Origin: Pseudonocardia sp. HH130630-07
GTDB lineage: Bacteria; Actinomycetota; Actinomycetes; Mycobacteriales; Pseudonocardiaceae
Assembly: GCF_001698125.1 (NCBI RefSeq)
Contig: NZ_CP013854.1
Location: 1,860,001 to 1,924,000 of the forward strand
Direction: 5' to 3'
Length of the DNA stretch: 64,000 nucleotides
This document shows, one piece after another, positions 1-64,000 of the stretch. A model generated the notes under the pieces. That model was not told the DNA's origin. It was given only the letters and a program-made list of their open reading frames with translations, and did no database searches. Made by a program: the position numbers and the translations under genes. The number at the start of each line of letters is the position of its first letter. The first letter of the stretch is position 1.

Positions 1-322
1 CGATGACGTTGTCGTAGATCGACATCGTGGGGAACGGGTTCGGCCGCTGGAAGACCATCCCGATCTGGCGCCGCACACCGACCGGGTCGACGTTCGCGCC
101 GTACAGGTCCTGGCCGTCGAGCTCCAGGCGCCCCTCGACCCGGGCACCGGGGATGTTCTCGTGCATCCGGTTGATCGACCGGAGGAACGTCGACTTGCCG
201 CAGCCGGACGGCCCGATGAGTGCGGTGACCGTCTTCGGCTTGATCGTCATGTTGACGCCCTCGACGGCGAGGAACGACCCGTAGTAGATGTTCAGGTCCT
301 TGGCTTCGACACTCTTGCCCAT
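1..322 (-). CDS. pstB: Phosphate ABC transporter ATP-binding protein PstB (5' part only)
   Basis: ATPase of the high-affinity phosphate importer PstSCAB, acting on the inner face of the membrane. Only the first 107 codons are inside the window; the rest lies beyond the left edge. The ATG at 322 gives an N-terminus with a typical ABC core: Walker [10 protein letters not shown] at residues 37-45, followed by the PstB-type loop with RSINRMHE and the Q-loop QRPNPFP near residue 92. It is the last visible gene of a pstS-pstC-pstA-pstB operon and begins 11 bases after the pstA stop. Identification is firm because of the sequence and the neighbours. Confidence 0.97.
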
Positions 323-333
323 GTCCGGGTTCC

Positions 334-1452
334 TTATCGGGTCTTCGGGGCGTAGATGCGGGAGATCAGGCGCGCCACCACGTTCAGCACCATGACGATG
401 AGCAGCAGTACGAGTGCCGCGGCCCAGGCCCGGTCGAGGAACGGCTCGCGCGGCACGCCCGGGACCGCATAGGAGTAGTAGGAGAACACCGGGAGCGTCG
501 CCATCCGGCCGTCGAACGGGTTGAGGTTCACCCCGGTGGCGAGGCCGACGGTGACCAGCAGCGGCGCCGTCTCACCGATGACGCGGGCGATCGCCAGCGT
601 GATGCCGGTGGCGATCCCGCCCGCGGTCGTCGGGATGACGACCTTGAGGATCGTCCGCCACTTCGGGACCCCGAGCGCGAAGGACGCCTCCCGCAGCTCG
701 TTCGGGACGATCTTGAGCATCTCCTCGGTGGACCGCACCACGATCGGGATCATCAGCACGGTCAGCGCCACCGCGCCGACGAACCCGAACCGGACGCCCG
801 GTCCGAGCAGCAGCGCGAACAGCGCGTAGGCGAAGAGGCCGGCGACGATGGACGGGATGCCCGTCATGACGTCGACGAAGAACGTGATCGACCGGGCGAG
901 CCGGGAGTTGTTGCCGTACTCCACCAGGTACACGGCGGTGAGCACACCGACCGGGATGGACATCAGCGCGGCCAGCCCGGTGATGATCAGCGTGCCCTGG
1001 ATGGCGTGCAGCGCACCGCCGCCCACCCCGACCACACCGCGCATCGAGTTGGTGAAGAACTGGGCGTCGAACCGGGCCCAGCCCTGGCTGACCACCGTCC
1101 ACAGAACGGAGACCAGCGGCACCATCGCGAGCAGGAACGCGCTGGTCACCACGATGGTGACCAGGCGGTCGGCGGCCTTGCGCGCGCCCTCGACGATGCG
1201 CGACGCCAGATAGGTGGCGACGCCGTACCCCACGGCGGTGAGGAACACCCACAGCCCGATGCTGAACCCGATCGCCGCCACCAGACCGGCCATGACGACC
1301 GCGGTCGCGACCAGGATGCCCAACGGGGCCCAGCGCGGGAGGGTGCCCTTGCGCCGGAGGACGGCCGGCGTCGTGGAGGCGGGGGATTCGAGTCCGGTTC
1401 CCGTCACGGAGACCTCGGTGTCGGTGCGGTTGCGTTCGGTTCCGGTGGCCAT
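334..1452 (-). CDS. pstA: Phosphate ABC transporter permease PstA
   Basis: One of the two membrane permeases of the phosphate importer; it pairs with PstC to form the channel and docks PstB. The 372-residue protein is longer than many PstA proteins because of a polar N-terminal extension of about 40 residues before the first membrane segment. Several hydrophobic helices follow, and the EAA loop ([13 protein letters not shown]) that contacts the ATPase is clear near residue 258. The start (ATG at 1452) lies one base after the pstC stop, so the two genes are tightly coupled. Confidence 0.97.
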
Positions 1453-1453
1453 C

Positions 1454-2398
1454 TCAGTTCGCTCCGGAGAATTCGCGGCGGCGCTCGACGATGTAGCGGG
1501 CGAGCATGTTCACCAGCAGGGTGATCACGAAGAGGACCAGGCCGGAGGCGATCAGCACGTTCACGGTGATGCCGGAGGCCTCCGGGAACTGCAGGGCGAT
1601 GTTGGCCGCGATCGTGGCCGGGTTCTCCGAGCTGATCAGGTTGAACGTGACGGCGCCGGAGACCGAGAGGATCATCGCCACCGCCATCGTCTCGCCCAGG
1701 GCCCGGCCCAGGCCGAGCATCGCACCGGAGATGATCCCGGAGCGCCCGAACGGCAGGACCGCCAGCCGGATCATCTCCCAGCGCGTGGCGCCGAGGGCCA
1801 GTGCGGCCTCCTCGTGCAGCTTCGGCGCCTGCAGGAACACCTCACGGGTCACCGCCGTGATGATCGGGAGGATCATCACCGCCAGCACCAGCCCGACGAC
1901 CAGCATGGTGCGACCGGTCGTCGACGGCGGTCCGGCGAAGAACGGGATCCAGCCGAGGTAGTCGGCGAACCAGGTGCTCAGCCCGACCGACAGGGGCGCC
2001 AGCGTCCACGCTCCCCACAGCCCGTACACGATCGAGGGAACGGCCGCCAGCAGGTCGACCACGTAGCTGAGCCCCTGCGCCAGCCGGCGCGGGGCGTAGT
2101 GGCTGATGAACAGCGCCACCGCGACCGCCAGCGGGGTCGCCACCAGCAGGGCGATCACCGCGCTCAGCAGCGTGCCGAAGATCAGCGGCGCGACGTAGAC
2201 GACGATCCCGCCGGGCAGGTCGTCCTCGGACGCGACGAACGCGGGGAACGCCTCGATCAGCAGGAATGCGGCGACCCCGGCCAGGACGACCAGGATCAGG
2301 ATCCCGGCACCCTTCGCGGAACCGGCGAAGATGCGATCGCCGAGCTGGGTGACCGGCCTCGCGGCCGGCTGCTCGGGCTTGGCTTCGGTGGTGGTCAC
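1454..2398 (-). CDS. pstC: Phosphate ABC transporter permease PstC
   Basis: Partner permease of PstA in phosphate uptake. The protein has 314 residues, starts with GTG at 2398 and has about six membrane helices. A typical EAA motif (EEAALALGATRWEM) in the cytoplasmic loop should contact PstB. A binding-protein-dependent permease fold is obvious from the spacing of the helices. It follows pstS after a 113-base gap that holds a strong hairpin, and runs almost directly into pstA. Confidence 0.97.
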   Translation of the reverse strand: MTTTEAKPEQPAARPVTQLGDRIFAGSAKGAGILILVVLAGVAAFLLIEAFPAFVASEDDLPGGIVVYVAPLIFGTLLSAVIALLVATPLAVAVALFISHYAPRRLAQGLSYVVDLLAAVPSIVYGLWGAWTLAPLSVGLSTWFADYLGWIPFFAGPPSTTGRTMLVVGLVLAVMILPIITAVTREVFLQAPKLHEEAALALGATRWEMIRLAVLPFGRSGIISGAMLGLGRALGETMAVAMILSVSGAVTFNLISSENPATIAANIALQFPEASGITVNVLIASGLVLFVITLLVNMLARYIVERRREFSGAN

Positions 2399-2443
2399 AG
2401 TGGTCCCTGGAGGTGCGTGCGTGCGCTGGACAGGAGACGCCGG

Positions 2444-2488
2444 GGAGCCCCGGGTGATGATTCCATCATGAACACCACCCGGGGCTCC
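2444..2488 (-). terminator. Hairpin between pstS and pstC
   Basis: A perfect 13-bp inverted repeat (2444-2456 pairing with 2476-2488, arm GGAGCCCCGGGTG) with a 19-base loop lies just downstream of the pstS stop and upstream of pstC. There is no T-run, as is usual in high-GC genomes. In pst operons a partial terminator or mRNA-stabilising stem here commonly makes the binding protein more abundant than the permeases; that role is inferred. Confidence 0.75.
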
Positions 2489-2511
2489 TGGCTAGATGAC
2501 GCGCAACTCGA

Positions 2512-3618
2512 TCAGCTGCCGGCCGCGATGCGGTCGATCACCGGGGTGATCTGGCCGCGCAGGGTCTCCGACAGCGGGGCGGAACCGGCGGCCTGGGCCG
2601 CGGCCTGCTGACCGGCGTCGCTGACCACGTAGTTCAGGAACGCCTTGGTCACGTCGGCCTGGGCCTGGTCCGGGTAGGTCGGGCAGGCCATCAGGTAGGA
2701 GACCAGCACGACCGGGTAGGCGCCGCCGGTCGCGGTGCGGTTGAGCTCGTAGGCGAACGAGGTGTCGCCCTGGCCCTCGACCCGCTGGGACTCCTCGAGG
2801 ATCTTCGCGGCGGCCTCGGCGGTCGGCGCGACGTTGGTCTCGCCGAGCTTGACGTTGGCCTTGCCCAGCTCGCCGGCCTGCGAGGCGTCCGCGTAGCCGA
2901 TGGTGCCGTTACCGGCGTTGACGGCGCCGACGACACCGGAGGTGCCCTGGGCCGCCTCGCCGCCCTGCACCGGCCAGTTGCCGTCGGCCTCGTCGGTCCA
3001 CACGTCCGGCGCGGCCTTGTTCAGGAAGTCCGTCAGGTTCTCGGTGGTGCCCGACTCGTCGGAGCGGTGCACCGGGGTGACCGGGGACGCCGGGAGCTGT
3101 ACGCCCGGGTTGTCCGCCGCGATCTTCGGGTCGTTCCAGGTCTTGATCTCGCCCTTGAAGATGCCGGCGATCGTCGCCGGAGCCAGGTTGAGCTCCTGGA
3201 CGCCGTCGAGCTTGAAGACGATCGCGATCGGCGAGACGTAGTTCGGGATCTCGATGACCGAACCGCCGCAGCGCTCGCGCGCCTGCGTCAGCTGCTCGTC
3301 CTCCAGGTAGGCGTCCGAGCCGGCGAACTGCACGCCGCCCTCGATGAACTGGGTCCGGCCGCCGCCGGAACCGACCGGGTCGTAGTTGACCGTCGCGCCG
3401 GTGTTGGCCTCGCCGAAGCCGGCGATCCAGGACTGCATGGCCGCCTGCTGCGAGCTGGCGCCCGCACCGGCGATCGTGCCGCTGACACCGGAGCCCTCGG
3501 CGGCGTCGCCGCCCCCGCCCTCGTTGGCCGCGCCGCAACCCGCAACGAACAGCGCACAGGTCGTCGCGACACCGACGGCCGCCAGGCGCGCCCGGGGCGC
3601 GCGCCGCTTGGTCTTCAC
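2512..3618 (-). CDS. pstS: Phosphate-binding lipoprotein PstS
   Basis: Extracellular phosphate receptor of the Pst importer, lipid-anchored. I chose the GTG at 3618 because GAGGAA lies six bases upstream and it gives a proper lipoprotein signal: basic start (KTKRRAPRAR), hydrophobic core and lipobox VAGC with the lipidated Cys at residue 28. Longer in-frame starts exist but lack this logic. The mature part shows the phosphate-binding segments GAGASSQQAAMQSW, GSGGGRTQF and SDESGTTENLTDFL, typical of PstS. Length is 368 residues. First gene of the operon, with PHO-box-like repeats about 100 bases upstream. Confidence 0.96.
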   Translation of the reverse strand: MKTKRRAPRARLAAVGVATTCALFVAGCGAANEGGGGDAAEGSGVSGTIAGAGASSQQAAMQSWIAGFGEANTGATVNYDPVGSGGGRTQFIEGGVQFAGSDAYLEDEQLTQARERCGGSVIEIPNYVSPIAIVFKLDGVQELNLAPATIAGIFKGEIKTWNDPKIAADNPGVQLPASPVTPVHRSDESGTTENLTDFLNKAAPDVWTDEADGNWPVQGGEAAQGTSGVVGAVNAGNGTIGYADASQAGELGKANVKLGETNVAPTAEAAAKILEESQRVEGQGDTSFAYELNRTATGGAYPVVLVSYLMACPTYPDQAQADVTKAFLNYVVSDAGQQAAAQAAGSAPLSETLRGQITPVIDRIAAGS

Positions 3619-3718
3619 TGCAGGTTCCTCCGTGATCGGCTCGTGCCGCTCGGTACGACGGCGCCGGGGTGGCCGTCCGGCGAGGACGCTAGGAGCCGCC
3701 GTTGGACGCAGGGCCCAC

Positions 3719-3740
3719 GGAAGATGAACGCAGCATGAAC
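3719..3740 (-). promoter_or_regulatory. PHO-box-like direct repeat upstream of pstS
   Basis: Read on the minus strand, two consecutive 11-base units occur, GTTCATGCTGC and GTTCATCTTCC, giving GTTCA at exact 11-base spacing. This matches the direct-repeat organisation of PhoP boxes described in Streptomyces. It sits 100-120 bases upstream of the pstS start, where a response regulator would activate transcription under phosphate limitation. No phoR/phoP genes are in the window. Confidence 0.65.
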
Positions 3741-3817
3741 AGGGCCGCGGAACGGGTGGATCCACGTCACACGATCGGTCGGCCGTTCCCGGACTGCAAC
3801 CGCTGCGTGACCGGTCG

Positions 3818-4699
3818 TCAACGGGCGTAGTTCACGTCCGCCGCGTGCACGGTGAACCCGAGTCGCTCGTAGACCCGCACCGCGGGGGCGTTGTCGGCCT
3901 CGACGTAGAGCAGCACCGTGTCGAGCCCGCGGTCGTGCAGGTGCCGCAGTCCGGCCGCGGTCAGCATCCCGCCGAGGCCCCGGCCGTGCGCCGCCGGATC
4001 GACACCGAGGACGTACACCTCCCCCATGGCCGGCTCGTCGCCGGTCGCGGGGTGGACCTTCGTCCAGTGGTAGCCGAGCAGCGTCCCGCCGGGGTCGGTG
4101 GCCAGCAGGAACCCGTCGGCGTCGAACCAGTCCTCGGCCTGCCGGGCGGCCAGCTCGCGGCCGGTCCACCCGCCCTGCTCGGGGTGCCAGTCGAAGGCCG
4201 CGTTGTTCACCCGGAGGAACTCCTCGTCGTCCCGGCCGGGGACGAAGGGGCGGACGGTGACACCGTCGGGCACGACGACCTCCGGCGGCGGGCCGGACGC
4301 GGTCCGCCGCATCTGCCACAGCACCCGGTCCCGCCGGTACCCGCGGGCCTCGGCGAGCGCACGGGCGGCGTCGAGGTCGCCGTGGGCCCACACGTGCGGG
4401 TCGGACGACAGCCCATCCAGCGCGGTGACCAGGGCCGATCCGATGCCGCGGCGGCGCTCGTCCGGGTGCACGACCAGTTCGGCGTACTCGCCGTCGAGCT
4501 GGGCGTATCCGGCGACCGGGCGGTCGTTCCCGGCGACCACGACGTGGCGCACGCCGTCGCGGGGTTCGGTCGCGCGCAGGGTGAGCAGGAACTGCTCGGA
4601 GAACGGGTCGATGCCGTCGGCGGACGCCGCGGCGGCGAGCAGGTCGTGCACCGCGGCGGTGGTGTCGGCGTCGGGTCGGGTGAGCACCTGCGGGTCCAT
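3818..4699 (-). CDS. mshD: Mycothiol synthase MshD
   Basis: Catalyses the last step of mycothiol biosynthesis, acetylating Cys-GlcN-Ins with acetyl-CoA in the cytosol. The 293-residue protein contains two GNAT domains; acetyl-CoA loops are visible as RRRGIGSAL in the N-terminal half and HGRGLGGML in the C-terminal half. The C-terminal half also has the AP.VRVYERLGF segment. I start it at ATG 4699 (MDPQVLTRP), because an upstream in-frame extension is Arg/Pro-rich and unlike the family. In mycobacteria mshD directly follows glnR; here an accessory island separates the two. Confidence 0.95.
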   Translation of the reverse strand: MDPQVLTRPDADTTAAVHDLLAAAASADGIDPFSEQFLLTLRATEPRDGVRHVVVAGNDRPVAGYAQLDGEYAELVVHPDERRRGIGSALVTALDGLSSDPHVWAHGDLDAARALAEARGYRRDRVLWQMRRTASGPPPEVVVPDGVTVRPFVPGRDDEEFLRVNNAAFDWHPEQGGWTGRELAARQAEDWFDADGFLLATDPGGTLLGYHWTKVHPATGDEPAMGEVYVLGVDPAAHGRGLGGMLTAAGLRHLHDRGLDTVLLYVEADNAPAVRVYERLGFTVHAADVNYAR

Positions 4700-5037
4700 C
4701 CCACCGAGCTTAGTTGTGGGGTGCGGCGGGGCGACGGGTCCGGAGCGTGATCCTCCTGGCCGGGTGCGGCGGGTCAGGCGGGCGACTTCCGGTCCTGGAG
4801 CAGGTGACATCCAGCGGTGATGCGAACCAGGGTGTAGAGCTCGCTCTCGAACGCGAAGTGCGCACCGGTGACCATGTCCAGGGCATTCATGCTGCGGATG
4901 CCGTTGCGGTTCTGCTGGAACAGCCCGTCCCTGCTGAATCCGTACTCACGCAGGACAGCGTCGATCTCCTGTTCGACGCGGGGCCATTCGGCGTCGGTGA
5001 TCCCACCTTTGAACCTGGCCCTGGGGAGGCCGACAGT

Positions 5038-6020
5038 GAGGTGTTCTCAGTAGCGTGGTGATCATGTTGTGCGGTCGTATTCGGTGTGGAGTAACACGAG
5101 CGCGGCTGCGGTGATCGCGCCGGTGCGCCAGGGACAGAGGGTGACTCGCTGTAGCGTTGCGAAGGTGGTCTTGAGCAGGGCGTTTGCTCGTTCGGCGAGT
5201 GCTCGGGTGGCTGAGTGCAGGCTGTTGACGGTGCGCTGATCGACTGTTCGGCCGCCGGCGGGGATGGGTTTGATCGGCACGGTGAGTCGGTGGGCCTCAC
5301 CTTCGTAGCCGAGATCGCCCAGCGCGGCGTGGTCATCATCGATCCAGTGATCGAGGTCTTCGAGCAGACCGGGGTGGGCTCGGGCACAGGTCACGTCGTG
5401 TTCGCGCCCGGGTCTTCCCGGGGATGTCCATAGCGGCCATCCATCCGGGGCGGACACGACCTGGACGTTCCCGCCGTGGCGGTGGTGTTTACCCGACCAC
5501 CACAGGTCGACCCCCGCGGTGGGGCCGAGCGCGCGGCAGCGGTCGGTGGCGATCAGGGTGCCGTCCAGGTGAACGTGGGTGTGTCCGGCGAGGCGGGCGG
5601 CGAGCAGGGCACCGTGCAGCCCGGGTGCGGCGCTGGCGAGGACGTCGATGCCTTCGTGCAGGTAGCGATAGGTGGTCGCGGTACTGATCGCGTTGTCGCG
5701 GGCCAGGTGCCGGACCCGGGTGGCGTCGCAGAACCAGCGGATCACCAGCACTGCCTGGGCGAACGGGGTCAACGCCCGCCGCCGGGGGCGGGTACCGCGG
5801 CGACAGCGTTGAGCGGCCAGAAGCCGAGCCAGGTAGGCCACGGTGTGCTCCCCGATCGGGAGGACAGCGGTGTAGGTGACAGGATCGGACATGCGGGGCC
5901 TCGGAGAGTTCGTTGATCTTGGTCGACCAACTGCTCTACCGGGGCCCTGCCCCATGTCCTAGACATCTCCACTCCCTCGGCGTGTCGCAGCGGAACGACC
6001 ACCACTACTGAGAACACCTC
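5038..6020 (-). mobile_element. IS5-type insertion sequence, 983 bp
   Basis: The ends are a perfect 16-bp inverted repeat, GAGGTGTTCTCAGTAG at 5038-5053 and its complement at 6005-6020. Both ends are flanked by the same trinucleotide AGT (5035-5037 and 6021-6023), consistent with a 3-bp target duplication. One transposase gene fills the element on the minus strand. The element looks intact and the target gene is still perfectly reconstructible, so the insertion may be recent. The family is inferred from the transposase; I did not match it to a named IS. Confidence 0.88.
5062..5892 (-). CDS. IS5-like DDE transposase
   Basis: Cut-and-paste transposase of the surrounding IS. The N-terminal helix-turn-helix region (LARDNAISTATTYRYLHEG) is followed by an RNase H-like catalytic core. 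Candidate acidic residues are the Asp in HLDGTLIATD, the Asp in ALGDLGYEGE and the Glu in RALAERANALLKT, which fits the DDE superfamily endonuclease group. I start it at ATG 5892 (MSDPVTYTAVL), giving 276 residues; an upstream in-frame start at 5955 adds a basic, atypical leader. The stop codon lies 8 bases inside the left terminal repeat. It appears full length and possibly active. Confidence 0.9.
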   Translation of the reverse strand: MSDPVTYTAVLPIGEHTVAYLARLLAAQRCRRGTRPRRRALTPFAQAVLVIRWFCDATRVRHLARDNAISTATTYRYLHEGIDVLASAAPGLHGALLAARLAGHTHVHLDGTLIATDRCRALGPTAGVDLWWSGKHHRHGGNVQVVSAPDGWPLWTSPGRPGREHDVTCARAHPGLLEDLDHWIDDDHAALGDLGYEGEAHRLTVPIKPIPAGGRTVDQRTVNSLHSATRALAERANALLKTTFATLQRVTLCPWRTGAITAAALVLLHTEYDRTT

Positions 6021-6306
6021 AGTGTGGGCGCCCTCGATGTCCTCGAAGCGACCGAAACCACAAGAATCCCGGGCGGGAGTGTCGGTGACCTCCCAGGTAC
6101 GGGGGCCGACGACGGATTCGGTCGCGGCCCGGGTCCGCAGATCCATCTGCTGGTAGTAGATGGTGGCCTCTTCCAGGCTCATCCGGGCGTTCAGCTCGGC
6201 GCGGGGGTCGATGGTGGTCTCCTGTCCGATTCCGCAGGCGGCGCTCAACGCGCACAGCAGGGCGAGTGCGAGTGCGGTGCTGGTGTGTCGGCGAGGTCGC
6301 CGGGAG

Positions 6307-6498
6307 TCAGTCCGCATCGAAGGAGTCCTTCACTTGGGAGGCGAGAAGATCGCCGACCACGATCGGCGCCTCGATGACGCCAACCACGGGGTTGTTGCGT
6401 GCAAGGTCACCGAACCCGGTGTTGTCGCCCTGGATGCGTTCCTCGGGGAGGCCGGCCAGGGTCGCGGCGATGTTGCGCTGGCTGGTGCTGGGCGCACG
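6307..6498 (-). pseudogene. 3' fragment of an unknown gene
   Basis: An open frame of 63 codons with good coding character (NIAATLAGLPEERIQGDN ... ASQVKDSFDAD) ends in a stop that overlaps the ATG of the split lipoprotein gene (ATGCGGACTGA). It has no start codon: a TAA immediately precedes it at 6499-6501. It is therefore the C-terminal remainder of a gene that once sat upstream of the lipoprotein gene in the same operon. The break coincides with the left end of the ATP-grasp remnant on the other strand, pointing to a rearrangement junction near 6500. I do not recognise the family. Confidence 0.55.
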
Positions 6499-6538
6499 TT
6501 AGAACGCGGCTGCGGGGCACCGAGGCCGATCGCGACAA

Positions 6539-6814
6539 GTGGGGAGGGAACGCCACGGGGCCCGCGCCCGGCGCGCTCATCACGCCGCGAACGAGTGGCA
6601 CGCGATGCCGGCGCCGGTGCGGGAAGGTCTGACCCGGCTGCTGCGGGATCTGGATCTGCGGTTCTGCGCCGCCGACTTCGCGGTCGACCGTGAAGGCCGG
6701 TGGCACCATCTCGACCTCGATCCGGTCGGGCGGTGGGCTTGGGATCACCCGGCCCGCGACCACATCGCCGACGCTCTCGCCGCGGCGCTGACCCGGAAGG
6801 ACCTCCATCGATGA
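6539..6814 (+). pseudogene. C-terminal remnant of a graspetide-type ATP-grasp ligase
   Basis: The 91-codon frame carries the end of an ATP-grasp peptide maturase: LGL-type segment LLRDLDLRFCAADFAVDREG followed by WHHLDLDPVGRWAWDH, the metal/ATP-binding tail typical of the enzymes that form side-chain ester or amide crosslinks in graspetides. Family members have about 300 residues, so roughly the first 220 are missing; the first 20 codons here are not family-like. The stop overlaps the methyltransferase start (ATGA), which preserves the original operon arrangement. No precursor peptide gene is visible upstream. A GTG at 6539 or an ATG at 6605 could start a stub, but it cannot be a working ligase. 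Confidence 0.7.
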
Positions 6815-7908
6815 CCACCACGACCGCCGAGCGGCGCGCGGCCCTGGTCGACCGGCTCACCGCCGACGGCCACCTGCCCGACCCGGCGTGGCGGACGGCG
6901 TTCGCGCAGGTCCCGCGCCACCCGTTCGTTCCGTACTTCTTCACCCCGCACCGCGGCAGGCCCGGGTGGCGGCTGGTGGAGGGTGACGACGAGTGGCTCG
7001 ACGCCGTGTACTCCGACGACGCGCTGGTGACCCAGCTCGACGGTGACGACGCGCTCGCCGACCGCGCCCGCGGTGGCGATCCGGTGGCCGGAGTACCGAC
7101 GTCGTCGACGTCGTCGCCGGTGCTGATGGCCGCCATGCTCGACGCGCTGGAGGTGCAACCCGGACACCGGGTGTTCGAGGCGGCGACCGGCACCGGCTAC
7201 AACGCCGCTCTCCTCGCCCACCGCCTGGGCGACGACCACGTGACCAGCGTCGAGGTCGACCTCGGCATCGCGGCACGAGCACGGACCGCGCTGCACGACC
7301 TGGGCTACAGGCCCACCATCCGGGCCGGGGACGCCACCATCGGCGCGCCGGAGCACGGGCCGTTCGACCGGCTCATCGCGACCGTCGCCGTCCCGACCGT
7401 CCCCGGGGCGTGGCTCGCCCAGACCCGGCCGGGCGCGGTGCTCGTGGTCGGTGCCCAGGGCCGGGTCCTCCGCCAGTTCGGCGGGTTCATGCCCACCCGC
7501 CGCTCCCCGGAGCCCGCGGCGCCAGTGATCCGCCCGGCGCTGCTCGACCAGGCCACCGTCACCGACGTCCCGGTCGAGGCGTTGGGCGGCGAGCACCCGG
7601 CCACGTTCTTCCTGTCCGTGCTCGCCCCGCCCTTCCGCACCCTCGGGTTCACCCCGAGCGACGGATCGACCGGGCTACAGACCTGGGGCCGCGGACTCGA
7701 CGACTCCACATTCGTCCTGACCGAGGTCGACGGTGAACGACACGTCGCGGCCGACGGGGCGCTGTGGGACGAGCTGGAACACGCCTACCGGCTGTGGAGC
7801 ACCTACGGCCGCCCCGACCGCACCCGGCTCGGGCTGGCCGTCTCCCCGACCGCCGATCACACGATCTGGCTCGACCACCCCGACCACGTCCTACGGCGTT
7901 GGGGCTGA
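6811..7908 (+). CDS. Methyltransferase of the ATP-grasp peptide maturase system (PIMT-like)
   Basis: 365-residue protein related to protein-L-isoaspartate O-methyltransferases, of the subgroup encoded next to graspetide ATP-grasp ligases. It starts APRHPFVP-like (VPRHPFVPYFFTP), then has the conserved PTSSTSSPVLMAAML region and the SAM-binding loop FEAATGTGYNAALLA near residue 124, followed by the acidic VEVD. In characterised relatives the enzyme methylates an aspartate of the crosslinked peptide, leading to an aspartimide. Here the gene is intact but its ligase partner at 6539-6814 is truncated, so the enzyme may be orphaned. Start ATG 6811 overlaps the ligase stop by four bases. Confidence 0.85.
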   Translation: MTTTTAERRAALVDRLTADGHLPDPAWRTAFAQVPRHPFVPYFFTPHRGRPGWRLVEGDDEWLDAVYSDDALVTQLDGDDALADRARGGDPVAGVPTSSTSSPVLMAAMLDALEVQPGHRVFEAATGTGYNAALLAHRLGDDHVTSVEVDLGIAARARTALHDLGYRPTIRAGDATIGAPEHGPFDRLIATVAVPTVPGAWLAQTRPGAVLVVGAQGRVLRQFGGFMPTRRSPEPAAPVIRPALLDQATVTDVPVEALGGEHPATFFLSVLAPPFRTLGFTPSDGSTGLQTWGRGLDDSTFVLTEVDGERHVAADGALWDELEHAYRLWSTYGRPDRTRLGLAVSPTADHTIWLDHPDHVLRRWG

Positions 7909-7987
7909 ACGGGCAGTGGCGCCGACCCTGCGGGACAGCCGGAGTAGATCTGTTCGCCCGCGGCGATCTCCTCGTACCCGGTGCGCG

Positions 7988-8770
7988 TCACCGCCGGCGC
8001 GACAGCGCCCCCGGCGGACCGGGACGGACCGCACCGGGCAACCGGCGACCGGCGGGCTCGGGATCCTCGTCGCCATCGGGATCCGGCGGTGCGGTGAGCC
8101 CACCGCGCGAGGGCCGGACGAACTTGTACCCGACGTTGCGGACGGTGCCGATCATCTGTTCGTGCTCGCCGCCGAGCTTCGCCCGCAACCGCCGGACGTG
8201 GACGTCGACGGTGCGGGTGCCGCCGAAGAAGTCGTAGCCCCAGACCTCCTGCAGCAGCTGGGCCCGGGTGAACACCCGGCCAGCGTGCTGGGCGAGGTAC
8301 TTGAGCAGCTCGAACTCCTTGTAGGTGAGTTCGAGCAGCCGCCCCTTCAGCCGGGCGGAGTAGGTCGCCTCGTCGATGACCAGCTCACCGAGGACCAGCG
8401 CGCCACCACCGGCGGCGGCCTCCGCGCCGGGCCGGGACCGGAGCAGCCGCAGCCGGGCGTCGACCTCGGCCGGTCCGGTGTCGGGGAGCAGGATCTCGTC
8501 GACCACCCACTCGCCGGACACGGCGACCAGGCCACCCTCGTTGAGCACGGCGATCACCGGGACGTCGGTCCCCGTGCTGCCGAGCAGCCGGCAGAGGCTG
8601 CGGGCCGCCACCAGGTCGCTGCGCGCGTCGACGAGGACGGCGTCGTGCGGGCCGGCGTCGAGCAGGGCCGCCACCTCGGGGGCGGCGGTGCGCACGGTGT
8701 GCGGGAGCAGGGACAGAGCGGGCAACACGGTGGTCGTGTCCGGAGCCGTGGTCAGCAGGAGCAGTTCCAT
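7988..8770 (-). CDS. glnR: Nitrogen response regulator GlnR
   Basis: OmpR-family transcription factor that controls nitrogen assimilation genes in actinobacteria. The N-terminal receiver-like domain ([20 protein letters not shown] ... [10 protein letters not shown] ... VIAVLNEGG) is the atypical GlnR type. The C-terminal winged helix is nearly canonical ([36 protein letters not shown]). Length is 260 residues, with about 35 extra Pro/Gly-rich residues after the DNA-binding domain. It is divergent from lmeA and lies upstream of mshD on the same strand, an order shared with mycobacteria apart from the island between them. Confidence 0.95.
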
Positions 8771-8968
8771 GGACTCCTCCTCTCGCGATACCGGGACGAT
8801 ACCGCCCCGTCATCCGCTGGTCAGCACGATCGCGACCGGCCTCACGCCATCGGTCTTGATCGGTACCGCGATCGATCGGGACCACGCCCACGGGGCCGCC
8901 CGCGTCCGCGGCCGCCCGGCTCACTACCGTTCAGGGGGTCGTCAACCCTGCGACCAGGAGGAACCACC

Positions 8969-9835
8969 GTGTCGTCGCCTGCTCCCCCGGCCCGCCGGGG
9001 CACCGACCGGCGCGCCACGGTGCGCCGGTCGATCGCCGCCGTCCTCGCCGTCGGGGCGGTGCTCGTGCTGGCCGACTTCGGGACGGCCGCCGCCGCGGAG
9101 TACGGGATCTCCCGCCAGATGCGCGACCGGCTGCAGCTGCCGGAGGACCCGTCGGTGCGGGTCCAGGGCTTCTCCTTCATCGCCCAGGCCGTCACCGGCC
9201 GCTACGACCAGGTCGACGTGTCGATGCAGCGGGTACCGATCGGGTCGATGCGCACGCCGGTGATCGGCGTGCGGATGTACGGGGTGCGGGCCCCGATCGC
9301 CGATCTCGTCGGCTCGGACGCGCGGTTCCGGGCCGCCGCGGCCCGCAGCAGCGTGCAGATCGGGCCGCTGGACGTCCGGCGGATGGTCGTCGCCCGGGGC
9401 GGCCCGGCCGCGACGGTGGAGCGGCTGACCGTCGAGCAGGTCGAGCCGGACACGATCGACGAGGCGGTCGTGGCCGGTGGCGATCCGACGCTGCGTGGCC
9501 TCGACCCGCGCACCGCGGCGCTGTTCGCCGCCGAGATGCCGGTCGACGGCGCCGAGACCCGGGTGGCCGTGCTCTCCGCGCTCGTCGTGTCCGACGGGGC
9601 GCTCCGGATCGTCCCGCGCGACGTGCGCGAGTACGGCACCGGCGAGCCGGTGCCCGCGACCGTGCGGGAGGCCCTGACCGACGCGCTCGCGATCGACCTG
9701 GACCCCGGCCCGCTGCCGCTCGGCGTCCCGGCGACGACGGCGTCGGTGCCGGGCCCCGACGTCCTGGAGATCTCCGGTTCGGTCCGGGACCTCGCCGTCG
9801 GCGACGGCGAGCCCTCCAGCGGTTCCACGAGCTGA
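8969..9835 (+). CDS. lmeA: LmeA-family (DUF2993) envelope protein
   Basis: 288-residue secreted or membrane-anchored protein of the DUF2993 family. Its mycobacterial member LmeA takes part in lipomannan/lipoarabinomannan mannan elongation in the periplasm. The N-terminus is basic (ARRGTDRRATVRR) and is followed by one hydrophobic segment (SIAAVLAVGAVLVLADF). The DUF2993 core contains the conserved VRVQGFSFIAQAVTGRYD. I chose GTG 8969 because AGGAGG lies seven bases upstream; the much longer open frame to the left is only the complement of glnR. It is divergent from glnR, as in mycobacteria, which supports orthology. Confidence 0.85.
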   Translation: MSSPAPPARRGTDRRATVRRSIAAVLAVGAVLVLADFGTAAAAEYGISRQMRDRLQLPEDPSVRVQGFSFIAQAVTGRYDQVDVSMQRVPIGSMRTPVIGVRMYGVRAPIADLVGSDARFRAAAARSSVQIGPLDVRRMVVARGGPAATVERLTVEQVEPDTIDEAVVAGGDPTLRGLDPRTAALFAAEMPVDGAETRVAVLSALVVSDGALRIVPRDVREYGTGEPVPATVREALTDALAIDLDPGPLPLGVPATTASVPGPDVLEISGSVRDLAVGDGEPSSGSTS

Positions 9836-9912
9836 GACACCGGCCCGGTGTGAGGCGATCGTCCGGGTGGAACGGCTACACGCACCTCGCCCGTTCGGCT
9901 ACCCTCGGGCCC

Positions 9913-9987
9913 GTGAACTGGCCGCTGACCCGACGCCGCACGGTCGATCTGTGCCGTCTGGCCGGCTGCCTGTGTCTGGACTCCTGA
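9913..9987 (+). CDS. Cys-containing leader peptide of the sulfur operon
   Basis: A 24-residue peptide starting at GTG 9913, with core RRRTVDLCRLAGCLC and a stop at 9985. The DLCR motif with clustered cysteines (positions 14, 19 and 21) is characteristic of small upstream ORFs that precede sulfur-metabolism genes in actinobacteria, where cysteine supply is thought to be sensed by ribosome stalling. The next gene begins 79 bases downstream, after two mutually exclusive stems. Confidence 0.8.
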   Translation: MNWPLTRRRTVDLCRLAGCLCLDS

Positions 9988-9992
9988 CCCGC

Positions 9993-10038
9993 GTGCCCTG
10001 ACGGCCGCGGCGCCGGGCACACCGCCCGTGCCGGCCGT
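9993..10038 (+). promoter_or_regulatory. Putative cysteine attenuator, alternative stems
   Basis: Directly after the leader peptide stop, GTGCCC (9993-9998) can pair with GGGCAC (10015-10020). Alternatively the segment 10001-10020 can pair with GTGCCGGCCGT (10028-10038). The second arm of the first stem is also the first arm of the second, so only one can form at a time, as expected for attenuation coupled to translation of the Cys codons. Folding is by eye only. Confidence 0.45.
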
Positions 10039-10066
10039 TCCCGACCCGGTTCACAGGAGTCCCTCC

Positions 10067-10573
10067 ATGTCCGTCACGGACCTCGGTCCCGTGCACCTCG
10101 AGCCCCGGCTCGATCCGCGCGGGATCCGGTTCTCCGCCGGCGTCAGCGCCGCGGTCCTGGCGCTGGTCCTGCTGTCCGGCAGCGGCCTGCTCGCCACCGC
10201 ACAGGCCGTCGTCCTGGCCGTCGGCGCGTTCGCCGGCATGCGGTTCGCGCCCTACGGCGTGCTGTACCGCCACCTGCTCGCGCCGCGCCTGGAGCCGGTC
10301 TCCGGCGGGGAGGACGCCGCCCCGGCCCGCTTCGCGCAGGCCGCCGGGCTGGTCGTCGCCACCGCCGGGGCGATCGGCTACCTCTCGGGGCTGACCACGC
10401 TCGGTGCCGTCGCCACGGCGTCGATGCTGGTGGTGGCCCTGCTCACCGCAGCGACCGGGTACTGCCCCGGCCGCGAGCTGTACGGGCTCCTCGCCCGCCT
10501 GCGCACCGGACCGGCCGGTGCGCACCTGACCGTCCACCACCGTCGACACCGATCGGGAGTACTACGAACATGA
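10067..10573 (+). CDS. DUF4395 membrane protein
   Basis: 168-residue integral membrane protein with about four hydrophobic segments and the family motif GYCPGRELYGLL near the C-terminus. DUF4395 proteins are found beside thioredoxin-like (ThiX) and rhodanese genes in actinobacteria and are presumed to act in sulfur or thiol metabolism at the membrane; no reaction is established. Start ATG 10067 has AGGAG seven bases upstream. The stop overlaps the next start (ATGA), so it is co-translated with the sulfurtransferase. No ThiX gene is present, in contrast to mycobacteria. Confidence 0.85.
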   Translation: MSVTDLGPVHLEPRLDPRGIRFSAGVSAAVLALVLLSGSGLLATAQAVVLAVGAFAGMRFAPYGVLYRHLLAPRLEPVSGGEDAAPARFAQAAGLVVATAGAIGYLSGLTTLGAVATASMLVVALLTAATGYCPGRELYGLLARLRTGPAGAHLTVHHRRHRSGVLRT

Positions 10574-11406
10574 GCCGCGAGGACGTCCTCGTCACCGCCG
10601 ACTGGGCGGAAGAGAACCTGGAGACCGACGGGGTGGTGTTCCTCGAGGTCGACGAGGACACCACCGCCTACGACGGGGGGCACCTCCCCGGTGCAGTGAA
10701 GATCAACTGGACCGAGGAGCTGCAGGACGCGGTCCGCCGCGACATCCCCACCAAGGAGCAGTTCGAGCAGCTGCTCTCGGCCAAGGGCGTGTCGAACGAC
10801 GACAAGGTCGTGCTCTACGGCGGCAACAACAACTGGTTCGCCGCTTACGCCTACTGGGAGTTCAAGCTCTACGGCCACGACGACGTGGTGCTGCTCGACG
10901 GCGGCCGCAAGAAGTGGGAGCTCGACGGCCGGACCCTGACCACCGACGTCAAGGACCGGGCCGCGACCTCCTACACCGCCAAGGAGGCCGACAACTCGAT
11001 CCGCGCGCTGCGCGACGAGGTCGTCGACGCGATCGACACCAAGAACCTGGTCGACGTCCGCTCGCCCGACGAGTTCTCCGGCAAGATCCTGGCCCCGGCC
11101 CACCTGCCGCATGAGCAGTCGCAGCGCCCGGGGCACATCCCGTCGGCGGTGAACATCCCGTGGTCGAAGGCGGCCAACGAGGACGGCACCTTCAAGTCCA
11201 ACGAGGAGCTGGCCACGCTCTACGCCGAGGCCGGTTTCGACGAGGGCAAGGCGACCATCGCCTACTGCCGCATCGGCGAGCGCTCGAGCCACACCTGGGT
11301 GGTGCTGCGCGAGCTGCTGGGGCACACCGACGTCAAGAACTACGACGGCAGCTGGACCGAGTACGGCTCGCTGATCGGCGTGCCGATCGAGCTGGGGGCG
11401 AAGTAA
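10570..11406 (+). CDS. sseA: Thiosulfate sulfurtransferase (rhodanese), CysA/SseA type
   Basis: Transfers a sulfane sulfur from thiosulfate to acceptors such as cyanide or thiols. The 278-residue protein has two rhodanese domains. The catalytic loop CRIGERSSHT near residue 236 contains the active-site Cys. The N-terminal, inactive domain carries VVFLEVDEDTTAYDGGHLPGA, and CDCS-like linkers are absent. It is the second structural gene of the leader-peptide-controlled sulfur operon, overlapping DUF4395 and followed after two bases by the DUF1416 gene. It is equivalent to the CysA2/CysA3 proteins of mycobacteria. Confidence 0.95.
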   Translation: MSREDVLVTADWAEENLETDGVVFLEVDEDTTAYDGGHLPGAVKINWTEELQDAVRRDIPTKEQFEQLLSAKGVSNDDKVVLYGGNNNWFAAYAYWEFKLYGHDDVVLLDGGRKKWELDGRTLTTDVKDRAATSYTAKEADNSIRALRDEVVDAIDTKNLVDVRSPDEFSGKILAPAHLPHEQSQRPGHIPSAVNIPWSKAANEDGTFKSNEELATLYAEAGFDEGKATIAYCRIGERSSHTWVVLRELLGHTDVKNYDGSWTEYGSLIGVPIELGAK

Positions 11407-11408
11407 GC

Positions 11409-11708
11409 ATGTGTGGAGCACCTGACCAGTCCCTGACCCTGCCCGCGGGCACGGACCTCTCCAAGGAGACCGTGCTGGCGGGGCGCGTCGTGACCGGTGG
11501 CGAGCCGGTCGCCGGCGCGTTCGTCCGGCTGCTGGACGGCACCGGCGAGTTCACCGCGGAGGTCGTGTCCTCGGCCTCGGGTGACTTCCGGTTCTTCGCC
11601 GCCCCCGGTACCTGGACGGTCCGTGCGCTCTCGCGCTCGGGCAACGGCCAGGCCGAGCTCGTCGCCGACGGGCCGGGCCTGCACCAGGCGGAGATAGCCG
11701 TCGCCTGA
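11409..11708 (+). CDS. sseC: DUF1416 protein SseC
   Basis: 99-residue protein of the actinobacterial DUF1416 family, always found next to the CysA-type rhodanese and called SseC in mycobacteria. The N-terminal MCGAP is a conserved start with a Cys at position 2. The rest resembles a small carboxypeptidase-regulatory-like beta-sandwich (VLAGRVVTGGEPVAGAFVRL ... GTWTVRALS). The function is unproven; a role as a sulfur carrier or scaffold for the sulfurtransferase is only inferred from the fixed neighbourhood. It starts two bases after the rhodanese stop. Confidence 0.9.
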   Translation: MCGAPDQSLTLPAGTDLSKETVLAGRVVTGGEPVAGAFVRLLDGTGEFTAEVVSSASGDFRFFAAPGTWTVRALSRSGNGQAELVADGPGLHQAEIAVA

Positions 11709-11851
11709 GCTTGCGATGGCGCGAGACAACACCGTCGCCTGAGCTCGTTCCACCCCCCTACGACGAACGCCGTCCCGGTTGCCGGGGCGGCGTTCGTCGT
11801 GTCCGTGCGCCGGACGGCCGACGGCTCGTCCGGTGCGTAGACTCGCGCGCC

Positions 11852-12058
11852 GTGCACTGGTTCTCCACCGGGTTGTTGATCGCCCTCTCCGCGGGAACCG
11901 CCGTCTGGTCGGGCTGGCTCCTGCGGCGCCTGTTCGTCTTCGAGCCGGCCCCGGCCGTGACCGGCGGCCGAGCCGCCCCCGACCACGCCGACGGCGCAGA
12001 CGGTGCCGAGGACGCCGACCGCGGCGCCGACGACCACGACGAGGAGCTCGCCCCGTGA
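11852..12058 (+). CDS. Small single-pass membrane protein
   Basis: 68-residue protein that begins with a hydrophobic helix (MHWFSTGLLIALSAGTAVWS), then a short basic patch, then a highly acidic, disordered tail rich in Asp, Ala and Gly. GTG 11852 is the likely start; an in-frame upstream extension to 11711 is not protein-like. Its stop overlaps the GTG of the nitrobindin-like gene, so the two are translationally coupled. I do not recognise a named family; a membrane-anchored acidic adaptor is all that can be said. Confidence 0.65.
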   Translation: MHWFSTGLLIALSAGTAVWSGWLLRRLFVFEPAPAVTGGRAAPDHADGADGAEDADRGADDHDEELAP

Positions 12059-12684
12059 CCGATTCCCCCGACGACCAGCTGCAGACGACGATCACCGGGC
12101 CGGAGAACGCGGCTCCGGACTCGCCGCGGCGCAACCGTCCGCAGTGGGAGGACCTGCCCGTCGCCGACGACACGGCGAACCTCCGCCAGGGCCCCGACCT
12201 GCACGACTGGTGCCTGGGCGTGCTGCCGCTGGTCGGCGTGTGGCGGGGTGACGGCGAGCTGGTCGACCCGGCCACGAACGAGCCCCGCCCGTTCGGCCAG
12301 CAGCTCACCTTCGCCCACGACGGGCGCGCGTTCCTGACCGTCGAGTCCCGGACCTGGCTGCTGGGCCCCGACGGCGAGATCGGCGACCTGCTGGAGCGGG
12401 AGACCGGTTTCTGGCGGCCGCAGGAGGACGGTTCGCTGGAGGTCGTGCTCGCCGACAGCAGCGGCCTCGTGGAGATCCTCTACGGCCCCAAGGGCGACAT
12501 GCGGTCCTGGCAGATCGAGTCCGACGCCGTCGCCCGGACGGCGACCGCCCGGGCCACCGTCGCCTCGAAGCGGCTCTACGGCCTGGTCAACCAGGGCGAC
12601 CTGGCCTACGTCGACGAGCGTGCGGTCGACGGCGGCGGCCTGACGCCCTACATGTCGGCGGTACTGCGCCGCGTCGTGGGCTGA
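12055..12684 (+). CDS. Ferric nitrobindin-like protein (FABP-like beta barrel)
   Basis: 209-residue protein with a ten-stranded barrel of the nitrobindin/THAP4 family. The hallmark GxWxGxG is present as GVWRGDGE near residue 60, and the C-terminal strand region is LAYVDERAVDGGGLTPYMSAVLRRV. In true heme-binding nitrobindins a His near this C-terminal motif ligates iron; here the place reads PYM, so the ligand appears to be missing. The mycobacterial orthologue Rv0813c is known for the same loss, so the protein may bind another small ligand. About 40 disordered residues precede the barrel. Confidence 0.85.
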   Translation: MTDSPDDQLQTTITGPENAAPDSPRRNRPQWEDLPVADDTANLRQGPDLHDWCLGVLPLVGVWRGDGELVDPATNEPRPFGQQLTFAHDGRAFLTVESRTWLLGPDGEIGDLLERETGFWRPQEDGSLEVVLADSSGLVEILYGPKGDMRSWQIESDAVARTATARATVASKRLYGLVNQGDLAYVDERAVDGGGLTPYMSAVLRRVVG

Positions 12685-12697
12685 GCCCGGCACCGGC

Positions 12698-12730
12698 ATG
12701 GACACCGGTATGGACACCGGTATGGACACC
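12698..12730 (+). repeat. 12-bp tandem repeat with three in-frame ATG codons
   Basis: ATGGACACCGGT occurs at 12698 and 12710, followed by a partial third copy ATGGACACC at 12722. Each copy supplies an in-frame ATG for pxpB, so the peptide begins with MDTG repeats. Slippage here would change only the length of the N-terminus. Confidence 0.8.
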
Positions 12731-13333
12731 GTGGCCCGCCCGTGCGGGAACCGGGCGCTGCTCTTCGAGACCGGCTCCGCCGACGCGGTCGCGGCGATCG
12801 TGGCGGCCGTGCGCGCCGCAGACCTGCCCGAGGTGACCGAGCTGGTGCCCGCCGCCCGGACGGTGCTCGTCGAGGTGGCTCCCGGCTCCGGTCTCGACCG
12901 GGTCCGGGCCGCGGCGCGGACCGCCGACCCCGCGGCGGGCCGGGCCGGGACCGGGGTGCTGCACACGATCGGCGTCGACTACGACGGCGCGGACCTGCAG
13001 CTCGTCGCCGACACCGCCGGGATCGGGACCGACGAGGTGGTGGCGCTGCACTCCGGCGCCGAGTACACGGTGGACTTCTGCGGGTTCGCACCCGGCTTCG
13101 GCTACCTCTCCGGCCTGCCGGAGCCGCTGCGCCAGCCGCGGCTGGAGAGTTCCCGCACCGCCGTCCCGGCCGGCTCGGTCGGCGTCGCCGACGTCTACAG
13201 CTGCGTCTACCCGCGCCGCTCCCCCGGGGGCTGGCGGCTGATCGGGCGGACCGACGTCGTCCTCTTCGATCCGGCGGCCGAGCGACCCGCCCTGTTCACC
13301 CCGGGCGACCGGGTCCGGTTCGAGCCCCGGTGA
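12698..13333 (+). CDS. pxpB: 5-oxoprolinase subunit PxpB (KipI-like)
   Basis: Subunit of the ATP-dependent 5-oxoprolinase PxpABC, which opens 5-oxoproline to glutamate. The roughly 200-residue KipI/allophanate-hydrolase-subunit-1 fold is shown by FCGFAPGFGYLSGLP near residue 130 and the following RTAVPAGSVGVA. The N-terminal MDTGMDTG is a 12-bp repeat, so the true start could be 12698, 12710 or 12722. It overlaps pxpC by four bases. The third subunit, PxpA (LamB/YcsF), is not in the window, so it must be encoded elsewhere if the enzyme works. Confidence 0.92.
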   Translation: MDTGMDTGMDTVARPCGNRALLFETGSADAVAAIVAAVRAADLPEVTELVPAARTVLVEVAPGSGLDRVRAAARTADPAAGRAGTGVLHTIGVDYDGADLQLVADTAGIGTDEVVALHSGAEYTVDFCGFAPGFGYLSGLPEPLRQPRLESSRTAVPAGSVGVADVYSCVYPRRSPGGWRLIGRTDVVLFDPAAERPALFTPGDRVRFEPR

Positions 13334-14193
13334 GCGCGCTGCACGTGCTGCGGGCCGGACCGCAGGCGCTGGTGACCGACCGCGGTCGCCCGGGCAACGC
13401 CCATCTCGGGGTGCCGCCGTCGGGCGCGCTGGACGGCCCGGCCTACGAGCTGGCGAACCGGCTGGCCGGCAACGCCCCCGGTGCGGCCGCGCTGGAGCTG
13501 CTCGGCGGTGGCCTGCGGCTGCGGGCCCGCGGGAACCAGGTCGTCGCGGTGACCGGGGCGCCGGCTCCGGTACGGCTCGCCGGGCGCGCCGTCGGATCGC
13601 ACACCGCGCTGTACCTGCCCGACGGCGCCGAGCTGGACGTGGGCGCGCCGGTCGGCGGGCTGCGGGTCTACCTCGCCGTCGCGGGCGGGCTCGATCTCCC
13701 GGCCGCGCTGGGCAGCCGCAGCACCGATCTGCTGTCCGGCCTGGGCCCGGCCCCGCTCTCCGACGGCGACGAGCTCGGCGTCGGCCCCCGGCCCCCGACG
13801 TTGCCAGCGTACGGGCCGGTCCCGTTCTCGCTGCCGGTCGGGCCGCTGCGGCTGCGGGTCCGGCTCGGGCCCCGGGCGGACTGGTTCGACGACCCCCGGT
13901 CCGCGCTGACCGGCCCGAGATGGACGGTCACCCCGGACGGCAACCGGATCGGCGTGCGGCTCGACGGACCGCCGCCGCGGCGGCACGCCGGCACCCGGGA
14001 CCGGGAGCTTCCGAGCGAGGGGATGGTCACCGGCTCGGTGCAGGCACCGCCGGACGGGCCGCCCGTGGTGTTCCTCGCCGACCATCCGACGACCGGCGGC
14101 TACCCGGTGATCGCGGTCGTGGAGCCCGCGGACCTGCCGGGCCTGGCGCAGGCGGTGCCGGGGACCTCGGTGCGGTTCACCGTGCTGGGCTGA
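13330..14193 (+). CDS. pxpC: 5-oxoprolinase subunit PxpC (KipA-like)
   Basis: 287-residue partner of PxpB, of the KipA/allophanate hydrolase subunit 2 family. Family landmarks are DRGRPGNAHLGVPPSGALD at the N-terminus, NRLAGNAPGAAALE, and a C-terminal PSEGMVTGSVQAPPDGPPVVFLADHPTTGGYPVI split over the active region. The start GTG overlaps the pxpB stop. Its TGA is directly followed by the stop of the opposite-strand gene at 14194 (the two together form TGATCA), so there is no room for a terminator between the convergent genes. Confidence 0.93.
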   Translation: MSALHVLRAGPQALVTDRGRPGNAHLGVPPSGALDGPAYELANRLAGNAPGAAALELLGGGLRLRARGNQVVAVTGAPAPVRLAGRAVGSHTALYLPDGAELDVGAPVGGLRVYLAVAGGLDLPAALGSRSTDLLSGLGPAPLSDGDELGVGPRPPTLPAYGPVPFSLPVGPLRLRVRLGPRADWFDDPRSALTGPRWTVTPDGNRIGVRLDGPPPRRHAGTRDRELPSEGMVTGSVQAPPDGPPVVFLADHPTTGGYPVIAVVEPADLPGLAQAVPGTSVRFTVLG

Positions 14194-15822
14194 TCAGCCG
14201 CTCTCGTCGGCGGCGTCCCCGGCGGCGCCGTCGTCGGCCCGCCCGTCCAGGATCGTCCGGACGTCCGTCGCCGGCATCCCCGACAGCCGGCCGATCTGGA
14301 CCGGGTCGAGCCCGCAGTCGTGCAGGTGCCGGACGGCGCCGGCCAGCTCCGCGCGCCGCCGGCGCAGGACGTCGCCCAGCTGCTCGATCCGGTCCCGGGA
14401 CGCGTCGAGGGTCTCCGTCGCGTCCACCGCCCGGCCGGGGTCGGCGAGCAGCACCCCGAGCAGCCGGTCGCGGGCGTCCGGGCCGGTCACCGGGGCCGGG
14501 CTCGGGGAGGGCACCACGGCGAGCGGCAGCTCCTGCTGGTCGCCACCGCAGGACCCGGCGTCGTCGAACCCGGTCCGGCGCAACCGGGCGCTGTGCACCG
14601 CCCGGGCGGCGAGTGCCTGCTGGACGGCCCGGGGCATCGGGTCCGTGGTCCCCGGGAAGGTGTCCCCGGTGCCGGTGGCCGCGACGACGTCGTCCGGGTC
14701 GGGCCGGCGGCCGGACGGGGCCGGCCCGGCGCTGGGCAGGTCCTCCATCGCGGGCAGGGTCCGTTCCGTCGACCAGGGCGGCAGCGGGGCGACCGCGAGA
14801 TCGTCGGCCACGGTGGGGTCGTCGGGCCGGGATCCCGCATCGGCGGCGGGCCGGCCGGGCACGACGCCGGGCTGTTCCGGTGCGCCGGGGTGGGCGTCGT
14901 CGACGACCCGCAGGCGGGTTCCTGCACGGGTGGACCCGTCCGCGGCGGGGCTCCACTGCGCCGGTTCCTGCTCGGTACCGGGCACCGGTTGGTGCCCGGT
15001 ACCGGCCCGCGTCGTGTCGGTGGTGTCCGGCGCCGCGTCCGGTCCCGTGGCTGCGGCGGTGTCCGCCCCGGTGCCCGCCGTGTCCGGGCCTGTGCCAGGT
15101 GCCGTGCCCGACGCGGTGGCCGCCGCCGTGGGCGGCACGGTGCGCGGCCGTGGATCCGGCGCTGTGTCCGGCCTGATGTCCGGCCCGGTGTCCGGCGCTG
15201 CGTCCGGGCCGGTGCCCGGCGCGGCGTCCCCGGACGCGGTGCGCCCCGGCGGGTACGGGAAGGGGACCGGGCGGCGGCCCGGCACCGGTGGCCACGGCGC
15301 GTCGGGAGCGGTGCGGGACACCGTGAACGCGTCCGGGCGCTCGTCCGACGGCGCCACGGCGCCGTCGTCCGGTGCTGTCGTGGTGTCAGCGGGCGACGGC
15401 CCGGCCGCGGCGTGCCGGCCGGTCGGGGCCGCCGGGACGGGCATCGGGACGGTGCTCTGCACGGCGGCGGGTTCCGGCACGGGGCCGGACGGGGTGCCGG
15501 GCGATCCCGCGTCCGCCGGGTTCCGGTCCGGCGGCGGCTGGTCCACGCCCCGGGCATCGCCGCGCTCCGCGACCGCGTCCGCGACCGTGCGGGGGCGGAC
15601 CGGGGCCGGCGGGTCGGCCGGGCCGCCCGCCCGCTCACCCGTCCAGTCCTCGGCACACGGATGGGGGCCGGGCGTCGGCACCGGCGGTGCGACGGGCAGC
15701 GGAGCCGGCGCCGGGACCCGGCGGGCCCGCCAGACCCCCCACAGGACCAGGATCACGAGCACGCCCGCACCCAGCACCGCCGCAGCGGCGATGGGCGGGA
15801 CCGTGAACGAGCCGAGCTGCAT
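14194..15822 (-). CDS. Membrane-anchored Pro/Thr-rich protein with C-terminal helical domain
   Basis: 542-residue protein of unknown function. A short N-terminus leads into one membrane helix (IAAAAVLGAGVLVILVLWGV). About 390 residues of low-complexity Pro/Ala/Thr/Asp follow, including irregular PDTxPD repeats around residues 200-270. The last 90 residues are ordered and charged (DRIEQLGDVLRRRRAELAGA), ending in a possible helix-turn-helix-like segment (LDPVQIGRLSGMPATDVRTI). ATG 15822 is chosen because it places the helix at the N-terminus; the open frame continues upstream only as the complement of nothing coding. It lies 43 bases after the DivIVA-like gene and is probably co-transcribed with it. 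Confidence 0.7.
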   Translation of the reverse strand: MQLGSFTVPPIAAAAVLGAGVLVILVLWGVWRARRVPAPAPLPVAPPVPTPGPHPCAEDWTGERAGGPADPPAPVRPRTVADAVAERGDARGVDQPPPDRNPADAGSPGTPSGPVPEPAAVQSTVPMPVPAAPTGRHAAAGPSPADTTTAPDDGAVAPSDERPDAFTVSRTAPDAPWPPVPGRRPVPFPYPPGRTASGDAAPGTGPDAAPDTGPDIRPDTAPDPRPRTVPPTAAATASGTAPGTGPDTAGTGADTAAATGPDAAPDTTDTTRAGTGHQPVPGTEQEPAQWSPAADGSTRAGTRLRVVDDAHPGAPEQPGVVPGRPAADAGSRPDDPTVADDLAVAPLPPWSTERTLPAMEDLPSAGPAPSGRRPDPDDVVAATGTGDTFPGTTDPMPRAVQQALAARAVHSARLRRTGFDDAGSCGGDQQELPLAVVPSPSPAPVTGPDARDRLLGVLLADPGRAVDATETLDASRDRIEQLGDVLRRRRAELAGAVRHLHDCGLDPVQIGRLSGMPATDVRTILDGRADDGAAGDAADESG

Positions 15823-15865
15823 GGACCCGGACCCTATGCCGGTCGGGCCCCGCACGCGGGGAACC

Positions 15866-17797
15866 TCAGGGGCTGCGCGTCCCCGAGGACTGCTGCGCGG
15901 CGCTCGGCCGGGGCGCTCCCGAACCGTTGCCGCCACCCGAGCCGCCGGAGCGGCCGTTGGCGGGCCGTCCACCGGCCGGATCGGCGGGCTCGGACCCGCC
16001 GCTACGGCCACCCTGACCACTGCCACCCTGGTCGGATCCACCACGCGGCGACTGCGAGCCGTTCGGACCGGCGGGCCGGGCCGCGGCCGGGTTCGCCGTC
16101 GTCGGCGGGTCCACGGCGGGCGGCGACGCCGGGGATGGCGCCTTCGGATCCCCGGTCGACGGCTTCTGCGAACCATCCGACGGAGTGTCACCGGAACGGC
16201 GGACGACACCGACCGCCGTGGTCCGTTCGGGATCCTTGGTGGACGGACGGGACTGGTCCTGGCGGGGCACCGCCGACGTCGCGGGGTCGGGCGCCTGCGG
16301 CTCCGACGCCGGCCGGAACAGCTCCGCGGCCTCCGGCTCCTCGACCGGCGAGGGACGGACCGCGGTGGTGCGCTCGACGCCGTCGGCGGGCGGCGCGCCC
16401 GGGCCCGGCGACGGCCGGGGCCCCGGGGTCGGGGACGGCCGCGGACCCGGCCGCGGTCCGCCCTGGCCCTGCGGCCCGGGCTTCGGCGCGGGCGTGCCCT
16501 GCTGGCCGGGCGCCTGCCCGGCACCCTGGCCCGGCTGGCCCGGCTGGCCCGGCTGGCCCGGCTTCTGCTGAGCAGCGCCCGACTGACCCGGCTTCTGCTG
16601 AGCGGCCGCCGGCTGGCCCGGCTTCTGCTGGGCGGCGGCCGGCTGCCCCTGCTTCTGCTGGCCCGACGCCGCCTGGTCGGCCCCGCCCGAGGACGGGTCG
16701 TTCGGCCGCGCCGGAGCCGGTCCGCCGGAGCGCCCCGCACCCGCCGGGGTACCGGAACCGCCCTGGCCACGCGGCGGTCCGGGCACCGGCCGCGCCTGCG
16801 ACCCGGAGTCGGCACGGCCCGGACGACCGGGCTCACCCCGGTCCTCGGCCCGTGCGACCGGTTGCTTCACGATCTCCGGCCCGCCGGAACGGGCGGCGTC
16901 CGGGGCCGAGCCCTCACGCGGACCCGGACGGGCCGGGGCGGGCTGCCCCGGAGCGCCGCCGGCGCGCTGGTCGGGCTGGCCCCCCGGGCCGGACGGGCGC
17001 GGGCCGGGCCGCGGCGGGCCGGCCGCGTCGCCGCGCGCGGCGGGAGCGGAGCCGTTGGTGCCGCTGGGCTGCTGCGGGGTGCCCGTGGGACGCCCCGCCG
17101 CACCGGGGCGTGGCTTCTGGCCGCTGTCCCCGCGGCGGGCCGCCTCGCCGTCCTCCGGACGGCCGGCCTGCGGAGCACCGTTGCGCGCGGCCTCGCCGCG
17201 CGCCGGGTCCTCCGGCCGGTCGGCGCCGGGTGCCGCACCGGCGCGGGCACCGGGACGGCCGTTCTCGGACTGGCCGCCGGGAGCTTCGCCGCGCAGCTCG
17301 TCGCGACGCCGGGTCAGCTCGGTGACCTCGGCGCGGAGCTTGTCGCCGTGCTCGCGGGCCCGGTCGGCGTCCGCACGGGCCCGTTCGACCTGCTTGCGTG
17401 CCTCGGTGGTGACGCGCTCGGCGTCCGCCTTCGCCTTGGCCCGGATCTCCTCGGCCTCCTCCTCCGCCTTCTGCAGGATCGCCTGCATGCGGTCGGAGAA
17501 GTCGTCGACGGCGCCGTGCCGTTCCGGCTCGCCGGGGCCGGGACGCGCACCGGGCCGCGGGCCCGGTCGCGACGGCGCACCGGGTGCCCCCGGCGTGGCG
17601 GCGAAACCACCGGGCGGGGACATCGGCATCGGCGGCGGCATCGGCCGGCTCCGCAACGCGTCGATGTCGGCCCGCATCCGCCCCATGACCCGCTGCAACT
17701 GGACCACGTGCTCGTCCACCTGCTTGCGGTCGTAGCCGCGGAGTACGACGTCGAACCGCGGGGAACCGCCCGGGCGGTCCGCCCCGTCTGCCGTCAT
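15866..17797 (-). CDS. DivIVA-domain coiled-coil protein with long Pro-rich tail
   Basis: 643-residue protein. Residues 14-50 (FDVVLRGYDRKQVDEHVVQL) match the DivIVA/Wag31 N-terminal membrane-curvature-binding motif. A Pro-rich linker and a strong coiled coil (ILQKAEEEAEEIRAKAKADA ... DELRGE, about 105-170) follow. The remaining 470 residues are disordered, rich in Gly, Pro, Gln and Arg, with a QQKPGQ repeat array around residues 380-420. Such proteins scaffold polar or septal growth sites in actinobacteria; the precise role here is not known. GAGAGG lies before ATG 17797. It is first of a two-gene unit with the membrane protein downstream. Confidence 0.85.
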   Translation of the reverse strand: MTADGADRPGGSPRFDVVLRGYDRKQVDEHVVQLQRVMGRMRADIDALRSRPMPPPMPMSPPGGFAATPGAPGAPSRPGPRPGARPGPGEPERHGAVDDFSDRMQAILQKAEEEAEEIRAKAKADAERVTTEARKQVERARADADRAREHGDKLRAEVTELTRRRDELRGEAPGGQSENGRPGARAGAAPGADRPEDPARGEAARNGAPQAGRPEDGEAARRGDSGQKPRPGAAGRPTGTPQQPSGTNGSAPAARGDAAGPPRPGPRPSGPGGQPDQRAGGAPGQPAPARPGPREGSAPDAARSGGPEIVKQPVARAEDRGEPGRPGRADSGSQARPVPGPPRGQGGSGTPAGAGRSGGPAPARPNDPSSGGADQAASGQQKQGQPAAAQQKPGQPAAAQQKPGQSGAAQQKPGQPGQPGQPGQGAGQAPGQQGTPAPKPGPQGQGGPRPGPRPSPTPGPRPSPGPGAPPADGVERTTAVRPSPVEEPEAAELFRPASEPQAPDPATSAVPRQDQSRPSTKDPERTTAVGVVRRSGDTPSDGSQKPSTGDPKAPSPASPPAVDPPTTANPAAARPAGPNGSQSPRGGSDQGGSGQGGRSGGSEPADPAGGRPANGRSGGSGGGNGSGAPRPSAAQQSSGTRSP

Positions 17798-18041
17798 CGC
17801 CTCTCCTCACAGGGTCGTCCGGCACTGCGCGGGGGCACCCGGCCGGGTACACCGACCGACGTCCCCCCGACCACAGGGTAGCCGCGCCCCGACCGCGACG
17901 GCGAACTCCACGGCACGGAGCGGTCACCCGGCGGCGTGGCAGGCTCCCGCCGCGGCCCGTTCCGTGGCACGATGCGCGGCTGCCGTGCGGGGGACGCGAC
18001 GGGCCACCACCGCGCCGGTCGCAGCGCCTACCATCGGGTGG

Positions 18042-18497
18042 GTGGACTCCTCGCTGAAGGGCACGCTGCACGAGCGCGGGCTGCGGATGACCCCTCAACG
18101 ACAACTGGTCCTGGACGCGGTCCGCGACCTGGGGCACGCCACGCCGGAGCAGGTGTGCACGCGGGTCCAGCAGACCGCACCGGCCGTCAACATCACCACC
18201 GTCTACCGCACGCTGGACCTGCTCGAGGAGCTCGGGGTCGTCCGGCACGCCCACCTCGGGCACGGCGCCCCGACCTACTCCGAGCACCAGCACCGGCACG
18301 TCCATCTGGTCTGCCACCGTTGCGGGCGGGTCGACGAGGCCCCCATCGAACTGCTGTCCGATGTGGCCGAACGCACGCTCGGCGACCTCGGCTTCCGGCT
18401 GGACGCCACGCACGTGGCGCTCTCGGGTACCTGCGCGGACTGCACCGGTCCCACCGATCGGGTGCGCGCACCGCAGAGCGCGGAGGGAGAACGATGA
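18042..18497 (+). CDS. Fur-family metal-responsive repressor
   Basis: 151-residue regulator with a winged-helix DNA-binding domain (LHERGLRMTPQRQLVLDAVR ... NITTVYRTLDLLEELG) and a dimerisation/metal domain (YSEHQHRHVHLVCHRCGRVDE and the second CxxC, GTCADC), so a structural zinc site is likely. Which metal it senses cannot be read with confidence; the position directly upstream of ygfZ recalls the Nur-type regulators of Streptomyces, but Zur or a peroxide sensor are alternatives. GTG 18042 is preferred over an upstream basic extension. It overlaps ygfZ by four bases. Confidence 0.9.
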   Translation: MDSSLKGTLHERGLRMTPQRQLVLDAVRDLGHATPEQVCTRVQQTAPAVNITTVYRTLDLLEELGVVRHAHLGHGAPTYSEHQHRHVHLVCHRCGRVDEAPIELLSDVAERTLGDLGFRLDATHVALSGTCADCTGPTDRVRAPQSAEGER

Positions 18498-19594
18498 CCG
18501 CATCCGGAACCGAACCGGCCACCGACCAGGCACCGGAGCCGGACGCCGCCGTCCCGGCCCACCACGGCGACCCGCCCGCCGAGCAGCGGGCGATGGCCCG
18601 CTCGGCCGCCGTCGTCGACCGGGGCCACCGCGACGTGCTGGTGGTGACCGGGTCCGAACGCCTGTCCTGGCTGCACCTGCTGCTCACCCAGCACGTGAGC
18701 GAGCTCCCGCCGGGGACCGGGACCGAGGCGCTGGTACTCGACATCCAGGGTCGTGTGCTGCACCACATGGGGGTCGCGGTGACCGCCGACGCGGTCCATC
18801 TCGACACCGAACCGGGTGACGGCGCCGCGCTGCTCGACTACCTGGGCAAGATGGTCTTCTGGTCCGACGTGTCGCCGCGGGACGCGACCGCCGAGCTGGC
18901 CGTGCTCACGGTGGTGGGGCCGGAGACCGCGCAGGTGCTCGGCGGCGCCGGGCTGCCGGTGCCCGACGCCCCGCACGGCGTCGTCGCGCTGCCGGGCGCC
19001 GGTTTCGTCCGCCGGACCCCCGGCCCCGGCCGGGACGCCGCGGACGTCGTCGTCCCCCGCGCGGAGGCCGAGGAGCACCGTGCGGCACTCGTCGCGGCCG
19101 GGGCGCGGGCCGCGGGCACGATCGCGTTCGAGGCGGCCAGGGTCGAGTCCCGGATCCCCCGGCTGCACCTCGACACCGACGACCGCACCATCCCGCACGA
19201 GGTCGGCTGGATCGGCTCGGCGGTGCACCTGACCAAGGGCTGCTACCGGGGCCAGGAGACGGTCGCCCGGGTCGCGAACCTGGGCCGCCCGCCGCGCCGG
19301 CTGGTCCTGCTGCACCTCGACGGCGGTGACGAGGAGCTGCCGCGGACCGGCGACCCGGTGCTCCGCGACGGCCGCGCCGTCGGCCGGGTGGGCACGATCG
19401 TGCAGCACCACGAGCTGGGCCCGGTCGCGCTGGCGCTGATGAAACGCTCCGTGCCGGTGGACGCCGAGCTGACCGCCGGTGCCGACGACCGGGTGTCGCC
19501 CGCCGCGATCGACCCGGACTCCTACGAGGCCGACCCGGAGCGCCCGCCACCCGGGCGGGCCGCCCGGGACCGCGCCGCGGGGCGCCCCGGCTGA
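18494..19594 (+). CDS. ygfZ: Folate-binding protein YgfZ (GcvT-like)
   Basis: 366-residue member of the GcvT/YgfZ family. YgfZ uses folate to support assembly or repair of certain Fe-S clusters. The diagnostic motif KGCYRGQE is at about residue 248 and includes the essential Cys. The N-terminal 30 residues and the C-terminal 25 are disordered. It is coupled to the Fur-family gene by an ATGA overlap, linking metal control with Fe-S maintenance; that functional link is inferred from context. The mycobacterial counterpart is Rv0811c. Confidence 0.92.
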   Translation: MTASGTEPATDQAPEPDAAVPAHHGDPPAEQRAMARSAAVVDRGHRDVLVVTGSERLSWLHLLLTQHVSELPPGTGTEALVLDIQGRVLHHMGVAVTADAVHLDTEPGDGAALLDYLGKMVFWSDVSPRDATAELAVLTVVGPETAQVLGGAGLPVPDAPHGVVALPGAGFVRRTPGPGRDAADVVVPRAEAEEHRAALVAAGARAAGTIAFEAARVESRIPRLHLDTDDRTIPHEVGWIGSAVHLTKGCYRGQETVARVANLGRPPRRLVLLHLDGGDEELPRTGDPVLRDGRAVGRVGTIVQHHELGPVALALMKRSVPVDAELTAGADDRVSPAAIDPDSYEADPERPPPGRAARDRAAGRPG

Positions 19595-19740
19595 GATCCG
19601 GGCCGCACCCGCCCCGGAGCACGGGCGGGCGGGTGGCCCCGGTGGCCCCTCGCACCCACACCTGTGACGACGGCGGTGCCGCGTCGCACATACCGGGGTG
19701 CGCAGGGTACGGTTGTAAGCACGACATTGATGAGACGAGA

Positions 19741-19777
19741 GGGGCCGCCGGGTCGTGTCAACTGACCGGGCCGCCCC
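19741..19777 (+). promoter_or_regulatory. 5'-UTR hairpin upstream of the DUF3073 gene
   Basis: Fourteen bases at 19741-19754 pair with 19764-19777 with two mismatches around a 9-base loop, ending 25 bases before the ATG of the DUF3073 gene. It could be an mRNA-stabilising or attenuating stem, or the terminator of the ygfZ transcript. No known riboswitch class is recognised. Confidence 0.4.
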
Positions 19778-19802
19778 TTCCCTGTTGTAAGGGGGACCTG
19801 CC

Positions 19803-20006
19803 ATGGGGCGTGGACGAGCCAAGGCCAAGCAGACGAAGGTGGCCCGTGAGCTCAAGTACAGCTCCCCTTCTATGGATCTCGACGCCTTGCAGGCCGAGAT
19901 CGGTAGCGTGACGGCGGTGACTACTGACAACCGCGATGACGACTACGGGGAGTACGACGACCTCGCCGCGAAGTACAACGACGAGGGCGACGACCCCCGT
20001 CGTTGA
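19803..20006 (+). CDS. DUF3073 protein
   Basis: 67-residue protein of the actinobacteria-specific DUF3073 family. The start MGRGRAKAKQTKVARELKY is the conserved basic signature, followed by an acidic half (DDDYGEYDDLAAKYNDEGDD). The function is unknown; the basic/acidic design suggests nucleic-acid or ribosome association, which is inference. GGGGGACCTGCC precedes the ATG. It occupies the same place between ygfZ and purM as its mycobacterial homologue Rv0810c. Confidence 0.95.
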   Translation: MGRGRAKAKQTKVARELKYSSPSMDLDALQAEIGSVTAVTTDNRDDDYGEYDDLAAKYNDEGDDPRR

Positions 20007-20221
20007 GCCACGCCCCGACGTCCGGGTGAGCCGGGGACGGTAGTCCCTGCCCCGCCCGGGCGCCGTGGTGTGCGCAGGGCCGGGTGGCCCGCTCGTCGAT
20101 ACGGGCGGCACGCCGGTCGTACCGGGCGGTTCCGCCCGGCCGACCGGATAGGGCAAGATCATGTCCACGACCCGGCCCGGGTCGCCGTCCCTGGTTCCGT
20201 CCCGTCCGAGGTGGTCACGAC

Positions 20222-20938
20222 ATGCGCGGCAACCTCTTCGCGGTCGCCGTGAACCTCGTCGTGCTCACGGTGCGGTCCGACCGGCTGCACGTCCTGCTCA
20301 TCGAGCGGGGTGAACGGCCCTTCGCCGGTGCGTGGGCGTTGCCGGGTGGTTTCGTCCTGCCGGACGAGGACCTCGTGCACACGGCGAGCAGGCGGCTCGG
20401 CGAGGAGACCGGCTCCGACACCGGCCACGCCGTCGTGGGCCATCTGGAGCAGCTGGCGAGCTACGCGGCACCCGATCGCGATCCGCGGGGCCGGGTGCTG
20501 TCGGTCGGGTACCTCGCGTTCGTCCCGGACATGCCGGAGCCCACGCCCGGTGGCGGCGCCACCGCGTCGGCCTGGTGCCCGGTCGACGCCGTCGGCCCGC
20601 TGGCGTTCGACCACGAGCGGATCCTGTCCGACGGCGTCGAGCGGGCGAAGTCCAAACTGGAGTACACGACGCTCGCGGCGTCGTTCTGCCCGCCGGAGTT
20701 CACCGTCACCGATCTGCGCCGGGTCTACGAGGCCGTCTGGAGCACCTCGCTGGACCCCCGCAACTTCCAGCGCAAGGTCACCTCGACCGAGGGTTTCCTG
20801 GTCCCGACGGCGACGCTGGTGACCGGCGGCCGCGGCCGCCCGCCCCGGCTGTTCCGGCGCGGGGCGGCGACCGCCCTGCACCCGCCGATGCTGCGCGAGT
20901 CGCACCGGACGGGCGAGCGCGTGCAGCCGGTCGGCTGA
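20222..20938 (+). CDS. NUDIX-domain regulator, NrtR type
   Basis: 238-residue protein with an N-terminal NUDIX domain and a C-terminal winged helix (FTVTDLRRVYEAVWSTSLDP, RNFQRKVTSTEGFLVPT), the layout of NrtR-like regulators of NAD or sugar metabolism. The NUDIX box reads GFVLPDEDLVHTASRRLGEE: the usual REUxEE is RRLGEE, so one acidic residue is replaced and ligand binding without hydrolysis is plausible. ATG 20222 fits the family start (RGNLFAVAVNLVVLTV). No NAD genes flank it, so its regulon is not evident. Confidence 0.85.
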   Translation: MRGNLFAVAVNLVVLTVRSDRLHVLLIERGERPFAGAWALPGGFVLPDEDLVHTASRRLGEETGSDTGHAVVGHLEQLASYAAPDRDPRGRVLSVGYLAFVPDMPEPTPGGGATASAWCPVDAVGPLAFDHERILSDGVERAKSKLEYTTLAASFCPPEFTVTDLRRVYEAVWSTSLDPRNFQRKVTSTEGFLVPTATLVTGGRGRPPRLFRRGAATALHPPMLRESHRTGERVQPVG

Positions 20939-20969
20939 GGGAGCCCGGCCGTACGCGCCGGGCGCCCGC

Positions 20970-22067
20970 TCAGAAGCGGGGGTGCTCCCCGCGCAGCAGC
21001 ACCCGGGCGCCGAGCTCGCCGGAGTCGGCGCCCTCGACGTCACCGGTCCGGGCGACCTCGCCGAGGACCCAGGCCGGGACGTGCCGGGCGGTCAGCACGG
21101 CGAGCGCGCGGTCGACGTCCTCCGGGGGCAGCACCGCGACCATGCCGACGCCCATGTTGAACGTCTTCTCCATCTCGGCCCGGTCGACCCGGCCCCGGCT
21201 CTGGATCAGCTTGAAGATCGGGGCCGGCGTCCAGGAGCCGCGCTCGACGGTCGCCGCGAGCCCGTCCGGCAGCACCCGCTCCAGGTTCCGGGCGAGCCCA
21301 CCGCCGGTGACGTGGGAGAACGTGCGCACGCCGGTCTCGGCCGTGATCGCCAGGCAGTCCTTGGCGTAGATCCGGGTCGGGACGAGCAGTTCCTCGCCGA
21401 GGGAGTGGTCGAACTCCTCGAGCTCGCCCTCCAGCGGCAGCCGCGCGATGTCGAGCAGGACGTGGCGGGCCAGCGAGTAGCCGTTGGAGTGCAGGCCGGA
21501 GGAGGCGAGCGCGACGAGCACGTCCCCCGGGCGGACCCGGTCCGGGCGCAGCATCTTCTCGGCGTCGACGATGCCGACTCCGGTGGCGGACAGGTCGTAC
21601 CCGCCCTCCTCCATCAGGCCGGGGTGCTCGGCCGTCTCCCCGCCCAGCAGTGCGCAGCCCGCCTGCTGGCAGCCGTCGGCGATGCCGCGGACCAGCGTCG
21701 CGACCTGGTCCGGGACCAGCTTCCCGACGGCGATGTAGTCCTGCAGGAACAGCGGCTCGGCACCGCAGACGACGAGATCGTCGACGACCATCGCGACCAG
21801 GTCCTGGCCGATGGTGTCGTGCTTGTCCATCGCCTGCGCGATCGCGACCTTCGTCCCGACGCCGTCGGTGGAGGCGGCGAGCACCGGCTCGGAGTACTTG
21901 CCGAACTTCGCCGCGAACAGCCCGGCGAAACCGCCGATGCCACCCATGACCTCGGGCCGGGTGGCCTTCTCGGCGAACGGGCGGAACTGCTCGACGGCCC
22001 GTTCCCCCGCATCGATGTCCACCCCCGCCGATGCGTAGCTGGCAGGGCCGGACTCGGTCGAGGGCAT
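20970..22067 (-). CDS. purM: Phosphoribosylformylglycinamidine cyclo-ligase PurM
   Basis: AIR synthetase: converts FGAM to AIR using ATP, the fifth step of purine synthesis. The 365-residue protein has the family segments YASAGVDIDAG at the N-terminus, STDGVGTKVAIA, DLVVCGAEPLF and GGETAEHPG, and VTGGGLARNLERVLP. Start ATG 22067. It lies 59 bases downstream of purF on the same strand, the usual actinobacterial purF-purM order. Confidence 0.97.
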   Translation of the reverse strand: MPSTESGPASYASAGVDIDAGERAVEQFRPFAEKATRPEVMGGIGGFAGLFAAKFGKYSEPVLAASTDGVGTKVAIAQAMDKHDTIGQDLVAMVVDDLVVCGAEPLFLQDYIAVGKLVPDQVATLVRGIADGCQQAGCALLGGETAEHPGLMEEGGYDLSATGVGIVDAEKMLRPDRVRPGDVLVALASSGLHSNGYSLARHVLLDIARLPLEGELEEFDHSLGEELLVPTRIYAKDCLAITAETGVRTFSHVTGGGLARNLERVLPDGLAATVERGSWTPAPIFKLIQSRGRVDRAEMEKTFNMGVGMVAVLPPEDVDRALAVLTARHVPAWVLGEVARTGDVEGADSGELGARVLLRGEHPRF

Positions 22068-22126
22068 GGGTCGGTTCTCCAGGGAAAGCAGGCGTGCGGA
22101 CGGGGTCTTCTCGGGCGCAGAACGGC

Positions 22127-23719
22127 TCAGGGCCGGCTCAACGCCTCCCCCGCACCGTAGCCGACGGCCAACGGGCCCGGATCCGGGCGGGCGGGCGACG
22201 ACACCGCGGCGCCGGAGGTTTCGGAGGGGATGTCCTCAAGGAGGTGCTTGCCGAGCTGCGCCTCCTCCGGGAGCGCGATCGGGTACTCGCCGTCGAAGCA
22301 CGCGCAGCACAGCCGGGAGCGCGGCTGCTCGGAGGCGGCCACCATCTCCTCGACCGAGACGTAGCCCAGCGTGTCCGAGCCGATCGAGCGGCGGACACCC
22401 TCGGCGTCGGCACCGTTCGCGATCAGCTCGGCCCGGCTGGCGAAGTCGATCCCGTAGAAGCACGGCCAGCGGACCGGCGGGGACGCGATGCGCACGTGCA
22501 CCTCCAGGGCACCGGCCTCGCGGAGCATCCGGACCAGCGCCCGCTGGGTGTTGCCGCGCACGATCGAGTCGTCGACGACGACCAGGCGCTTGCCCCGGAT
22601 GACGTTGCGCAACGGGTTCAGCTTCAGCCGGATGCCGAGCTGGCGGATCGTCTGGCTGGGCTGGATGAAAGTGCGGCCGACGTAGGCGTTCTTCACCAGG
22701 CCCTGGCCGTAGGGGATGCCGGAGCCCTGGGCGTACCCGATCGCGGCCGGGGTGCCGGACTCCGGGACCGGGATGACCAGGTCGGCGTCGACCGGGTGCT
22801 CCTCGGCCAGCCGCCGGCCGATCTCGACCCGGGTGTCGTAGACCGAGCGGCCGGCGATGTGGGTGTCCGGCCGGGCCAGGTAGACGTACTCGAACACGCA
22901 GCCCTTGGGCTCCGGGGCGGCGAAGCGCTGGCTGCGGATGCCGTCGGCGTCGATCGCGATGAGCTCGCCGGGCTCCACCTCGCGGACGAACGAGGCCCCG
23001 ACGATGTCCAGCGCCGCGGTCTCCGAGGCCACCACCCAGCCGCGTTCGAGCCGCCCGAGCACCAGCGGGCGCACCCCGTGCGAGTCCCGTGCGGCGTACA
23101 GCGTCGTCTCGTCGGCGAAGGTCAGCGAGAACGCGCCGCGCAGCCGGGGCAGCAGCCGCATCGCGGCCTCGTACACGCCGAGGTCCGCGGCGCCGGCCGC
23201 CAGCAGCTCGGTGACGAGATCGGAGTCGGTGGTCGCGCGCAGCCCGGGCCGGGTGCGGTTCTCCAGCTTCGAGACGTCGTCGCGCAGCTGGGCGGTGTTG
23301 ACGAGGTTGCCGTTGTGGCCCAGTGCCAGCCCGGACCCGGTGGCGGTCGTCCGGAAGGTCGGCTGGGCGTTCTCCCAGGTCGTGGCCCCGGTGGTGGAGT
23401 AGCGGCAGTGCCCGACGGCGAGGCTGCCGCGCAACGACGACAGGGTCTGCTCGTCGAACACCTGGCTGACCAGGCCGAGATCCTTGAACACGACCATGCG
23501 CTTGCCGTCGGAGACGGCGATCCCGGCGGCCTCCTGGCCGCGGTGCTGCAGCGCGTAGAGCCCGTAGTAGGTCATCTTCGCGACGTCCTCGCCCGGCGCC
23601 CAGACGCCGAAGACCCCGCACTCCTCACGGGGTGCGGGGTCGTCGTCGAGGAGCGCATCGGGTGCGTCACATCGTGCGGTGGTGGCAGGGCTGACGGTGG
23701 TGTCCCGAGCGGAACTCAA
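22127..23719 (-). CDS. purF: Amidophosphoribosyltransferase PurF
   Basis: First committed enzyme of purine synthesis: PRPP plus glutamine to phosphoribosylamine. After a propeptide the nucleophile is the Cys of EECGVFGVW. The PRPP site is LVVVDDSIVRGNT, and CFYGIDFASR and RLCCACFDGEYP supply cysteines of a B. subtilis-type Fe-S cluster form. The start is uncertain. Homology begins about 20 codons before the Cys; I propose TTG 23719 because AGGAG lies seven bases upstream, giving 530 residues. A GTG/ATG start up to 23806 would add an Arg-rich segment. It is followed by purM. Confidence 0.95.
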   Translation of the reverse strand: MSSARDTTVSPATTARCDAPDALLDDDPAPREECGVFGVWAPGEDVAKMTYYGLYALQHRGQEAAGIAVSDGKRMVVFKDLGLVSQVFDEQTLSSLRGSLAVGHCRYSTTGATTWENAQPTFRTTATGSGLALGHNGNLVNTAQLRDDVSKLENRTRPGLRATTDSDLVTELLAAGAADLGVYEAAMRLLPRLRGAFSLTFADETTLYAARDSHGVRPLVLGRLERGWVVASETAALDIVGASFVREVEPGELIAIDADGIRSQRFAAPEPKGCVFEYVYLARPDTHIAGRSVYDTRVEIGRRLAEEHPVDADLVIPVPESGTPAAIGYAQGSGIPYGQGLVKNAYVGRTFIQPSQTIRQLGIRLKLNPLRNVIRGKRLVVVDDSIVRGNTQRALVRMLREAGALEVHVRIASPPVRWPCFYGIDFASRAELIANGADAEGVRRSIGSDTLGYVSVEEMVAASEQPRSRLCCACFDGEYPIALPEEAQLGKHLLEDIPSETSGAAVSSPARPDPGPLAVGYGAGEALSRP

Positions 23720-23849
23720 CGCGGCGCTCCTCGACTGGCGTACCGGACCAGGGGTGATCGTACGCGCGCACCACCGCGTCGACCCAGGTCTTCGGACGGA
23801 CGTCACCCCACGTTGCGCTGTGCATCCGGGTGGTCACACCGTGCCGCGC

Positions 23850-24277
23850 TCAGCGCAGCGGCAACAGGTCCGCGACCTCCGCGGCCCGGGAGCCGGACGC
23901 CTGCAGCGCGCCGGACCCCACGGCGTCGGCCCAGGCCAGCTCCCCGATCGCCAGCCCGATCCAGGTCCGCGGGTCGGTCTCGACGACGTTCGGCGGGGTG
24001 CCCCGGGTGTGCCGGGGCCCGTCGATGCACTGCACCGCGCCGAACGGCGGCACCCGGACCTCGACGCTGTGCCCCGGCGCGCGGCGGGTCAGCTCCTGCA
24101 GCCACTCCCGGACCGCGGCCTTGCGCACCGCCCGGTCCGGCTGCGGGCCACCACGGACCCAGCCGATCAGGACGTCCCCGCCGAGTTCCGCGCCCGCATC
24201 CGGGGCGGCGCCCACGCCGGGGGTCGACCGCTCGCCGGGGGCCGCGCCCTCGCCCGGGGGCACGCCCTCGGCCGGGG

Positions 24278-24281
<4 letters not shown>
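23850..24281 (-). CDS. Sterol carrier family protein (Rv0807-like)
   Basis: 143-residue protein of the actinobacterial family between purL and purF, annotated as sterol-carrier-like. The conserved part is [40 protein letters not shown]. Nothing demonstrates a ligand, and its fixed location suggests some connection with purine synthesis or simply conserved synteny. GTG 24281 overlaps the purL stop (GTGA) and is my preferred start; an ATG at 24323 would add 14 residues. The first 45 residues are low-complexity Gly/Ala/Pro. Confidence 0.75.
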
Positions 24282-26584
<2,303 letters not shown>

Positions 26585-26635
26585 GGCGCCAGGGTAGTCG
26601 GCGGCCCACGGGCGCCGCCGACCACCGTGCGCCGG

Positions 26636-27322
26636 TCAGCCGGCGACCGCGGTCCGCAGCACCGAGGTGAACAGACCGAGACCGTCCGACGACGGTCCGG
26701 TCAGGGCGCTCGTCGCGTGCTCCGGGTGCGGCATGAGCCCCACGACGGTGCCGGTCGCGTTGGTGATCCCGGCGATGTCGCGGGACGCGCCGTTCGGGGC
26801 GCCACCCCGGTAGCGGAACACCACCCGGCCCTCGCCCTCCAGCTCGTCGAGGGTGGCCGCGTCGGCGACGTAGCGGCCCTCCTGCGACTTCAGCGGGATC
26901 AGCAGGGTGTCCCCGTCGGTGTAGTCGCCGGTCCAGGCGGTCCGCGTGTTCGCCACGGTCAGCCCGACGTCGCGGCACACGAAGTGCATCCCAGCGTTCG
27001 CGACGAGCGCGCCGGGCAGCAGGTGCGCCTCGCAGAGGATCTGGAAGCCGTTGCAGATGCCGAGCACCGGGAGGCCGCGCCCGGCGGCCTCGACGACCTC
27101 GGTCATGATCGGGGCGAGCGAGGCGATCGCGCCCGCCCGCAGGTAGTCGCCGTAGGAGAACCCGCCCGGCACGACGACCGCGTCGACCCCGCGCAGGTCG
27201 TGGTCCCCGTGCCACAGCGGGACGGCCTCGGCACCGGCGCGCCGGACGGCGCGGGCGGCGTCGACGTCGTCGAGGGTCCCGGGGAAGGTGATCACACCGA
27301 CGCGACCGGTCGCACCGCTCAC
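26636..27322 (-). CDS. purQ: FGAM synthase glutaminase subunit PurQ
   Basis: Class I glutamine amidotransferase that supplies ammonia to PurL. The nucleophile Cys is in [12 protein letters not shown]; the His-Glu pair is in [10 protein letters not shown] near the C-terminus. [17 protein letters not shown] is the family oxyanion region. GTG 27322 is the start because it overlaps the purS stop as GTGA and gives the standard N-terminus ([15 protein letters not shown]), 228 residues. Longer upstream frames are non-coding. Confidence 0.97.
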
Positions 27323-27552
27323 AGCCGGGTCACCGTCCAGTCCTCGATCACCGGGTTCGCCAGCAACGAGCCGGCGAGCCGGTGCAGGGTCTCGTCGTCG
27401 ATCGCGTCGTCGACGTCGAGCTCGAAGTGCTTGCCCTGCCGCACGCCGCTCACCCCGGACACGCCGATCCGGCCCAGCGCCCGGGTCACGGCCTGACCCT
27501 GAACGTCGAGGATCTCGGGCTTGGGCATCACGTCCACCACCACTCTGGCCAC
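27319..27552 (-). CDS. purS: FGAM synthase subunit PurS
   Basis: 77-residue subunit that bridges PurL and PurQ and helps pass ammonia. The sequence is standard: [33 protein letters not shown] and NPVIEDWTV. It is first in the purS-purQ-purL unit, so the promoter should lie in the 90 bases between it and the divergent epimerase gene at 27643. Confidence 0.96.
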
Positions 27553-27642
27553 GCCGCCAGCCTAGAGGTTCGCTCCACGCGGATCGCTGCGCCCACGGTG
27601 AACAGGGCTGACACCACGGCGCCCGGGCCGCAGGATCGGCCC

Positions 27643-28650
27643 ATGCGCATCCTCGTCCTGGGTGGAACGATCTTCCTGTCCCGTGCCGTCGCCACCGCCG
27701 CACTCGCCGCCGGGCACGACGTGACCTGCGTGTCCCGCGGGGTCTCCGGCTCCGCCCCGGCCGGGGCACGGGTGCTCCGGGCGGACCGTTCGGTGCCCGG
27801 CGAGCTGGCCGCGGCACTGGCCGGGGAGTCGTTCGACGCCGTCGTCGACGTCGCGACGATGTCCGCCCCGTGGGTCGCCGACGCGCTCGACGCGGTCGGG
27901 GACCGGGCCGGGCACTGGACGTTCGTCTCCTCGATCAACGCCTACGCCGACCTGTCCGAGCGCGGCGGCACCGCCCGGTCGGCCACGCTGCCGCCGCTGC
28001 TGGAGGAGCCGGACCGGGCCCGGCAGCACACCGACCCGGACCTCTACGGGGCGGCCAAGACCGGCAGCGAGCAGCTGGTCCGGGAACGACTCGGCGAGAA
28101 GGCGCTCGTGGTGCGCGGCGGCCTCATGGTCGGGCCGGGCGACCTCTCCGACCGGTTCGGGTACTGGGCGGCCCGGTTCTCCCGCGGCGGCCGGGCCGTC
28201 GTCCCGGACGTTCCGGAACAGCCCATACAGGTCGTCGACGTCCGCGACCTCGCCGGGTGGATCGTCCGGTGCGCGGAGTCCGGAACCACCGGGACCTTCG
28301 ACGGGACCGGGCCCCGGTCCACCCTCGACCGGATCCTGCGCGAGGTGGCGGCCGCCGTCGGGACGCCGGACCTCGAACTGGTCCGGGTGCCGGTGCCGGT
28401 GCTGCAGGCCGCCGGGGTGTCGATCTGGTCCGGGCCGCGGTCGCTGCCACTGTGGCTGCCGGAGGAGCTGTGGGGGATGGCGGACCGGGACGTGACCGCC
28501 ACCCTCGACGCGGGCCTGCAGGCCCGGCCGCTCGGCGAGACCGCGGACGCCGCGCTGGACCGGGAGCGCGAGCTGGGCCTCGATCGCACCCGCACGGCCG
28601 GGCTGAGCAGCACCGACGAGGAGGCGGTCCTCCGGGCGCACGCGGGCTGA
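27643..28650 (+). CDS. NAD-dependent epimerase/reductase-like protein
   Basis: 335-residue extended short-chain dehydrogenase-like protein. The N-terminal nucleotide-binding loop is [15 protein letters not shown], and the rest resembles NmrA/epimerase proteins ([15 protein letters not shown] ... [13 protein letters not shown], with Tyr and Lys in the YGxxK position). The substrate is unknown. It is divergent from purS and convergent with the hydrolase at 28657. The ATG at 27643 matches the typical start MRILVLGGT. Confidence 0.8.
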
Positions 28651-28656
28651 CCCGGG

Positions 28657-29517
28657 CTACCCGACCACCCGGCGCAGCTCGGCGGCGAACTCGTCCGGGG
28701 CGCCGGCCCAGCCGAACTCACCGTCGGCGAACCCGCCGTGGTGGCTCGGGAACACCGCCGCCTCCTGCCCGAGCAGGGCCGCGACGCCGCGTGCGGCCCG
28801 GGCCGTGACGGTGTCCCCGCTCTCCACCCCCGCCGCGAGGACGATCCGGGTGCCGGCGGCGGCGAGCGCGACCGGGTCGGGGACGTACTCGATGACCGCC
28901 GTGGAGCAGCCGGACAGCAGCGGGTCGTCGCGGCTGCCGTCGTCGTCGGTGGGGAGGCCGAACGCGGCCGGGTCGGCGGGCCCGGCCGTGACGTAGTCCG
29001 CGGTGAACTCCCCGCTCCAGGAGGTGTACCGGATGAACTCGGCCATCCCCGCGCCGAAGCCGCCCTCGGTGTAGGCCCGTTCCGCCTGGGCCCAGCCGCG
29101 CCGGGCGGCGTCGGCGTCGGGCAGCACGGCGATCGCCGGGGGCTCGTGCGCCACCAGCACCGCGACGTCGCCGGGGTGCGTGGCGACCAGGGCGAGTGCC
29201 GTCACCGCGCCGCCGCTGCTGGCGAACACGTCCACCGGGCCACCGATCGCGGTGATCAGTGCGTGCACGTCCGCGGCCAGGGTCGGCGGGTCGTAGTCGG
29301 CGCGGCCGTCGCGCCGGGTGCTGCGGCCCAGGCCGCGCGGGTCGTAGGCGACGACGCGGCGGTCGGGCAGGCGTGCGGCGAGCGCGCGGAACCCGGTGGC
29401 GTCCATCGGCTGGCCGACGGCGACCAGCGTCCGCCGGCCCGGTTCCGGATCGGGTCCGTGCACGTCGTAGACGATGTCGGCGTCGGGCAGGTGCAGTGTG
29501 TGCGTGTCCACACCCAT
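28657..29517 (-). CDS. Alpha/beta hydrolase
   Basis: 286-residue single-domain alpha/beta hydrolase. The oxyanion region is VAVGQPMDATGF, followed by VVAYDPRGLGRSTR. The nucleophile elbow reads FASSGGAVTALAL, and a late His (SHHGGFADGEFGW) could complete the triad. The substrate is unknown. It begins at ATG 29517 and is convergent, with only six bases between its end and the end of the upstream epimerase-like gene. Confidence 0.85.
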   Translation of the reverse strand: MGVDTHTLHLPDADIVYDVHGPDPEPGRRTLVAVGQPMDATGFRALAARLPDRRVVAYDPRGLGRSTRRDGRADYDPPTLAADVHALITAIGGPVDVFASSGGAVTALALVATHPGDVAVLVAHEPPAIAVLPDADAARRGWAQAERAYTEGGFGAGMAEFIRYTSWSGEFTADYVTAGPADPAAFGLPTDDDGSRDDPLLSGCSTAVIEYVPDPVALAAAGTRIVLAAGVESGDTVTARAARGVAALLGQEAAVFPSHHGGFADGEFGWAGAPDEFAAELRRVVG

Positions 29518-29609
29518 CAGGACCGGCCGTGGGCGCCGAACTCATCGGTCGCGACGCGCCGGGCCCCGCCGGTCCGCACGACCGGGGCCGGAACGGGGAT
29601 GCTGGGCCC

Positions 29610-30242
29610 ATGCACCTGACGCACTACGGCCACGCCTGCGTCCTGGTCGACACCGGAGCCGCCCGGCTGCTGTTCGACCCGGGCGCGTTCTCCGCGGGCT
29701 TCGAGTCGCTCGACGGTCTCGACGCGATCCTCGTCACCCACCAGCACGCCGACCACGTCGTCGCCGGGACGCTGCAGGACCTGCTGCGCCGCAACCCGGA
29801 CGCGGCCCTGGTCACCGACGGGCAGACCGCAGGGCAGCTCGACGGCATCGACGCCAGGACCGCCGCCCCCGGTGACCGGCTGACGCTCGGCGGGGCCGAG
29901 GTCGCCGTCGTCGGGACCGGGGACCACGCCGAGATCCACTCCGCCATCCCGATCGTCGCGAACAACGGCTACCTGGTCGACGGCGCGCTGCTGCACCCCG
30001 GCGACGCCTACGTCCCGCCCGGCGTCGACGACCTCACGACGCTGCTGCTGCCGACCGGCGCGCCCTGGCTGAAGATCTCCGAGGCCGTCGACTACCTGCG
30101 CACGGTGGCGCCCCGGACGGTGGTGCCGATCCACGAGCAGACCCTGGCCGACCCGGCGATGCACTACCGGTTCTTCGAGAACCTGCGCCCGGACGCCACG
30201 ACGATGCTGGTCCCGGACCGGGGCGTGGCGGTCGGTCTCTGA
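29610..30242 (+). CDS. MBL-fold metallo-hydrolase
   Basis: 210-residue metallo-beta-lactamase fold protein of the UPF0173-like hydrolases. The metal motif is THQHADHVV (HxHxDH) near residue 46. The later metal ligands are plausibly HSAIP and the His of LHPGDAYVP and PIHEQ. The substrate cannot be deduced. It starts at ATG 29610 and its stop overlaps the start of the VOC protein gene (TGATG), so the two are co-translated. Confidence 0.88.
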   Translation: MHLTHYGHACVLVDTGAARLLFDPGAFSAGFESLDGLDAILVTHQHADHVVAGTLQDLLRRNPDAALVTDGQTAGQLDGIDARTAAPGDRLTLGGAEVAVVGTGDHAEIHSAIPIVANNGYLVDGALLHPGDAYVPPGVDDLTTLLLPTGAPWLKISEAVDYLRTVAPRTVVPIHEQTLADPAMHYRFFENLRPDATTMLVPDRGVAVGL

Positions 30243-30601
30243 TGGGCATGCGGTGGGAGCAGGCCGTGGTCGACGCCCGCGATCCGGTACGCCTGGGCCG
30301 CTGGTGGGCCGAGGCGCTGGACTGGGTGGTGGTCAACCCGTCGCGGGACGAGTTCGAGATCCAGCCGGCCGAGGGCGTCACCCCCGGGCTGATCTTCGTC
30401 TCGGTGCAGGAGGGCAAGCGGACGAAGAACCGGATGCACATCGACCTGCGTCCGGACGGGGTCCGGGACTCCGAGGTCGCCCGGCTGCTGATGCTGGGGG
30501 CGACCCGGGTCAACGTCGGGCAGCACAGCGACGAGCCGTGGACCGTCCTCGCCGATCCGGAGGGGAACGAGTTCTGCGTCCTGGGTGAGCTGCGGAGCTG
30601 A
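30242..30601 (+). CDS. VOC (glyoxalase-like) family protein
   Basis: 119-residue single VOC domain. It opens QAVVDARDPVRLGRWWAEAL, has NRMHIDLRP in the middle (His as possible metal ligand) and ends VLADPEGNEFCVLGE, all typical of the glyoxalase-like domain proteins common in actinobacteria. Whether it is an enzyme or a binding protein is unknown. It is coupled to the MBL gene by a one-base overlap. Confidence 0.88.
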   Translation: MGMRWEQAVVDARDPVRLGRWWAEALDWVVVNPSRDEFEIQPAEGVTPGLIFVSVQEGKRTKNRMHIDLRPDGVRDSEVARLLMLGATRVNVGQHSDEPWTVLADPEGNEFCVLGELRS

Positions 30602-31557
30602 CCGCGCCCCGGCGCCTCCCGGTTCCCGGGCGCGGGGTTCCTCGGCTCCGCTCGGCTTCTCGGCCCGCACGGGCTCGTCGGCTCGCACGGGTTTCCGGGC
30701 ACCGCACGGAGTCGGCACCGCGTCGGGTCGCGGCGCCGCACGGAATCATCGGCGCCGCACGCGGTCGTCGAGCCCGCACCGGGCCCGGCCCCGTGCGGAT
30801 CCGGGGACTGCGTGCGAGGCCGTGCGGACGGGCGCCCGCACGATCGGCGACTGCACCCCGGGGGCACCGGAGGACCCGTCGCGTCCGGACGGGTCAGAGG
30901 CGCACCGGCGGTGGCGCAGCCATCGCGGGCGGCCGCCCCGCGCCGGGGCACGGGGACCGGGCCGAGGCACCCGTGCCGAGATGCACAGGAAGGGGCGCCG
31001 GAGCGTCTCTCGGCCCGCTGACGTGCATCTCGGCGCGGGTATCGGCGCCCGGGGGCGCTGCCTGGTCCGGGAACGGGCCGCTACCCGCCGAGTGGCACAC
31101 GGTGAGCCCTGCAGCCAAGTAACGGGACAGGTGGCGTGCCGTTCGACCGGCTCGTACCCGGAGACCGGGCCGGGGCGGGGCCGGCCCCGGTGAGTGGTGG
31201 TCGGCGAGCCGCCCGTGCTGAGGACGCCCGGGCGGGCCGGCCCCCGGGGTGTCCCGGACTGGACTCACCGCCGGGTCCGGTGAATCCACGGCCTCCGGAA
31301 GAGGACCCGCGAGAGTTCACTGCGTCGGCCCGTCTGCTCGCCCCGCCCCGACACCGACGTGGCGACGACGGACCGTGGCCGCCACGGAACGGACCGCGCT
31401 TCGACGGTGCAGGCCCCGCATCAGCGCTTCGGCCGCGCGAAGCCCTGCCCCGTAGAGGACCGTGGATCGCCTGCGGGACGACGGGTGCGCCGGACCGGTG
31501 GACTCGTGCGCGCGGTTCGCGGTCCCGGGTGGTGTGCACCGCTGTCACAGGGACCGG
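30602..31557. other. Gene-poor stretch with degenerate repeats
   Basis: No convincing gene in either strand over 956 bases. Open frames exist but are Arg/Pro/Ala-rich, typical of chance frames in GC-rich DNA. Between about 30640 and 30790 the motif CGCACGG recurs irregularly (for example GCCCGCACGG, GCTCGCACGG, ACCGCACGG, GCCGCACGG), suggesting a decayed simple repeat. A long hairpin is annotated separately at 30970-31039. The stretch may be decayed coding DNA or a recombination scar beside the regulatory genes that follow. Confidence 0.5.
30970..31039. repeat. 17-bp inverted repeat with 36-base loop
   Basis: CCCGTGCCGAGATGCAC (30970-30986) pairs with GTGCATCTCGGCGCGGG (31023-31039); the single imperfect position is a U-G wobble in RNA. 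It lies in the gene-free region, about 370 bases downstream of the VOC gene. It might be a terminator, a small-RNA stem or a dispersed intergenic repeat. Confidence 0.7.
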
Positions 31558-31812
31558 TTACACGTCCGGGAGGCGTCGGGCGCAAACCGACTCCGGCGAT
31601 CGGTACCCCGTCGTGAGCGCGTACCGCGCGGCGGTCGCCACCTGCGCGAGCCGCGCCAGGGTGTCCGGGTCGGAGAACTGCAGGCGTAACGCACTCCCGG
31701 TGTGCACGAGGGCAGAGCCGATCTCGATCTCGATCATCTGCTCGACCGGGAGCAGGTCGTACGACACGCCCGTACCCGGCTCGACCTCGACGTAGGCATC
31801 CACCTTCATCAC
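31558..31812 (-). CDS. Small hypothetical protein, divergent from the XRE/DUF6879 genes
   Basis: 84-residue protein beginning MMKVDAYVEVEPGTGVSYDL. It is moderately hydrophobic and compact (VEQMIEIEIGSALVHTG, LRLQFSDPDTLARLAQVATAA), with normal amino-acid balance, unlike the noise frames around it. I do not recognise the family. An upstream region rich in A/T (31880-31960) separates it from the small protein, DUF6879 and XRE genes on the other strand, so it could share their operator. GGAGGGTTCGTG precedes the ATG. Confidence 0.7.
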   Translation of the reverse strand: MMKVDAYVEVEPGTGVSYDLLPVEQMIEIEIGSALVHTGSALRLQFSDPDTLARLAQVATAARYALTTGYRSPESVCARRLPDV

Positions 31813-31920
31813 GAACCCTCCGCCTGTTCACCGGCGATCATGGAGCGTCGCGATGCAGATGACTCGTCGGCTTCAGCGGTTGCCACAAGAGGGATCCTGC
31901 ACCACTGCGCGGGCAGGTGC

Positions 31921-31950
31921 GAGAAATTTTAGAACTTCTCAGAGAACTTC
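31921..31950. promoter_or_regulatory. Candidate operator with AGAACTTC direct repeat
   Basis: AGAACTTC occurs at 31931-31938 and 31943-31950, spaced exactly 12 bases, and GAGAA (31921) with TTCTC (31936) gives an overlapping dyad. The local composition is unusually A/T-rich. The site lies between divergent genes and about 100 bases upstream of the small protein gene, where the XRE regulator encoded downstream could bind. This is inference from pattern and position. Confidence 0.45.
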
Positions 31951-32046
31951 CACCTGTATGGCCGATATTCTCCTCGTCGGGCTCGCGCTTCCATGGAACC
32001 GGCCGATGCCGGCCGAGCAGCAGAACGCCGACCGTGGGAGACCGCT

Positions 32047-32262
32047 ATGACGACGATCCGATTCCTGGGCACCACCTCGACCGGTGGCAGTTGCCCGACC
32101 GCGTACGAGACCGAGACCGAGTACCTGATCCAGGGCTCGATCGTCACCGATCCCGACGTCCTGGCCCAGGTCGCCGCCCGCGGTATCGGTATCCCCGATC
32201 ACGAGACCGTCGTGGCGATACCGAAGGCACTGGCGACCTTCCTCCCCCGGGTCGCCGAGTGA
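32047..32262 (+). CDS. Small conserved protein of the DUF6879/XRE cluster
   Basis: 71-residue protein starting TTIRFLGTTSTGGSCPTAYE and ending in a helix-like IPDHETVVAIPKALATFLP. I recall similar small proteins upstream of DUF6879 and XRE genes in other actinomycetes, but its function is unknown. The gene starts at ATG 32047 and its stop overlaps the GTG of the DUF6879 gene, so production is coupled. The Cys in GGSCPT might be functional, but no motif proves it. Confidence 0.75.
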   Translation: MTTIRFLGTTSTGGSCPTAYETETEYLIQGSIVTDPDVLAQVAARGIGIPDHETVVAIPKALATFLPRVAE

Positions 32263-32777
32263 CGCGGTGGGTCGAGCCCGGCCCGGACTTCGCCGGGCTG
32301 TTCGCCACCTTCCGGCGTTCGGCCTGGCGGTTGGAGACCTACCCCGCCTACGAGGTGGACGAGGAGATCGAGCCGTTCCGGCGCTTCGCCGAGTCCGGTG
32401 AAGTAGACGTGTCCTACCTCTCCGAATGGCTGATCGGCGTCGAGAACGCCACCGTCGCCGGCCGGCGCTTCGAACGGGTTCGGGTGCTCGCCGACCCACC
32501 GACGCCGTACCAGGATTTCGAGATGGCTGTCGCTGCCCACAATGCGGCGGCCGGAGAGGACATCCGCAGCCTGACCACAGAGCAGGCGAGCTCGCTCGGA
32601 CTGCCGCAACGGTACGACTTCTGGATCTTCGACGACGCCCGGATCGCGATCCTGCACTTCTCACCGGCGGGCCGTCTCCTCACCACCGAGGTGCGTGACG
32701 ACCCCGATACCCTCGCCCGACACCTCGCCTGGAAGAACAGCGCCTGGCAACACGCCGAGCCGAGTCCACCGAGTTGA
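32259..32777 (+). CDS. DUF6879 family protein
   Basis: 172-residue protein of a family found beside XRE/DUF5753 regulators and DUF397-like small proteins in actinomycetes. Diagnostic features are FAGLFATFRRSAWRLETYPAY near the N-terminus, RFERVRVLADPPTPYQDFE in the middle and a C-terminal YDFWIFDDARIAILHF. The activity is unknown. It is translated from GTG 32259, overlapping the small protein gene, and lies 22 bases upstream of the XRE gene, so the three form an operon. Confidence 0.85.
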   Translation: MTRWVEPGPDFAGLFATFRRSAWRLETYPAYEVDEEIEPFRRFAESGEVDVSYLSEWLIGVENATVAGRRFERVRVLADPPTPYQDFEMAVAAHNAAAGEDIRSLTTEQASSLGLPQRYDFWIFDDARIAILHFSPAGRLLTTEVRDDPDTLARHLAWKNSAWQHAEPSPPS

Positions 32778-32799
32778 CGACACCCCGACCGAGGAGCCC

Positions 32800-33642
32800 G
32801 TGACCGACATCGACCGTCGCCGCGTCGAGGTCGGCGGCCGCCTCCGTGCGCTGCGGGACGAGAGCGAACTCTCCGGGCGGCAACTCGCCGACCGACTCGA
32901 ATGGCCGACCTCGAAGATCTCGAAGCTGGAGACCGGCCGGCAGATCGCAGGCGACTCCGACGTCATCGCGTGGTGCGCTGCCACGGGTGCATCGGAGTCG
33001 GTTGCGGCCGAGCTGATCGAGACGTTGGTAGATCTCCGGGTCGAGTACGCGTCGTGGCGTCGCACCCTGGCGAGCGGCGGCTATCGCAACCGTCAGCGGC
33101 GAGCCGCCACCGACGAGCAGGATGCCGCCCGGATCCGCGCGGTCGACTTCGGCGTCGTGCCCGGCCTCGTGCAGATCCCCGACTACGCCCGGCATGTCTT
33201 CGCTCTGCACGCCGACCTGCACGGACTCGACCTCGACGTCGACTCTGCCGTGGTCGCGCGGATGACTCGGCAGAATCTCCTGTACGACACCACCAGGACG
33301 ATCGAGATCCTCGTGGCCGAGGCCGCCCTGCGGTACCCGGTCGCCCCGCCCGAGATCATGGCGGCCCAGCTCGACCGGCTGACCGCGCTGATCGGCCTGC
33401 CGTCGGTCCGGTTCGGGATCCTCCCGCTGAACCAGCAGATGCCGTACATGCCCATGCACGGCTACTGGCTGCTCGACGATGTCGTTCTGATCGAGAACAT
33501 CACCGCCGAGATCCGGATCGAGGACGACGACGAGGTGACCGTCTACCACCGGCTCACCGACCGTTTGTGGACGGTCGCCGCCGAACGCGATCGGGCGCGG
33601 GCAGTGCTCGCCGGTGTCACCGCCGACCTGGCGGTCCGTTGA
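32800..33642 (+). CDS. XRE-family regulator with DUF5753 domain
   Basis: 280-residue DNA-binding protein. The helix-turn-helix (RALRDESELSGRQLADRLEW then TSKISKLETGRQ) occupies residues 15-48. The remainder is the DUF5753 effector domain (DFGVVPGLVQIPDYARHVF ... FGILPLNQQMPYMPMHGYWL), the type seen in WhiJ-like actinobacterial regulators. Such proteins usually control the small partner proteins encoded next to them. GTG 32800 has GAGGAG only three bases upstream, a short spacing that argues for low expression or coupling to the preceding gene. Confidence 0.9.
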   Translation: MTDIDRRRVEVGGRLRALRDESELSGRQLADRLEWPTSKISKLETGRQIAGDSDVIAWCAATGASESVAAELIETLVDLRVEYASWRRTLASGGYRNRQRRAATDEQDAARIRAVDFGVVPGLVQIPDYARHVFALHADLHGLDLDVDSAVVARMTRQNLLYDTTRTIEILVAEAALRYPVAPPEIMAAQLDRLTALIGLPSVRFGILPLNQQMPYMPMHGYWLLDDVVLIENITAEIRIEDDDEVTVYHRLTDRLWTVAAERDRARAVLAGVTADLAVR

Positions 33643-33666
33643 CGGATCCGTCCACAGGGATACAGG

Positions 33667-33699
33667 GTTGTCCACAGCAGAACACACACTGTGGACAAC
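33667..33699. terminator. Inverted DnaA-box-like palindrome between convergent genes
   Basis: GTTGTCCACAG (33667-33677) and its exact complement (33689-33699) flank an 11-base loop. It lies between the end of the XRE gene and the end of the convergent gene at 33716, the position of a bidirectional terminator. Each arm also contains TTGTCCACA, the actinobacterial form of the DnaA-binding site, so it could bind DnaA as well. Confidence 0.6.
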
Positions 33700-33715
33700 T
33701 GCCCCGATCCCGTGG

Positions 33716-34474
33716 TCAGGCGGCCGCCGGAAGGGCCGGAACCATGCCGCGGTGCACCGCCGGGACCGCCCCGGCGGCGCGGGCCGCGTCGATCGCCTCC
33801 AGCGCCGCGCTGACCCGCCGGTCGGTGCGCAGGTCCTTGGCGCGCACGGCGATCCGGACGATGCCGCCACGCTCGGCGGTCCGCACGGCCTGGTGCCACA
33901 GGGCGCGTCCGCGACGCCGGTCGCCCGCGGCCCGGTCGGCGAGCCACGGCTCGGTGCTGCGGAAGGTGAGCACCTTCGCCCGGTGCACCGGGCCGCCGGG
34001 CGTCCCCAGGGACGTCTCGTCGGCGCACAGGGTGAACCCGAGGTCGGCGAGCGCCAGGACGGTCCCGGGGGACGCCGCCCAGCCGGGCGGGGCGAACCCG
34101 TCGGTGGACAGGCCGGTCGCGGCGAGGAGCCGGCGGGCGCCGGTCAGCCGCAGCGTCGCCTCGTGCCGGGGCAGCGCGCCGAACTCGCTGCGCCGCCGCA
34201 TCCGCCCGACCGCGCCGACCGGCCGGACGCCGAGTGGGGACCCGGTGTGGTCGAAGCCGTGCAGCAGCAGGTCGTCGCCGGCCGCGACCCGCTCGGTGAT
34301 CCACCCGACGAGCGCGTCGCCGCGGCGCAGCGGACCGTCCGGGCCCTTGGGCTGCACGAGGTGGGTCAGCGGCACGTGCCGCCCGTACAGCTCGGAGGCG
34401 AAGGTGGCGGCGCGGGCCAGGTCGGCGTCGTCGCCGTCGGTCAGGCCGGACAGCGACACCAGCAGTGTGCTCAT
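33716..34474 (-). CDS. DUF2334 polysaccharide-deacetylase-like protein
   Basis: 252-residue protein resembling DUF2334/polysaccharide deacetylase fold proteins: STLLVSLSGL strand, HGFDHTG motif near residue 78 with paired His and Asp, and FAPPGWAASPGTVLAL like the active-site FRPP region. The substrate is not known; cell-envelope carbohydrate is a family-based guess. ATG 34474 is preferred over the longer 34519 start, which adds 15 atypical residues. It lies 57 bases downstream of the SDR gene and may be read from the same transcript. Confidence 0.7.
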   Translation of the reverse strand: MSTLLVSLSGLTDGDDADLARAATFASELYGRHVPLTHLVQPKGPDGPLRRGDALVGWITERVAAGDDLLLHGFDHTGSPLGVRPVGAVGRMRRRSEFGALPRHEATLRLTGARRLLAATGLSTDGFAPPGWAASPGTVLALADLGFTLCADETSLGTPGGPVHRAKVLTFRSTEPWLADRAAGDRRRGRALWHQAVRTAERGGIVRIAVRAKDLRTDRRVSAALEAIDAARAAGAVPAVHRGMVPALPAAA

Positions 34475-34531
34475 GACGCCTATTGGGCCGTACCGACGTG
34501 AACCCCGGATGAGCTGCACACGGCGGTCCGG

Positions 34532-35251
34532 TCAGCGGGCGGTGAAGCCGCCGTCCACCTTCAGCTCGGTGCCGTTGACCATCGCCGCCTCGGACGAGGC
34601 CAGGTAGACCACCGCCGCCGCCACCTCGGTCGGCTCGGCGAACCGCCGGGCCGGGATCTCGGCCCGGTGCGCGTCGCCCGCCGGGTTGTCCCAGACCTTG
34701 CGGCCCAGGTCGGTGAGCACCACGGTCGGCGACACCGCGTTCACGGTCACCCCGTGCGGCCCCCACTCGACGGCCAGCGTCCGGGTCAGGCCGTTGATCC
34801 CGGCCTTCGACGCGCAGTAGGCGGCGTGCGACTCCAGACCGCTGCTCGCCGCCTGCGAGGCGAGGTTCACGATCCGGCCGTATCCCTGCTCGACCATGAG
34901 CGCGCCCGCGGCCTGGGCCATCAGCCACGACCCGGTGAGGTTGACCTCCAGGGTGCGCCGCCACTCGGTGATCCCCAGATCCAGCGCCGGGGCGAGCAAC
35001 GCGATCCCGGCCGAGTTGACGAGCACGTCGATCCGGCCGTGCCGGGCCGCCACCTCGGCGACGGCGGCCCGGGCCGAGTCGGGATCGGACACGTCGGCCC
35101 GGTGCCCGGACGCGCAGTGGTCCAGGGACTCCGGGCGCAGGTCGGCCCCGGCGACCGTGGCACCGGCCGCGGCGAGCGCCCGCGCCGTCTCCGCCCCGAT
35201 CCCGGACGCGGCCCCGGTGACCAGCGCGACCCTCCCGCCCAGGTCGAACAT
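34532..35251 (-). CDS. Short-chain dehydrogenase of the polyol operon
   Basis: 239-residue SDR with cofactor loop TGAASGIGAETA, NSAGIALLAP and the catalytic Ser with YCASK. In the operon it is preceded by an RpiB-like isomerase and a fused dihydroxyacetone-type kinase, resembling D-threitol/erythrulose catabolic operons of mycobacteria, where an SDR (DthD) oxidises D-threitol to D-erythrulose. The assignment of this SDR to that reaction is by analogy only. The start overlaps the isomerase stop by one base. Confidence 0.85.
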   Translation of the reverse strand: MFDLGGRVALVTGAASGIGAETARALAAAGATVAGADLRPESLDHCASGHRADVSDPDSARAAVAEVAARHGRIDVLVNSAGIALLAPALDLGITEWRRTLEVNLTGSWLMAQAAGALMVEQGYGRIVNLASQAASSGLESHAAYCASKAGINGLTRTLAVEWGPHGVTVNAVSPTVVLTDLGRKVWDNPAGDAHRAEIPARRFAEPTEVAAAVVYLASSEAAMVNGTELKVDGGFTAR

Positions 35252-35757
35252 CAGCAGTCCGTCCCGGCCGTGCCGGATCCGGCGAGCCGGTCGCCGTCAC
35301 GGCTGTCGTAGCTGTTCAGCGCGGCGACCTTGGCCGCCGACGCCGACTCCGGGTCGAACCGGTGGTCCAGCCACTCCGCGGCCAGCCGGCGGGCCAGCTC
35401 GATCCCGACGACGCGCTGGCCGAAGCACAGCACCTGGGCGTCGTTGGACTTCACCGAGCGCTCCACCGAGAACGTGTCGTGCGCGGTCACCGCCCGGATG
35501 CCGGGCACCTTGTTCGCCGAGATCGCGACGCCGAGCCCGGTGCCGCACACCAGCAGCGCCCGGTCCGCCCGTCCCTCGGCGACCGTGCGGGCCGCGGCGA
35601 CGCCGATGTGCGGGTACGCGGTGTGCCCGTCCGCACCGACGCCGACGTCGATCACCTCGGCCACCCGGTCGTCGGCCAGCAGATCGGCCTTGAGGATCTC
35701 CTTGTAGTCGACACCGGCGTCGTCGGCGCCGACCACGATGCGCAGCTTCTCGCTCAC
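35251..35757 (-). CDS. RpiB/LacAB-family sugar phosphate isomerase (possible DerI)
   Basis: 168-residue isomerase: [17 protein letters not shown] at the N-terminus, then [22 protein letters not shown] with the catalytic Cys and the anion-binding loop. RpiB itself interconverts ribose- and ribulose-5-phosphate, but in operons with a DhaK-DhaL kinase this family isomerises D-erythrulose-4-phosphate to D-erythrose-4-phosphate. Context favours the latter. It overlaps the kinase gene (ATGA) upstream and the SDR gene downstream. Confidence 0.85.
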
Positions 35758-37478
35758 TTCCGCTCCTCCTGCGATGTCAGGACGGTCCCGACGGCGGTGA
35801 CGATCAACGCCATCGACGTCGCGCCCGCGTCCGGCGTGCCCACGCTCTTCTCCGCCAGTGGGCGGGCCCGGCCGATCCGCGGCCGCAGCTCGGCGGTCCG
35901 GCGGGCGCTCGCCGTCGCGGTGTCCGCGGCGGCGGTCCAGGCCCGCGCCAGGCCGGTGCCGGAACCGACCCCGCGCTCGAGCTCGTCGACGAACGGCAGC
36001 AGCGCGTCGAGCAGCGTCTTGTCCCCCGGCTCGGCGCCGCCGAGCTGCTGGATCGTCGTCGCGAACTCACGGACGCCGGCCGCGACGACGTCCGGCGGGT
36101 ACCCGTCGGCGGTGTCGCCCAGGTGCCGCCCGAGCGACTCCAGGGCGGCGCCCCACAGCACCCCGGACGTCCCGCCGGCCCGTTCCGCCCAGGCCTGCCC
36201 GGCCTGCTGCAGCAACCAGCCGCCGCCGGTGCCGTCGTCGCACTCGGCGATCCGGGCGGTCGCGGCGGTGATCCCCTTGACCATGCCGCGGCCGTGGTCG
36301 CCGTCCCCGGCGACGGCGTCGATCCGGCCCAGCTCGTGCTCGTTGTCCCGGATCGTCGTCTCGACGACGGCGAGCACCTCCCGGACGGTCCCCGCCAGCC
36401 GGCGCCCCGCGTCGCCCGCCTCCGGAGCGGTGACGACGGCGCGGGCCTGCTCCAGCTCGTCGGCGGTGGGTGCGCGCAGCGCCGCGAGCGGGGCACCGAC
36501 CTTGCGGTAGGCCGGGGTGTAGGTGTCGGCGCGCCACAGCGGGTCCAGCTCGTCGTCCAGCCACATCAGGGTCAGCGAGCATCCGCCCATGTCCAGGCTG
36601 GTCACGAGCTCGCCGACCTCCGGGTCGACGATCTCGAGCCCGGCGTCGCGCAGTCGCGGCGCGACGTGTCGCCAGAGCAGGAACAGCTCCTCGTACTTGG
36701 TGGTGCCGAGCCCGTTGAGGATCGCCCCGACCCGCTTCCCGGACCCCGACGGCGCGTGCTTCAGCACGTCGTCCACCAGCAGCTGGGCCAGCTCGCGGGC
36801 CGGGAGCATCGGGACGTCCCGGATCCCGGGTTCGCCGTGGATGCCCAGCCCGAGGCCGAGGTGCCCCTCCGGGACGGTGAACAGCGGCTCGTCCTCGCCC
36901 GGCATGGTGCAGCCGGAGAACGCGACGCCCAGCGTCCGGGTCGCGGCGTTCGCGGCGTTGCCGAGCCGCTCGACCTCGTCGATGCCGAGGCCCTGCGCCG
37001 CCGCCGCACCCATGACCTTGAAGACCGTGAAGTCGCCCGCGATCCCGCGGCGCTGCGACTCCTGCTCGGCGGAGGCGACGTCGTCGGTGACGACGACGAT
37101 CCGCGCGTCGATCCCCTCGGCCCGCAGCCGCTCGGCGGCGATCCCGAAGTTGATGGTGTCCCCGGCGTAGTTGCCGAAGCTGAAGATCATGCCCCGGCCC
37201 TGGTCGGCGGCCCGGCCCACGGAGTACGCCTGGGCCGCCGACGGCGAGGTGAAGATGTTGCCGACCACCGCGCCGGTGGCCAGGCCCGGGCCGACCGTCC
37301 CGCAGAACGCCGGGTAGTGCCCGGACCCGCCGCCGATCACGACGGCGACCTGCGGCTGCTCGCCGCGGTGCGCGACCACCCCGCCGTGCACCCCGCGGAC
37401 GCGGTCGGCGTAGAGGTCGAGGAAACCGGCGAGCTGGTCGTCGGCGAACTCGGCCGGGTCATCGAAGATCCTGGTCAT
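35754..37478 (-). CDS. Fused DhaK-DhaL kinase (possible D-erythrulose kinase)
   Basis: 574-residue ATP-dependent kinase of the dihydroxyacetone kinase family. The N-terminal DhaK domain (1-330) has [15 protein letters not shown], and the substrate-linking His in [10 protein letters not shown] near residue 225. The C-terminal DhaL domain (370-574) has the nucleotide-Mg motif [15 protein letters not shown]. One protein thus holds both substrate and nucleotide domains. With the RpiB-like isomerase downstream it likely phosphorylates erythrulose rather than dihydroxyacetone. It lies in the same operon as the MFS transporter and dehydrogenase upstream. Confidence 0.9.
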
Positions 37479-37523
37479 GCGCCCTCCTCACAGGCGGGTC
37501 CGGCGGCAGCGCCCCGGGAGTGG

Positions 37524-38849
37524 TCAGTGGGCGGCGGCCGTCGCGCGGAGTTCCCTCGCGTCCTGCGGGACGTTGAGGAACGAGACCATCACGAAGGCGG
37601 CGGCGTAGAGGACGACGAAGGCCCAGACGACCCCGACGTTGCCGGTACCGAGCGCGAGCATCAGCGCGACGACACCGGAGCCGAGGAACGCCGCACCACC
37701 GGCGGCGGTGGTGTACATGGCCATCGCGGCGCCCTTGTGGTCGGGTGCGAGCGCGGGCATGATCGCGCCCATCGGGACGAACCCGGCGAGCAGGCAGCCG
37801 AAGATGCAGCCCGCGGCGACCGAGACCCAGAACCCCCAGGTCGATCCGGCCGGGACGAACTGCGGCACGTACCACCACAGCAGCAGGCCGATGGCGGAGC
37901 CGAACACCCCGAACCACTGCACGGTGCGGCGCCAGCCCCAGCGGTCGCCGATCGCCCCGAACAGCGCGTTGACCAGGATGTTCGTCGCGTAGACGAAGAC
38001 CGTCATGGTCAGCCAGCGGCTCTGCCCCCAGCCGAGGTCCACCGCGATCACCGTCGGCAGGATGATGAACATGCCGTACTGCGGCGCGGTGTTGATCAGC
38101 CGGACCAGGAAGCCCATCAGGATCTTCGGGTTCCGGGCGGTCAGCCGCAGGCCCGCGGTGAGCACCTGCCCGTTCGACTCGCCCGCGGGGGCGAGCCGCT
38201 TGTCGGCGTGCTCCTCCTTCACCCCGAACCGGGCGATCAGGAACCCGGCCACGACCAGCGCGGTCGAGCCCACCATGGCGGCGGTCTCGCCACCGGTCGC
38301 CCCGCCGAACGCCGGGATCATGCCCAGCGCGAACAGCGAGCCCAGGGTGGGCAGGCCGCCGGTGAACATCACGTAGAACCAGCCCACCGCGACGCCGTTG
38401 CGCTCGTAGGGGGTGACCACGTTGATCCACACCAGGAAGGCGAACGCGAAGAGCGGGTAGCCGAACCCGCGCAGGAAGTAGGTGGCCGCGACCAGCGGCA
38501 GGCTGCCGAGCTGCAGGCTCAGCAGGAACAGGACCTCGAAGACCACCCAGACGACGACGCCGAGCGTCATCACCCGGCGCGGGCCCCAGAGGTCGGCCAG
38601 CGCACCGGACAGGTAGCTGGCCAGCAGCACGGCGAGGCTGTAGCCGGTGATGACCGTGGCGACGGTCGCCTCGGGCGAGCCGAGGACCGTCTCGATGTGC
38701 GGTGAGATGAAGTTGGACTCGGTGCCGTTGCCGGTCATGAAGACCAGCACGCCGAGGAAGCCCCAGCGCAACGAGTGCGGGATCCCGATGCGGTCGAGGA
38801 AGGTCTCGTGCGGTGCTCCGGCGGAGTGGTTGATGGCGGCGCTGCTCAT
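37524..38849 (-). CDS. MFS transporter, likely polyol permease
   Basis: 441-residue major facilitator protein with about 12 membrane helices, loop motif ALADLWGPRRVM between helices 2 and 3 (the GxLaDrxGrr signature) and a GDRWGWRRT copy between helices 8 and 9. The N-terminal MTGNGTESNFISPHIETVLG is similar to sugar-alcohol permeases. It is placed between a zinc dehydrogenase and a polyol kinase, so import of a four-carbon sugar alcohol is the best guess. ATG 38849 is chosen; the upstream open frame is the complement of the dehydrogenase gene. Confidence 0.85.
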   Translation of the reverse strand: MSSAAINHSAGAPHETFLDRIGIPHSLRWGFLGVLVFMTGNGTESNFISPHIETVLGSPEATVATVITGYSLAVLLASYLSGALADLWGPRRVMTLGVVVWVVFEVLFLLSLQLGSLPLVAATYFLRGFGYPLFAFAFLVWINVVTPYERNGVAVGWFYVMFTGGLPTLGSLFALGMIPAFGGATGGETAAMVGSTALVVAGFLIARFGVKEEHADKRLAPAGESNGQVLTAGLRLTARNPKILMGFLVRLINTAPQYGMFIILPTVIAVDLGWGQSRWLTMTVFVYATNILVNALFGAIGDRWGWRRTVQWFGVFGSAIGLLLWWYVPQFVPAGSTWGFWVSVAAGCIFGCLLAGFVPMGAIMPALAPDHKGAAMAMYTTAAGGAAFLGSGVVALMLALGTGNVGVVWAFVVLYAAAFVMVSFLNVPQDARELRATAAAH

Positions 38850-38860
38850 CGTCGGTCCCC

Positions 38861-39958
38861 TCAGGCGTTCGGCAGGATCGAGACCTTCACCGACGCACCG
38901 GAGGTGTCGCCGACGAGGTCGAGGGCCTTCTGGAAGTCCGCGAGGGGCACCTGGTGGGTGCAGATGTCGGAGATCGGGAGCTTGCCGTCCTCCAGCATCT
39001 TGATCGCGGCCGGCCAGCAGTGCGGGCCGAGGTGGGCGCCGCGGACGTCGAGCTCCTTGTCGTCGGAGATGATCGACCAGTCGACCGTCACGTCCGAGCC
39101 GAAGACCGAGTACTCGACGTAGGTGCCCAGCTTGCGCAGCAGGTTCAGGCCCTGCGCGACCGCCGGGACGGCGCCGGAGCCCTCCAGGTAGACGTCGGCG
39201 CCGTAGCCCTCGGTCAGCTCCCGGACGCGGGCGACGGCGTCCTCGCGGGCGATGTTGATCGTCAGGTCGGCGCCGGTGCGGCGGCCGAGCTCGAGCTTGT
39301 CGTCGTCGAGGTCCAGCGCGATCAGCAGGCGCGGGTTCTTCGCCCGGGCCCCGGCGATCAGGCCGAGCCCGATCGGGCCGCAGCCCGCGACGACCACCAC
39401 GTCGTCGAAGGAGATCGTGGCCCGCTCGACGGCGTGCAGCGCGCAGGACAGCGGCTCGGCGAACGCGGCGTGCTGCGCCTCCAGGTCCTGCGAGACCCGG
39501 TGCACCCTGGCCCGGGTCGGGACCAGCATGTACTGCGCCATCGCGCCGTTGAAGTTGCGGAAGCCGAACATGTCGTGCGGCCCGCACATCCAGTACTGGC
39601 CGCGCAGGCAGTAGCGGCACTGCTCGCACGGGACGATCTGCTCGCAGGCGACCCGGTCGCCGAGCTCGACGCCGTGCCGGGCGAGCCCGTCGGCGTCACC
39701 ACCGACGATCCGGCCGACGAACTCGTGACCGGGGGTGACACCGGTCTGGGCCCAGGCCGGGCGGTTCTCGTCGCCCCAGAACTTCGCGGCGCCGTGGTAG
39801 CACTTCAGGTCGCTCGCACACACCCCGACGGCTTCGACCTGCATCAGCAGCTCGCCCGCTCCCGGCTCGGGGACGTCCACCTCCTCCAGCCGGTAGTCCT
39901 CCGGACCGTGTACGACCACGGCCTGCATCCGGGTGGGGATCGCTGTCTCGACAGCCAC
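38861..39958 (-). CDS. Zinc-dependent medium-chain dehydrogenase
   Basis: 365-residue alcohol/polyol dehydrogenase. The catalytic zinc is held by Cys in VGVCASDLKCYHG and by GHEFVGRIVG; the structural zinc by the cysteines of CEQIVPCEQCRYCLRGQYWMC. The Rossmann loop is VAGCGPIGLGLI. GTG 39958 has GGAGG seven bases upstream. It is the first gene of the catabolic operon and diverges from the SorC-type regulator, so it probably performs the first oxidation of the inducing polyol. Confidence 0.9.
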   Translation of the reverse strand: MAVETAIPTRMQAVVVHGPEDYRLEEVDVPEPGAGELLMQVEAVGVCASDLKCYHGAAKFWGDENRPAWAQTGVTPGHEFVGRIVGGDADGLARHGVELGDRVACEQIVPCEQCRYCLRGQYWMCGPHDMFGFRNFNGAMAQYMLVPTRARVHRVSQDLEAQHAAFAEPLSCALHAVERATISFDDVVVVAGCGPIGLGLIAGARAKNPRLLIALDLDDDKLELGRRTGADLTINIAREDAVARVRELTEGYGADVYLEGSGAVPAVAQGLNLLRKLGTYVEYSVFGSDVTVDWSIISDDKELDVRGAHLGPHCWPAAIKMLEDGKLPISDICTHQVPLADFQKALDLVGDTSGASVKVSILPNA

Positions 39959-40114
39959 GGCGGAACCTCCATTGGTGCCATGCGGACATCTGCATGAGCG
40001 TCTGTTCTGAGCATGCGTTCTATCGTGAATATCCGTCAACACATCGGTTCCAACCTGAACAAACGTGCAGTACGCTCGTGCGGCAGGATCGCTCCTGACC
40101 GAAGGGGGACGTCG
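39959..40114. promoter_or_regulatory. Divergent promoter region of the polyol operon
   Basis: 156 bases between the divergent dehydrogenase and regulator genes, less GC-rich than its surroundings (for example 40015-40075). TGTTCT (near 40001) and TGAACA (near 40055) are half-site-like elements reminiscent of SorC/LsrR operators, but they are far apart, and I cannot define a single operator. Both promoters must lie here. Confidence 0.45.
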
Positions 40115-41065
40115 ATGGCTCCGCGCGGATTCACCCGTCGCGACCTGGGACTGATGTACCGGGCGGCACGGCTGTACCACCTCGACGAGCTCAACCAGGC
40201 CGCGATCGCGGATCGGCTCTCGGTCTCCCGGCCGACCGTGTCCCGGCTGCTGGCGGAGGCCCGGCGGGTCGGGATCGTGCGGATCACCGTGCACGATCCG
40301 GACACCCTGGCCACCGGCGGCGACGAGGCGCTCCGGCTCGCCGGAGCGCTCGGGATCGAGAAGGTCTGGCTGGCCCCGGTCGCCGCCACCGATCTCGGCC
40401 CGGCGCTGGCCGAACCGGTCGGCGAGGCGCTGCGCGAGGCCGGCCTGGGCGCCGGGGACGTGCTGCTCGTGTCGTCCGGGCGCACGGTCTGGGAGCTGAG
40501 CCACGAGGCGCTGCCCGCCGTGCCGGGGCTGGAGATCGTGCCGACCGTGGGCGGGGTGGCCGAGCCCGAGGCCTGGCACCAGACGAACGAGATCACCCGG
40601 GCCGTGGCCGAGCGGATGCAGGGCCGGCCGAACTTCCTGTTCACCCAGGCGATGCCGGCACCGGCGATGCGGCACACGCTCGTCGAGGACCCCGAGTTCC
40701 AGCGGGTCACCGGCTTCTGGGCCCGGGCGGACGCGGCACTGGTCGGCGTCGGCGCGCCGCCGGCCGGCCGGGACTCCATCTCCACCTCGGTCCCGCTGGA
40801 CGACGAGGGGCTGCGGGCCGGCGTCGGCGACGTGTGCCTGAACTTCTACCGCGCCGACGGCGACGCCATCGACTTCCCGGGCAGCGAGCGGATGGTGCGC
40901 ATCTCCCCCGACGAGCTGCGGAAGGTCGCCCGGACGATCGCGGTCGCCGTCGGCACGGAGAAGGTGCCGAGCATCGTGAGCGGGGCCCGGGCCGGGCTGT
41001 TCAACCGCCTGGTCACCGACGTGCCGACGGCTCAGTCCCTGCTGGACGCGCTCGACGCCGGGTGA
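40115..41065 (+). CDS. SorC-family sugar-responsive regulator
   Basis: 316-residue transcription factor: N-terminal helix-turn-helix (LDELNQAAIADRLSVSRPTV) and a C-terminal sugar-phosphate-binding domain of the SorC/DeoR type (VLLVSSGRTVWELSHEALPA ... VPSIVSGARAGLFNRLVTD). Family members are usually relieved by a phosphorylated intermediate of the pathway they control. It is divergent from the dehydrogenase-transporter-kinase operon. ATG 40115, preceded by AAGGGGG, is preferred over an upstream start at 40013 that lies inside the promoter region. Confidence 0.9.
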   Translation: MAPRGFTRRDLGLMYRAARLYHLDELNQAAIADRLSVSRPTVSRLLAEARRVGIVRITVHDPDTLATGGDEALRLAGALGIEKVWLAPVAATDLGPALAEPVGEALREAGLGAGDVLLVSSGRTVWELSHEALPAVPGLEIVPTVGGVAEPEAWHQTNEITRAVAERMQGRPNFLFTQAMPAPAMRHTLVEDPEFQRVTGFWARADAALVGVGAPPAGRDSISTSVPLDDEGLRAGVGDVCLNFYRADGDAIDFPGSERMVRISPDELRKVARTIAVAVGTEKVPSIVSGARAGLFNRLVTDVPTAQSLLDALDAG

Positions 41066-41102
41066 CGGCGCACCTGGGCCGCAGGCCGGGCCGTCCCCGG
41101 TC

Positions 41103-41168
41103 GTGATCGGATCCTCGGACGCATCCGGTGCCGTGGGTGGCACCGGACGCCGCCCGGGATCCGATCAC
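41103..41168. terminator. Bidirectional terminator between sorC-type gene and purC
   Basis: A long dyad: GTGATCGGATCC (41103-41114) pairs perfectly with 41157-41168, and CCGGTGCC (41125-41132) with GGCACCGG (41139-41146) around a 6-base loop; the bases between also pair partly, giving an almost continuous 30-bp stem. It sits between two convergent genes, so it should stop transcription from both sides. Confidence 0.8.
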
Positions 41169-41210
41169 CCGGGCGCCACCGGGACCCCCGGCGCCGTCCG
41201 GTGGTGCCGC

Positions 41211-42065
41211 TCAGCCCCGCGACCGCCACGGCGTCCCGGTGATCCGGCGGTACACCTCGGCGTAGCGGTCGTGCACCGCCCCGACCACCTCGTCCGGCAC
41301 CTCGGGCCCCGGCGCGGTCCGGTCCCAGTCCAGGCCGGCGGACCAGTCCCGGACGTACTGCTTGTCGAAGGAGAACTGCGCCCGCCCCGGCTCGTAGGAG
41401 TCCGCGGGCCAGAAGCGCGACGAGTCCGGGGTCAGCACCTCGTCGCCCAGGACGATCTCCCAGGCGGCGTCCCGGCCGAACTCCAGCTTGGTGTCGGCGA
41501 CCAGGATCCCGCCCTCGGCCGCGGACGCCGCACCCCGCCGGTAGACCTCCAGGGTGAGGTCCCGCAGCCGGGCGGCGGTGTCCGCACCGACGAGCGCGAC
41601 GACGTCGTCGAACGTCATGAACTCGTCGTGCTCACCGCCCGGCGCCTTGGTGGTCGGGGTGAAGATCGGCTCGGGCAGCTGCGAGCCCTCGACCAGCCCG
41701 GCCGGGAGCGCGACGCCGGAGACCGCGCCGGTGCGCCGGTACTCCTGCAGGCCCAGGCCGGTGAGGTAGCCGCGGGCGATGCACTCCACCGGCAGCATCT
41801 GCAGCGGGCGGCAGCGCACCGCGCGACCGGCGAACTCCTCCGGCACGTCGTGCGTGCCGAGGACGTGGTTGCCCACCAGGTCCGCGGTCCGGTCGAACCA
41901 GTACAGCGAGAGCGCGGTGAGGATCGCGCCCTTGTCCGGCACCGGCGTCGGGAGCACCACGTCGTAGATCGACAACCGGTCGGAGGCGACGAGCAGCAGC
42001 TCGGCCGGGTCCGTCGACCCGTCGAGGTAGAGCTCGCGGACCTTCCCGGAGTGGACCAGCTTCAC
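41211..42065 (-). CDS. purC: SAICAR synthetase PurC
   Basis: Joins CAIR with aspartate using ATP, step eight of purine synthesis. The 284-residue protein starts KLVHSGKVRELYLDG. Family motifs are LPVECIARGYLTGLG, the long loop FTPTTKAPGGEHDE and ILVADTKLEFG near residue 195, then DEVLTPDSSRFWPAD. GTG 42065 overlaps the purB stop by four bases, so purB-purC are co-translated. Confidence 0.97.
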   Translation of the reverse strand: MKLVHSGKVRELYLDGSTDPAELLLVASDRLSIYDVVLPTPVPDKGAILTALSLYWFDRTADLVGNHVLGTHDVPEEFAGRAVRCRPLQMLPVECIARGYLTGLGLQEYRRTGAVSGVALPAGLVEGSQLPEPIFTPTTKAPGGEHDEFMTFDDVVALVGADTAARLRDLTLEVYRRGAASAAEGGILVADTKLEFGRDAAWEIVLGDEVLTPDSSRFWPADSYEPGRAQFSFDKQYVRDWSAGLDWDRTAPGPEVPDEVVGAVHDRYAEVYRRITGTPWRSRG

Positions 42066-43480
42066 AGGATCCCTCCCGGCGTGTAGGCCGCGGCCTCCGG
42101 CTGCGTCGCGGTGATCGCGGCGATCTTCCCGTTCACGGCCGCGACCTGGGCGGACGCCGCTCCGGTGAACCGCAGCGGGTCGTCGAGCAGCCCGTCGAGG
42201 GTGCCGGCGGGCAGGCCGAGCCGCTCGTCGGCGACCAGGCGCTCCAGCAGGTCGTTGTCGCCCTGGCCCTGCTCGCGCATGGCGAGCGCGACGGCCACCG
42301 CGTGCTCCTTGATCACCTCGTGCGCGGTCTCCCGGCCGACCCCGGCGCGGACGGCGGCCATCAGCACCGCCGTCGTCGTGAGGAACGGCAGGTAGCGGTC
42401 CAGCTCGCGGGCGATGACGGCGGGATAGGCGCCGAACTCGTCGAGCACGGTCAGCGCGGTCTCGTAGAGCCCGTCGAGGGCGAAGAACGCGTCCGGCAGC
42501 GCGACCCGGCGCACCACCGAGCAGCTGACGTCGCCCTCGTTCCACTGCGCACCGGCAAGCTCCGCGGTCATCACCGAGAGCCCGCGCAGGACGACCATCA
42601 GGCCGTTGATGCGTTCCGCGGAACGCGCGTTCATCTTGTGCGGCATGGCGCTCGACCCGACCTGGCCGGGCGCGAAGCCCTCGGTGGCGAGCTCGGCACC
42701 GGCCATCAGCCGGATCGTCGTCGCCAGCGAGGACGGCGCCGCGGCCAGCTGCACCAGCGCGGAGACGACGTCGTGGTCCAGCGAGCGCGGGTAGACCTGC
42801 CCGACGCTGGTGAACGCCTCGGCGAACCCGAGGTGCTCGGCCACCCTGCGCTCCAGGTCGTCCAGCTTGGCCGCGTCGCCGTCGAGCAGGTCCAGCATGT
42901 CCTGGCTGGTGCCCATCGGGCCCTTGACGCCGCGCAGAGGGTAGCGCGAGCGCAGGTCCTCCAGCCGGGCGTGCGCGACCAGCAGCTCGTCGGCCGCGGA
43001 GGCGAACCGCTTGCCCAGCGTGGTGGTCTGCGCGGCGACGTTGTGGCTGCGCCCGGCCATGACCAGCTCCGCGTACTCGCCCGCACGGCGGCCGAGCCGG
43101 GCGAGCAGCGCCACCGTGCGCTCCGCGACCAGCTCCAGCGACAGCCGGATCTGCAGCTGCTCGACGTTCTCGGTGAGGTCGCGGCTGGTCATGCCCTTGT
43201 GCACGTGCTCGTGTCCGGCGAGGGCGTTGAACTCCTCGATCCGGGCCTTCACGTCGTGCCGGGTCACACGCTCGCGCTCGGCGATGCTCGCGAGGTCGAC
43301 CTCGCCGACGACGGCCTCGTAGTCCGCGACGACCTGCTCGGGCACGTCGATCCCGAGGTCGCGCTGGGCGCGCAGGACCGCGATCCAGAGCCGTCGCTCC
43401 AGCTGGATCTTGTACTCCGGCGACCAGAGACGGACCAGCTCCGGGCTCGCGTAGCGCGCGGCCAGCACGTTGGGGATCAC
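42062..43480 (-). CDS. purB: Adenylosuccinate lyase PurB
   Basis: Cleaves SAICAR to AICAR and adenylosuccinate to AMP. The 472-residue protein has the fumarase/aspartase signature GSSAMPHKMNARSAERING near residue 275, with HVHKGMTSRDLTENVEQ near residue 95 and VAAQTTTLGKRFA near 165, which supply the catalytic His and Ser regions. Start ATG 43480 (IPNVLAARYASPEL). It is upstream of and overlapping with purC. Confidence 0.97.
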   Translation of the reverse strand: MIPNVLAARYASPELVRLWSPEYKIQLERRLWIAVLRAQRDLGIDVPEQVVADYEAVVGEVDLASIAERERVTRHDVKARIEEFNALAGHEHVHKGMTSRDLTENVEQLQIRLSLELVAERTVALLARLGRRAGEYAELVMAGRSHNVAAQTTTLGKRFASAADELLVAHARLEDLRSRYPLRGVKGPMGTSQDMLDLLDGDAAKLDDLERRVAEHLGFAEAFTSVGQVYPRSLDHDVVSALVQLAAAPSSLATTIRLMAGAELATEGFAPGQVGSSAMPHKMNARSAERINGLMVVLRGLSVMTAELAGAQWNEGDVSCSVVRRVALPDAFFALDGLYETALTVLDEFGAYPAVIARELDRYLPFLTTTAVLMAAVRAGVGRETAHEVIKEHAVAVALAMREQGQGDNDLLERLVADERLGLPAGTLDGLLDDPLRFTGAASAQVAAVNGKIAAITATQPEAAAYTPGGIL

Positions 43481-43533
43481 GTGGCGCGATGGTAATGGCC
43501 GGTCCGGCCGTCACGGTCGCCGGGAGCCGGGGC

Positions 43534-44127
43534 TCACACGACCGTGAGCGCGTCCCGCAGGGCCTCGCGGGCGATGCCGCGCGGATCCGGATCGGCCTCG
43601 ATCAGCGCGTTGATGACCACGCCGTCGACCAGCGCGGTCACCCGGCGCACCTCCCCGGCGTCCGGGACCCGCCCGACCATCCGGGCGAGCGCCTCGTCGA
43701 GCAGGGCGTCGAAGTCGACCCGCTGACCCCGCAGCAGCCCGGCCAGGAACGGCCGCCGGCCGGACCCGATCAGCCGCTCGAACCGGCGCTGCACGGCGTC
43801 GAGGCCCTCGGTCCGCGACCGCGGTCCGAGGATCAGGTCGAGGACGACACCCTCCGGGTCCTCCCCCGCGTCGAGGCTCGCGCGGACGGCGGCCAGCTCC
43901 TCGCGGCCCAGCTTCTCCAGGCCGGCGCCGACGAGATCCTCCAGCGAGGAGAAGTAGTACGTCGTGGCGGCCAGCGGCACCCCGGCACGCTCGGCGACGG
44001 CGCGGTGCCGGATCGCCTCGAAACCACCCTCGGCGAGGAGATCGGCAGCGGCCGCGACGAGCTGCGCACGGCGCCGCTCGCCCTTCTCGGTCTGCTTGCC
44101 CGGGGCTGCCACCCGCATATCCTGCAC
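43534..44127 (-). CDS. TetR-family regulator
   Basis: 197-residue repressor-type protein. The N-terminal DNA-binding domain has RRAQLVAAAADLLAEGGFEA and the recognition helix region VAERAGVPLAATTYYFSSLE. The C-terminal ligand domain is unlike any I can name. The ligand and targets are unknown; the divergent threonine aldolase gene, or itself, are the likeliest. The start is GTG 44127 or ATG 44118; neither has a clear ribosome-binding site. Confidence 0.9.
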   Translation of the reverse strand: MQDMRVAAPGKQTEKGERRRAQLVAAAADLLAEGGFEAIRHRAVAERAGVPLAATTYYFSSLEDLVGAGLEKLGREELAAVRASLDAGEDPEGVVLDLILGPRSRTEGLDAVQRRFERLIGSGRRPFLAGLLRGQRVDFDALLDEALARMVGRVPDAGEVRRVTALVDGVVINALIEADPDPRGIAREALRDALTVV

Positions 44128-44220
44128 GGTGGACGGCCCGTCTTACGAGCCAGTTCCGATATTCGTCCCCATGTCACATGCTCGACGGGGGCACTGTCGT
44201 AACCTTTTCGTGACCCTGCT

Positions 44221-45429
44221 GTGTCGTCCGGGGCCGCGATGCACGACACTGGGAGCGTGCGTCCGTCACCCCGCAGCCGTCGCGCGTCGCGCAGCACCCT
44301 GCGCGGCTCCGCCTCCGGCGTCGACCCGGCCGAGCCGATCGACCTCCGCTCGGACACCGTCACCGCACCGACCACGGCGATGCGCAAGGCGATGGCCGAC
44401 GCCGATGTGGCCGACGACGTCCTCGACCGCGACCCCACGATGCGCGAGCTGGAGGGGCGGGTCGCCGGCCTGCTCGGCGCCGCCGACGCGCTGTGGACAC
44501 CGACCGGGTCGATGGCGAACCTGATCGCGCTGATGAGCAGGCTCGGCCGCGGCGAGTCCTTCCTCGCCCCGCAGGGCGCGCACGTCCTCGACTTCGAGCT
44601 CGGGACGGCGGCCTGGCTGGCCGGCGGGATGCCACGCCCGCTCCCGCACGACGGCGGGCCGGGCAAGGTGACCCCGCACGCCGTCCGGCGGGCGGCCGCG
44701 GACTCCGACGGCTCCTACACCTCGCTGCGCGCGGTCCTGCTCTGCCTGGAGAACACGCACAACTCCGCCGGTGGCACCGTCACCGCACCGGAGGAGCACG
44801 CCGCGGTCGCCGCGGCGGCCCGGGCGGCCCGGCTCGGCGTGCACCTCGACGGGGCCCGGCTCTGGAACGCCGCCGTCGCGCTCGGGGTCCCGCCCGGGGC
44901 GCTGACCGTCGGCGCGGACACCGTGTCGGTGTGCCTGAGCAAGGGGCTCGGGGCGCCGGTCGGATCGGTCGTCGCGGGCTCGGCCGAGTTCGTCGGGCAC
45001 GCCCGACGGCTGCGCAAGATGCTCGGCGGCGGTGTCCGGCAGGGCGGGATCATGGCCGCGGCCGGCCTCGTCGCACTGGAGGACGTCGACCGCCTCGCCG
45101 AGGACCACGAGCTCGCCACCGCGCTGGCCGCGGGCCTGCGCGAGCGGGGCTGGCGGGTCCGCGAGCCGCAGACCAACATCGTCCTGATGGACGTCGCCGA
45201 CCTGCGCGGCACGATCGCCGCGTTCGGCGAGCGGGGTGTGCGGGCCGGTGCGATCGCCGGGAAGCTGCGGCTGATGACCCACCGGGACCTGACCGAGCGG
45301 CACGTCGCCGCCGCGCTGGACCGGATCGGCGAGGTCGGCCCGTCCAGCACCGGATCGCCCGGCGGGCCGCCCGCCGAGTTCTCCCGGCACCGGGAGCCGC
45401 CGGAGCCGCCGCGCTCCGCCCTCGCCTGA
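44221..45429 (+). CDS. ltaE: Low-specificity threonine aldolase family protein
   Basis: PLP enzyme predicted to cleave L-threonine/allo-threonine to glycine and acetaldehyde. The core begins at IDLRSDTVTAPTTAMRKAM. The PLP lysine is in VCLSKGLGAPVGSVVAG near residue 242, and HLDGARLWNAA gives the PLP-stacking region. There are 402 residues from GTG 44221; ATG 44239 is an alternative and the first 30-40 residues are poorly conserved. The last 30 are a Pro/Ser-rich tail. It is divergent from the TetR gene. Confidence 0.88.
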   Translation: MSSGAAMHDTGSVRPSPRSRRASRSTLRGSASGVDPAEPIDLRSDTVTAPTTAMRKAMADADVADDVLDRDPTMRELEGRVAGLLGAADALWTPTGSMANLIALMSRLGRGESFLAPQGAHVLDFELGTAAWLAGGMPRPLPHDGGPGKVTPHAVRRAAADSDGSYTSLRAVLLCLENTHNSAGGTVTAPEEHAAVAAAARAARLGVHLDGARLWNAAVALGVPPGALTVGADTVSVCLSKGLGAPVGSVVAGSAEFVGHARRLRKMLGGGVRQGGIMAAAGLVALEDVDRLAEDHELATALAAGLRERGWRVREPQTNIVLMDVADLRGTIAAFGERGVRAGAIAGKLRLMTHRDLTERHVAAALDRIGEVGPSSTGSPGGPPAEFSRHREPPEPPRSALA

Positions 45430-45588
45430 GGTCCCGGTACCCCCGGTACCCCCGGTCACACTGTCGCGCAGGGTCAAACCGGTGTCGCGCGAGGCCAAGT
45501 CGGGCCGCACGATCGGGTCCAGACTGGGTGACGGCCGGACGCCGGAGCGGGCGCCCGCCTAGGCTTCCGCCACCGACCCGGGACCGTC

Positions 45589-46356
45589 ATGACCTGCCCT
45601 GAAGCACCTGAACCCGACTCCGGCGCACCCACCGGAGCCGCCCTCCCCGAGGGGATCGTCGCCGACGGCGTCTCCGTCCGCGGGGCGCACGGGCCACTGC
45701 TCGAACCGACCTCGCTGCACGCCCCGCGCGGCCGCGTCGTGGTCGTCGCCGGGCCGCCCGGATCCGGGCACACCGCGCTCGCCCTGTGCCTGGCCGGGCG
45801 GATGCGCCCGAGCACCGGCCGGGTCACCCTGGACGGCGGCGACACCGCCGACCGCCTGCGCCGCGCCGTCGCCGTCGTCGACACCCCCGGGGTGAGCGAG
45901 CCGGAGCCGGTGCTGCCGCTGCGCACCGTCGTCGGCGAGGAGCTGGCGATGGCCGGGCGCGGCACCCTCCCCCGCTCCGTCGTGGCCTGGCTCGACGAGC
46001 GCGGTGCCGGACAGTGGGCCCGGACCCGGTTCGAGGACGTCCCGGCACCGGTCCGGATCACGCTGATGACCGGGCTCGCCGCGTCCCGGCCGGGTACGGA
46101 GGTGCTCGTCCTGACCGCACCGGACCGGCACGGCGGGACCCCGGCGGCCTGGTGGCAGGTGGCGTGCGAGCAGGCCGGTGCGGGCCTCGCCGTGGTCGTG
46201 ACCTGCGCGGAGAGCACGGCGGCGCTGCTCGGCGTCCCCGTCGTGCGCCTCGGCGGTCACGGCCCGGACCCGGTCGTCGAGAGCGCCGGGCGGCACACCC
46301 GCCCGATCCCCCGCATCCCGGCCGGCACCACCGACGATCCGGAGCAGACCCGATGA
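45589..46356 (+). CDS. Degenerate ABC-type ATPase paired with a YhgE/Pip protein
   Basis: 255-residue protein shaped like an ABC nucleotide-binding domain. The phosphate loop reads VVAGPPGSGHTALALCLAGR near residue 55, where the Walker A Lys is His. The Walker B position is EVLVLTAPDR, without the usual Asp-Glu pair, and no LSGGQ signature is seen. ATP hydrolysis is therefore doubtful; it may be a regulatory partner of the membrane protein that follows and overlaps by four bases. The starting ATG is at 45589. Confidence 0.7.
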   Translation: MTCPEAPEPDSGAPTGAALPEGIVADGVSVRGAHGPLLEPTSLHAPRGRVVVVAGPPGSGHTALALCLAGRMRPSTGRVTLDGGDTADRLRRAVAVVDTPGVSEPEPVLPLRTVVGEELAMAGRGTLPRSVVAWLDERGAGQWARTRFEDVPAPVRITLMTGLAASRPGTEVLVLTAPDRHGGTPAAWWQVACEQAGAGLAVVVTCAESTAALLGVPVVRLGGHGPDPVVESAGRHTRPIPRIPAGTTDDPEQTR

Positions 46357-48503
46357 GCGCGATCCGGATGGCCGTCAGCGAGCTGCGGCGGATCACCGCC
46401 GGACGCCTGCCGGTGCTGGCCGTACTGGCCCTGCTGCTGGTCCCGATGCTCTACGCGGGTTTCTACCTCTACGCCAACGGCGACCCGTACTCCCGCCTCG
46501 ACCGGGTCCCGGCCGCGCTCGTCGTCGAGGACGCGGGCGGGACCGACGCGGACGGCGACCCGCAGAACGTCGGCGAGGAGGTCGCCCGCAACCTGGAGGA
46601 GTCCGGCTCGTTCGACTTCCACCGGGTGTCGGCCGCCGACGCCGACCGCGGCGTCCGCGACAGCTCCTACACCTTCGCGCTGACCCTGCCCCGCGACTTC
46701 ACCGCGGCCCTGCGGTCGTCGGCGGACCTCGCGCCCCGCCAGGGCGTCATGGTGCTGACCACCAACGACGCCAACAACTACCTGGTCCGCACGATCGCCG
46801 ACACCCTCACCACGAAGGTGCGCCAGTCGGTGGCGCAGCAGGTCGGCACCGAGGCCGCGGACACCTTCCTCACCGGCTTCTCGACGATCTACGCCAAGAC
46901 CCAGGAGGCCGCGAACGGCGCGGGCGAGCTGGCGTCCGGCGCGACCCGGGCGCACGACGGTGCCGCGCAGCTGGCCTCCGGGGCGGACGAGCTGGCGTCC
47001 GGCCAGCGCCGCCTGCTCGGCGGCGCCCAGCAGCTCTCCGGCGGGGCGGGCGAGCTCGCCACCGGGGCGGGCACGCTCGCCGGCGGGGCGGGCACCGCGG
47101 CGGCCGGCGCGGACCGGCTCGGGGCGGGCGCCGGTGAGCTGGCGACCGGTCTCGGGACACTGCGCGACGCCACTGCCGAGCTGCCCCAGCAGTCCCGCCG
47201 GCTCGCCGGCGGCGCCCGGCAGGTCGCCGACGGCAACGCCCAGCTGGCCGACGCCGGGGACCGGGTCGCACAGGAGAGCGCACGACTGGCCGCGGACCTC
47301 GACGCCGCCGACGGCGCGATCGCGGCCGCGCTGCGCGAGCGTGGGTTCACCGAGGAGCAGGTGCAGCAGGCGCTGGCCGCGCTCGCCACCGCGAAGCAGC
47401 CGCTGCAGCAGGGCAACGAGCGTGTCCAGCAGGTCTCCGGCCAGCTCGACCGGCTCGGCTCGGGCGCCCGGCAGGTCGCGGACGGTGCGGAGCAGCTCGC
47501 CGGGTCCGCGCCGCAGCTGAGCTCGGGGATCGCGAGCGCCGCCGACGGCGCGGGCACGCTGCGCGACGGGGCGTCCGAGCTGTCCGGCGGCGTGCGACGG
47601 CTCGCCGACGGCGCGACGCAGCTGTCCACCGGGGCGACCGCCCTGCGCACCGGCGCGCAGCAGCTCACCGACGGCGAGCGCACCGCCGTGGAGGGCACCG
47701 ACCGGCTCGCCGCCGGCGCGCACCAGCTCGACTCGGGCACCGGCGAGCTCGCGGACGGGGCCGGCCGGTTGCGCGACGGCCTGGCCGACGGTCTCGGGCA
47801 GATCCCGAACCCGGAGCCGGGCGTCCGCGACGCCACCGCCCGCACCATCGGCGACCCGGTCGCCACCCGCGACGTCGCGTACACCCAGGCCGACACCTAC
47901 GGCGCCGGGCTCGCACCGTTCTTCATGGCGCTCGCCACCTGGATCGGCGGCTACGTGCTGTTCCTGCTGGTCCAGCCGTTGTCGCGGCGGGCGATCGCGG
48001 CCGGTCAGAGCCCGCTGCGGGTCGCGCTCGGCGGCTGGATCCCGGCCGGCCTGCTGGGTGTGGCCCAGGTGACGGGCATGTACGCCGTCGTCGTGTTCGC
48101 CCTGGGCATCACGCCGGTGCACCCGCTCGCGACGTACGGGTTCCTCTGCCTGGTCTCGGTCGTCTTCACCGCGATCGTGCACGCGCTCAACGCCTGGCTG
48201 GGCAGCGTCGGGCAGTTCCTCGGCCTGGTGCTGATGGTGCTGCAGCTGGTCTCGGCGGGCGGGACGTTCCCCTGGCAGACGATCCCGGAACCGCTCTACC
48301 CGGTGCACTACCTGATGCCGATGGGCTACGCGGTCGACGCGTTGCGGCACCTCATGTACGGCGGTGAGCTGGCCGGGGTCGTCGGGACCGCGGTCCCGGT
48401 GCTGGCCGGGTGGTTCGCGCTCGCCGTGCTCGTCGCCACGCTGGCGGCGCGGCGGCAGCGGGTGTGGACCCCGGCGACGGTGAAACCCGAGCTGGTGCTG
48501 TGA
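46353..48503 (+). CDS. YhgE/Pip-family membrane protein
   Basis: 716-residue membrane protein. One helix lies at the N-terminus (LPVLAVLALLLVPMLYAGFY) and about five at the C-terminus from residue 510, characteristic of the YhgE/Pip (ABC-2-like) family that includes phage-infection proteins and ESX-type exporters. The long extracytoplasmic middle (190-480) is a chain of AGELASGA-, QQLSGGA- and RQVADGA-type repeats with coiled-coil/heptad-like periodicity. Coupled to the degenerate ATPase gene by an ATGA overlap. It may be an exporter or receptor; no substrate can be inferred. Confidence 0.85.
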   Translation: MSAIRMAVSELRRITAGRLPVLAVLALLLVPMLYAGFYLYANGDPYSRLDRVPAALVVEDAGGTDADGDPQNVGEEVARNLEESGSFDFHRVSAADADRGVRDSSYTFALTLPRDFTAALRSSADLAPRQGVMVLTTNDANNYLVRTIADTLTTKVRQSVAQQVGTEAADTFLTGFSTIYAKTQEAANGAGELASGATRAHDGAAQLASGADELASGQRRLLGGAQQLSGGAGELATGAGTLAGGAGTAAAGADRLGAGAGELATGLGTLRDATAELPQQSRRLAGGARQVADGNAQLADAGDRVAQESARLAADLDAADGAIAAALRERGFTEEQVQQALAALATAKQPLQQGNERVQQVSGQLDRLGSGARQVADGAEQLAGSAPQLSSGIASAADGAGTLRDGASELSGGVRRLADGATQLSTGATALRTGAQQLTDGERTAVEGTDRLAAGAHQLDSGTGELADGAGRLRDGLADGLGQIPNPEPGVRDATARTIGDPVATRDVAYTQADTYGAGLAPFFMALATWIGGYVLFLLVQPLSRRAIAAGQSPLRVALGGWIPAGLLGVAQVTGMYAVVVFALGITPVHPLATYGFLCLVSVVFTAIVHALNAWLGSVGQFLGLVLMVLQLVSAGGTFPWQTIPEPLYPVHYLMPMGYAVDALRHLMYGGELAGVVGTAVPVLAGWFALAVLVATLAARRQRVWTPATVKPELVL

Positions 48504-48510
48504 GCGGGGC

Positions 48511-49695
48511 TCAGATCCAGGCGCGCAGCCGGTCGAGGGCCTCGACGATCGTCTCGGACGCACCCGCGCAGGAGAACCGGATGTAGTTCCCGCCGTCGAC
48601 CGGGTCGAAGTCCTGTCCAGGGGCGACCGCGATGCCGGTCTCGGCGAGCAGCCGGTAGGTCAGCCCCATCGAGTCCTCGCCGGGGCGCAGCAGGTGCCCG
48701 ACGTCGGCGTAGACGTAGAACGCGCCGTCGGCCGGGGCGAGCCGCTCGATGCCGAGCGCGGGCAGCCCGCCGAGCAGCAGGTCGCGGTTGTGCCCGTAGC
48801 GGACCACGTGCGCGTCCGCCTCGGCGTAGCTGACCTCGTCGAACGCCGCGATCGCCGCGTGCTGCGGCAACGCGGGCGGGCAGACGGTGAAGTTGCCGGC
48901 CAGCCCCTCGACCGTGCGGCGCAGCCGTGGCGGGCACACCAGCCAGCCGAGCCGCCAGCCGGTCATCGAGAAGTACTTGGAGAACGAGTTGACGAGCACG
49001 GCCTCGCCGGAGGTCTCCCGCGCCGACGCCGTCGCGGGGCTGCCCGCGAACGTGATGCCGTGGTAGATCTCGTCGCTGATCAGCTGGATCCCGCGGTCCT
49101 CGCAGTACGTGGCGAGCGCCGCCAGCTCGGCCGGTTCCAGGATCGTCCCGGTCGGGTTGGCCGGGCTGGCGAGGATCAGGCCCTTCACCGGCTCGTCCAG
49201 GGCGTCGAGCATCTCCACCGTCGGCTGGAACCGGGTCTGCGGCCCGCACGGGAGCTCCACGACCTCGCAGCCGAGCGCGGAGAGGATGTTGCGGTAGCAG
49301 GGGTAGCCGGGCCTGGCCAGCGCGACGCGGTCCCCGGCGTCGAACGCGGACAGGAAGGCCAGCAGGAAGCCGCCGGACGACCCGGTCGTGACGACGACCT
49401 CGGACGGGTCGATCTCCAGGCCGCGGGTGCGGCGGTAGTGACCGGAGACGGCCTCGCGCAGCTCCCGGATGCCGGGGGCGACGGTGTAGCCGAGCACCTG
49501 CTCCTGCAACGCCGCCGCCGCGGCGGCCCGCACCGGTTCCGGTGCCGGGGTGGACGGCTGCCCGGCGGAGAGGTTCACCAGGTCACCGTGGGTACGTTCG
49601 CGCTCGGCGGCGGCGGCCCAGACGTCCATCACGTGGAACGGGGCGACGGCGGCGCGGGCCGCGACGGTGAACTGTGCAGCGGTGGATCCGGTCAC
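48511..49695 (-). CDS. PLP-dependent aminotransferase, class I/II
   Basis: 394-residue fold-type I aminotransferase. The PLP lysine is in VNSFSKYFSMTGWRLGWLV near residue 232. ASPANPTGTIL, ISDEIYHGI and FSCAGASETI near the C-terminus (Arg in IRFSC) complete the aspartate-aminotransferase-like signature. The substrate is not determined. GTG 49695 (TGSTAAQFTVAARAA) begins the conserved part; a longer frame upstream runs through the hairpin region and is unlikely. Convergent with the YhgE gene, only seven bases apart. Confidence 0.9.
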   Translation of the reverse strand: MTGSTAAQFTVAARAAVAPFHVMDVWAAAAERERTHGDLVNLSAGQPSTPAPEPVRAAAAAALQEQVLGYTVAPGIRELREAVSGHYRRTRGLEIDPSEVVVTTGSSGGFLLAFLSAFDAGDRVALARPGYPCYRNILSALGCEVVELPCGPQTRFQPTVEMLDALDEPVKGLILASPANPTGTILEPAELAALATYCEDRGIQLISDEIYHGITFAGSPATASARETSGEAVLVNSFSKYFSMTGWRLGWLVCPPRLRRTVEGLAGNFTVCPPALPQHAAIAAFDEVSYAEADAHVVRYGHNRDLLLGGLPALGIERLAPADGAFYVYADVGHLLRPGEDSMGLTYRLLAETGIAVAPGQDFDPVDGGNYIRFSCAGASETIVEALDRLRAWI

Positions 49696-49772
49696 GACCC
49701 CAGGGTAGGCGGCCCGGCTGCGCACCGGCCCGCCACTGCCCCGCGGTGCAACGCACCCGCCCACCGGAGCAC

Positions 49773-49807
49773 CGTGCGCCCGGCCGGGAGCCCAGGCCGG
49801 GCGCACG
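49773..49807. terminator. 13-bp hairpin between the small secreted protein and aminotransferase genes
   Basis: CGTGCGCCCGGCC (49773-49785) and its complement (49795-49807) flank a 9-base loop. An outer GAGCACC/CGGTGCTC pairing can extend it. It lies downstream of the small secreted protein gene (minus strand) and next to a second dyad at 49835, so together they may terminate that transcript. Confidence 0.6.
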
Positions 49808-49834
49808 GGTCGGTGCTCACCCCACCAGCCGATG

Positions 49835-49883
49835 CACTCATGGAGCTCGAGCCCGGCCACACCGGGCCGAAGCTCCATGAGTG
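49835..49883. terminator. Composite palindrome downstream of the small secreted protein gene
   Basis: CACTCATGGAGCT (49835-49847) pairs perfectly with 49871-49883, then a CGA/CGA internal loop, then GCCCGG/CCGGGC around a CCACA loop: a 49-base nearly perfect dyad starting 20 bases beyond the small gene's stop. A transcription terminator is the natural reading, but the symmetry also suits a dispersed palindromic repeat. Confidence 0.65.
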
Positions 49884-49902
49884 ACCCCGGCCGAGGGGAG
49901 GG

Positions 49903-50103
49903 TTACTCCGCCTCGAAGCCCAGGGCGTCGACCACGGCGCCGATCTGGGCGTCGGTGTCGGCGACGGTCTCGTCGAGGTACTCGGCGACCGGGGTCAGCT
50001 CGGCGGCCTGGGCCGAACCGGTGAAGGCCAGGGTGGCGAGCGGCGCGGCGATCGCGGCGCCCACGATCGCGAGGGTGCGGCGGCGGCGGGGAGCGGTGGC
50101 CAT
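49903..50103 (-). CDS. Small secreted protein
   Basis: 66-residue protein with a basic start (ATAPRRRRTLA), a hydrophobic core and a signal-peptidase site SAQA after residue 33, leaving a mature peptide of about 33 acidic residues (ELTPVAEYLDETVADTDAQI). AGGAGG lies seven bases before ATG 50103. No family recognised. Its own terminator-like dyads downstream suggest a monocistronic, possibly well expressed gene. Confidence 0.7.
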   Translation of the reverse strand: MATAPRRRRTLAIVGAAIAAPLATLAFTGSAQAAELTPVAEYLDETVADTDAQIGAVVDALGFEAE

Positions 50104-50314
50104 GGTGGATCCTCCTGTGACTCGCGGGCACCGGCTGTGCCCGTCGTGACCAGGACGATTCCGTCATCCACCGGCGGAGATCAATCTCCGGTGTCCGGTT
50201 TTACCCCGTCTTCACCAGCTCCGTACACCGGCGCCGCCGTCCGACCGGAACCCGCACGTCACCGCCGTTAGGACCAGCGTCACTAGGCCATTCGGCGGCA
50301 ACACCGCGGAAACG

Positions 50315-51583
50315 TCACCCGGTCGCGTCCGGCACCCGGATCTCGCCGCGCTCGGCCTTCAGCGCGATGTCGGTCCGCTGGTGCGATCCGGCCAGCCGGA
50401 TCGGTTCGAGACGCGCGTAGGCGTCGACGCGGGCCGCGGCGAGGTCCGCGCCGGTCCCGACGACCGACAGCACCCGCCCGCCGGAGGAGACGACCGCGCC
50501 GTCGTCGCGGCGCCGGGTACCGGCGTGCAGCACGCCCGCGGCGTCGGCCCCGGTGACGACGTCACCGAGCCGGGGGGTGGCCGGGTAGCCCTCCGCCGCG
50601 ACGACGACCGTCACCGCGGACCCGTCCGCCCACTCCAGCGGCGGGTGGTCGGCCAGGGTGCCGGTGGCCGTGGCGTGCAGCAGCCCGGCCAGCGGGGTGC
50701 GCAGCAGGGCGAGCACGGCCTGGGTCTCGGGGTCCCCGAACCGGCAGTTGAACTCGATGACGGCCGGCCCCTGCGACGTCATGGCGAGACCGGCGTAGAG
50801 CAGGCCGGAGAACGGCGTGCCCCGGTTCACCAGCTCGGCCGCGACCGGGCGGACGATCCGCTCGACGAGGTCGGCGGCCAGGTCGTCACCGGCCCACGGC
50901 AGGGGCGCGTAGGCGCCCATCCCGCCGGTGTTGGGGCCGGTGTCGTCGTCGCCGACCCGCTTGAAGTCCTGGGCCGGCAGCAGCGGGACCACGGTGTCGC
51001 CGTCGACCAGGCAGAACAGCGACACCTCGGGACCGTCGAGGAACGACTCGAGCAGGGCCGGGTGCCCGGCGTCGAGCAGGCTCAGCGCGTGCGCGCGGGC
51101 CACCTCGAGGTCCGGGGACACCACGACGCCCTTCCCGGCGGCGAGGCTGTCGTCCTTCACGACGTAGGGCGGGGTGAACACGCCGAGCGCGGTCTCCAGG
51201 TGCGCCGGGTTGTCCACCACCACCGAGGACGCCGTGGGCACGCCCGCGGCGCTCATCACGGCCTTGGCGAACGCCTTCGACCCCTCGATCCGGGCGGCCT
51301 CGCGGCCGGGCCCGAAGCAGGCGAAGCCGGCGGCCCGGACGGCGTCCGCGGCCCCGTTCACCAGCGGCCCCTCCGGACCGATGACGACCAGGTCCGCCTG
51401 CCAGCTGCGGGCCAGGGCCACGACGGCGTCGTTGTCGGCCACGTCCAGACCCGGGGACTCCGCGACGGCCGCCGTACCCGCGTTACCGGGGGCGCAGGCC
51501 AGGGCCGTCACCCCCGGATCCTGCGCCAAGGACACCGAGATGGCGTGCTCTCGCGCGCCGTTACCCACGACCAGGACTCGCAC
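50315..51583 (-). CDS. purD: Phosphoribosylamine-glycine ligase PurD
   Basis: GAR synthetase, step two of purine synthesis. The 422-residue ATP-grasp enzyme starts [56 protein letters not shown] and the metal site [14 protein letters not shown] are characteristic. Start ATG 51583. The region upstream (51584-51644) leads directly to the epoxide hydrolase gene on the same strand, so they might be co-transcribed. Confidence 0.98.
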
Positions 51584-51644
51584 GGTCGTGGAGCGTATCC
51601 GTGCACGTCCGGGGCCGGGGAACCGGTATGCGTGTACCGGTCGT

Positions 51645-52577
51645 TCAGCCGGTCCGCGCCAGGTGGGCGCCGATCAGTGTGCTGACGTGGGTCGGGTGCT
51701 CCTGGTGCGGGAAGTGCCCGGTCGCGGGCAGCGCGTGGTGGGTGAACCCGGCACCGGCCCGCCGCTCGGTGCGCCGCATCGTGGAGTCCAGCACGCACGG
51801 GTCGTCGGCCCCGTGCACCTGCAGGACGGGGACGCCGACCGGCCCGTCGACCTCGCGGGCGAACCGCCGCCCGTCGGTGCGGAACTGCGACCGCACCGAC
51901 CACCGGTAGTACTCCAGCGCGCAGTGCGCGACCGCGGAGATCCGCATCGCGTCCCGGTTGCGGGCCACCGCCTCGGCGAAGTCGGCGGTGCCGGCCCACT
52001 CGGTACCGGCCCAGCCGCGCATGATCCGCTCGACCCGGTCGGTCCCGCGCAGCGACCGCTCCGGCACCCGGGGCAGCTGGAACCCGGCCATGTAGCGGCT
52101 GGCCCGGCCCTGCCCGAGCGGGTCGCGCAGCAGCGCGTCGCGCATCGTCGTCGGGTGCGGGGCACCGAGCCCGGTCAGCGACACGACCAGCCGCGGGTGC
52201 AGCGCCGCGACCGTCCACGCGATCGCGGCACCCCAGTCGTGCCCGGCGACGTGCGCCCGCCGCTCCCCCAGCGCCCGGATCAGCCCGGCGCAGTCACCGG
52301 CGAGCGTCCACAGGTCGTACCCGCGCGGGGGCTTGTCGGTGTCGCCGTACCCCCGCAGGTCCGGGGCGACCACGCGGTACCCGGCGTCGCCGAGTGCGAG
52401 CAGCTGGTGGCGCCAGGTCCACCAGAACTCGGGGAACCCGTGCAGCAGGACGACCAGCGGCCCGTCCTGCGGACCGTGTTCGGCGAGGTGGATGCGGATG
52501 CCGTTGGCCGACACCGCGCGATGGGTCCACGGCCCCGGGACCCGTACGACGGCCGGGTCCGGCCGGGCACCGGACAC
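51645..52577 (-). CDS. ephE: Epoxide hydrolase-type alpha/beta hydrolase (EphE-like)
   Basis: 310-residue hydrolase. The oxyanion [14 protein letters not shown], the nucleophile Asp in [13 protein letters not shown] near residue 113 and the late His in [11 protein letters not shown] are the epoxide hydrolase set. The RGYGDTDKP segment after the oxyanion motif also fits. The physiological epoxide is unknown. It begins three bases after the holin-like gene, the same pairing as Rv3669-Rv3670 in mycobacteria, from which I take the symbol. Confidence 0.88.
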
Positions 52578-52580
52578 GTC

Positions 52581-53108
52581 TCAGCCCGCGGCGGGCCGTC
52601 CGGCCGAGGAGTCCGACAGCTCGCGGACGCCGCGGTCGTCGCCGCCGGAGTCACCGCGGCCGCGCTGGGTCAGCACCTGCGCGGAGTCCTTCAGCGAGTC
52701 GATCGTGCGCTCGGGCTTGCGGATCTTGCGGACCCGCAGGTAGCCGAGGAAGCCGAAGAGCCCCGCGGCCAGCAGCATGACGAGGAAGGTGATCCCGAAA
52801 CCGGCCGCACGGTTGAGCCACAGCGACAGGAACTCGGCGAGGGTGAAGAACAGGTAGAACAGGCTGAACAGCCCGATCACCGCGGCGATCACGAAGAAGA
52901 CGCTGCCCTGGACGCCCTTCTTCACCTCGGCCGTGACCTCGGCCTTGGCCAGCTCCACCTCGGAGCGGACCAGCGTCGAGAGGTGCGTCGTCACGTCCTT
53001 GGCGAGCGCGCCGAGCGAGGCGTCGCGCGGTCCCGGCTCCGGTGAGAGCGGGATCGAGGGCAGGACGGGCGGAACCTCCGCGCTACCGGACTGGCTGTTG
53101 CTGGCCAC
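52581..53108 (-). CDS. Phage-holin-like (DUF1469) membrane protein
   Basis: 175-residue protein with a cytoplasmic N-terminus, an amphipathic region (LAKDVTTHLSTLVRSEVELA) and two membrane helices (VFFVIAAVIGLFSLFYLFFT and GITFLVMLLAAGLFGFLGY). DUF1469/holin-superfamily III proteins are chromosomal in actinobacteria and are not phage remnants. The function is unknown. GTG 53108 follows GGAGGG at six bases. It is co-transcribed with the epoxide hydrolase gene. Confidence 0.85.
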   Translation of the reverse strand: MASNSQSGSAEVPPVLPSIPLSPEPGPRDASLGALAKDVTTHLSTLVRSEVELAKAEVTAEVKKGVQGSVFFVIAAVIGLFSLFYLFFTLAEFLSLWLNRAAGFGITFLVMLLAAGLFGFLGYLRVRKIRKPERTIDSLKDSAQVLTQRGRGDSGGDDRGVRELSDSSAGRPAAG

Positions 53109-53244
53109 CGTCAACCCTCCTGCACCCTCCGCCTCCGGAGGGTGTGTCCCCGGACGCCTGTAGATCGCGTGAGCCGCCATCGTGCCACGGGGATACCGCC
53201 CCTGCTCGGCTGCGCCACGCCGCTCCGGGCGGCGGGTTCGATCC

Positions 53245-53673
53245 TCACTCGTCGGGACGGCGCCGGAGTTGCTTGGTGTTCCCCCGGCGGGTCTTCGCGT
53301 CGAGCCTGCGGCGCCGCGATCCGGCCGTCGGCCGGGTGGGACGACGGCGGCGCGGGCCGCTCGCGGTCGCCTCACCGAGGACGGCGGCGAGCCGGTCGCG
53401 GGCCGCCTCCCGGTTCCGGAGCTGGCTGCGGTGCTCGGCCGCGGTGATCGTCAGGACGCCGTCGACCAGCCGCCCGGCCAGCCGTTCCAGCGCCCGTTCC
53501 CGCAGGTCGTCGGGCACGCTCGGGGAGCGCGCGACGTCGAAGGACAGCTCGGCGCGGGAGTCGGTGGTGTTCACCGACTGGCCACCGGGGCCGGACGCCC
53601 GGGAGAACCGCCAGCGCAGCTCGCGGGCCGGGACGACGAAGCCGCGCCGCACCTCGATCCCGCCGTCGTCCAT
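53245..53673 (-). CDS. arfB: Peptidyl-tRNA hydrolase ArfB (YaeJ/ICT1)
   Basis: Rescues stalled ribosomes by hydrolysing the peptidyl-tRNA. The GGQ motif is in SRASGPGGQSVNTTDSRAEL and the C-terminal tail is the expected Lys/Arg-rich strand that enters the mRNA channel (TKQLRRRPDE). I take ATG 53673 (DDGGIEVRRGFVVPARELRW), a typical start, giving 142 residues; an upstream in-frame ATG at 53694 lies in a 23-bp repeat and would add 7 residues. No clear ribosome-binding site. Confidence 0.93.
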   Translation of the reverse strand: MDDGGIEVRRGFVVPARELRWRFSRASGPGGQSVNTTDSRAELSFDVARSPSVPDDLRERALERLAGRLVDGVLTITAAEHRSQLRNREAARDRLAAVLGEATASGPRRRRPTRPTAGSRRRRLDAKTRRGNTKQLRRRPDE

Positions 53674-53678
53674 GCGGT

Positions 53679-53735
53679 TCATTGTGCGGTGCACATGGGG
53701 ATCATTGTGCGGTGCACATGTGGATCGTTGTGCGG
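53679..53735. repeat. 23-bp tandem repeat upstream of arfB
   Basis: Two copies of a 23-base unit (53679-53701 and 53702-53724, differing at one base) are followed by a partial copy at 53725-53735. The unit contains the near-palindrome TGTGCGGTGCACA. It begins six bases upstream of the arfB start and ends 36 bases from the acs stop. It might be a regulator-binding array or simple slippage. Confidence 0.8.
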
Positions 53736-53770
53736 CGCGGCCGTCACGTCGTCACGCGGTCACGCCGGGA

Positions 53771-55747
<1,977 letters not shown>

Positions 55748-55900
55748 GTCCTGCGTCCTCCTCGATGGGGCGGCGATAGGGGCCCGGAAACGGCCTCGGG
55801 CGCACGGGGGTGCGCACACGTGTGCGGTCCGACGCTAGTGAACCGCAAGATCATCCGCACCGTCAGGGCGGACAGGTGGTCGCTTTGGCACCATGACGGC

Positions 55901-56653
55901 ATGGCTCGCACCGCCCAGGAGGACCCGCTCGCCCCGCTCGCGGCGCTGCCCGGCGTACCCGAGGCGGTGGCCAGGGCCCGGGACGCGACGACCGGCGTGC
56001 ACAACCAGCCGGTCAACCGCCGTGGCTGGCCGGCGACGGCGGCCGAGGCCGCGCTGCGGGCGGCCCGGTCCTCGGCGGCGCTGGACGGCGCCCCGCTGCA
56101 GCCGGCCACCGCCGACCACGTGTCCGACCCGGTACTGGCGGGCGCGGTCCGGATCGCCGACGAGCGCGCCCGGCTCGTCGAGACCTGGGAGCGTGCGCCG
56201 CTGCAGGCGCTGGCCCGGCTGCACGTGCTGGCCGCCACCGATCTCGTCCCGGCGGCCGAGCACACCGCCCGGCTGGGGCGGCCCCGCGACGGCGCGTCGG
56301 GCCGGTTGTCGCTGCTCGCCGACCTGCTCGGCGGCGGGACGTCGGTGCCGGCGCCGGTGCTCGTCGCCGTCGTGCACGGCGAACTGCTGACGCTGCGGCC
56401 GTTCGGCACCGCGGACGGCGTCGTCGCCCGCGCCGCGGCCCGGCTCACCGCGATGACCTCCGGGCTCGACCCCCGTGGCCTGTCGGTCCCGGAGGTCGGA
56501 TTCCTGCGCCGGCCCACCGAGTACCGGGCCGCGGCGGAGGCGTTCGCCACCGGGTCGGCCGAGGGGCTGACCGGATGGATCGTCCACACCTGCACCGAGT
56601 GGGAGGCCGGGGCGCGCGAGGGCCTGTCGATCGCCGCGGCGCAGTCCGCCTGA
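55901..56653 (+). CDS. Fic-domain-like protein with degenerate active site
   Basis: 250-residue protein matching the actinobacterial family (Rv3662c-like) often labelled oxidoreductase. It resembles a Fic domain: SSAALDGAPLQPAT resembles the N-terminal inhibitory helix and LTLRPFGTADGVVARAAARL occupies the Fic loop position. The canonical HPFxxGNGR is altered: the His is Arg and the GNGR is ADGV, so AMP-transfer activity is unlikely. No other activity can be assigned. It is divergent from acs, and its ATG is the second of two adjacent ATGs. Confidence 0.65.
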   Translation: MARTAQEDPLAPLAALPGVPEAVARARDATTGVHNQPVNRRGWPATAAEAALRAARSSAALDGAPLQPATADHVSDPVLAGAVRIADERARLVETWERAPLQALARLHVLAATDLVPAAEHTARLGRPRDGASGRLSLLADLLGGGTSVPAPVLVAVVHGELLTLRPFGTADGVVARAAARLTAMTSGLDPRGLSVPEVGFLRRPTEYRAAAEAFATGSAEGLTGWIVHTCTEWEAGAREGLSIAAAQSA

Positions 56654-57067
56654 GACCCGGCCGGCGGAAAAGGAGCCGGACGGCGCCCCTCGGAGAGCAC
56701 CGCCCGGCCCGACGCGAGAACCGGGGTCCTGTTCGTGCACTACGTGTCGTGTCCGGTGGCCTCGGCGCCCGGCGTCCCGGTGCGCAGGCCCACGACGACA
56801 TGCCTCCCGCGGCGTGCTCGGCGTGGAGCACCCGGCTCTCGCGTACGGAGCCCGGCCGGGGGAGACGGGCTCTTCTCCTCCGAACCGCCCCTGGCCTGAC
56901 CGGGGTCCGTGCCCTCGTTCCTAGTCCTGCCCGGCGGTGGCGGACAACCCGCGCGCAGGTGCACCGGTTCAGCAACGGTGGGTGAACGCCGGGGCCACCC
57001 GTCCGTTCCGCGCTCTCGCCCGGACGGCCGTCGCGGGGCCGCGGGTCACGGGACCCCCGCGGCGGGT
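56654..57067. other. Intergenic region without recognised genes
   Basis: 414 bases between the Fic-like gene and the convergent HAD phosphatase gene. I find no protein-like frame, no tRNA or RNA motif, and only short dyads. Open frames are Arg/Pro-rich noise. Confidence 0.5.
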
Positions 57068-57976
57068 TCACCGGCTCCGGCGGGCGAGGAGGATCCCGGC
57101 CGCGAGCGCCGCGAGGACCCCGCCGGCCGCGAGCACCACCGGCAGCTCCGGCTCCCGCCGCGACGCCGAGGCGGCCCCGCCGAGCGCGCCCGCTCCGGCC
57201 GCGTCCGCCGGGAACCGGTCGGAGAGGCGGTCGCGCAGCCGGGACAGCCGGTCCCGCCGCGACGCGGCGCGGACGAACCGCAGCACCGGCCAGCCGCGCT
57301 CCCGGGCGACCGCCCGCAGCTCCCGGTCCGGGTTGACGACGGCGGGCTGCCCGACCACCTCGAGCAGCGGCAGGTCGGTGATCGAGTCGGTGTAGGCCGC
57401 GCAGCGCGACAGGTCGAACCCGGACTCGGCCGCGATCTCCCGGGCCGCCTCGGCCTTGCCGGCGCCGTAGCAGTAGAAGTCGATCTCGCCGGAGTAGCGG
57501 CCGTCGTCGATCCGCATGGTGGTGGCGCGGAACCGCTCGATCCCGATCAGCCCGGCGATCGGCTCCACGACCTCCAGCCCGGACGCCGAGAGCAGCACGA
57601 TCTCCGAGCCCTGCTCCCGGAACCGCTCGATCATCCGGACCGCCTCCGGGTACACCAGCGGGCCGACGACCTCCTGCAGGGTCTCCGCGACGATCTCGCT
57701 GACCCGGCGCACCTCCCAGCCCCGGCTGATCAGGGTCATCCGGCGGCGCAGCGTGTCCATCGTCGCCGCGTCGGCGCCGGAGAGCACCAGCAGCAGCTGC
57801 GCCCACACACCGCGCGCCACGGTGGCCCGGTCGATCAGCCCGTGCCGGGCGAACGGCCGGGCGAACGCCAGCGCGCTGGACCCGGCGATCAGCGTGTTGT
57901 CCAGGTCGAGGAACACCGCCTGCGGCACCGCATCGGCCGGGACGTCGGGTCGGGGGTCGGTGGGGAGGGCGGGCAC
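57068..57976 (-). CDS. HAD-IB phosphatase with C-terminal membrane anchor (SerB-like)
   Basis: 302-residue protein of the HAD-IB/SerB2-like subfamily. The nucleophile motif is VFLDLDNTLIAGSS; VLLSASGLEVVEP is motif II; the conserved Lys of motif III is in GAGKAEAAREI and the acidic pair in AYTDSITDLPLLEV. The C-terminus carries a membrane helix (LPVVLAAGGVLAALAAGIL). The substrate is not certain; homologues are annotated as phosphoserine phosphatase-like or haloacid hydrolases. GTG 57976 (PALPTDPRPD) begins the conserved part. It is divergent from the 6C RNA and ssd, as Rv3661 is in mycobacteria. Confidence 0.85.
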   Translation of the reverse strand: MPALPTDPRPDVPADAVPQAVFLDLDNTLIAGSSALAFARPFARHGLIDRATVARGVWAQLLLVLSGADAATMDTLRRRMTLISRGWEVRRVSEIVAETLQEVVGPLVYPEAVRMIERFREQGSEIVLLSASGLEVVEPIAGLIGIERFRATTMRIDDGRYSGEIDFYCYGAGKAEAAREIAAESGFDLSRCAAYTDSITDLPLLEVVGQPAVVNPDRELRAVARERGWPVLRFVRAASRRDRLSRLRDRLSDRFPADAAGAGALGGAASASRREPELPVVLAAGGVLAALAAGILLARRSR

Positions 57977-58200
57977 CCGTCCAGCGTGCCCGATCCCGGT
58001 GGCCGCGCGACGGGCGGTGCCCGCCTCACCCCGCAGCGGCACCCGGTGACACCGGGTACACGGCGACCGCCCGGTCCCACCCGTCGGTGGCGTCGTGGAC
58101 CACCCGGTCGGGCGCGCTCCGGTGCCCGCGCCGCCGGACCGGTCAGCGCAGGCCACGGCGGAGGTATGGGCGCGAACCGGCACTTCCGGCTACAGTTGGG

Positions 58201-58290
58201 TGAGCTCGGACCTGGTCCGGGCGGGTTCAGCTCGACCCCCCGGGGCTGAACCACCGACGGCCCTCGCCAATCCCCCTGGCGGGGGCCGTC
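58201..58290 (+). ncRNA. 6C-type structured RNA
   Basis: Two consecutive stem-loops carry C-rich loops. First: GGTTCAGC (58224-58231) pairs with GCTGAACC (58245-58252) around a loop containing CCCCCC. Second: GACGGCCC (58256-58263) pairs with GGGCCGTC (58283-58290), with an inner GCCA/TGGC stem around a loop with CCCCC. This is the defining layout of the actinobacterial 6C RNA, known in M. tuberculosis between Rv3660c (ssd) and Rv3661, exactly this position. A TACAGT box at 58191-58196 could be the -10 element. The 5' end is estimated. Confidence 0.78.
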
Positions 58291-58511
58291 CCATGTCCGG
58301 CGTCCGGCCCGTCTCCTGTCTTGGGGACCCCCGGACTCGATCTTCCCGGACCGGTCCGACGGTTCCGGGCGCCCGGAGCGGATCCATCCACAGGTTCGGC
58401 CCGAGTCGCCGAGTTGTCCACAGGTTTGCGGTCGACCCGTCTCCGGGGCCCGTCCGGCCCCAGGCTCGATGTCGGGGCCCGCACCGGCGGGCCGCGACGG
58501 AGGGGGACCCC
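58291..58511. other. Leader between 6C RNA and ssd, with a DnaA-box match
   Basis: Together with 57977-58200 this is the 535-base gap between the HAD gene and ssd. Apart from the 6C RNA I see only TTGTCCACA at 58414-58422, an exact match to the actinobacterial DnaA-box form, and AGGGGGACCCC just before the ssd ATG as ribosome-binding site. Confidence 0.5.
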
Positions 58512-59600
58512 ATGGACCGGCGCTGCCTGATCGTGGCCGACGACCCGGACGTGCTCGACGCGCTGCTGCGACTCGCCGCGGCCGCCGACATGGACGCGCT
58601 GCGGGCCGCCGACGCGGTCGACGCCCGGCGGGCGTGGGCCGGCGCCGCGGTGGTCCTGCTCGACCGGGCCGGGGCCGTCCGCTGTCACGACGCGGGCCTC
58701 CCCCGCCGGGACGGGGTGGTGATCGCGGTGGCCGGGGAACCGGCGGCCGCCGACTGGCGCACGGCCGTCGTGCTGGGCGCCGACCGGGTGGTGCAGCTCC
58801 CGCAGGGCGAGGCCGGCCTGGCCGGGTTGCTCGACGACGCGCGGGAACGCGCCGGCGCCACCGGGCGGCCCGGGCGGGTCCTCGCCGTCGTCGGCGGCTG
58901 CGGTGGTGCGGGGGCCTCGGTGCTCGCGACCGCCGTCGCGGTCACCGCGGCCCGGTCCGGGGATGCGTTGCTGGTCGACTGCGACCCGCTCGGCGGCGGG
59001 CTCGACCTGCTGGTGGGGATCGAGCAGGAGCAGGGCCTGCGGTGGCCCGACCTCGCCGTCGGGGACGGGCGGATCCGGGCCGCCGCACTGCACGCCGCCC
59101 TCCCCACCGCGGGTGCGCGCGGCGCGGCGCTCTCGGTGCTGTCCTGTGCCCGGGCCGCCCACGGCCCGGAGCCGGCGGCCGTCACCGCGGTGCTCGACTC
59201 CGGGCGGCGGGCCGGCGGCACCGTGGTCTGCGACCTGCCGCGGTACCCGACCGACGCCGCGCTGGCCGCGATCGGCGCCGCGGAGCTGACCGTCCTGGTC
59301 GTGCCGTCGACGCTGCGGGGCAGCGCCGCCGCGGCCCGGGTCGCCGAGCTGCTGGCCGAGCACGCGCGGGTGGTCGAGCTGGTGGTGCGGGGACCGGCAC
59401 CGGGCGGCCTCACCCCCGACGAGATCGCCGGCTCCCTCGGTCTGCCCCTGCTGGCCGCCATGCGCTCGGAGCGCGACCTCACCGCCGCGCTGGAACGCGG
59501 CCGGACCCCCGGTACCGGCCGTGGCCCGCTCACCGGTGCGGCGGGCGTCGTCTGCGCCCGGTTGTCCGCCACCGGTCGTGATCTGCGGGCGGCGTCGTGA
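58512..59600 (+). CDS. ssd: Septum-site-determining protein Ssd (CpaE-like)
   Basis: 362-residue CpaE/MinD-related ATPase-like protein of the Tad cluster; in mycobacteria Ssd affects septation and metabolism. The N-terminus is receiver-like (CLIVADDPDVLDALLRLAAA). The deviant Walker loop reads VVGGCGGAGASVLATAVA, without the Lys of MinD proteins, and the second ATP-binding segment LLVDCDPLGGGLDLLVG is intact. It overlaps tadA by four bases, so the products are probably coupled. Confidence 0.9.
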   Translation: MDRRCLIVADDPDVLDALLRLAAAADMDALRAADAVDARRAWAGAAVVLLDRAGAVRCHDAGLPRRDGVVIAVAGEPAAADWRTAVVLGADRVVQLPQGEAGLAGLLDDARERAGATGRPGRVLAVVGGCGGAGASVLATAVAVTAARSGDALLVDCDPLGGGLDLLVGIEQEQGLRWPDLAVGDGRIRAAALHAALPTAGARGAALSVLSCARAAHGPEPAAVTAVLDSGRRAGGTVVCDLPRYPTDAALAAIGAAELTVLVVPSTLRGSAAAARVAELLAEHARVVELVVRGPAPGGLTPDEIAGSLGLPLLAAMRSERDLTAALERGRTPGTGRGPLTGAAGVVCARLSATGRDLRAAS

Positions 59601-60753
59601 ACCCGATGGTCGACCGCGTCCGGGCCCGCCTGGCCGACGCCGGAGGGGAGACCGGCCCGGCCGCCGTCGCTGCGGCGGTGCGGGCCGAGGCGGGCGGGGT
59701 CGCGTCGGATCTCGACGTGCTCGCCGCCCTGCGGACGCTGCGCCAGGAGTTCACCGGCGCCGGCCCGCTGGACGCGCTGCTGCGCGACCCGGCCACCACC
59801 GACGTGCTCGTCACGGCGCCCGACGCGGTGTGGGTCGACCGCGGTGACGGCCTGCGCCGCAGCTCGGTCGTCTTCCCCGGGGAGGACGCCGTCCGCCGCC
59901 TCGCGCAGCGGCTGGCCCTGGCCGCCGGGCGCCGGCTGGACGACGCGAGCCCGTGCGTCGACGGCCGTCTCGCCGAGGCCGGGGTCCGGCTGCACGCCGT
60001 GCTCCCGCCGGTGGCCGCCGCGGGCACCGCGATCTCGCTGCGGGTGCTGCGCCCCGCCAGCCACGACATGGCGGCCCTGCGCCGGACCGGGACCTTCGAC
60101 GCCGACCGGGAGAACCTGCTGCGCGCGATCGTCGCCGCCCGGCTGGCGATGCTCGTCTCCGGCGGGACCGGCAGCGGCAAGACCACGGTCCTCAACGCGT
60201 TGCTGGGTGCGGTCGACCCGTCCGAACGTCTGGTCACCGTCGAGGACGCCGAGGAGCTGCGCCCGCGCCCCCGCACGTCGTCCGGCTGGTCGCGCGCCCG
60301 CCGAACATCGAGGGGTCCGGCGGGATCGGGCTGCGCGACCTCGTCCGGCAGGCGTTGCGGATGCGGCCGGACCGCCTCGTCGTCGGCGAGGTGCGTGGCG
60401 CCGAGGTCGGTGACCTCCTGGCGGCGATGAACACCGGCCACGACGGCGGTGCCTGCACCGTGCACGCCAACTCGGTGCGCGAGATCCCGGCGCGGATGCG
60501 CGCCCTGGCGGGCCTCGGCGGCATGGCACCGGCGGCGCTCGACGGGCAGCTCGCCGCGGCCGTCCAGGTCGTGCTGCAGATGCGCCGGCACCCGGGCGTC
60601 GGGCGCGTGCTGGACGAGATCGGCGTGCTCTGCCGGGGCGCCGACGGAGCGCTGCGGGTCGAGGCCGCCTGGACCCGCGCGTCGGGTGCCGGGCCGGGCC
60701 TGGCCGAGCTGCGGGCGTTGCTGCACGAACGCGGGATCGGTGCGCCGTGCTGA
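59597..60753 (+). pseudogene. tadA: TadA/VirB11-like secretion ATPase, frameshifted
   Basis: Motor ATPase for Tad (Flp) pilus secretion. The first frame (59597 onward) encodes the N-terminal domain and Walker A SGGTGSGKTTVLNALL. At a run of five Cs (60268-60272) the sense shifts: the second frame continues with [20 protein letters not shown], Walker [17 protein letters not shown] and the His box, ending at 60753. One extra C in the run restores a single open frame, so one base was lost there, or the sequence has an error. As written the first frame ends at 60430 and the ATPase is broken. The downstream pilus genes look intact. Confidence 0.85.
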
Positions 60754-61622
60754 GCGGGCCGCACGCCGTGCTCGCCGTCGCGGTGCCGACCGCGGGGCCC
60801 GGCGCATCCGGAGCCCCCGCGGTGCGGGCGGCCGCCGTGCTGGTGCTCCTCGCGACCGCGCTGCTCGCCGCGCCCGGCCCGGCCGCCCGGCGGCGGCTGC
60901 GCACGCTTACCGCGGGGCGGGCGGACGGCCGGATCCGCCGCATCCCGATCACGGTGCTCACCGGCCCCGCCGTCGCCGCGTGCGGCTGGCTGCTGCTCGG
61001 CCCCGCCGGGGCGGTGTGCGCCTGCGGTGTCGCCTGGTTCGTCCGCAGGCGGCTGGCGACCCGCCGGGCCGCGGCGCGCGACACGGCGGCCGCCGCCGAG
61101 CTGGCCGGTGCGCTGGCCCGGATCACCGACGAGCTGCGCACCGGCGCCCATCCGGCGGCGGCCCTCGCCGGACACGACCACGACGGCCCGGTGGTGCGGG
61201 CCCTGATCGAACCGGCGGCGGTGGCGGCCCGGATCGGCGAACCCGTGCCGGACGCGCTGCGCCGGGCCGCGCACGGGCCGGCCGGGCGCGACGTCGAGCG
61301 GGTCGCGGCCGCCTGGGACCTGGCCGACCGGCACGGGGTGCCGCTGGCCGCGCTGCTGGACGGCCTGCTCGACGACATCCGCTGGCGGATCGCCCACGGC
61401 GCCCGGGTGCGGGCGCAGCTCGCCGGGCCGCGGGCCACCGCGAGCGTGCTGACCGGGCTGCCGCTGGCCGGCATCGGGCTCGGCCAGCTGATGGGGATCG
61501 CGCCGCTGGAGGTGCTGCGCACCGGTCTGCACGGACCGCTCCTGCTCGGGGCGGGAGTGCTCCTCACCCTCGGCGGCGCCGCCTGGACCGACCGCATCCT
61601 GCGCGCGGCGGTGCCGTCATGA
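60747..61622 (+). CDS. tadB: TadB-like membrane platform protein
   Basis: 291-residue T2SSF-domain protein, the membrane platform of the Tad pilus machine. Three or four membrane helices flank a cytoplasmic helical domain ([20 protein letters not shown] ... [19 protein letters not shown]), a conserved TadB/TadC pattern. GTG 60747 lies inside the last codons of tadA (7-base overlap). Its stop overlaps a small duplication carrying the tadC start. Confidence 0.88.
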
Positions 61623-61659
61623 GCGCCGCGGCGGTGTCGTCGTGAGCGCCGCGGCGCTG
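61617..61659 (+). repeat. Duplicated 20-bp segment at the tadB-tadC junction
   Basis: The segment at 61617-61636 recurs at 61640-61659 with 18 of 20 bases identical. The first copy makes ATG 61619 with an 8-codon frame; the second supplies GTG 61642 for tadC and overlaps its stop. It is probably a local duplication of the gene start; the mini-frame may couple translation of tadC to tadB. Confidence 0.75.
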
Positions 61660-62355
61660 GGGATCGCCGCCGCGGCCGTGCTGGTCGGCTGCACGCGCCC
61701 CGCGTCCGGGCGGCTGCGCCTGGTGCACCGGGCCGCTCCCGGCCGGCCGGCGGAGCGCTCGCGCACCGCGGTACCGGCCCTGCTCGTCCCGGCGGGCGCG
61801 GCGCTCGGCTGGGTCGTCGCCGGCCCGGCCGGGGCCGTGGTCGGGGGTCTCGCCGGTGGTGGTGCCGCGGTGCTGCTCGCCCGGCACGGCTCCGGCCGGC
61901 GGGACGCCCTCGTCGAGGACGCGGACCTCGCCGCCGCCTGGGATCTGCTCGCCACCTGTCTCGCCACCGGCCTGACCGTTCCGGACGCGGTCGCCGCCGC
62001 GGCCCAGAGGCTGCCTGGGGCACCGGGCGCGGCGCTGCGCCGGGTCGCCGGGCTGCTCGTGCTCGGCGCCCCCGCGGAGGACGCCTGGTCCGCCGCGGCC
62101 GCGACCCCCGCTCTCGCCGTCTTCGCCCGCGCCGCCGCCCGGTCGGCCGGCACCGGTGCCGCGCTCGGGCGGTCCGCCGCGGCCGAGTCGGTCCGGTTGC
62201 GGGCCGGGCTCACCGACCGTGCCGAGGAGCGCGCGCAACGCGCCGCGGTCCGGATCACCGCACCGCTCGGGCTCTGCTTCCTGCCCGCCTTCCTGGTCCT
62301 CGGCATCGTGCCGGTCGTGATCGGGCTGGCCGGGGAGGCGTTCGCCCGGTGGTGA
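61642..62355 (+). CDS. tadC: TadC-like membrane platform protein
   Basis: 237-residue T2SSF-domain protein, partner of TadB. The cytoplasmic helical domain contains AAAWDLLATCLATGLTVPDA, followed by two C-terminal membrane helices (ITAPLGLCFLPAFLVLGIVP). It is smaller than full-length TadC, as in mycobacteria (Rv3657c-like). GTG 61642 is the likely start given the duplication and the overlapping mini-frame. Confidence 0.87.
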   Translation: MSAAALGIAAAAVLVGCTRPASGRLRLVHRAAPGRPAERSRTAVPALLVPAGAALGWVVAGPAGAVVGGLAGGGAAVLLARHGSGRRDALVEDADLAAAWDLLATCLATGLTVPDAVAAAAQRLPGAPGAALRRVAGLLVLGAPAEDAWSAAAATPALAVFARAAARSAGTGAALGRSAAAESVRLRAGLTDRAEERAQRAAVRITAPLGLCFLPAFLVLGIVPVVIGLAGEAFARW

Positions 62356-62412
62356 CACCGGGCACCGAGGACCGGCCCGCGATCCCGCGGGTCCCGACGA
62401 AGGAGCACACCG

Positions 62413-62607
62413 ATGACCCGTTCCCCCCACACCGCCCGGCTGGCCGCACTCGCCGTCGACGACGACGGGATGTCCACCGTGGAGTACGCCGTCGGCACGG
62501 TCGCCGCCGCGGCCTTCGCGGCGCTGCTCTACGCGATCGTCAGCGGCGACGACATCATGGCCGCGCTCACCGGGATCGTGCAGCGTGCACTGTCCACGAC
62601 GTTCTGA
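62413..62607 (+). CDS. Flp-type pilin-like protein (DUF4244)
   Basis: 64-residue prepilin-like protein. The probable cleavage site is in DDDGMSTVEYAVGT, with Gly before the mature start and the Glu-Tyr pair at mature positions 5-6 as in Flp pilins, followed by a hydrophobic core (VAAAAFAALLYAIVSG). It should be exported by the Tad machine. ATG 62413 has AAGGAG at seven bases. Its end overlaps the next gene by 23 bases. Confidence 0.9.
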   Translation: MTRSPHTARLAALAVDDDGMSTVEYAVGTVAAAAFAALLYAIVSGDDIMAALTGIVQRALSTTF

Positions 62608-62974
62608 CCCGGTCCGCGACGACACCGGGGCGGTCACCGTCGAGGCGGCGATGGCGCTGGGCACCCTGGTGCTGGTGACCGCCGCGGCGGTGGCCGCCGT
62701 CGCGACGGTCGCCGCCGGTGTCCGCTGCACCGACGCCGCCCGGGAGCTGGCCCGGCTCGCCGCTCGTGGCGACGCCGACCAGGGGCGGATCGCCGCGGCC
62801 GCGCTCGCACCGGGCGGGGCGGAGACGGAGCTGCGCCTCGGCGGGCAGACCGTCGTCGCGACCGTCCGGGCCCGGCCGGTGGGTCTGCTGCCCCTCGCCG
62901 TCGAGGGCTCGTCGGTCGCCGTCACCGAAGCGGGCGTGGGAGCGGCCCCACCCGGTGACGCGGGTGGCGGGTGA
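62585..62974 (+). CDS. tadE: TadE-like pseudopilin
   Basis: 129-residue protein with one N-terminal membrane helix: GAVTVEAAMALGTLVLVTAA resembles the TadE-type signal (GxVTVEAA). The remainder is a small extracytoplasmic domain (TDAARELARLAARGD ... VRARPVGLLPL). GTG 62585 is the only reasonable start and lies inside the pilin gene. TadE-like minor pilins aid assembly of the Flp pilus. It overlaps the following gene by four bases. Confidence 0.85.
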   Translation: MHCPRRSDPVRDDTGAVTVEAAMALGTLVLVTAAAVAAVATVAAGVRCTDAARELARLAARGDADQGRIAAAALAPGGAETELRLGGQTVVATVRARPVGLLPLAVEGSSVAVTEAGVGAAPPGDAGGG

Positions 62975-64000
62975 ACCCGATGGCGGACACGACAGCGGGC
63001 CACCGGTTACGCGCGGAGGACGCGGGGGTCGCCTCGGTGTGGGCGGCCACCGCGACCGCCGTCCTGCTGCTCACCGCGGCGGTGTGCGTCGACGTCGCGG
63101 CCGCGGTCCGGGCCCGGCACGTCGCCACGGCCGCGGCGGACCTGTCGGCACTGGCCGCGGCCGGGCGATCGGTCGAGGGCGCCGACGCGGCCTGCCGGGC
63201 GGCGACCGAGCTGGCCGCCCGCAACGGCGCTCTGCTCACCGACTGCCGGCTCGACGGGTGGGACGCACTCGTCCGGACCCGGGTCGACCGCTCCGGCCTG
63301 CTCCCGGTCGCGGGCCCCGCGACCGCCCGGGCCCGTGCCGGTCCGGCACCAGCCGGTGCGCAGACCACGCCCACCGGACCCACGGATGGTCCCGGGCCCG
63401 GCAACGGCCTGCTCCCGAGGAGGACACGTGATCATGCTCTCGGCGAACGGTCACCCGTTCCGGGTGAACGGGCGGAGAACACCGCAGCACGCCCGCGTCA
63501 CGGCCGGGAGGGCCCGGTGGCCCGCTGCGGCGTTGCTTCGTCGTCGCGACCGGACCGATCACCGACGTCGGAGCGTGCACCCCTGGTCACGGCGAGCATC
63601 CTGCGGCCTACTGGAATCCGCAACGGAGACGGGCCGGGCCCGGTTCGTCCCCGGCACACCGACCACGCTCCCCAGACCGCGATGGGGCCGGAGCGCATCA
63701 CGCGCCCCCGTCCGACCCCGTCGCACGTGGTCGCCGCCGGTCCGCCCACGCCCCCGACGGGCGGGCCGGCGGTACCTCGCCGTGATCGTGGCCCGGCTCG
63801 CCCACCGCGGCCAGCACCAGGTCGAGGACCTGCACCGCGCCGGCCTTGTCCAGCGGGTTGTTGCCGTTGCCGCACTTCGGGGACTGCACGCAGGACGGGC
63901 AGCCGGACGGGCACTCGCAGTCGTGCACCGCCGACCGCGTCGCGGACAACCAGCGCAGCAGCACCTCGTGGCCGCGCTCGGCGAGGCCCGCCCCGCCGGG
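62971..64000 (+). CDS. TadE-like secretion-neighbourhood protein, open to the window end
   Basis: Starts with GTG 62971. Residues 1-130 match the helicase/secretion-neighbourhood TadE-like family (Rv3654c-like): a charged start, DAGVASVWAATATAVLLLTA helix and AAADLSALAAAGRSVEGADA. The family usually ends about residue 115-130, near 63350. Here the frame has no stop up to the window edge, and its tail is Arg/Pro-rich and antisense to the helicase 3' end. The tail is probably not a real extension of the family; a stop may have been lost or a base may be missing. Confidence 0.55.
   Translation, partial: MNPMADTTAGHRLRAEDAGVASVWAATATAVLLLTAAVCVDVAAAVRARHVATAAADLSALAAAGRSVEGADAACRAATELAARNGALLTDCRLDGWDALVRTRVDRSGLLPVAGPATARARAGPAPAGAQTTPTGPTDGPGPGNGLLPRRTRDHALGERSPVPGERAENTAARPRHGREGPVARCGVASSSRPDRSPTSERAPLVTASILRPTGIRNGDGPGPVRPRHTDHAPQTAMGPERITRPRPTPSHVVAAGPPTPPTGGPAVPRRDRGPARPPRPAPGRGPAPRRPCPAGCCRCRTSGTARRTGSRTGTRSRAPPTASRTTSAAAPRGRARRGPPRR
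63449..63469. terminator. Palindrome after the TadE-like domain
   Basis: GGTCACCCG (63449-63457) and CGGGTGAAC (63461-63469) pair at eight of nine positions around a three-base loop. It follows a perfect GAGGAGG at 63417-63423 and sits where the pilus transcript would be expected to end, so a terminator or an operator is possible. Confidence 0.4.
63698..64000 (-). CDS. DEAD/DEAH-box helicase, C-terminal part (partial)
   Basis: Only the last 100 codons lie in the window; the rest is beyond the right edge. The zinc-binding tail DCECPSGCPSCVQSPKCGNG, with five cysteines, is typical of the DUF1998-containing actinobacterial helicases (Rv3649-like), and LDKAGAVQVLDLVL is the helix that ends such proteins. 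It is convergent with the Tad pilus genes, as in mycobacteria. Stop at 63698. Confidence 0.88.
   Translation of the reverse strand, partial: PGGAGLAERGHEVLLRWLSATRSAVHDCECPSGCPSCVQSPKCGNGNNPLDKAGAVQVLDLVLAAVGEPGHDHGEVPPARPSGAWADRRRPRATGSDGGA

What the first reader, a model, noticed from the sequence alone, without database searches (positions are those of the whole stretch)
32047..33642. Operon of small protein, DUF6879 protein and XRE/DUF5753 regulator
Three overlapping or closely spaced genes encode a conserved 71-residue protein, a DUF6879 protein and a WhiJ-like regulator, with an 84-residue protein gene diverging across an A/T-rich region. The layout resembles a regulator plus effector pair, such as a toxin-antitoxin, development or stress module. 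No activity is established for DUF6879. It is the strongest candidate for an undescribed system here.
Basis: partly seen in the sequence, partly recalled or inferred. Interest (0 to 1): 0.75.

Follow-up and report, generated by a model that had tools for sequence, protein, structure and literature searches.

The report
Mobile three-gene dead-phospholipase-D regulator module
Next to each other in this soil bacterium sit three genes for a tiny protein, a protein predicted to be shaped like a phospholipase D enzyme but lacking its catalytic residues, and a DNA-binding regulator with the same kind of dead-enzyme domain; the trio recurs across actinobacteria, on plasmids and in a phage, and is most likely an unstudied chemical-sensing gene switch.

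Summary
In detail: 32047-33642 carries a 71-aa protein, a DUF6879 protein and an XRE/DUF5753 regulator; the divergent 83/84-aa gene is an orphan and not part of it. The trio is conserved: 69 of 80 named actinobacterial loci, five copies in this genome, plasmids and Streptomyces phage Kromp. In 13 loci the small protein and DUF6879 share one open frame. DUF5753 regulators split on the tree into a DUF397-linked and a DUF6879-linked side with little mixing, so DUF6879 takes the place of DUF397, the partner known from WhiJ/BldB. New here: predicted folds of DUF6879 (modelled on a Streptomyces relative) and of this regulator's DUF5753 domain both match the phospholipase D superfamily, TrmB included. 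The HKD motif is absent in 121 of 121 and 69 of 69 sequences; the families share a C-terminal segment (P=3.4e-7). Best explanation: an autoregulated sensor switch in which the small protein and the HTH-less dead PLD control the DNA-binding dead PLD. Toxin-antitoxin is possible but less likely. No experiment supports function.

The parts
32047..32262 (+). Small 71-aa protein of a conserved unnamed family (CPT.Y.T....VQG..VTDP......E..V.IP, read from the alignments); first gene of the module
   Evidence: No Pfam or NCBIfam family; own profile finds it upstream of DUF6879 in 74 of 80 loci; in one open frame with DUF6879 in 13 loci
32259..32777 (+). DUF6879 protein (172 aa): HTH-less, HKD-less, predicted phospholipase-D-fold protein; probable co-sensor
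32800..33642 (+). XRE-family transcription factor with DUF5753 domain (280 aa); the DUF5753 part also has a predicted PLD-like fold
31915..31974 (.). Lowest-GC 60 bp of the window, upstream of the module: probable promoter/operator region
   Evidence: GC 0.43 against window mean 0.744; no consensus sigma-70 site found
31931..31950 (.). 8-bp direct repeat AGAACTTC x2, start-to-start 12 bp, possible operator
   Evidence: short two-copy repeat, may be chance
31999..32016 (.). 8-bp direct repeat CCGGCCGA x2, start-to-start 10 bp, beginning 48 bp before the small gene's start, possible operator
   Evidence: 10-bp-period direct repeats are enriched upstream of the module (11 of 97 against 1.4 expected)
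31558..31809 (-). Divergent 83-aa gene: neighbour, not part of the module
   Evidence: match in 1 of 60 genomes of the genus (its own); found only in L003, the window's own locus, among 34

Best explanation
The operon is a mobile, autoregulated transcriptional sensor module of the WhiJ (XRE-DUF5753) kind in which the usual DUF397 partner is replaced by a small protein plus DUF6879. SHOWN by computation: (1) the three genes travel together; (2) DUF6879 and DUF5753 have predicted PLD-superfamily folds without the HKD catalytic residues, and their C-terminal segments are related in sequence; (3) DUF6879-linked and DUF397-linked regulators lie on separate sides of the tree. INFERRED: (4) the XRE protein binds helically phased direct repeats upstream of the small gene and controls the operon, plus neighbouring genes where there are any (graspetide clusters, a radical-SAM/exonuclease/dTMP-kinase operon); (5) the DUF6879 protein, a dead PLD without a DNA-binding domain, pairs with the dead-PLD domain of the regulator and gates it; (6) a small ligand, or the small protein, binds at or near that interface, as the effector-binding domain of TrmB binds sugars. 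Steps 4-6 are untested.
Against: No binding, expression or interaction data. The small domain is modelled at low confidence (pLDDT 60-85) and its contact with DUF6879 is not resolved. The DUF6879 model is of a relative, not of the window's protein. No complex of DUF6879 with the regulator could be predicted. DUF6879 also occurs without this regulator, sometimes before a STAND-type protein instead, so it is not only a WhiJ co-factor. DUF6879 versus DUF397-linked DUF5753 is weak (P 0.003; hmmsearch 0 hits below 1e-3), and the LuxR-type set does not match the DUF397-linked regulators over the sensor domain at all. The similarity to the cognate DUF5753 covers only about 60 residues. Most upstream regions (68 of 97) show no exact direct repeat of 7 bp or more at periods 9-24, and the repeats in the window could be chance. 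Tree loci were mostly fetched through DUF6879. Mobility and multiple copies also fit toxin-antitoxin or defence.
Confidence: 0.6

Rival explanations
1. Type II-like toxin-antitoxin module: DUF6879 is the toxin, the XRE protein and/or the small protein the antitoxin.
For: Compact, partly overlapping genes; several copies per genome, patchy distribution (26 of 60 genomes and 20 of 79, own genome included in both); plasmids (86 of 72,556 records) and a phage. PLD folds include nucleases. The related XRE-DUF397 pairs were once predicted as toxin-antitoxin (PMC2701414, passages).
Against: Catalytic HKD motif absent in all 121 DUF6879 sequences examined. An orphan DUF6879 without the neighbours exists in this same genome (L151) and elsewhere. 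Fourteen XRE/DUF397 pairs tested, none a type II toxin-antitoxin system (PMC10364602, abstract). No PADLOC match except over the HTH of the regulator.
Confidence: 0.12
2. Anti-phage defence or superinfection-exclusion cassette: the dead-PLD pair senses infection and the regulator switches on effectors next door.
For: Carried by Streptomyces phage Kromp beside its integrase and HTH genes; one plasmid copy lies beside a type I-E cas operon; in some loci the pair precedes an NB-ARC/TPR STAND-type protein or an exonuclease operon.
Against: None of the neighbour clusters tested (radical SAM, exonuclease, dTMP-kinase-like, methyltransferase and others) flanks the copies of this genome; PADLOC hits only the HTH of the regulator; defence-island enrichment was not tested.
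Confidence: 0.13
3. Dedicated pathway switch for natural-product (graspetide/RiPP) or nucleotide-modifying gene clusters, with stand-alone copies as relics.
For: Isoaspartate-methyltransferase genes (two scanned: graspetide-type and FxLD-type) downstream in 10 of 80 loci; radical-SAM-like and DnaQ-type exonuclease genes in 22 of 80, 14 of them also with a dTMP-kinase-like gene. DUF397/DUF5753 genes are known to co-occur with some graspetide groups (PMC13097080, passages).
Against: Most of the 80 loci carry neither; the five modules of this genome stand without them.
Confidence: 0.15

Closest known systems
XRE-DUF397 pairs (WhiJ/BldB, Scr1/Scr2) of Streptomyces
   Same: Regulator of the same XRE-DUF5753 family; small partner next to it; many paralogues per genome; actinobacterial
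   Different: Partner is DUF6879 plus a different small protein, upstream instead of downstream; no sequence similarity of the small protein to 18 DUF397 sequences (hhalign probability 0.8%); regulators fall on a separate side of the tree
TrmB/TrmBL2-type regulators with a PLD-like domain
   Different: DNA-binding domain is XRE, not the TrmB winged helix; the sensor-like fold is present twice, once on the regulator and once on a separate HTH-less protein
Phospholipase D superfamily nucleases (Nuc, NucT, SauUSI PLD domain)
   Different: HKD motif lost; the Lys position is Asp in 120 of 121 by my register
Type II toxin-antitoxin systems with XRE antitoxins
   Same: Small mobile operon with an XRE protein
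   Different: No intact PLD active site; toxicity untested

Membership tests
DUF6879 (PF21806) | Profile match above curated cut-off | tested here: met
   165.6 bits against 23.9
XRE-DUF5753 regulators (WhiJ-like) | XRE HTH plus DUF5753 domain | tested here: met
   HTH_31 52.4 bits, DUF5753 117.9 bits; the NCBIfam equivalog Sco1979 is not met (97.9 against 350 bits)
XRE-DUF397 pair | DUF397 gene next to the regulator | tested here: not met
   15 DUF397 matches in this genome, none at this locus
Phospholipase D superfamily (fold) | PLD-like alpha/beta fold | tested here: met
Active phospholipase D / PLD nuclease | HxKx4D catalytic motif | tested here: not met
   0 of 121 DUF6879 rows, 0 of 69 XRE rows
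TrmB family | TrmB winged-helix DNA-binding domain on the same chain | tested here: not met
   No TrmB model up to E 1 in DUF6879 or the XRE protein
Type II toxin-antitoxin | One gene toxic alone, neutralised by the other | not testable with these tools
   Needs expression; inferred unlikely from lost HKD and orphan copies
Known anti-phage defence systems | Match to PADLOC component models over the specific domain | tested here: inconclusive
   Only HTH-region matches for the XRE protein, none for the others; library of 2023
Autoregulated operon | Regulator binds operator at its own promoter | tested here: inconclusive
   Direct repeats of period 10 enriched upstream across loci; binding not testable

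The most novel reading that the evidence does not exclude
A two-part chemical sensor made of two dead phospholipase-D domains: DUF6879 and the DUF5753 domain of its regulator form a mixed dimer that places a ligand pocket where active PLD enzymes have their shared catalytic site, with the small protein as lid or second signal. The same reading would give the whole XRE-DUF5753 family (WhiJ, Scr1) a sensor fold, turning 'domains of unknown function' at the heart of Streptomyces development into testable ligand-binding domains.
Probability: 0.3. Interest if true: 0.82.

Novelty: new variant of a known kind. Interest (0 to 1): 0.62.

Why it matters
DUF5753 regulators (WhiJ and relatives) sit in the control of Streptomyces development and antibiotic production (PMC10294661, section 14; PMC10364602, abstract), and the passages read here name no signal for them ('ligand' does not occur in PMC10294661). 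A PLD/TrmB-like fold for DUF5753 and for its partner DUF6879 suggests a concrete hypothesis: both are ligand-binding, catalytically dead PLD domains. The DUF6879 module is widespread, mobile (plasmids, one phage), in some loci heads biosynthetic and nucleic-acid-enzyme genes, and has no paper in the library searched.

Tried and rejected
Small protein as a DUF397 homologue: rejected at sequence level (hhalign probability 0.8%, 18 DUF397 sequences). Divergent 84-aa gene as part: rejected. DUF6879 as a homologue of a PDB protein by sequence: best E 0.21, a ribosomal protein. DUF6879-XRE fusions in one frame: none found in 114 loci. A consensus sigma-70 promoter or an intrinsic terminator at the locus: none found. 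Paper searches for DUF5753 with 'phospholipase D-like', for a TrmB/PLD sensor link in Actinobacteria and for the radical SAM/thymidylate kinase/exonuclease operon returned nothing. The fold of the small protein stays open: low confidence in the only model, and the structure matches do not cover it. The Foldseek 'viral' search was weak: one match at E 0.001 or better, unnamed, TM-score 0.35; rows 2 and 3 are titled PLD and rows 4-7 are poxvirus envelope lipase/envelope proteins that I recall as PLD-like (probability 0.98-1.00). The plain Foldseek 'pdb' search was never run because the machine was busy. In the regulator's structure search the best rows are HTH domains; the PLD rows come between them.

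Rows dropped: in the tree duplicates of own-genome loci, identical sequences and regulators covering under 75% of the profile. L031 had no DUF6879. Two of the three 'no partner' rows on the DUF6879 side of the tree (L044, L072) do have a DUF6879 match next door that the gene caller missed. The drawing of the tree was seen only for the quick tree; the careful tree gave the same number of label changes, but its drawing was not printed. In the class-wide count I set aside six weak, non-family loci (L176-L179, L187, L188).

Full report
WHAT IS THERE. The window lies in an unnamed 6.68-Mb genome. One 'same genus' relative, G030, has a contig of 30,408 bp, the length of the contig of Pseudonocardia sp. 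CNS-004 that holds L090, and the two regulators pair in the tree, so the genus is probably Pseudonocardia (inference). Three genes on the + strand follow each other: a 71-aa protein (32047-32262), a 172-aa DUF6879 protein (32259-32777, 4-nt overlap) and a 280-aa XRE-DUF5753 regulator (32800-33642). The 60 bp at 31915-31974 are the most A/T-rich of the window. The divergent 83/84-aa gene was found in 1 of 60 genomes of the genus, its own, and is left out.

CONSERVATION. DUF6879 matches occur in 26 of 60 genomes (25 over the family cut-off) and in 20 of 79 genomes drawn from the class (18 over the cut-off); both counts include the own genome and a few weak matches. In 80 named loci (best 80 of 354 confirmed matches) the small protein and the XRE regulator flank it in 69, the small protein alone in 5, the regulator alone in 2, neither in 4. 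Among 33 loci from relatives, the six own copies included, 21 have all three, 7 the regulator without a small protein found by the profile, 2 the small protein only, 3 neither; in one of those 7 (L005, larger stretch L154) a divergent small protein was found by eye. From the listing I count 16 of 22 fetched class-wide loci with both neighbours and 18 of 22 with the small protein; not every match was fetched. In this genome five of six copies are free-standing trios, one of them on a 119-kb contig. Plasmids: 86 of 72,556 records. Phages: 1 of 50,697, Streptomyces phage Kromp genes 31-30-29, next to its integrase and HTH genes. The four plasmid loci inspected show the trio: the small protein by profile in all four, the regulator by profile in two and by annotation in the other two. 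In 13 loci (12 Streptomyces and L025) the small protein and DUF6879 lie in one uninterrupted frame, which argues for a physical partnership; in one of these, L093, the small-protein match is split over two frames, so 12 are clean.

A PARTNER SWAP. DUF5753-type regulators are known with DUF397 partners: WhiJ/BldB and Scr1/Scr2 (PMC10294661, section 14 and passages; PMC10364602, abstract; PMC6262351, listing and start of abstract). In this genome 18 full-length regulators divide into 11 with DUF397 downstream, 5 with DUF6879 upstream, 2 with neither within 400 bp (one has a DUF397 about 1.1 kb off), none with both; 2 partial DUF5753 matches were dropped. A tree of 127 regulators is cut at the midpoint root by one branch (0.9 on one side and 0.12 on the other, SH-aLRT 99) into 30 rows (22 DUF397, 8 none) and 97 rows (92 DUF6879, 3 none called, 2 with both: L037, L038). 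The careful tree needs the same number of label changes, 6 for the DUF6879 label against 30.9 in shuffles. Caveat: most loci were fetched through DUF6879; only the own-genome set is free of that bias. The small protein is not a DUF397 homologue by sequence.

SEQUENCE LINK. Independently of the models, profile comparison links the last 60-odd residues of DUF6879 to the end of DUF5753 in its own regulators (probability 93%, P 3.4e-7), weakly to DUF397-linked regulators (10%, P 0.003), with 38 decoy families at 0.024 or worse and reversed controls at 0.075-0.35. Five matches to PF21806 below its cut-off turned up in regulators with a C-terminal HTH, LuxR-type (GerE over its cut-off) in three of them, one with a weak TrmB match. 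A profile of 28 such proteins matches DUF6879 with P 6.6e-8 and the DUF6879-linked regulators with P 3.2e-4; with the DUF397-linked regulators it aligns only HTH parts (P 0.0074); reversed controls 0.31-0.44. Divergence of DUF6879 across 76 loci follows that of DUF5753 (r 0.93) at least as closely as the HTH of the same chain does (0.89). Shared ancestry of whole loci explains part of this.

MECHANISM. The most economical reading is a WhiJ-type transcriptional switch in which a second, HTH-less protein of the same dead-PLD fold gates the regulator. PLD enzymes build their active site from two PLD domains (recalled), so a mixed DUF6879-DUF5753 pair with a ligand site at the interface is attractive. 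TrmB carries sucrose in an effector-binding domain joined to its DNA-binding domain (PMC4158304, passages), and that part of TrmB is among the structural matches; whether the sugar site lies in the PLD-like half was not checked. Operator: exact direct repeats of 7 bp or more at period 10 occur upstream in 11 of 97 modules against 1.4 expected, at period 20 in 5 against 0.7; over all periods 9-24 it is 29 against 17.9. Seven of the 11 begin 99-144 bp before the start of the small-protein match. The window has CCGGCCGA twice at period 10 and AGAACTTC twice at period 12. WhiJ9 binds three direct repeats, with data consistent with autorepression (PMC10294661). Outputs differ by locus: none of the tested clusters in this genome; radical-SAM-like and DnaQ-type exonuclease genes in 22 of 80, 14 of them with a dTMP-kinase-like gene; isoaspartate-methyltransferase genes in 10 of 80, of which two were scanned and are graspetide- and FxLD-type. 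The radical SAM call rests on sub-cut-off profile matches plus a CxxxCxxC motif read from the sequence. In four Micromonospora loci the pair precedes an NB-ARC/TPR STAND-type protein in place of the XRE regulator (one scanned; in L054 a 123-aa frame lies between); L017 looks the same by eye.

ALTERNATIVES. Toxin-antitoxin: mobility and layout fit; lost HKD, orphan copies and the experience with XRE-DUF397 pairs speak against it. Defence: the phage, cas-neighbour and STAND contexts are suggestive only. Pathway switch: plausible for some loci, not for stand-alone copies.

NOVELTY. No paper in the held library mentions DUF6879, PF21806 or PF19054, nor DUF5753 with 'phospholipase D-like'. Whether Pfam already places these families in a PLD clan could not be checked here. 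I call it a new variant of a known kind: the XRE-DUF5753 regulator kind is known; the DUF6879 trio and the dead-PLD assignment of both domains appear undescribed within those searches.

Noticed in passing
L051:9741-15653; also L044, L045, L049, L071, L074, L077, L092, L103, L110 and others: Recurring operon: small-DUF6879-XRE-radical-SAM-like (about 385 aa, CxxxCxxC)-DnaQ/RNase T exonuclease-dTMP-kinase-like-118 aa-about 200 aa, not every gene in every locus. Radical SAM plus exonuclease in 22 of 80 loci; it looks like an undescribed nucleotide- or DNA-modifying pathway.
   Followed up: partly
L039:9769-13169, L043, L050, L054, L017: Small+DUF6879 pair placed before an NB-ARC/TPR STAND-type protein (AfsR/HaaT-like in L039) in place of the XRE regulator.
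   Followed up: partly
L153:9581-10171: DUF5753-like protein without HTH directly downstream of a complete trio in this genome: a second case of an HTH-less dead-PLD-like partner.
   Followed up: no
L176, L177, L178, L179, L031: Regulators with a C-terminal HTH (LuxR-type in three) whose preceding domain matches DUF6879 below the cut-off but consistently; matches to L178 in 31 of 60 genomes, some covering only the HTH.
   Followed up: partly
L187:814-1860; L188:1471-2478: Proteins with an N-terminal hydrophobic part (my reading) and a C-terminal DUF6879-like domain (E 6.5e-8 and 1.5e-5).
   Followed up: no
L033, L041, L163, L181: The small protein occurs as two copies in tandem in one frame.
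   Followed up: no
L042, L053, L065: A second DUF6879 gene lies downstream of the isoaspartate-methyltransferase gene, separated from the first.
   Followed up: no
L151:7348-7866: Orphan DUF6879 in this genome with neither small protein nor DUF5753 neighbour.
   Followed up: no
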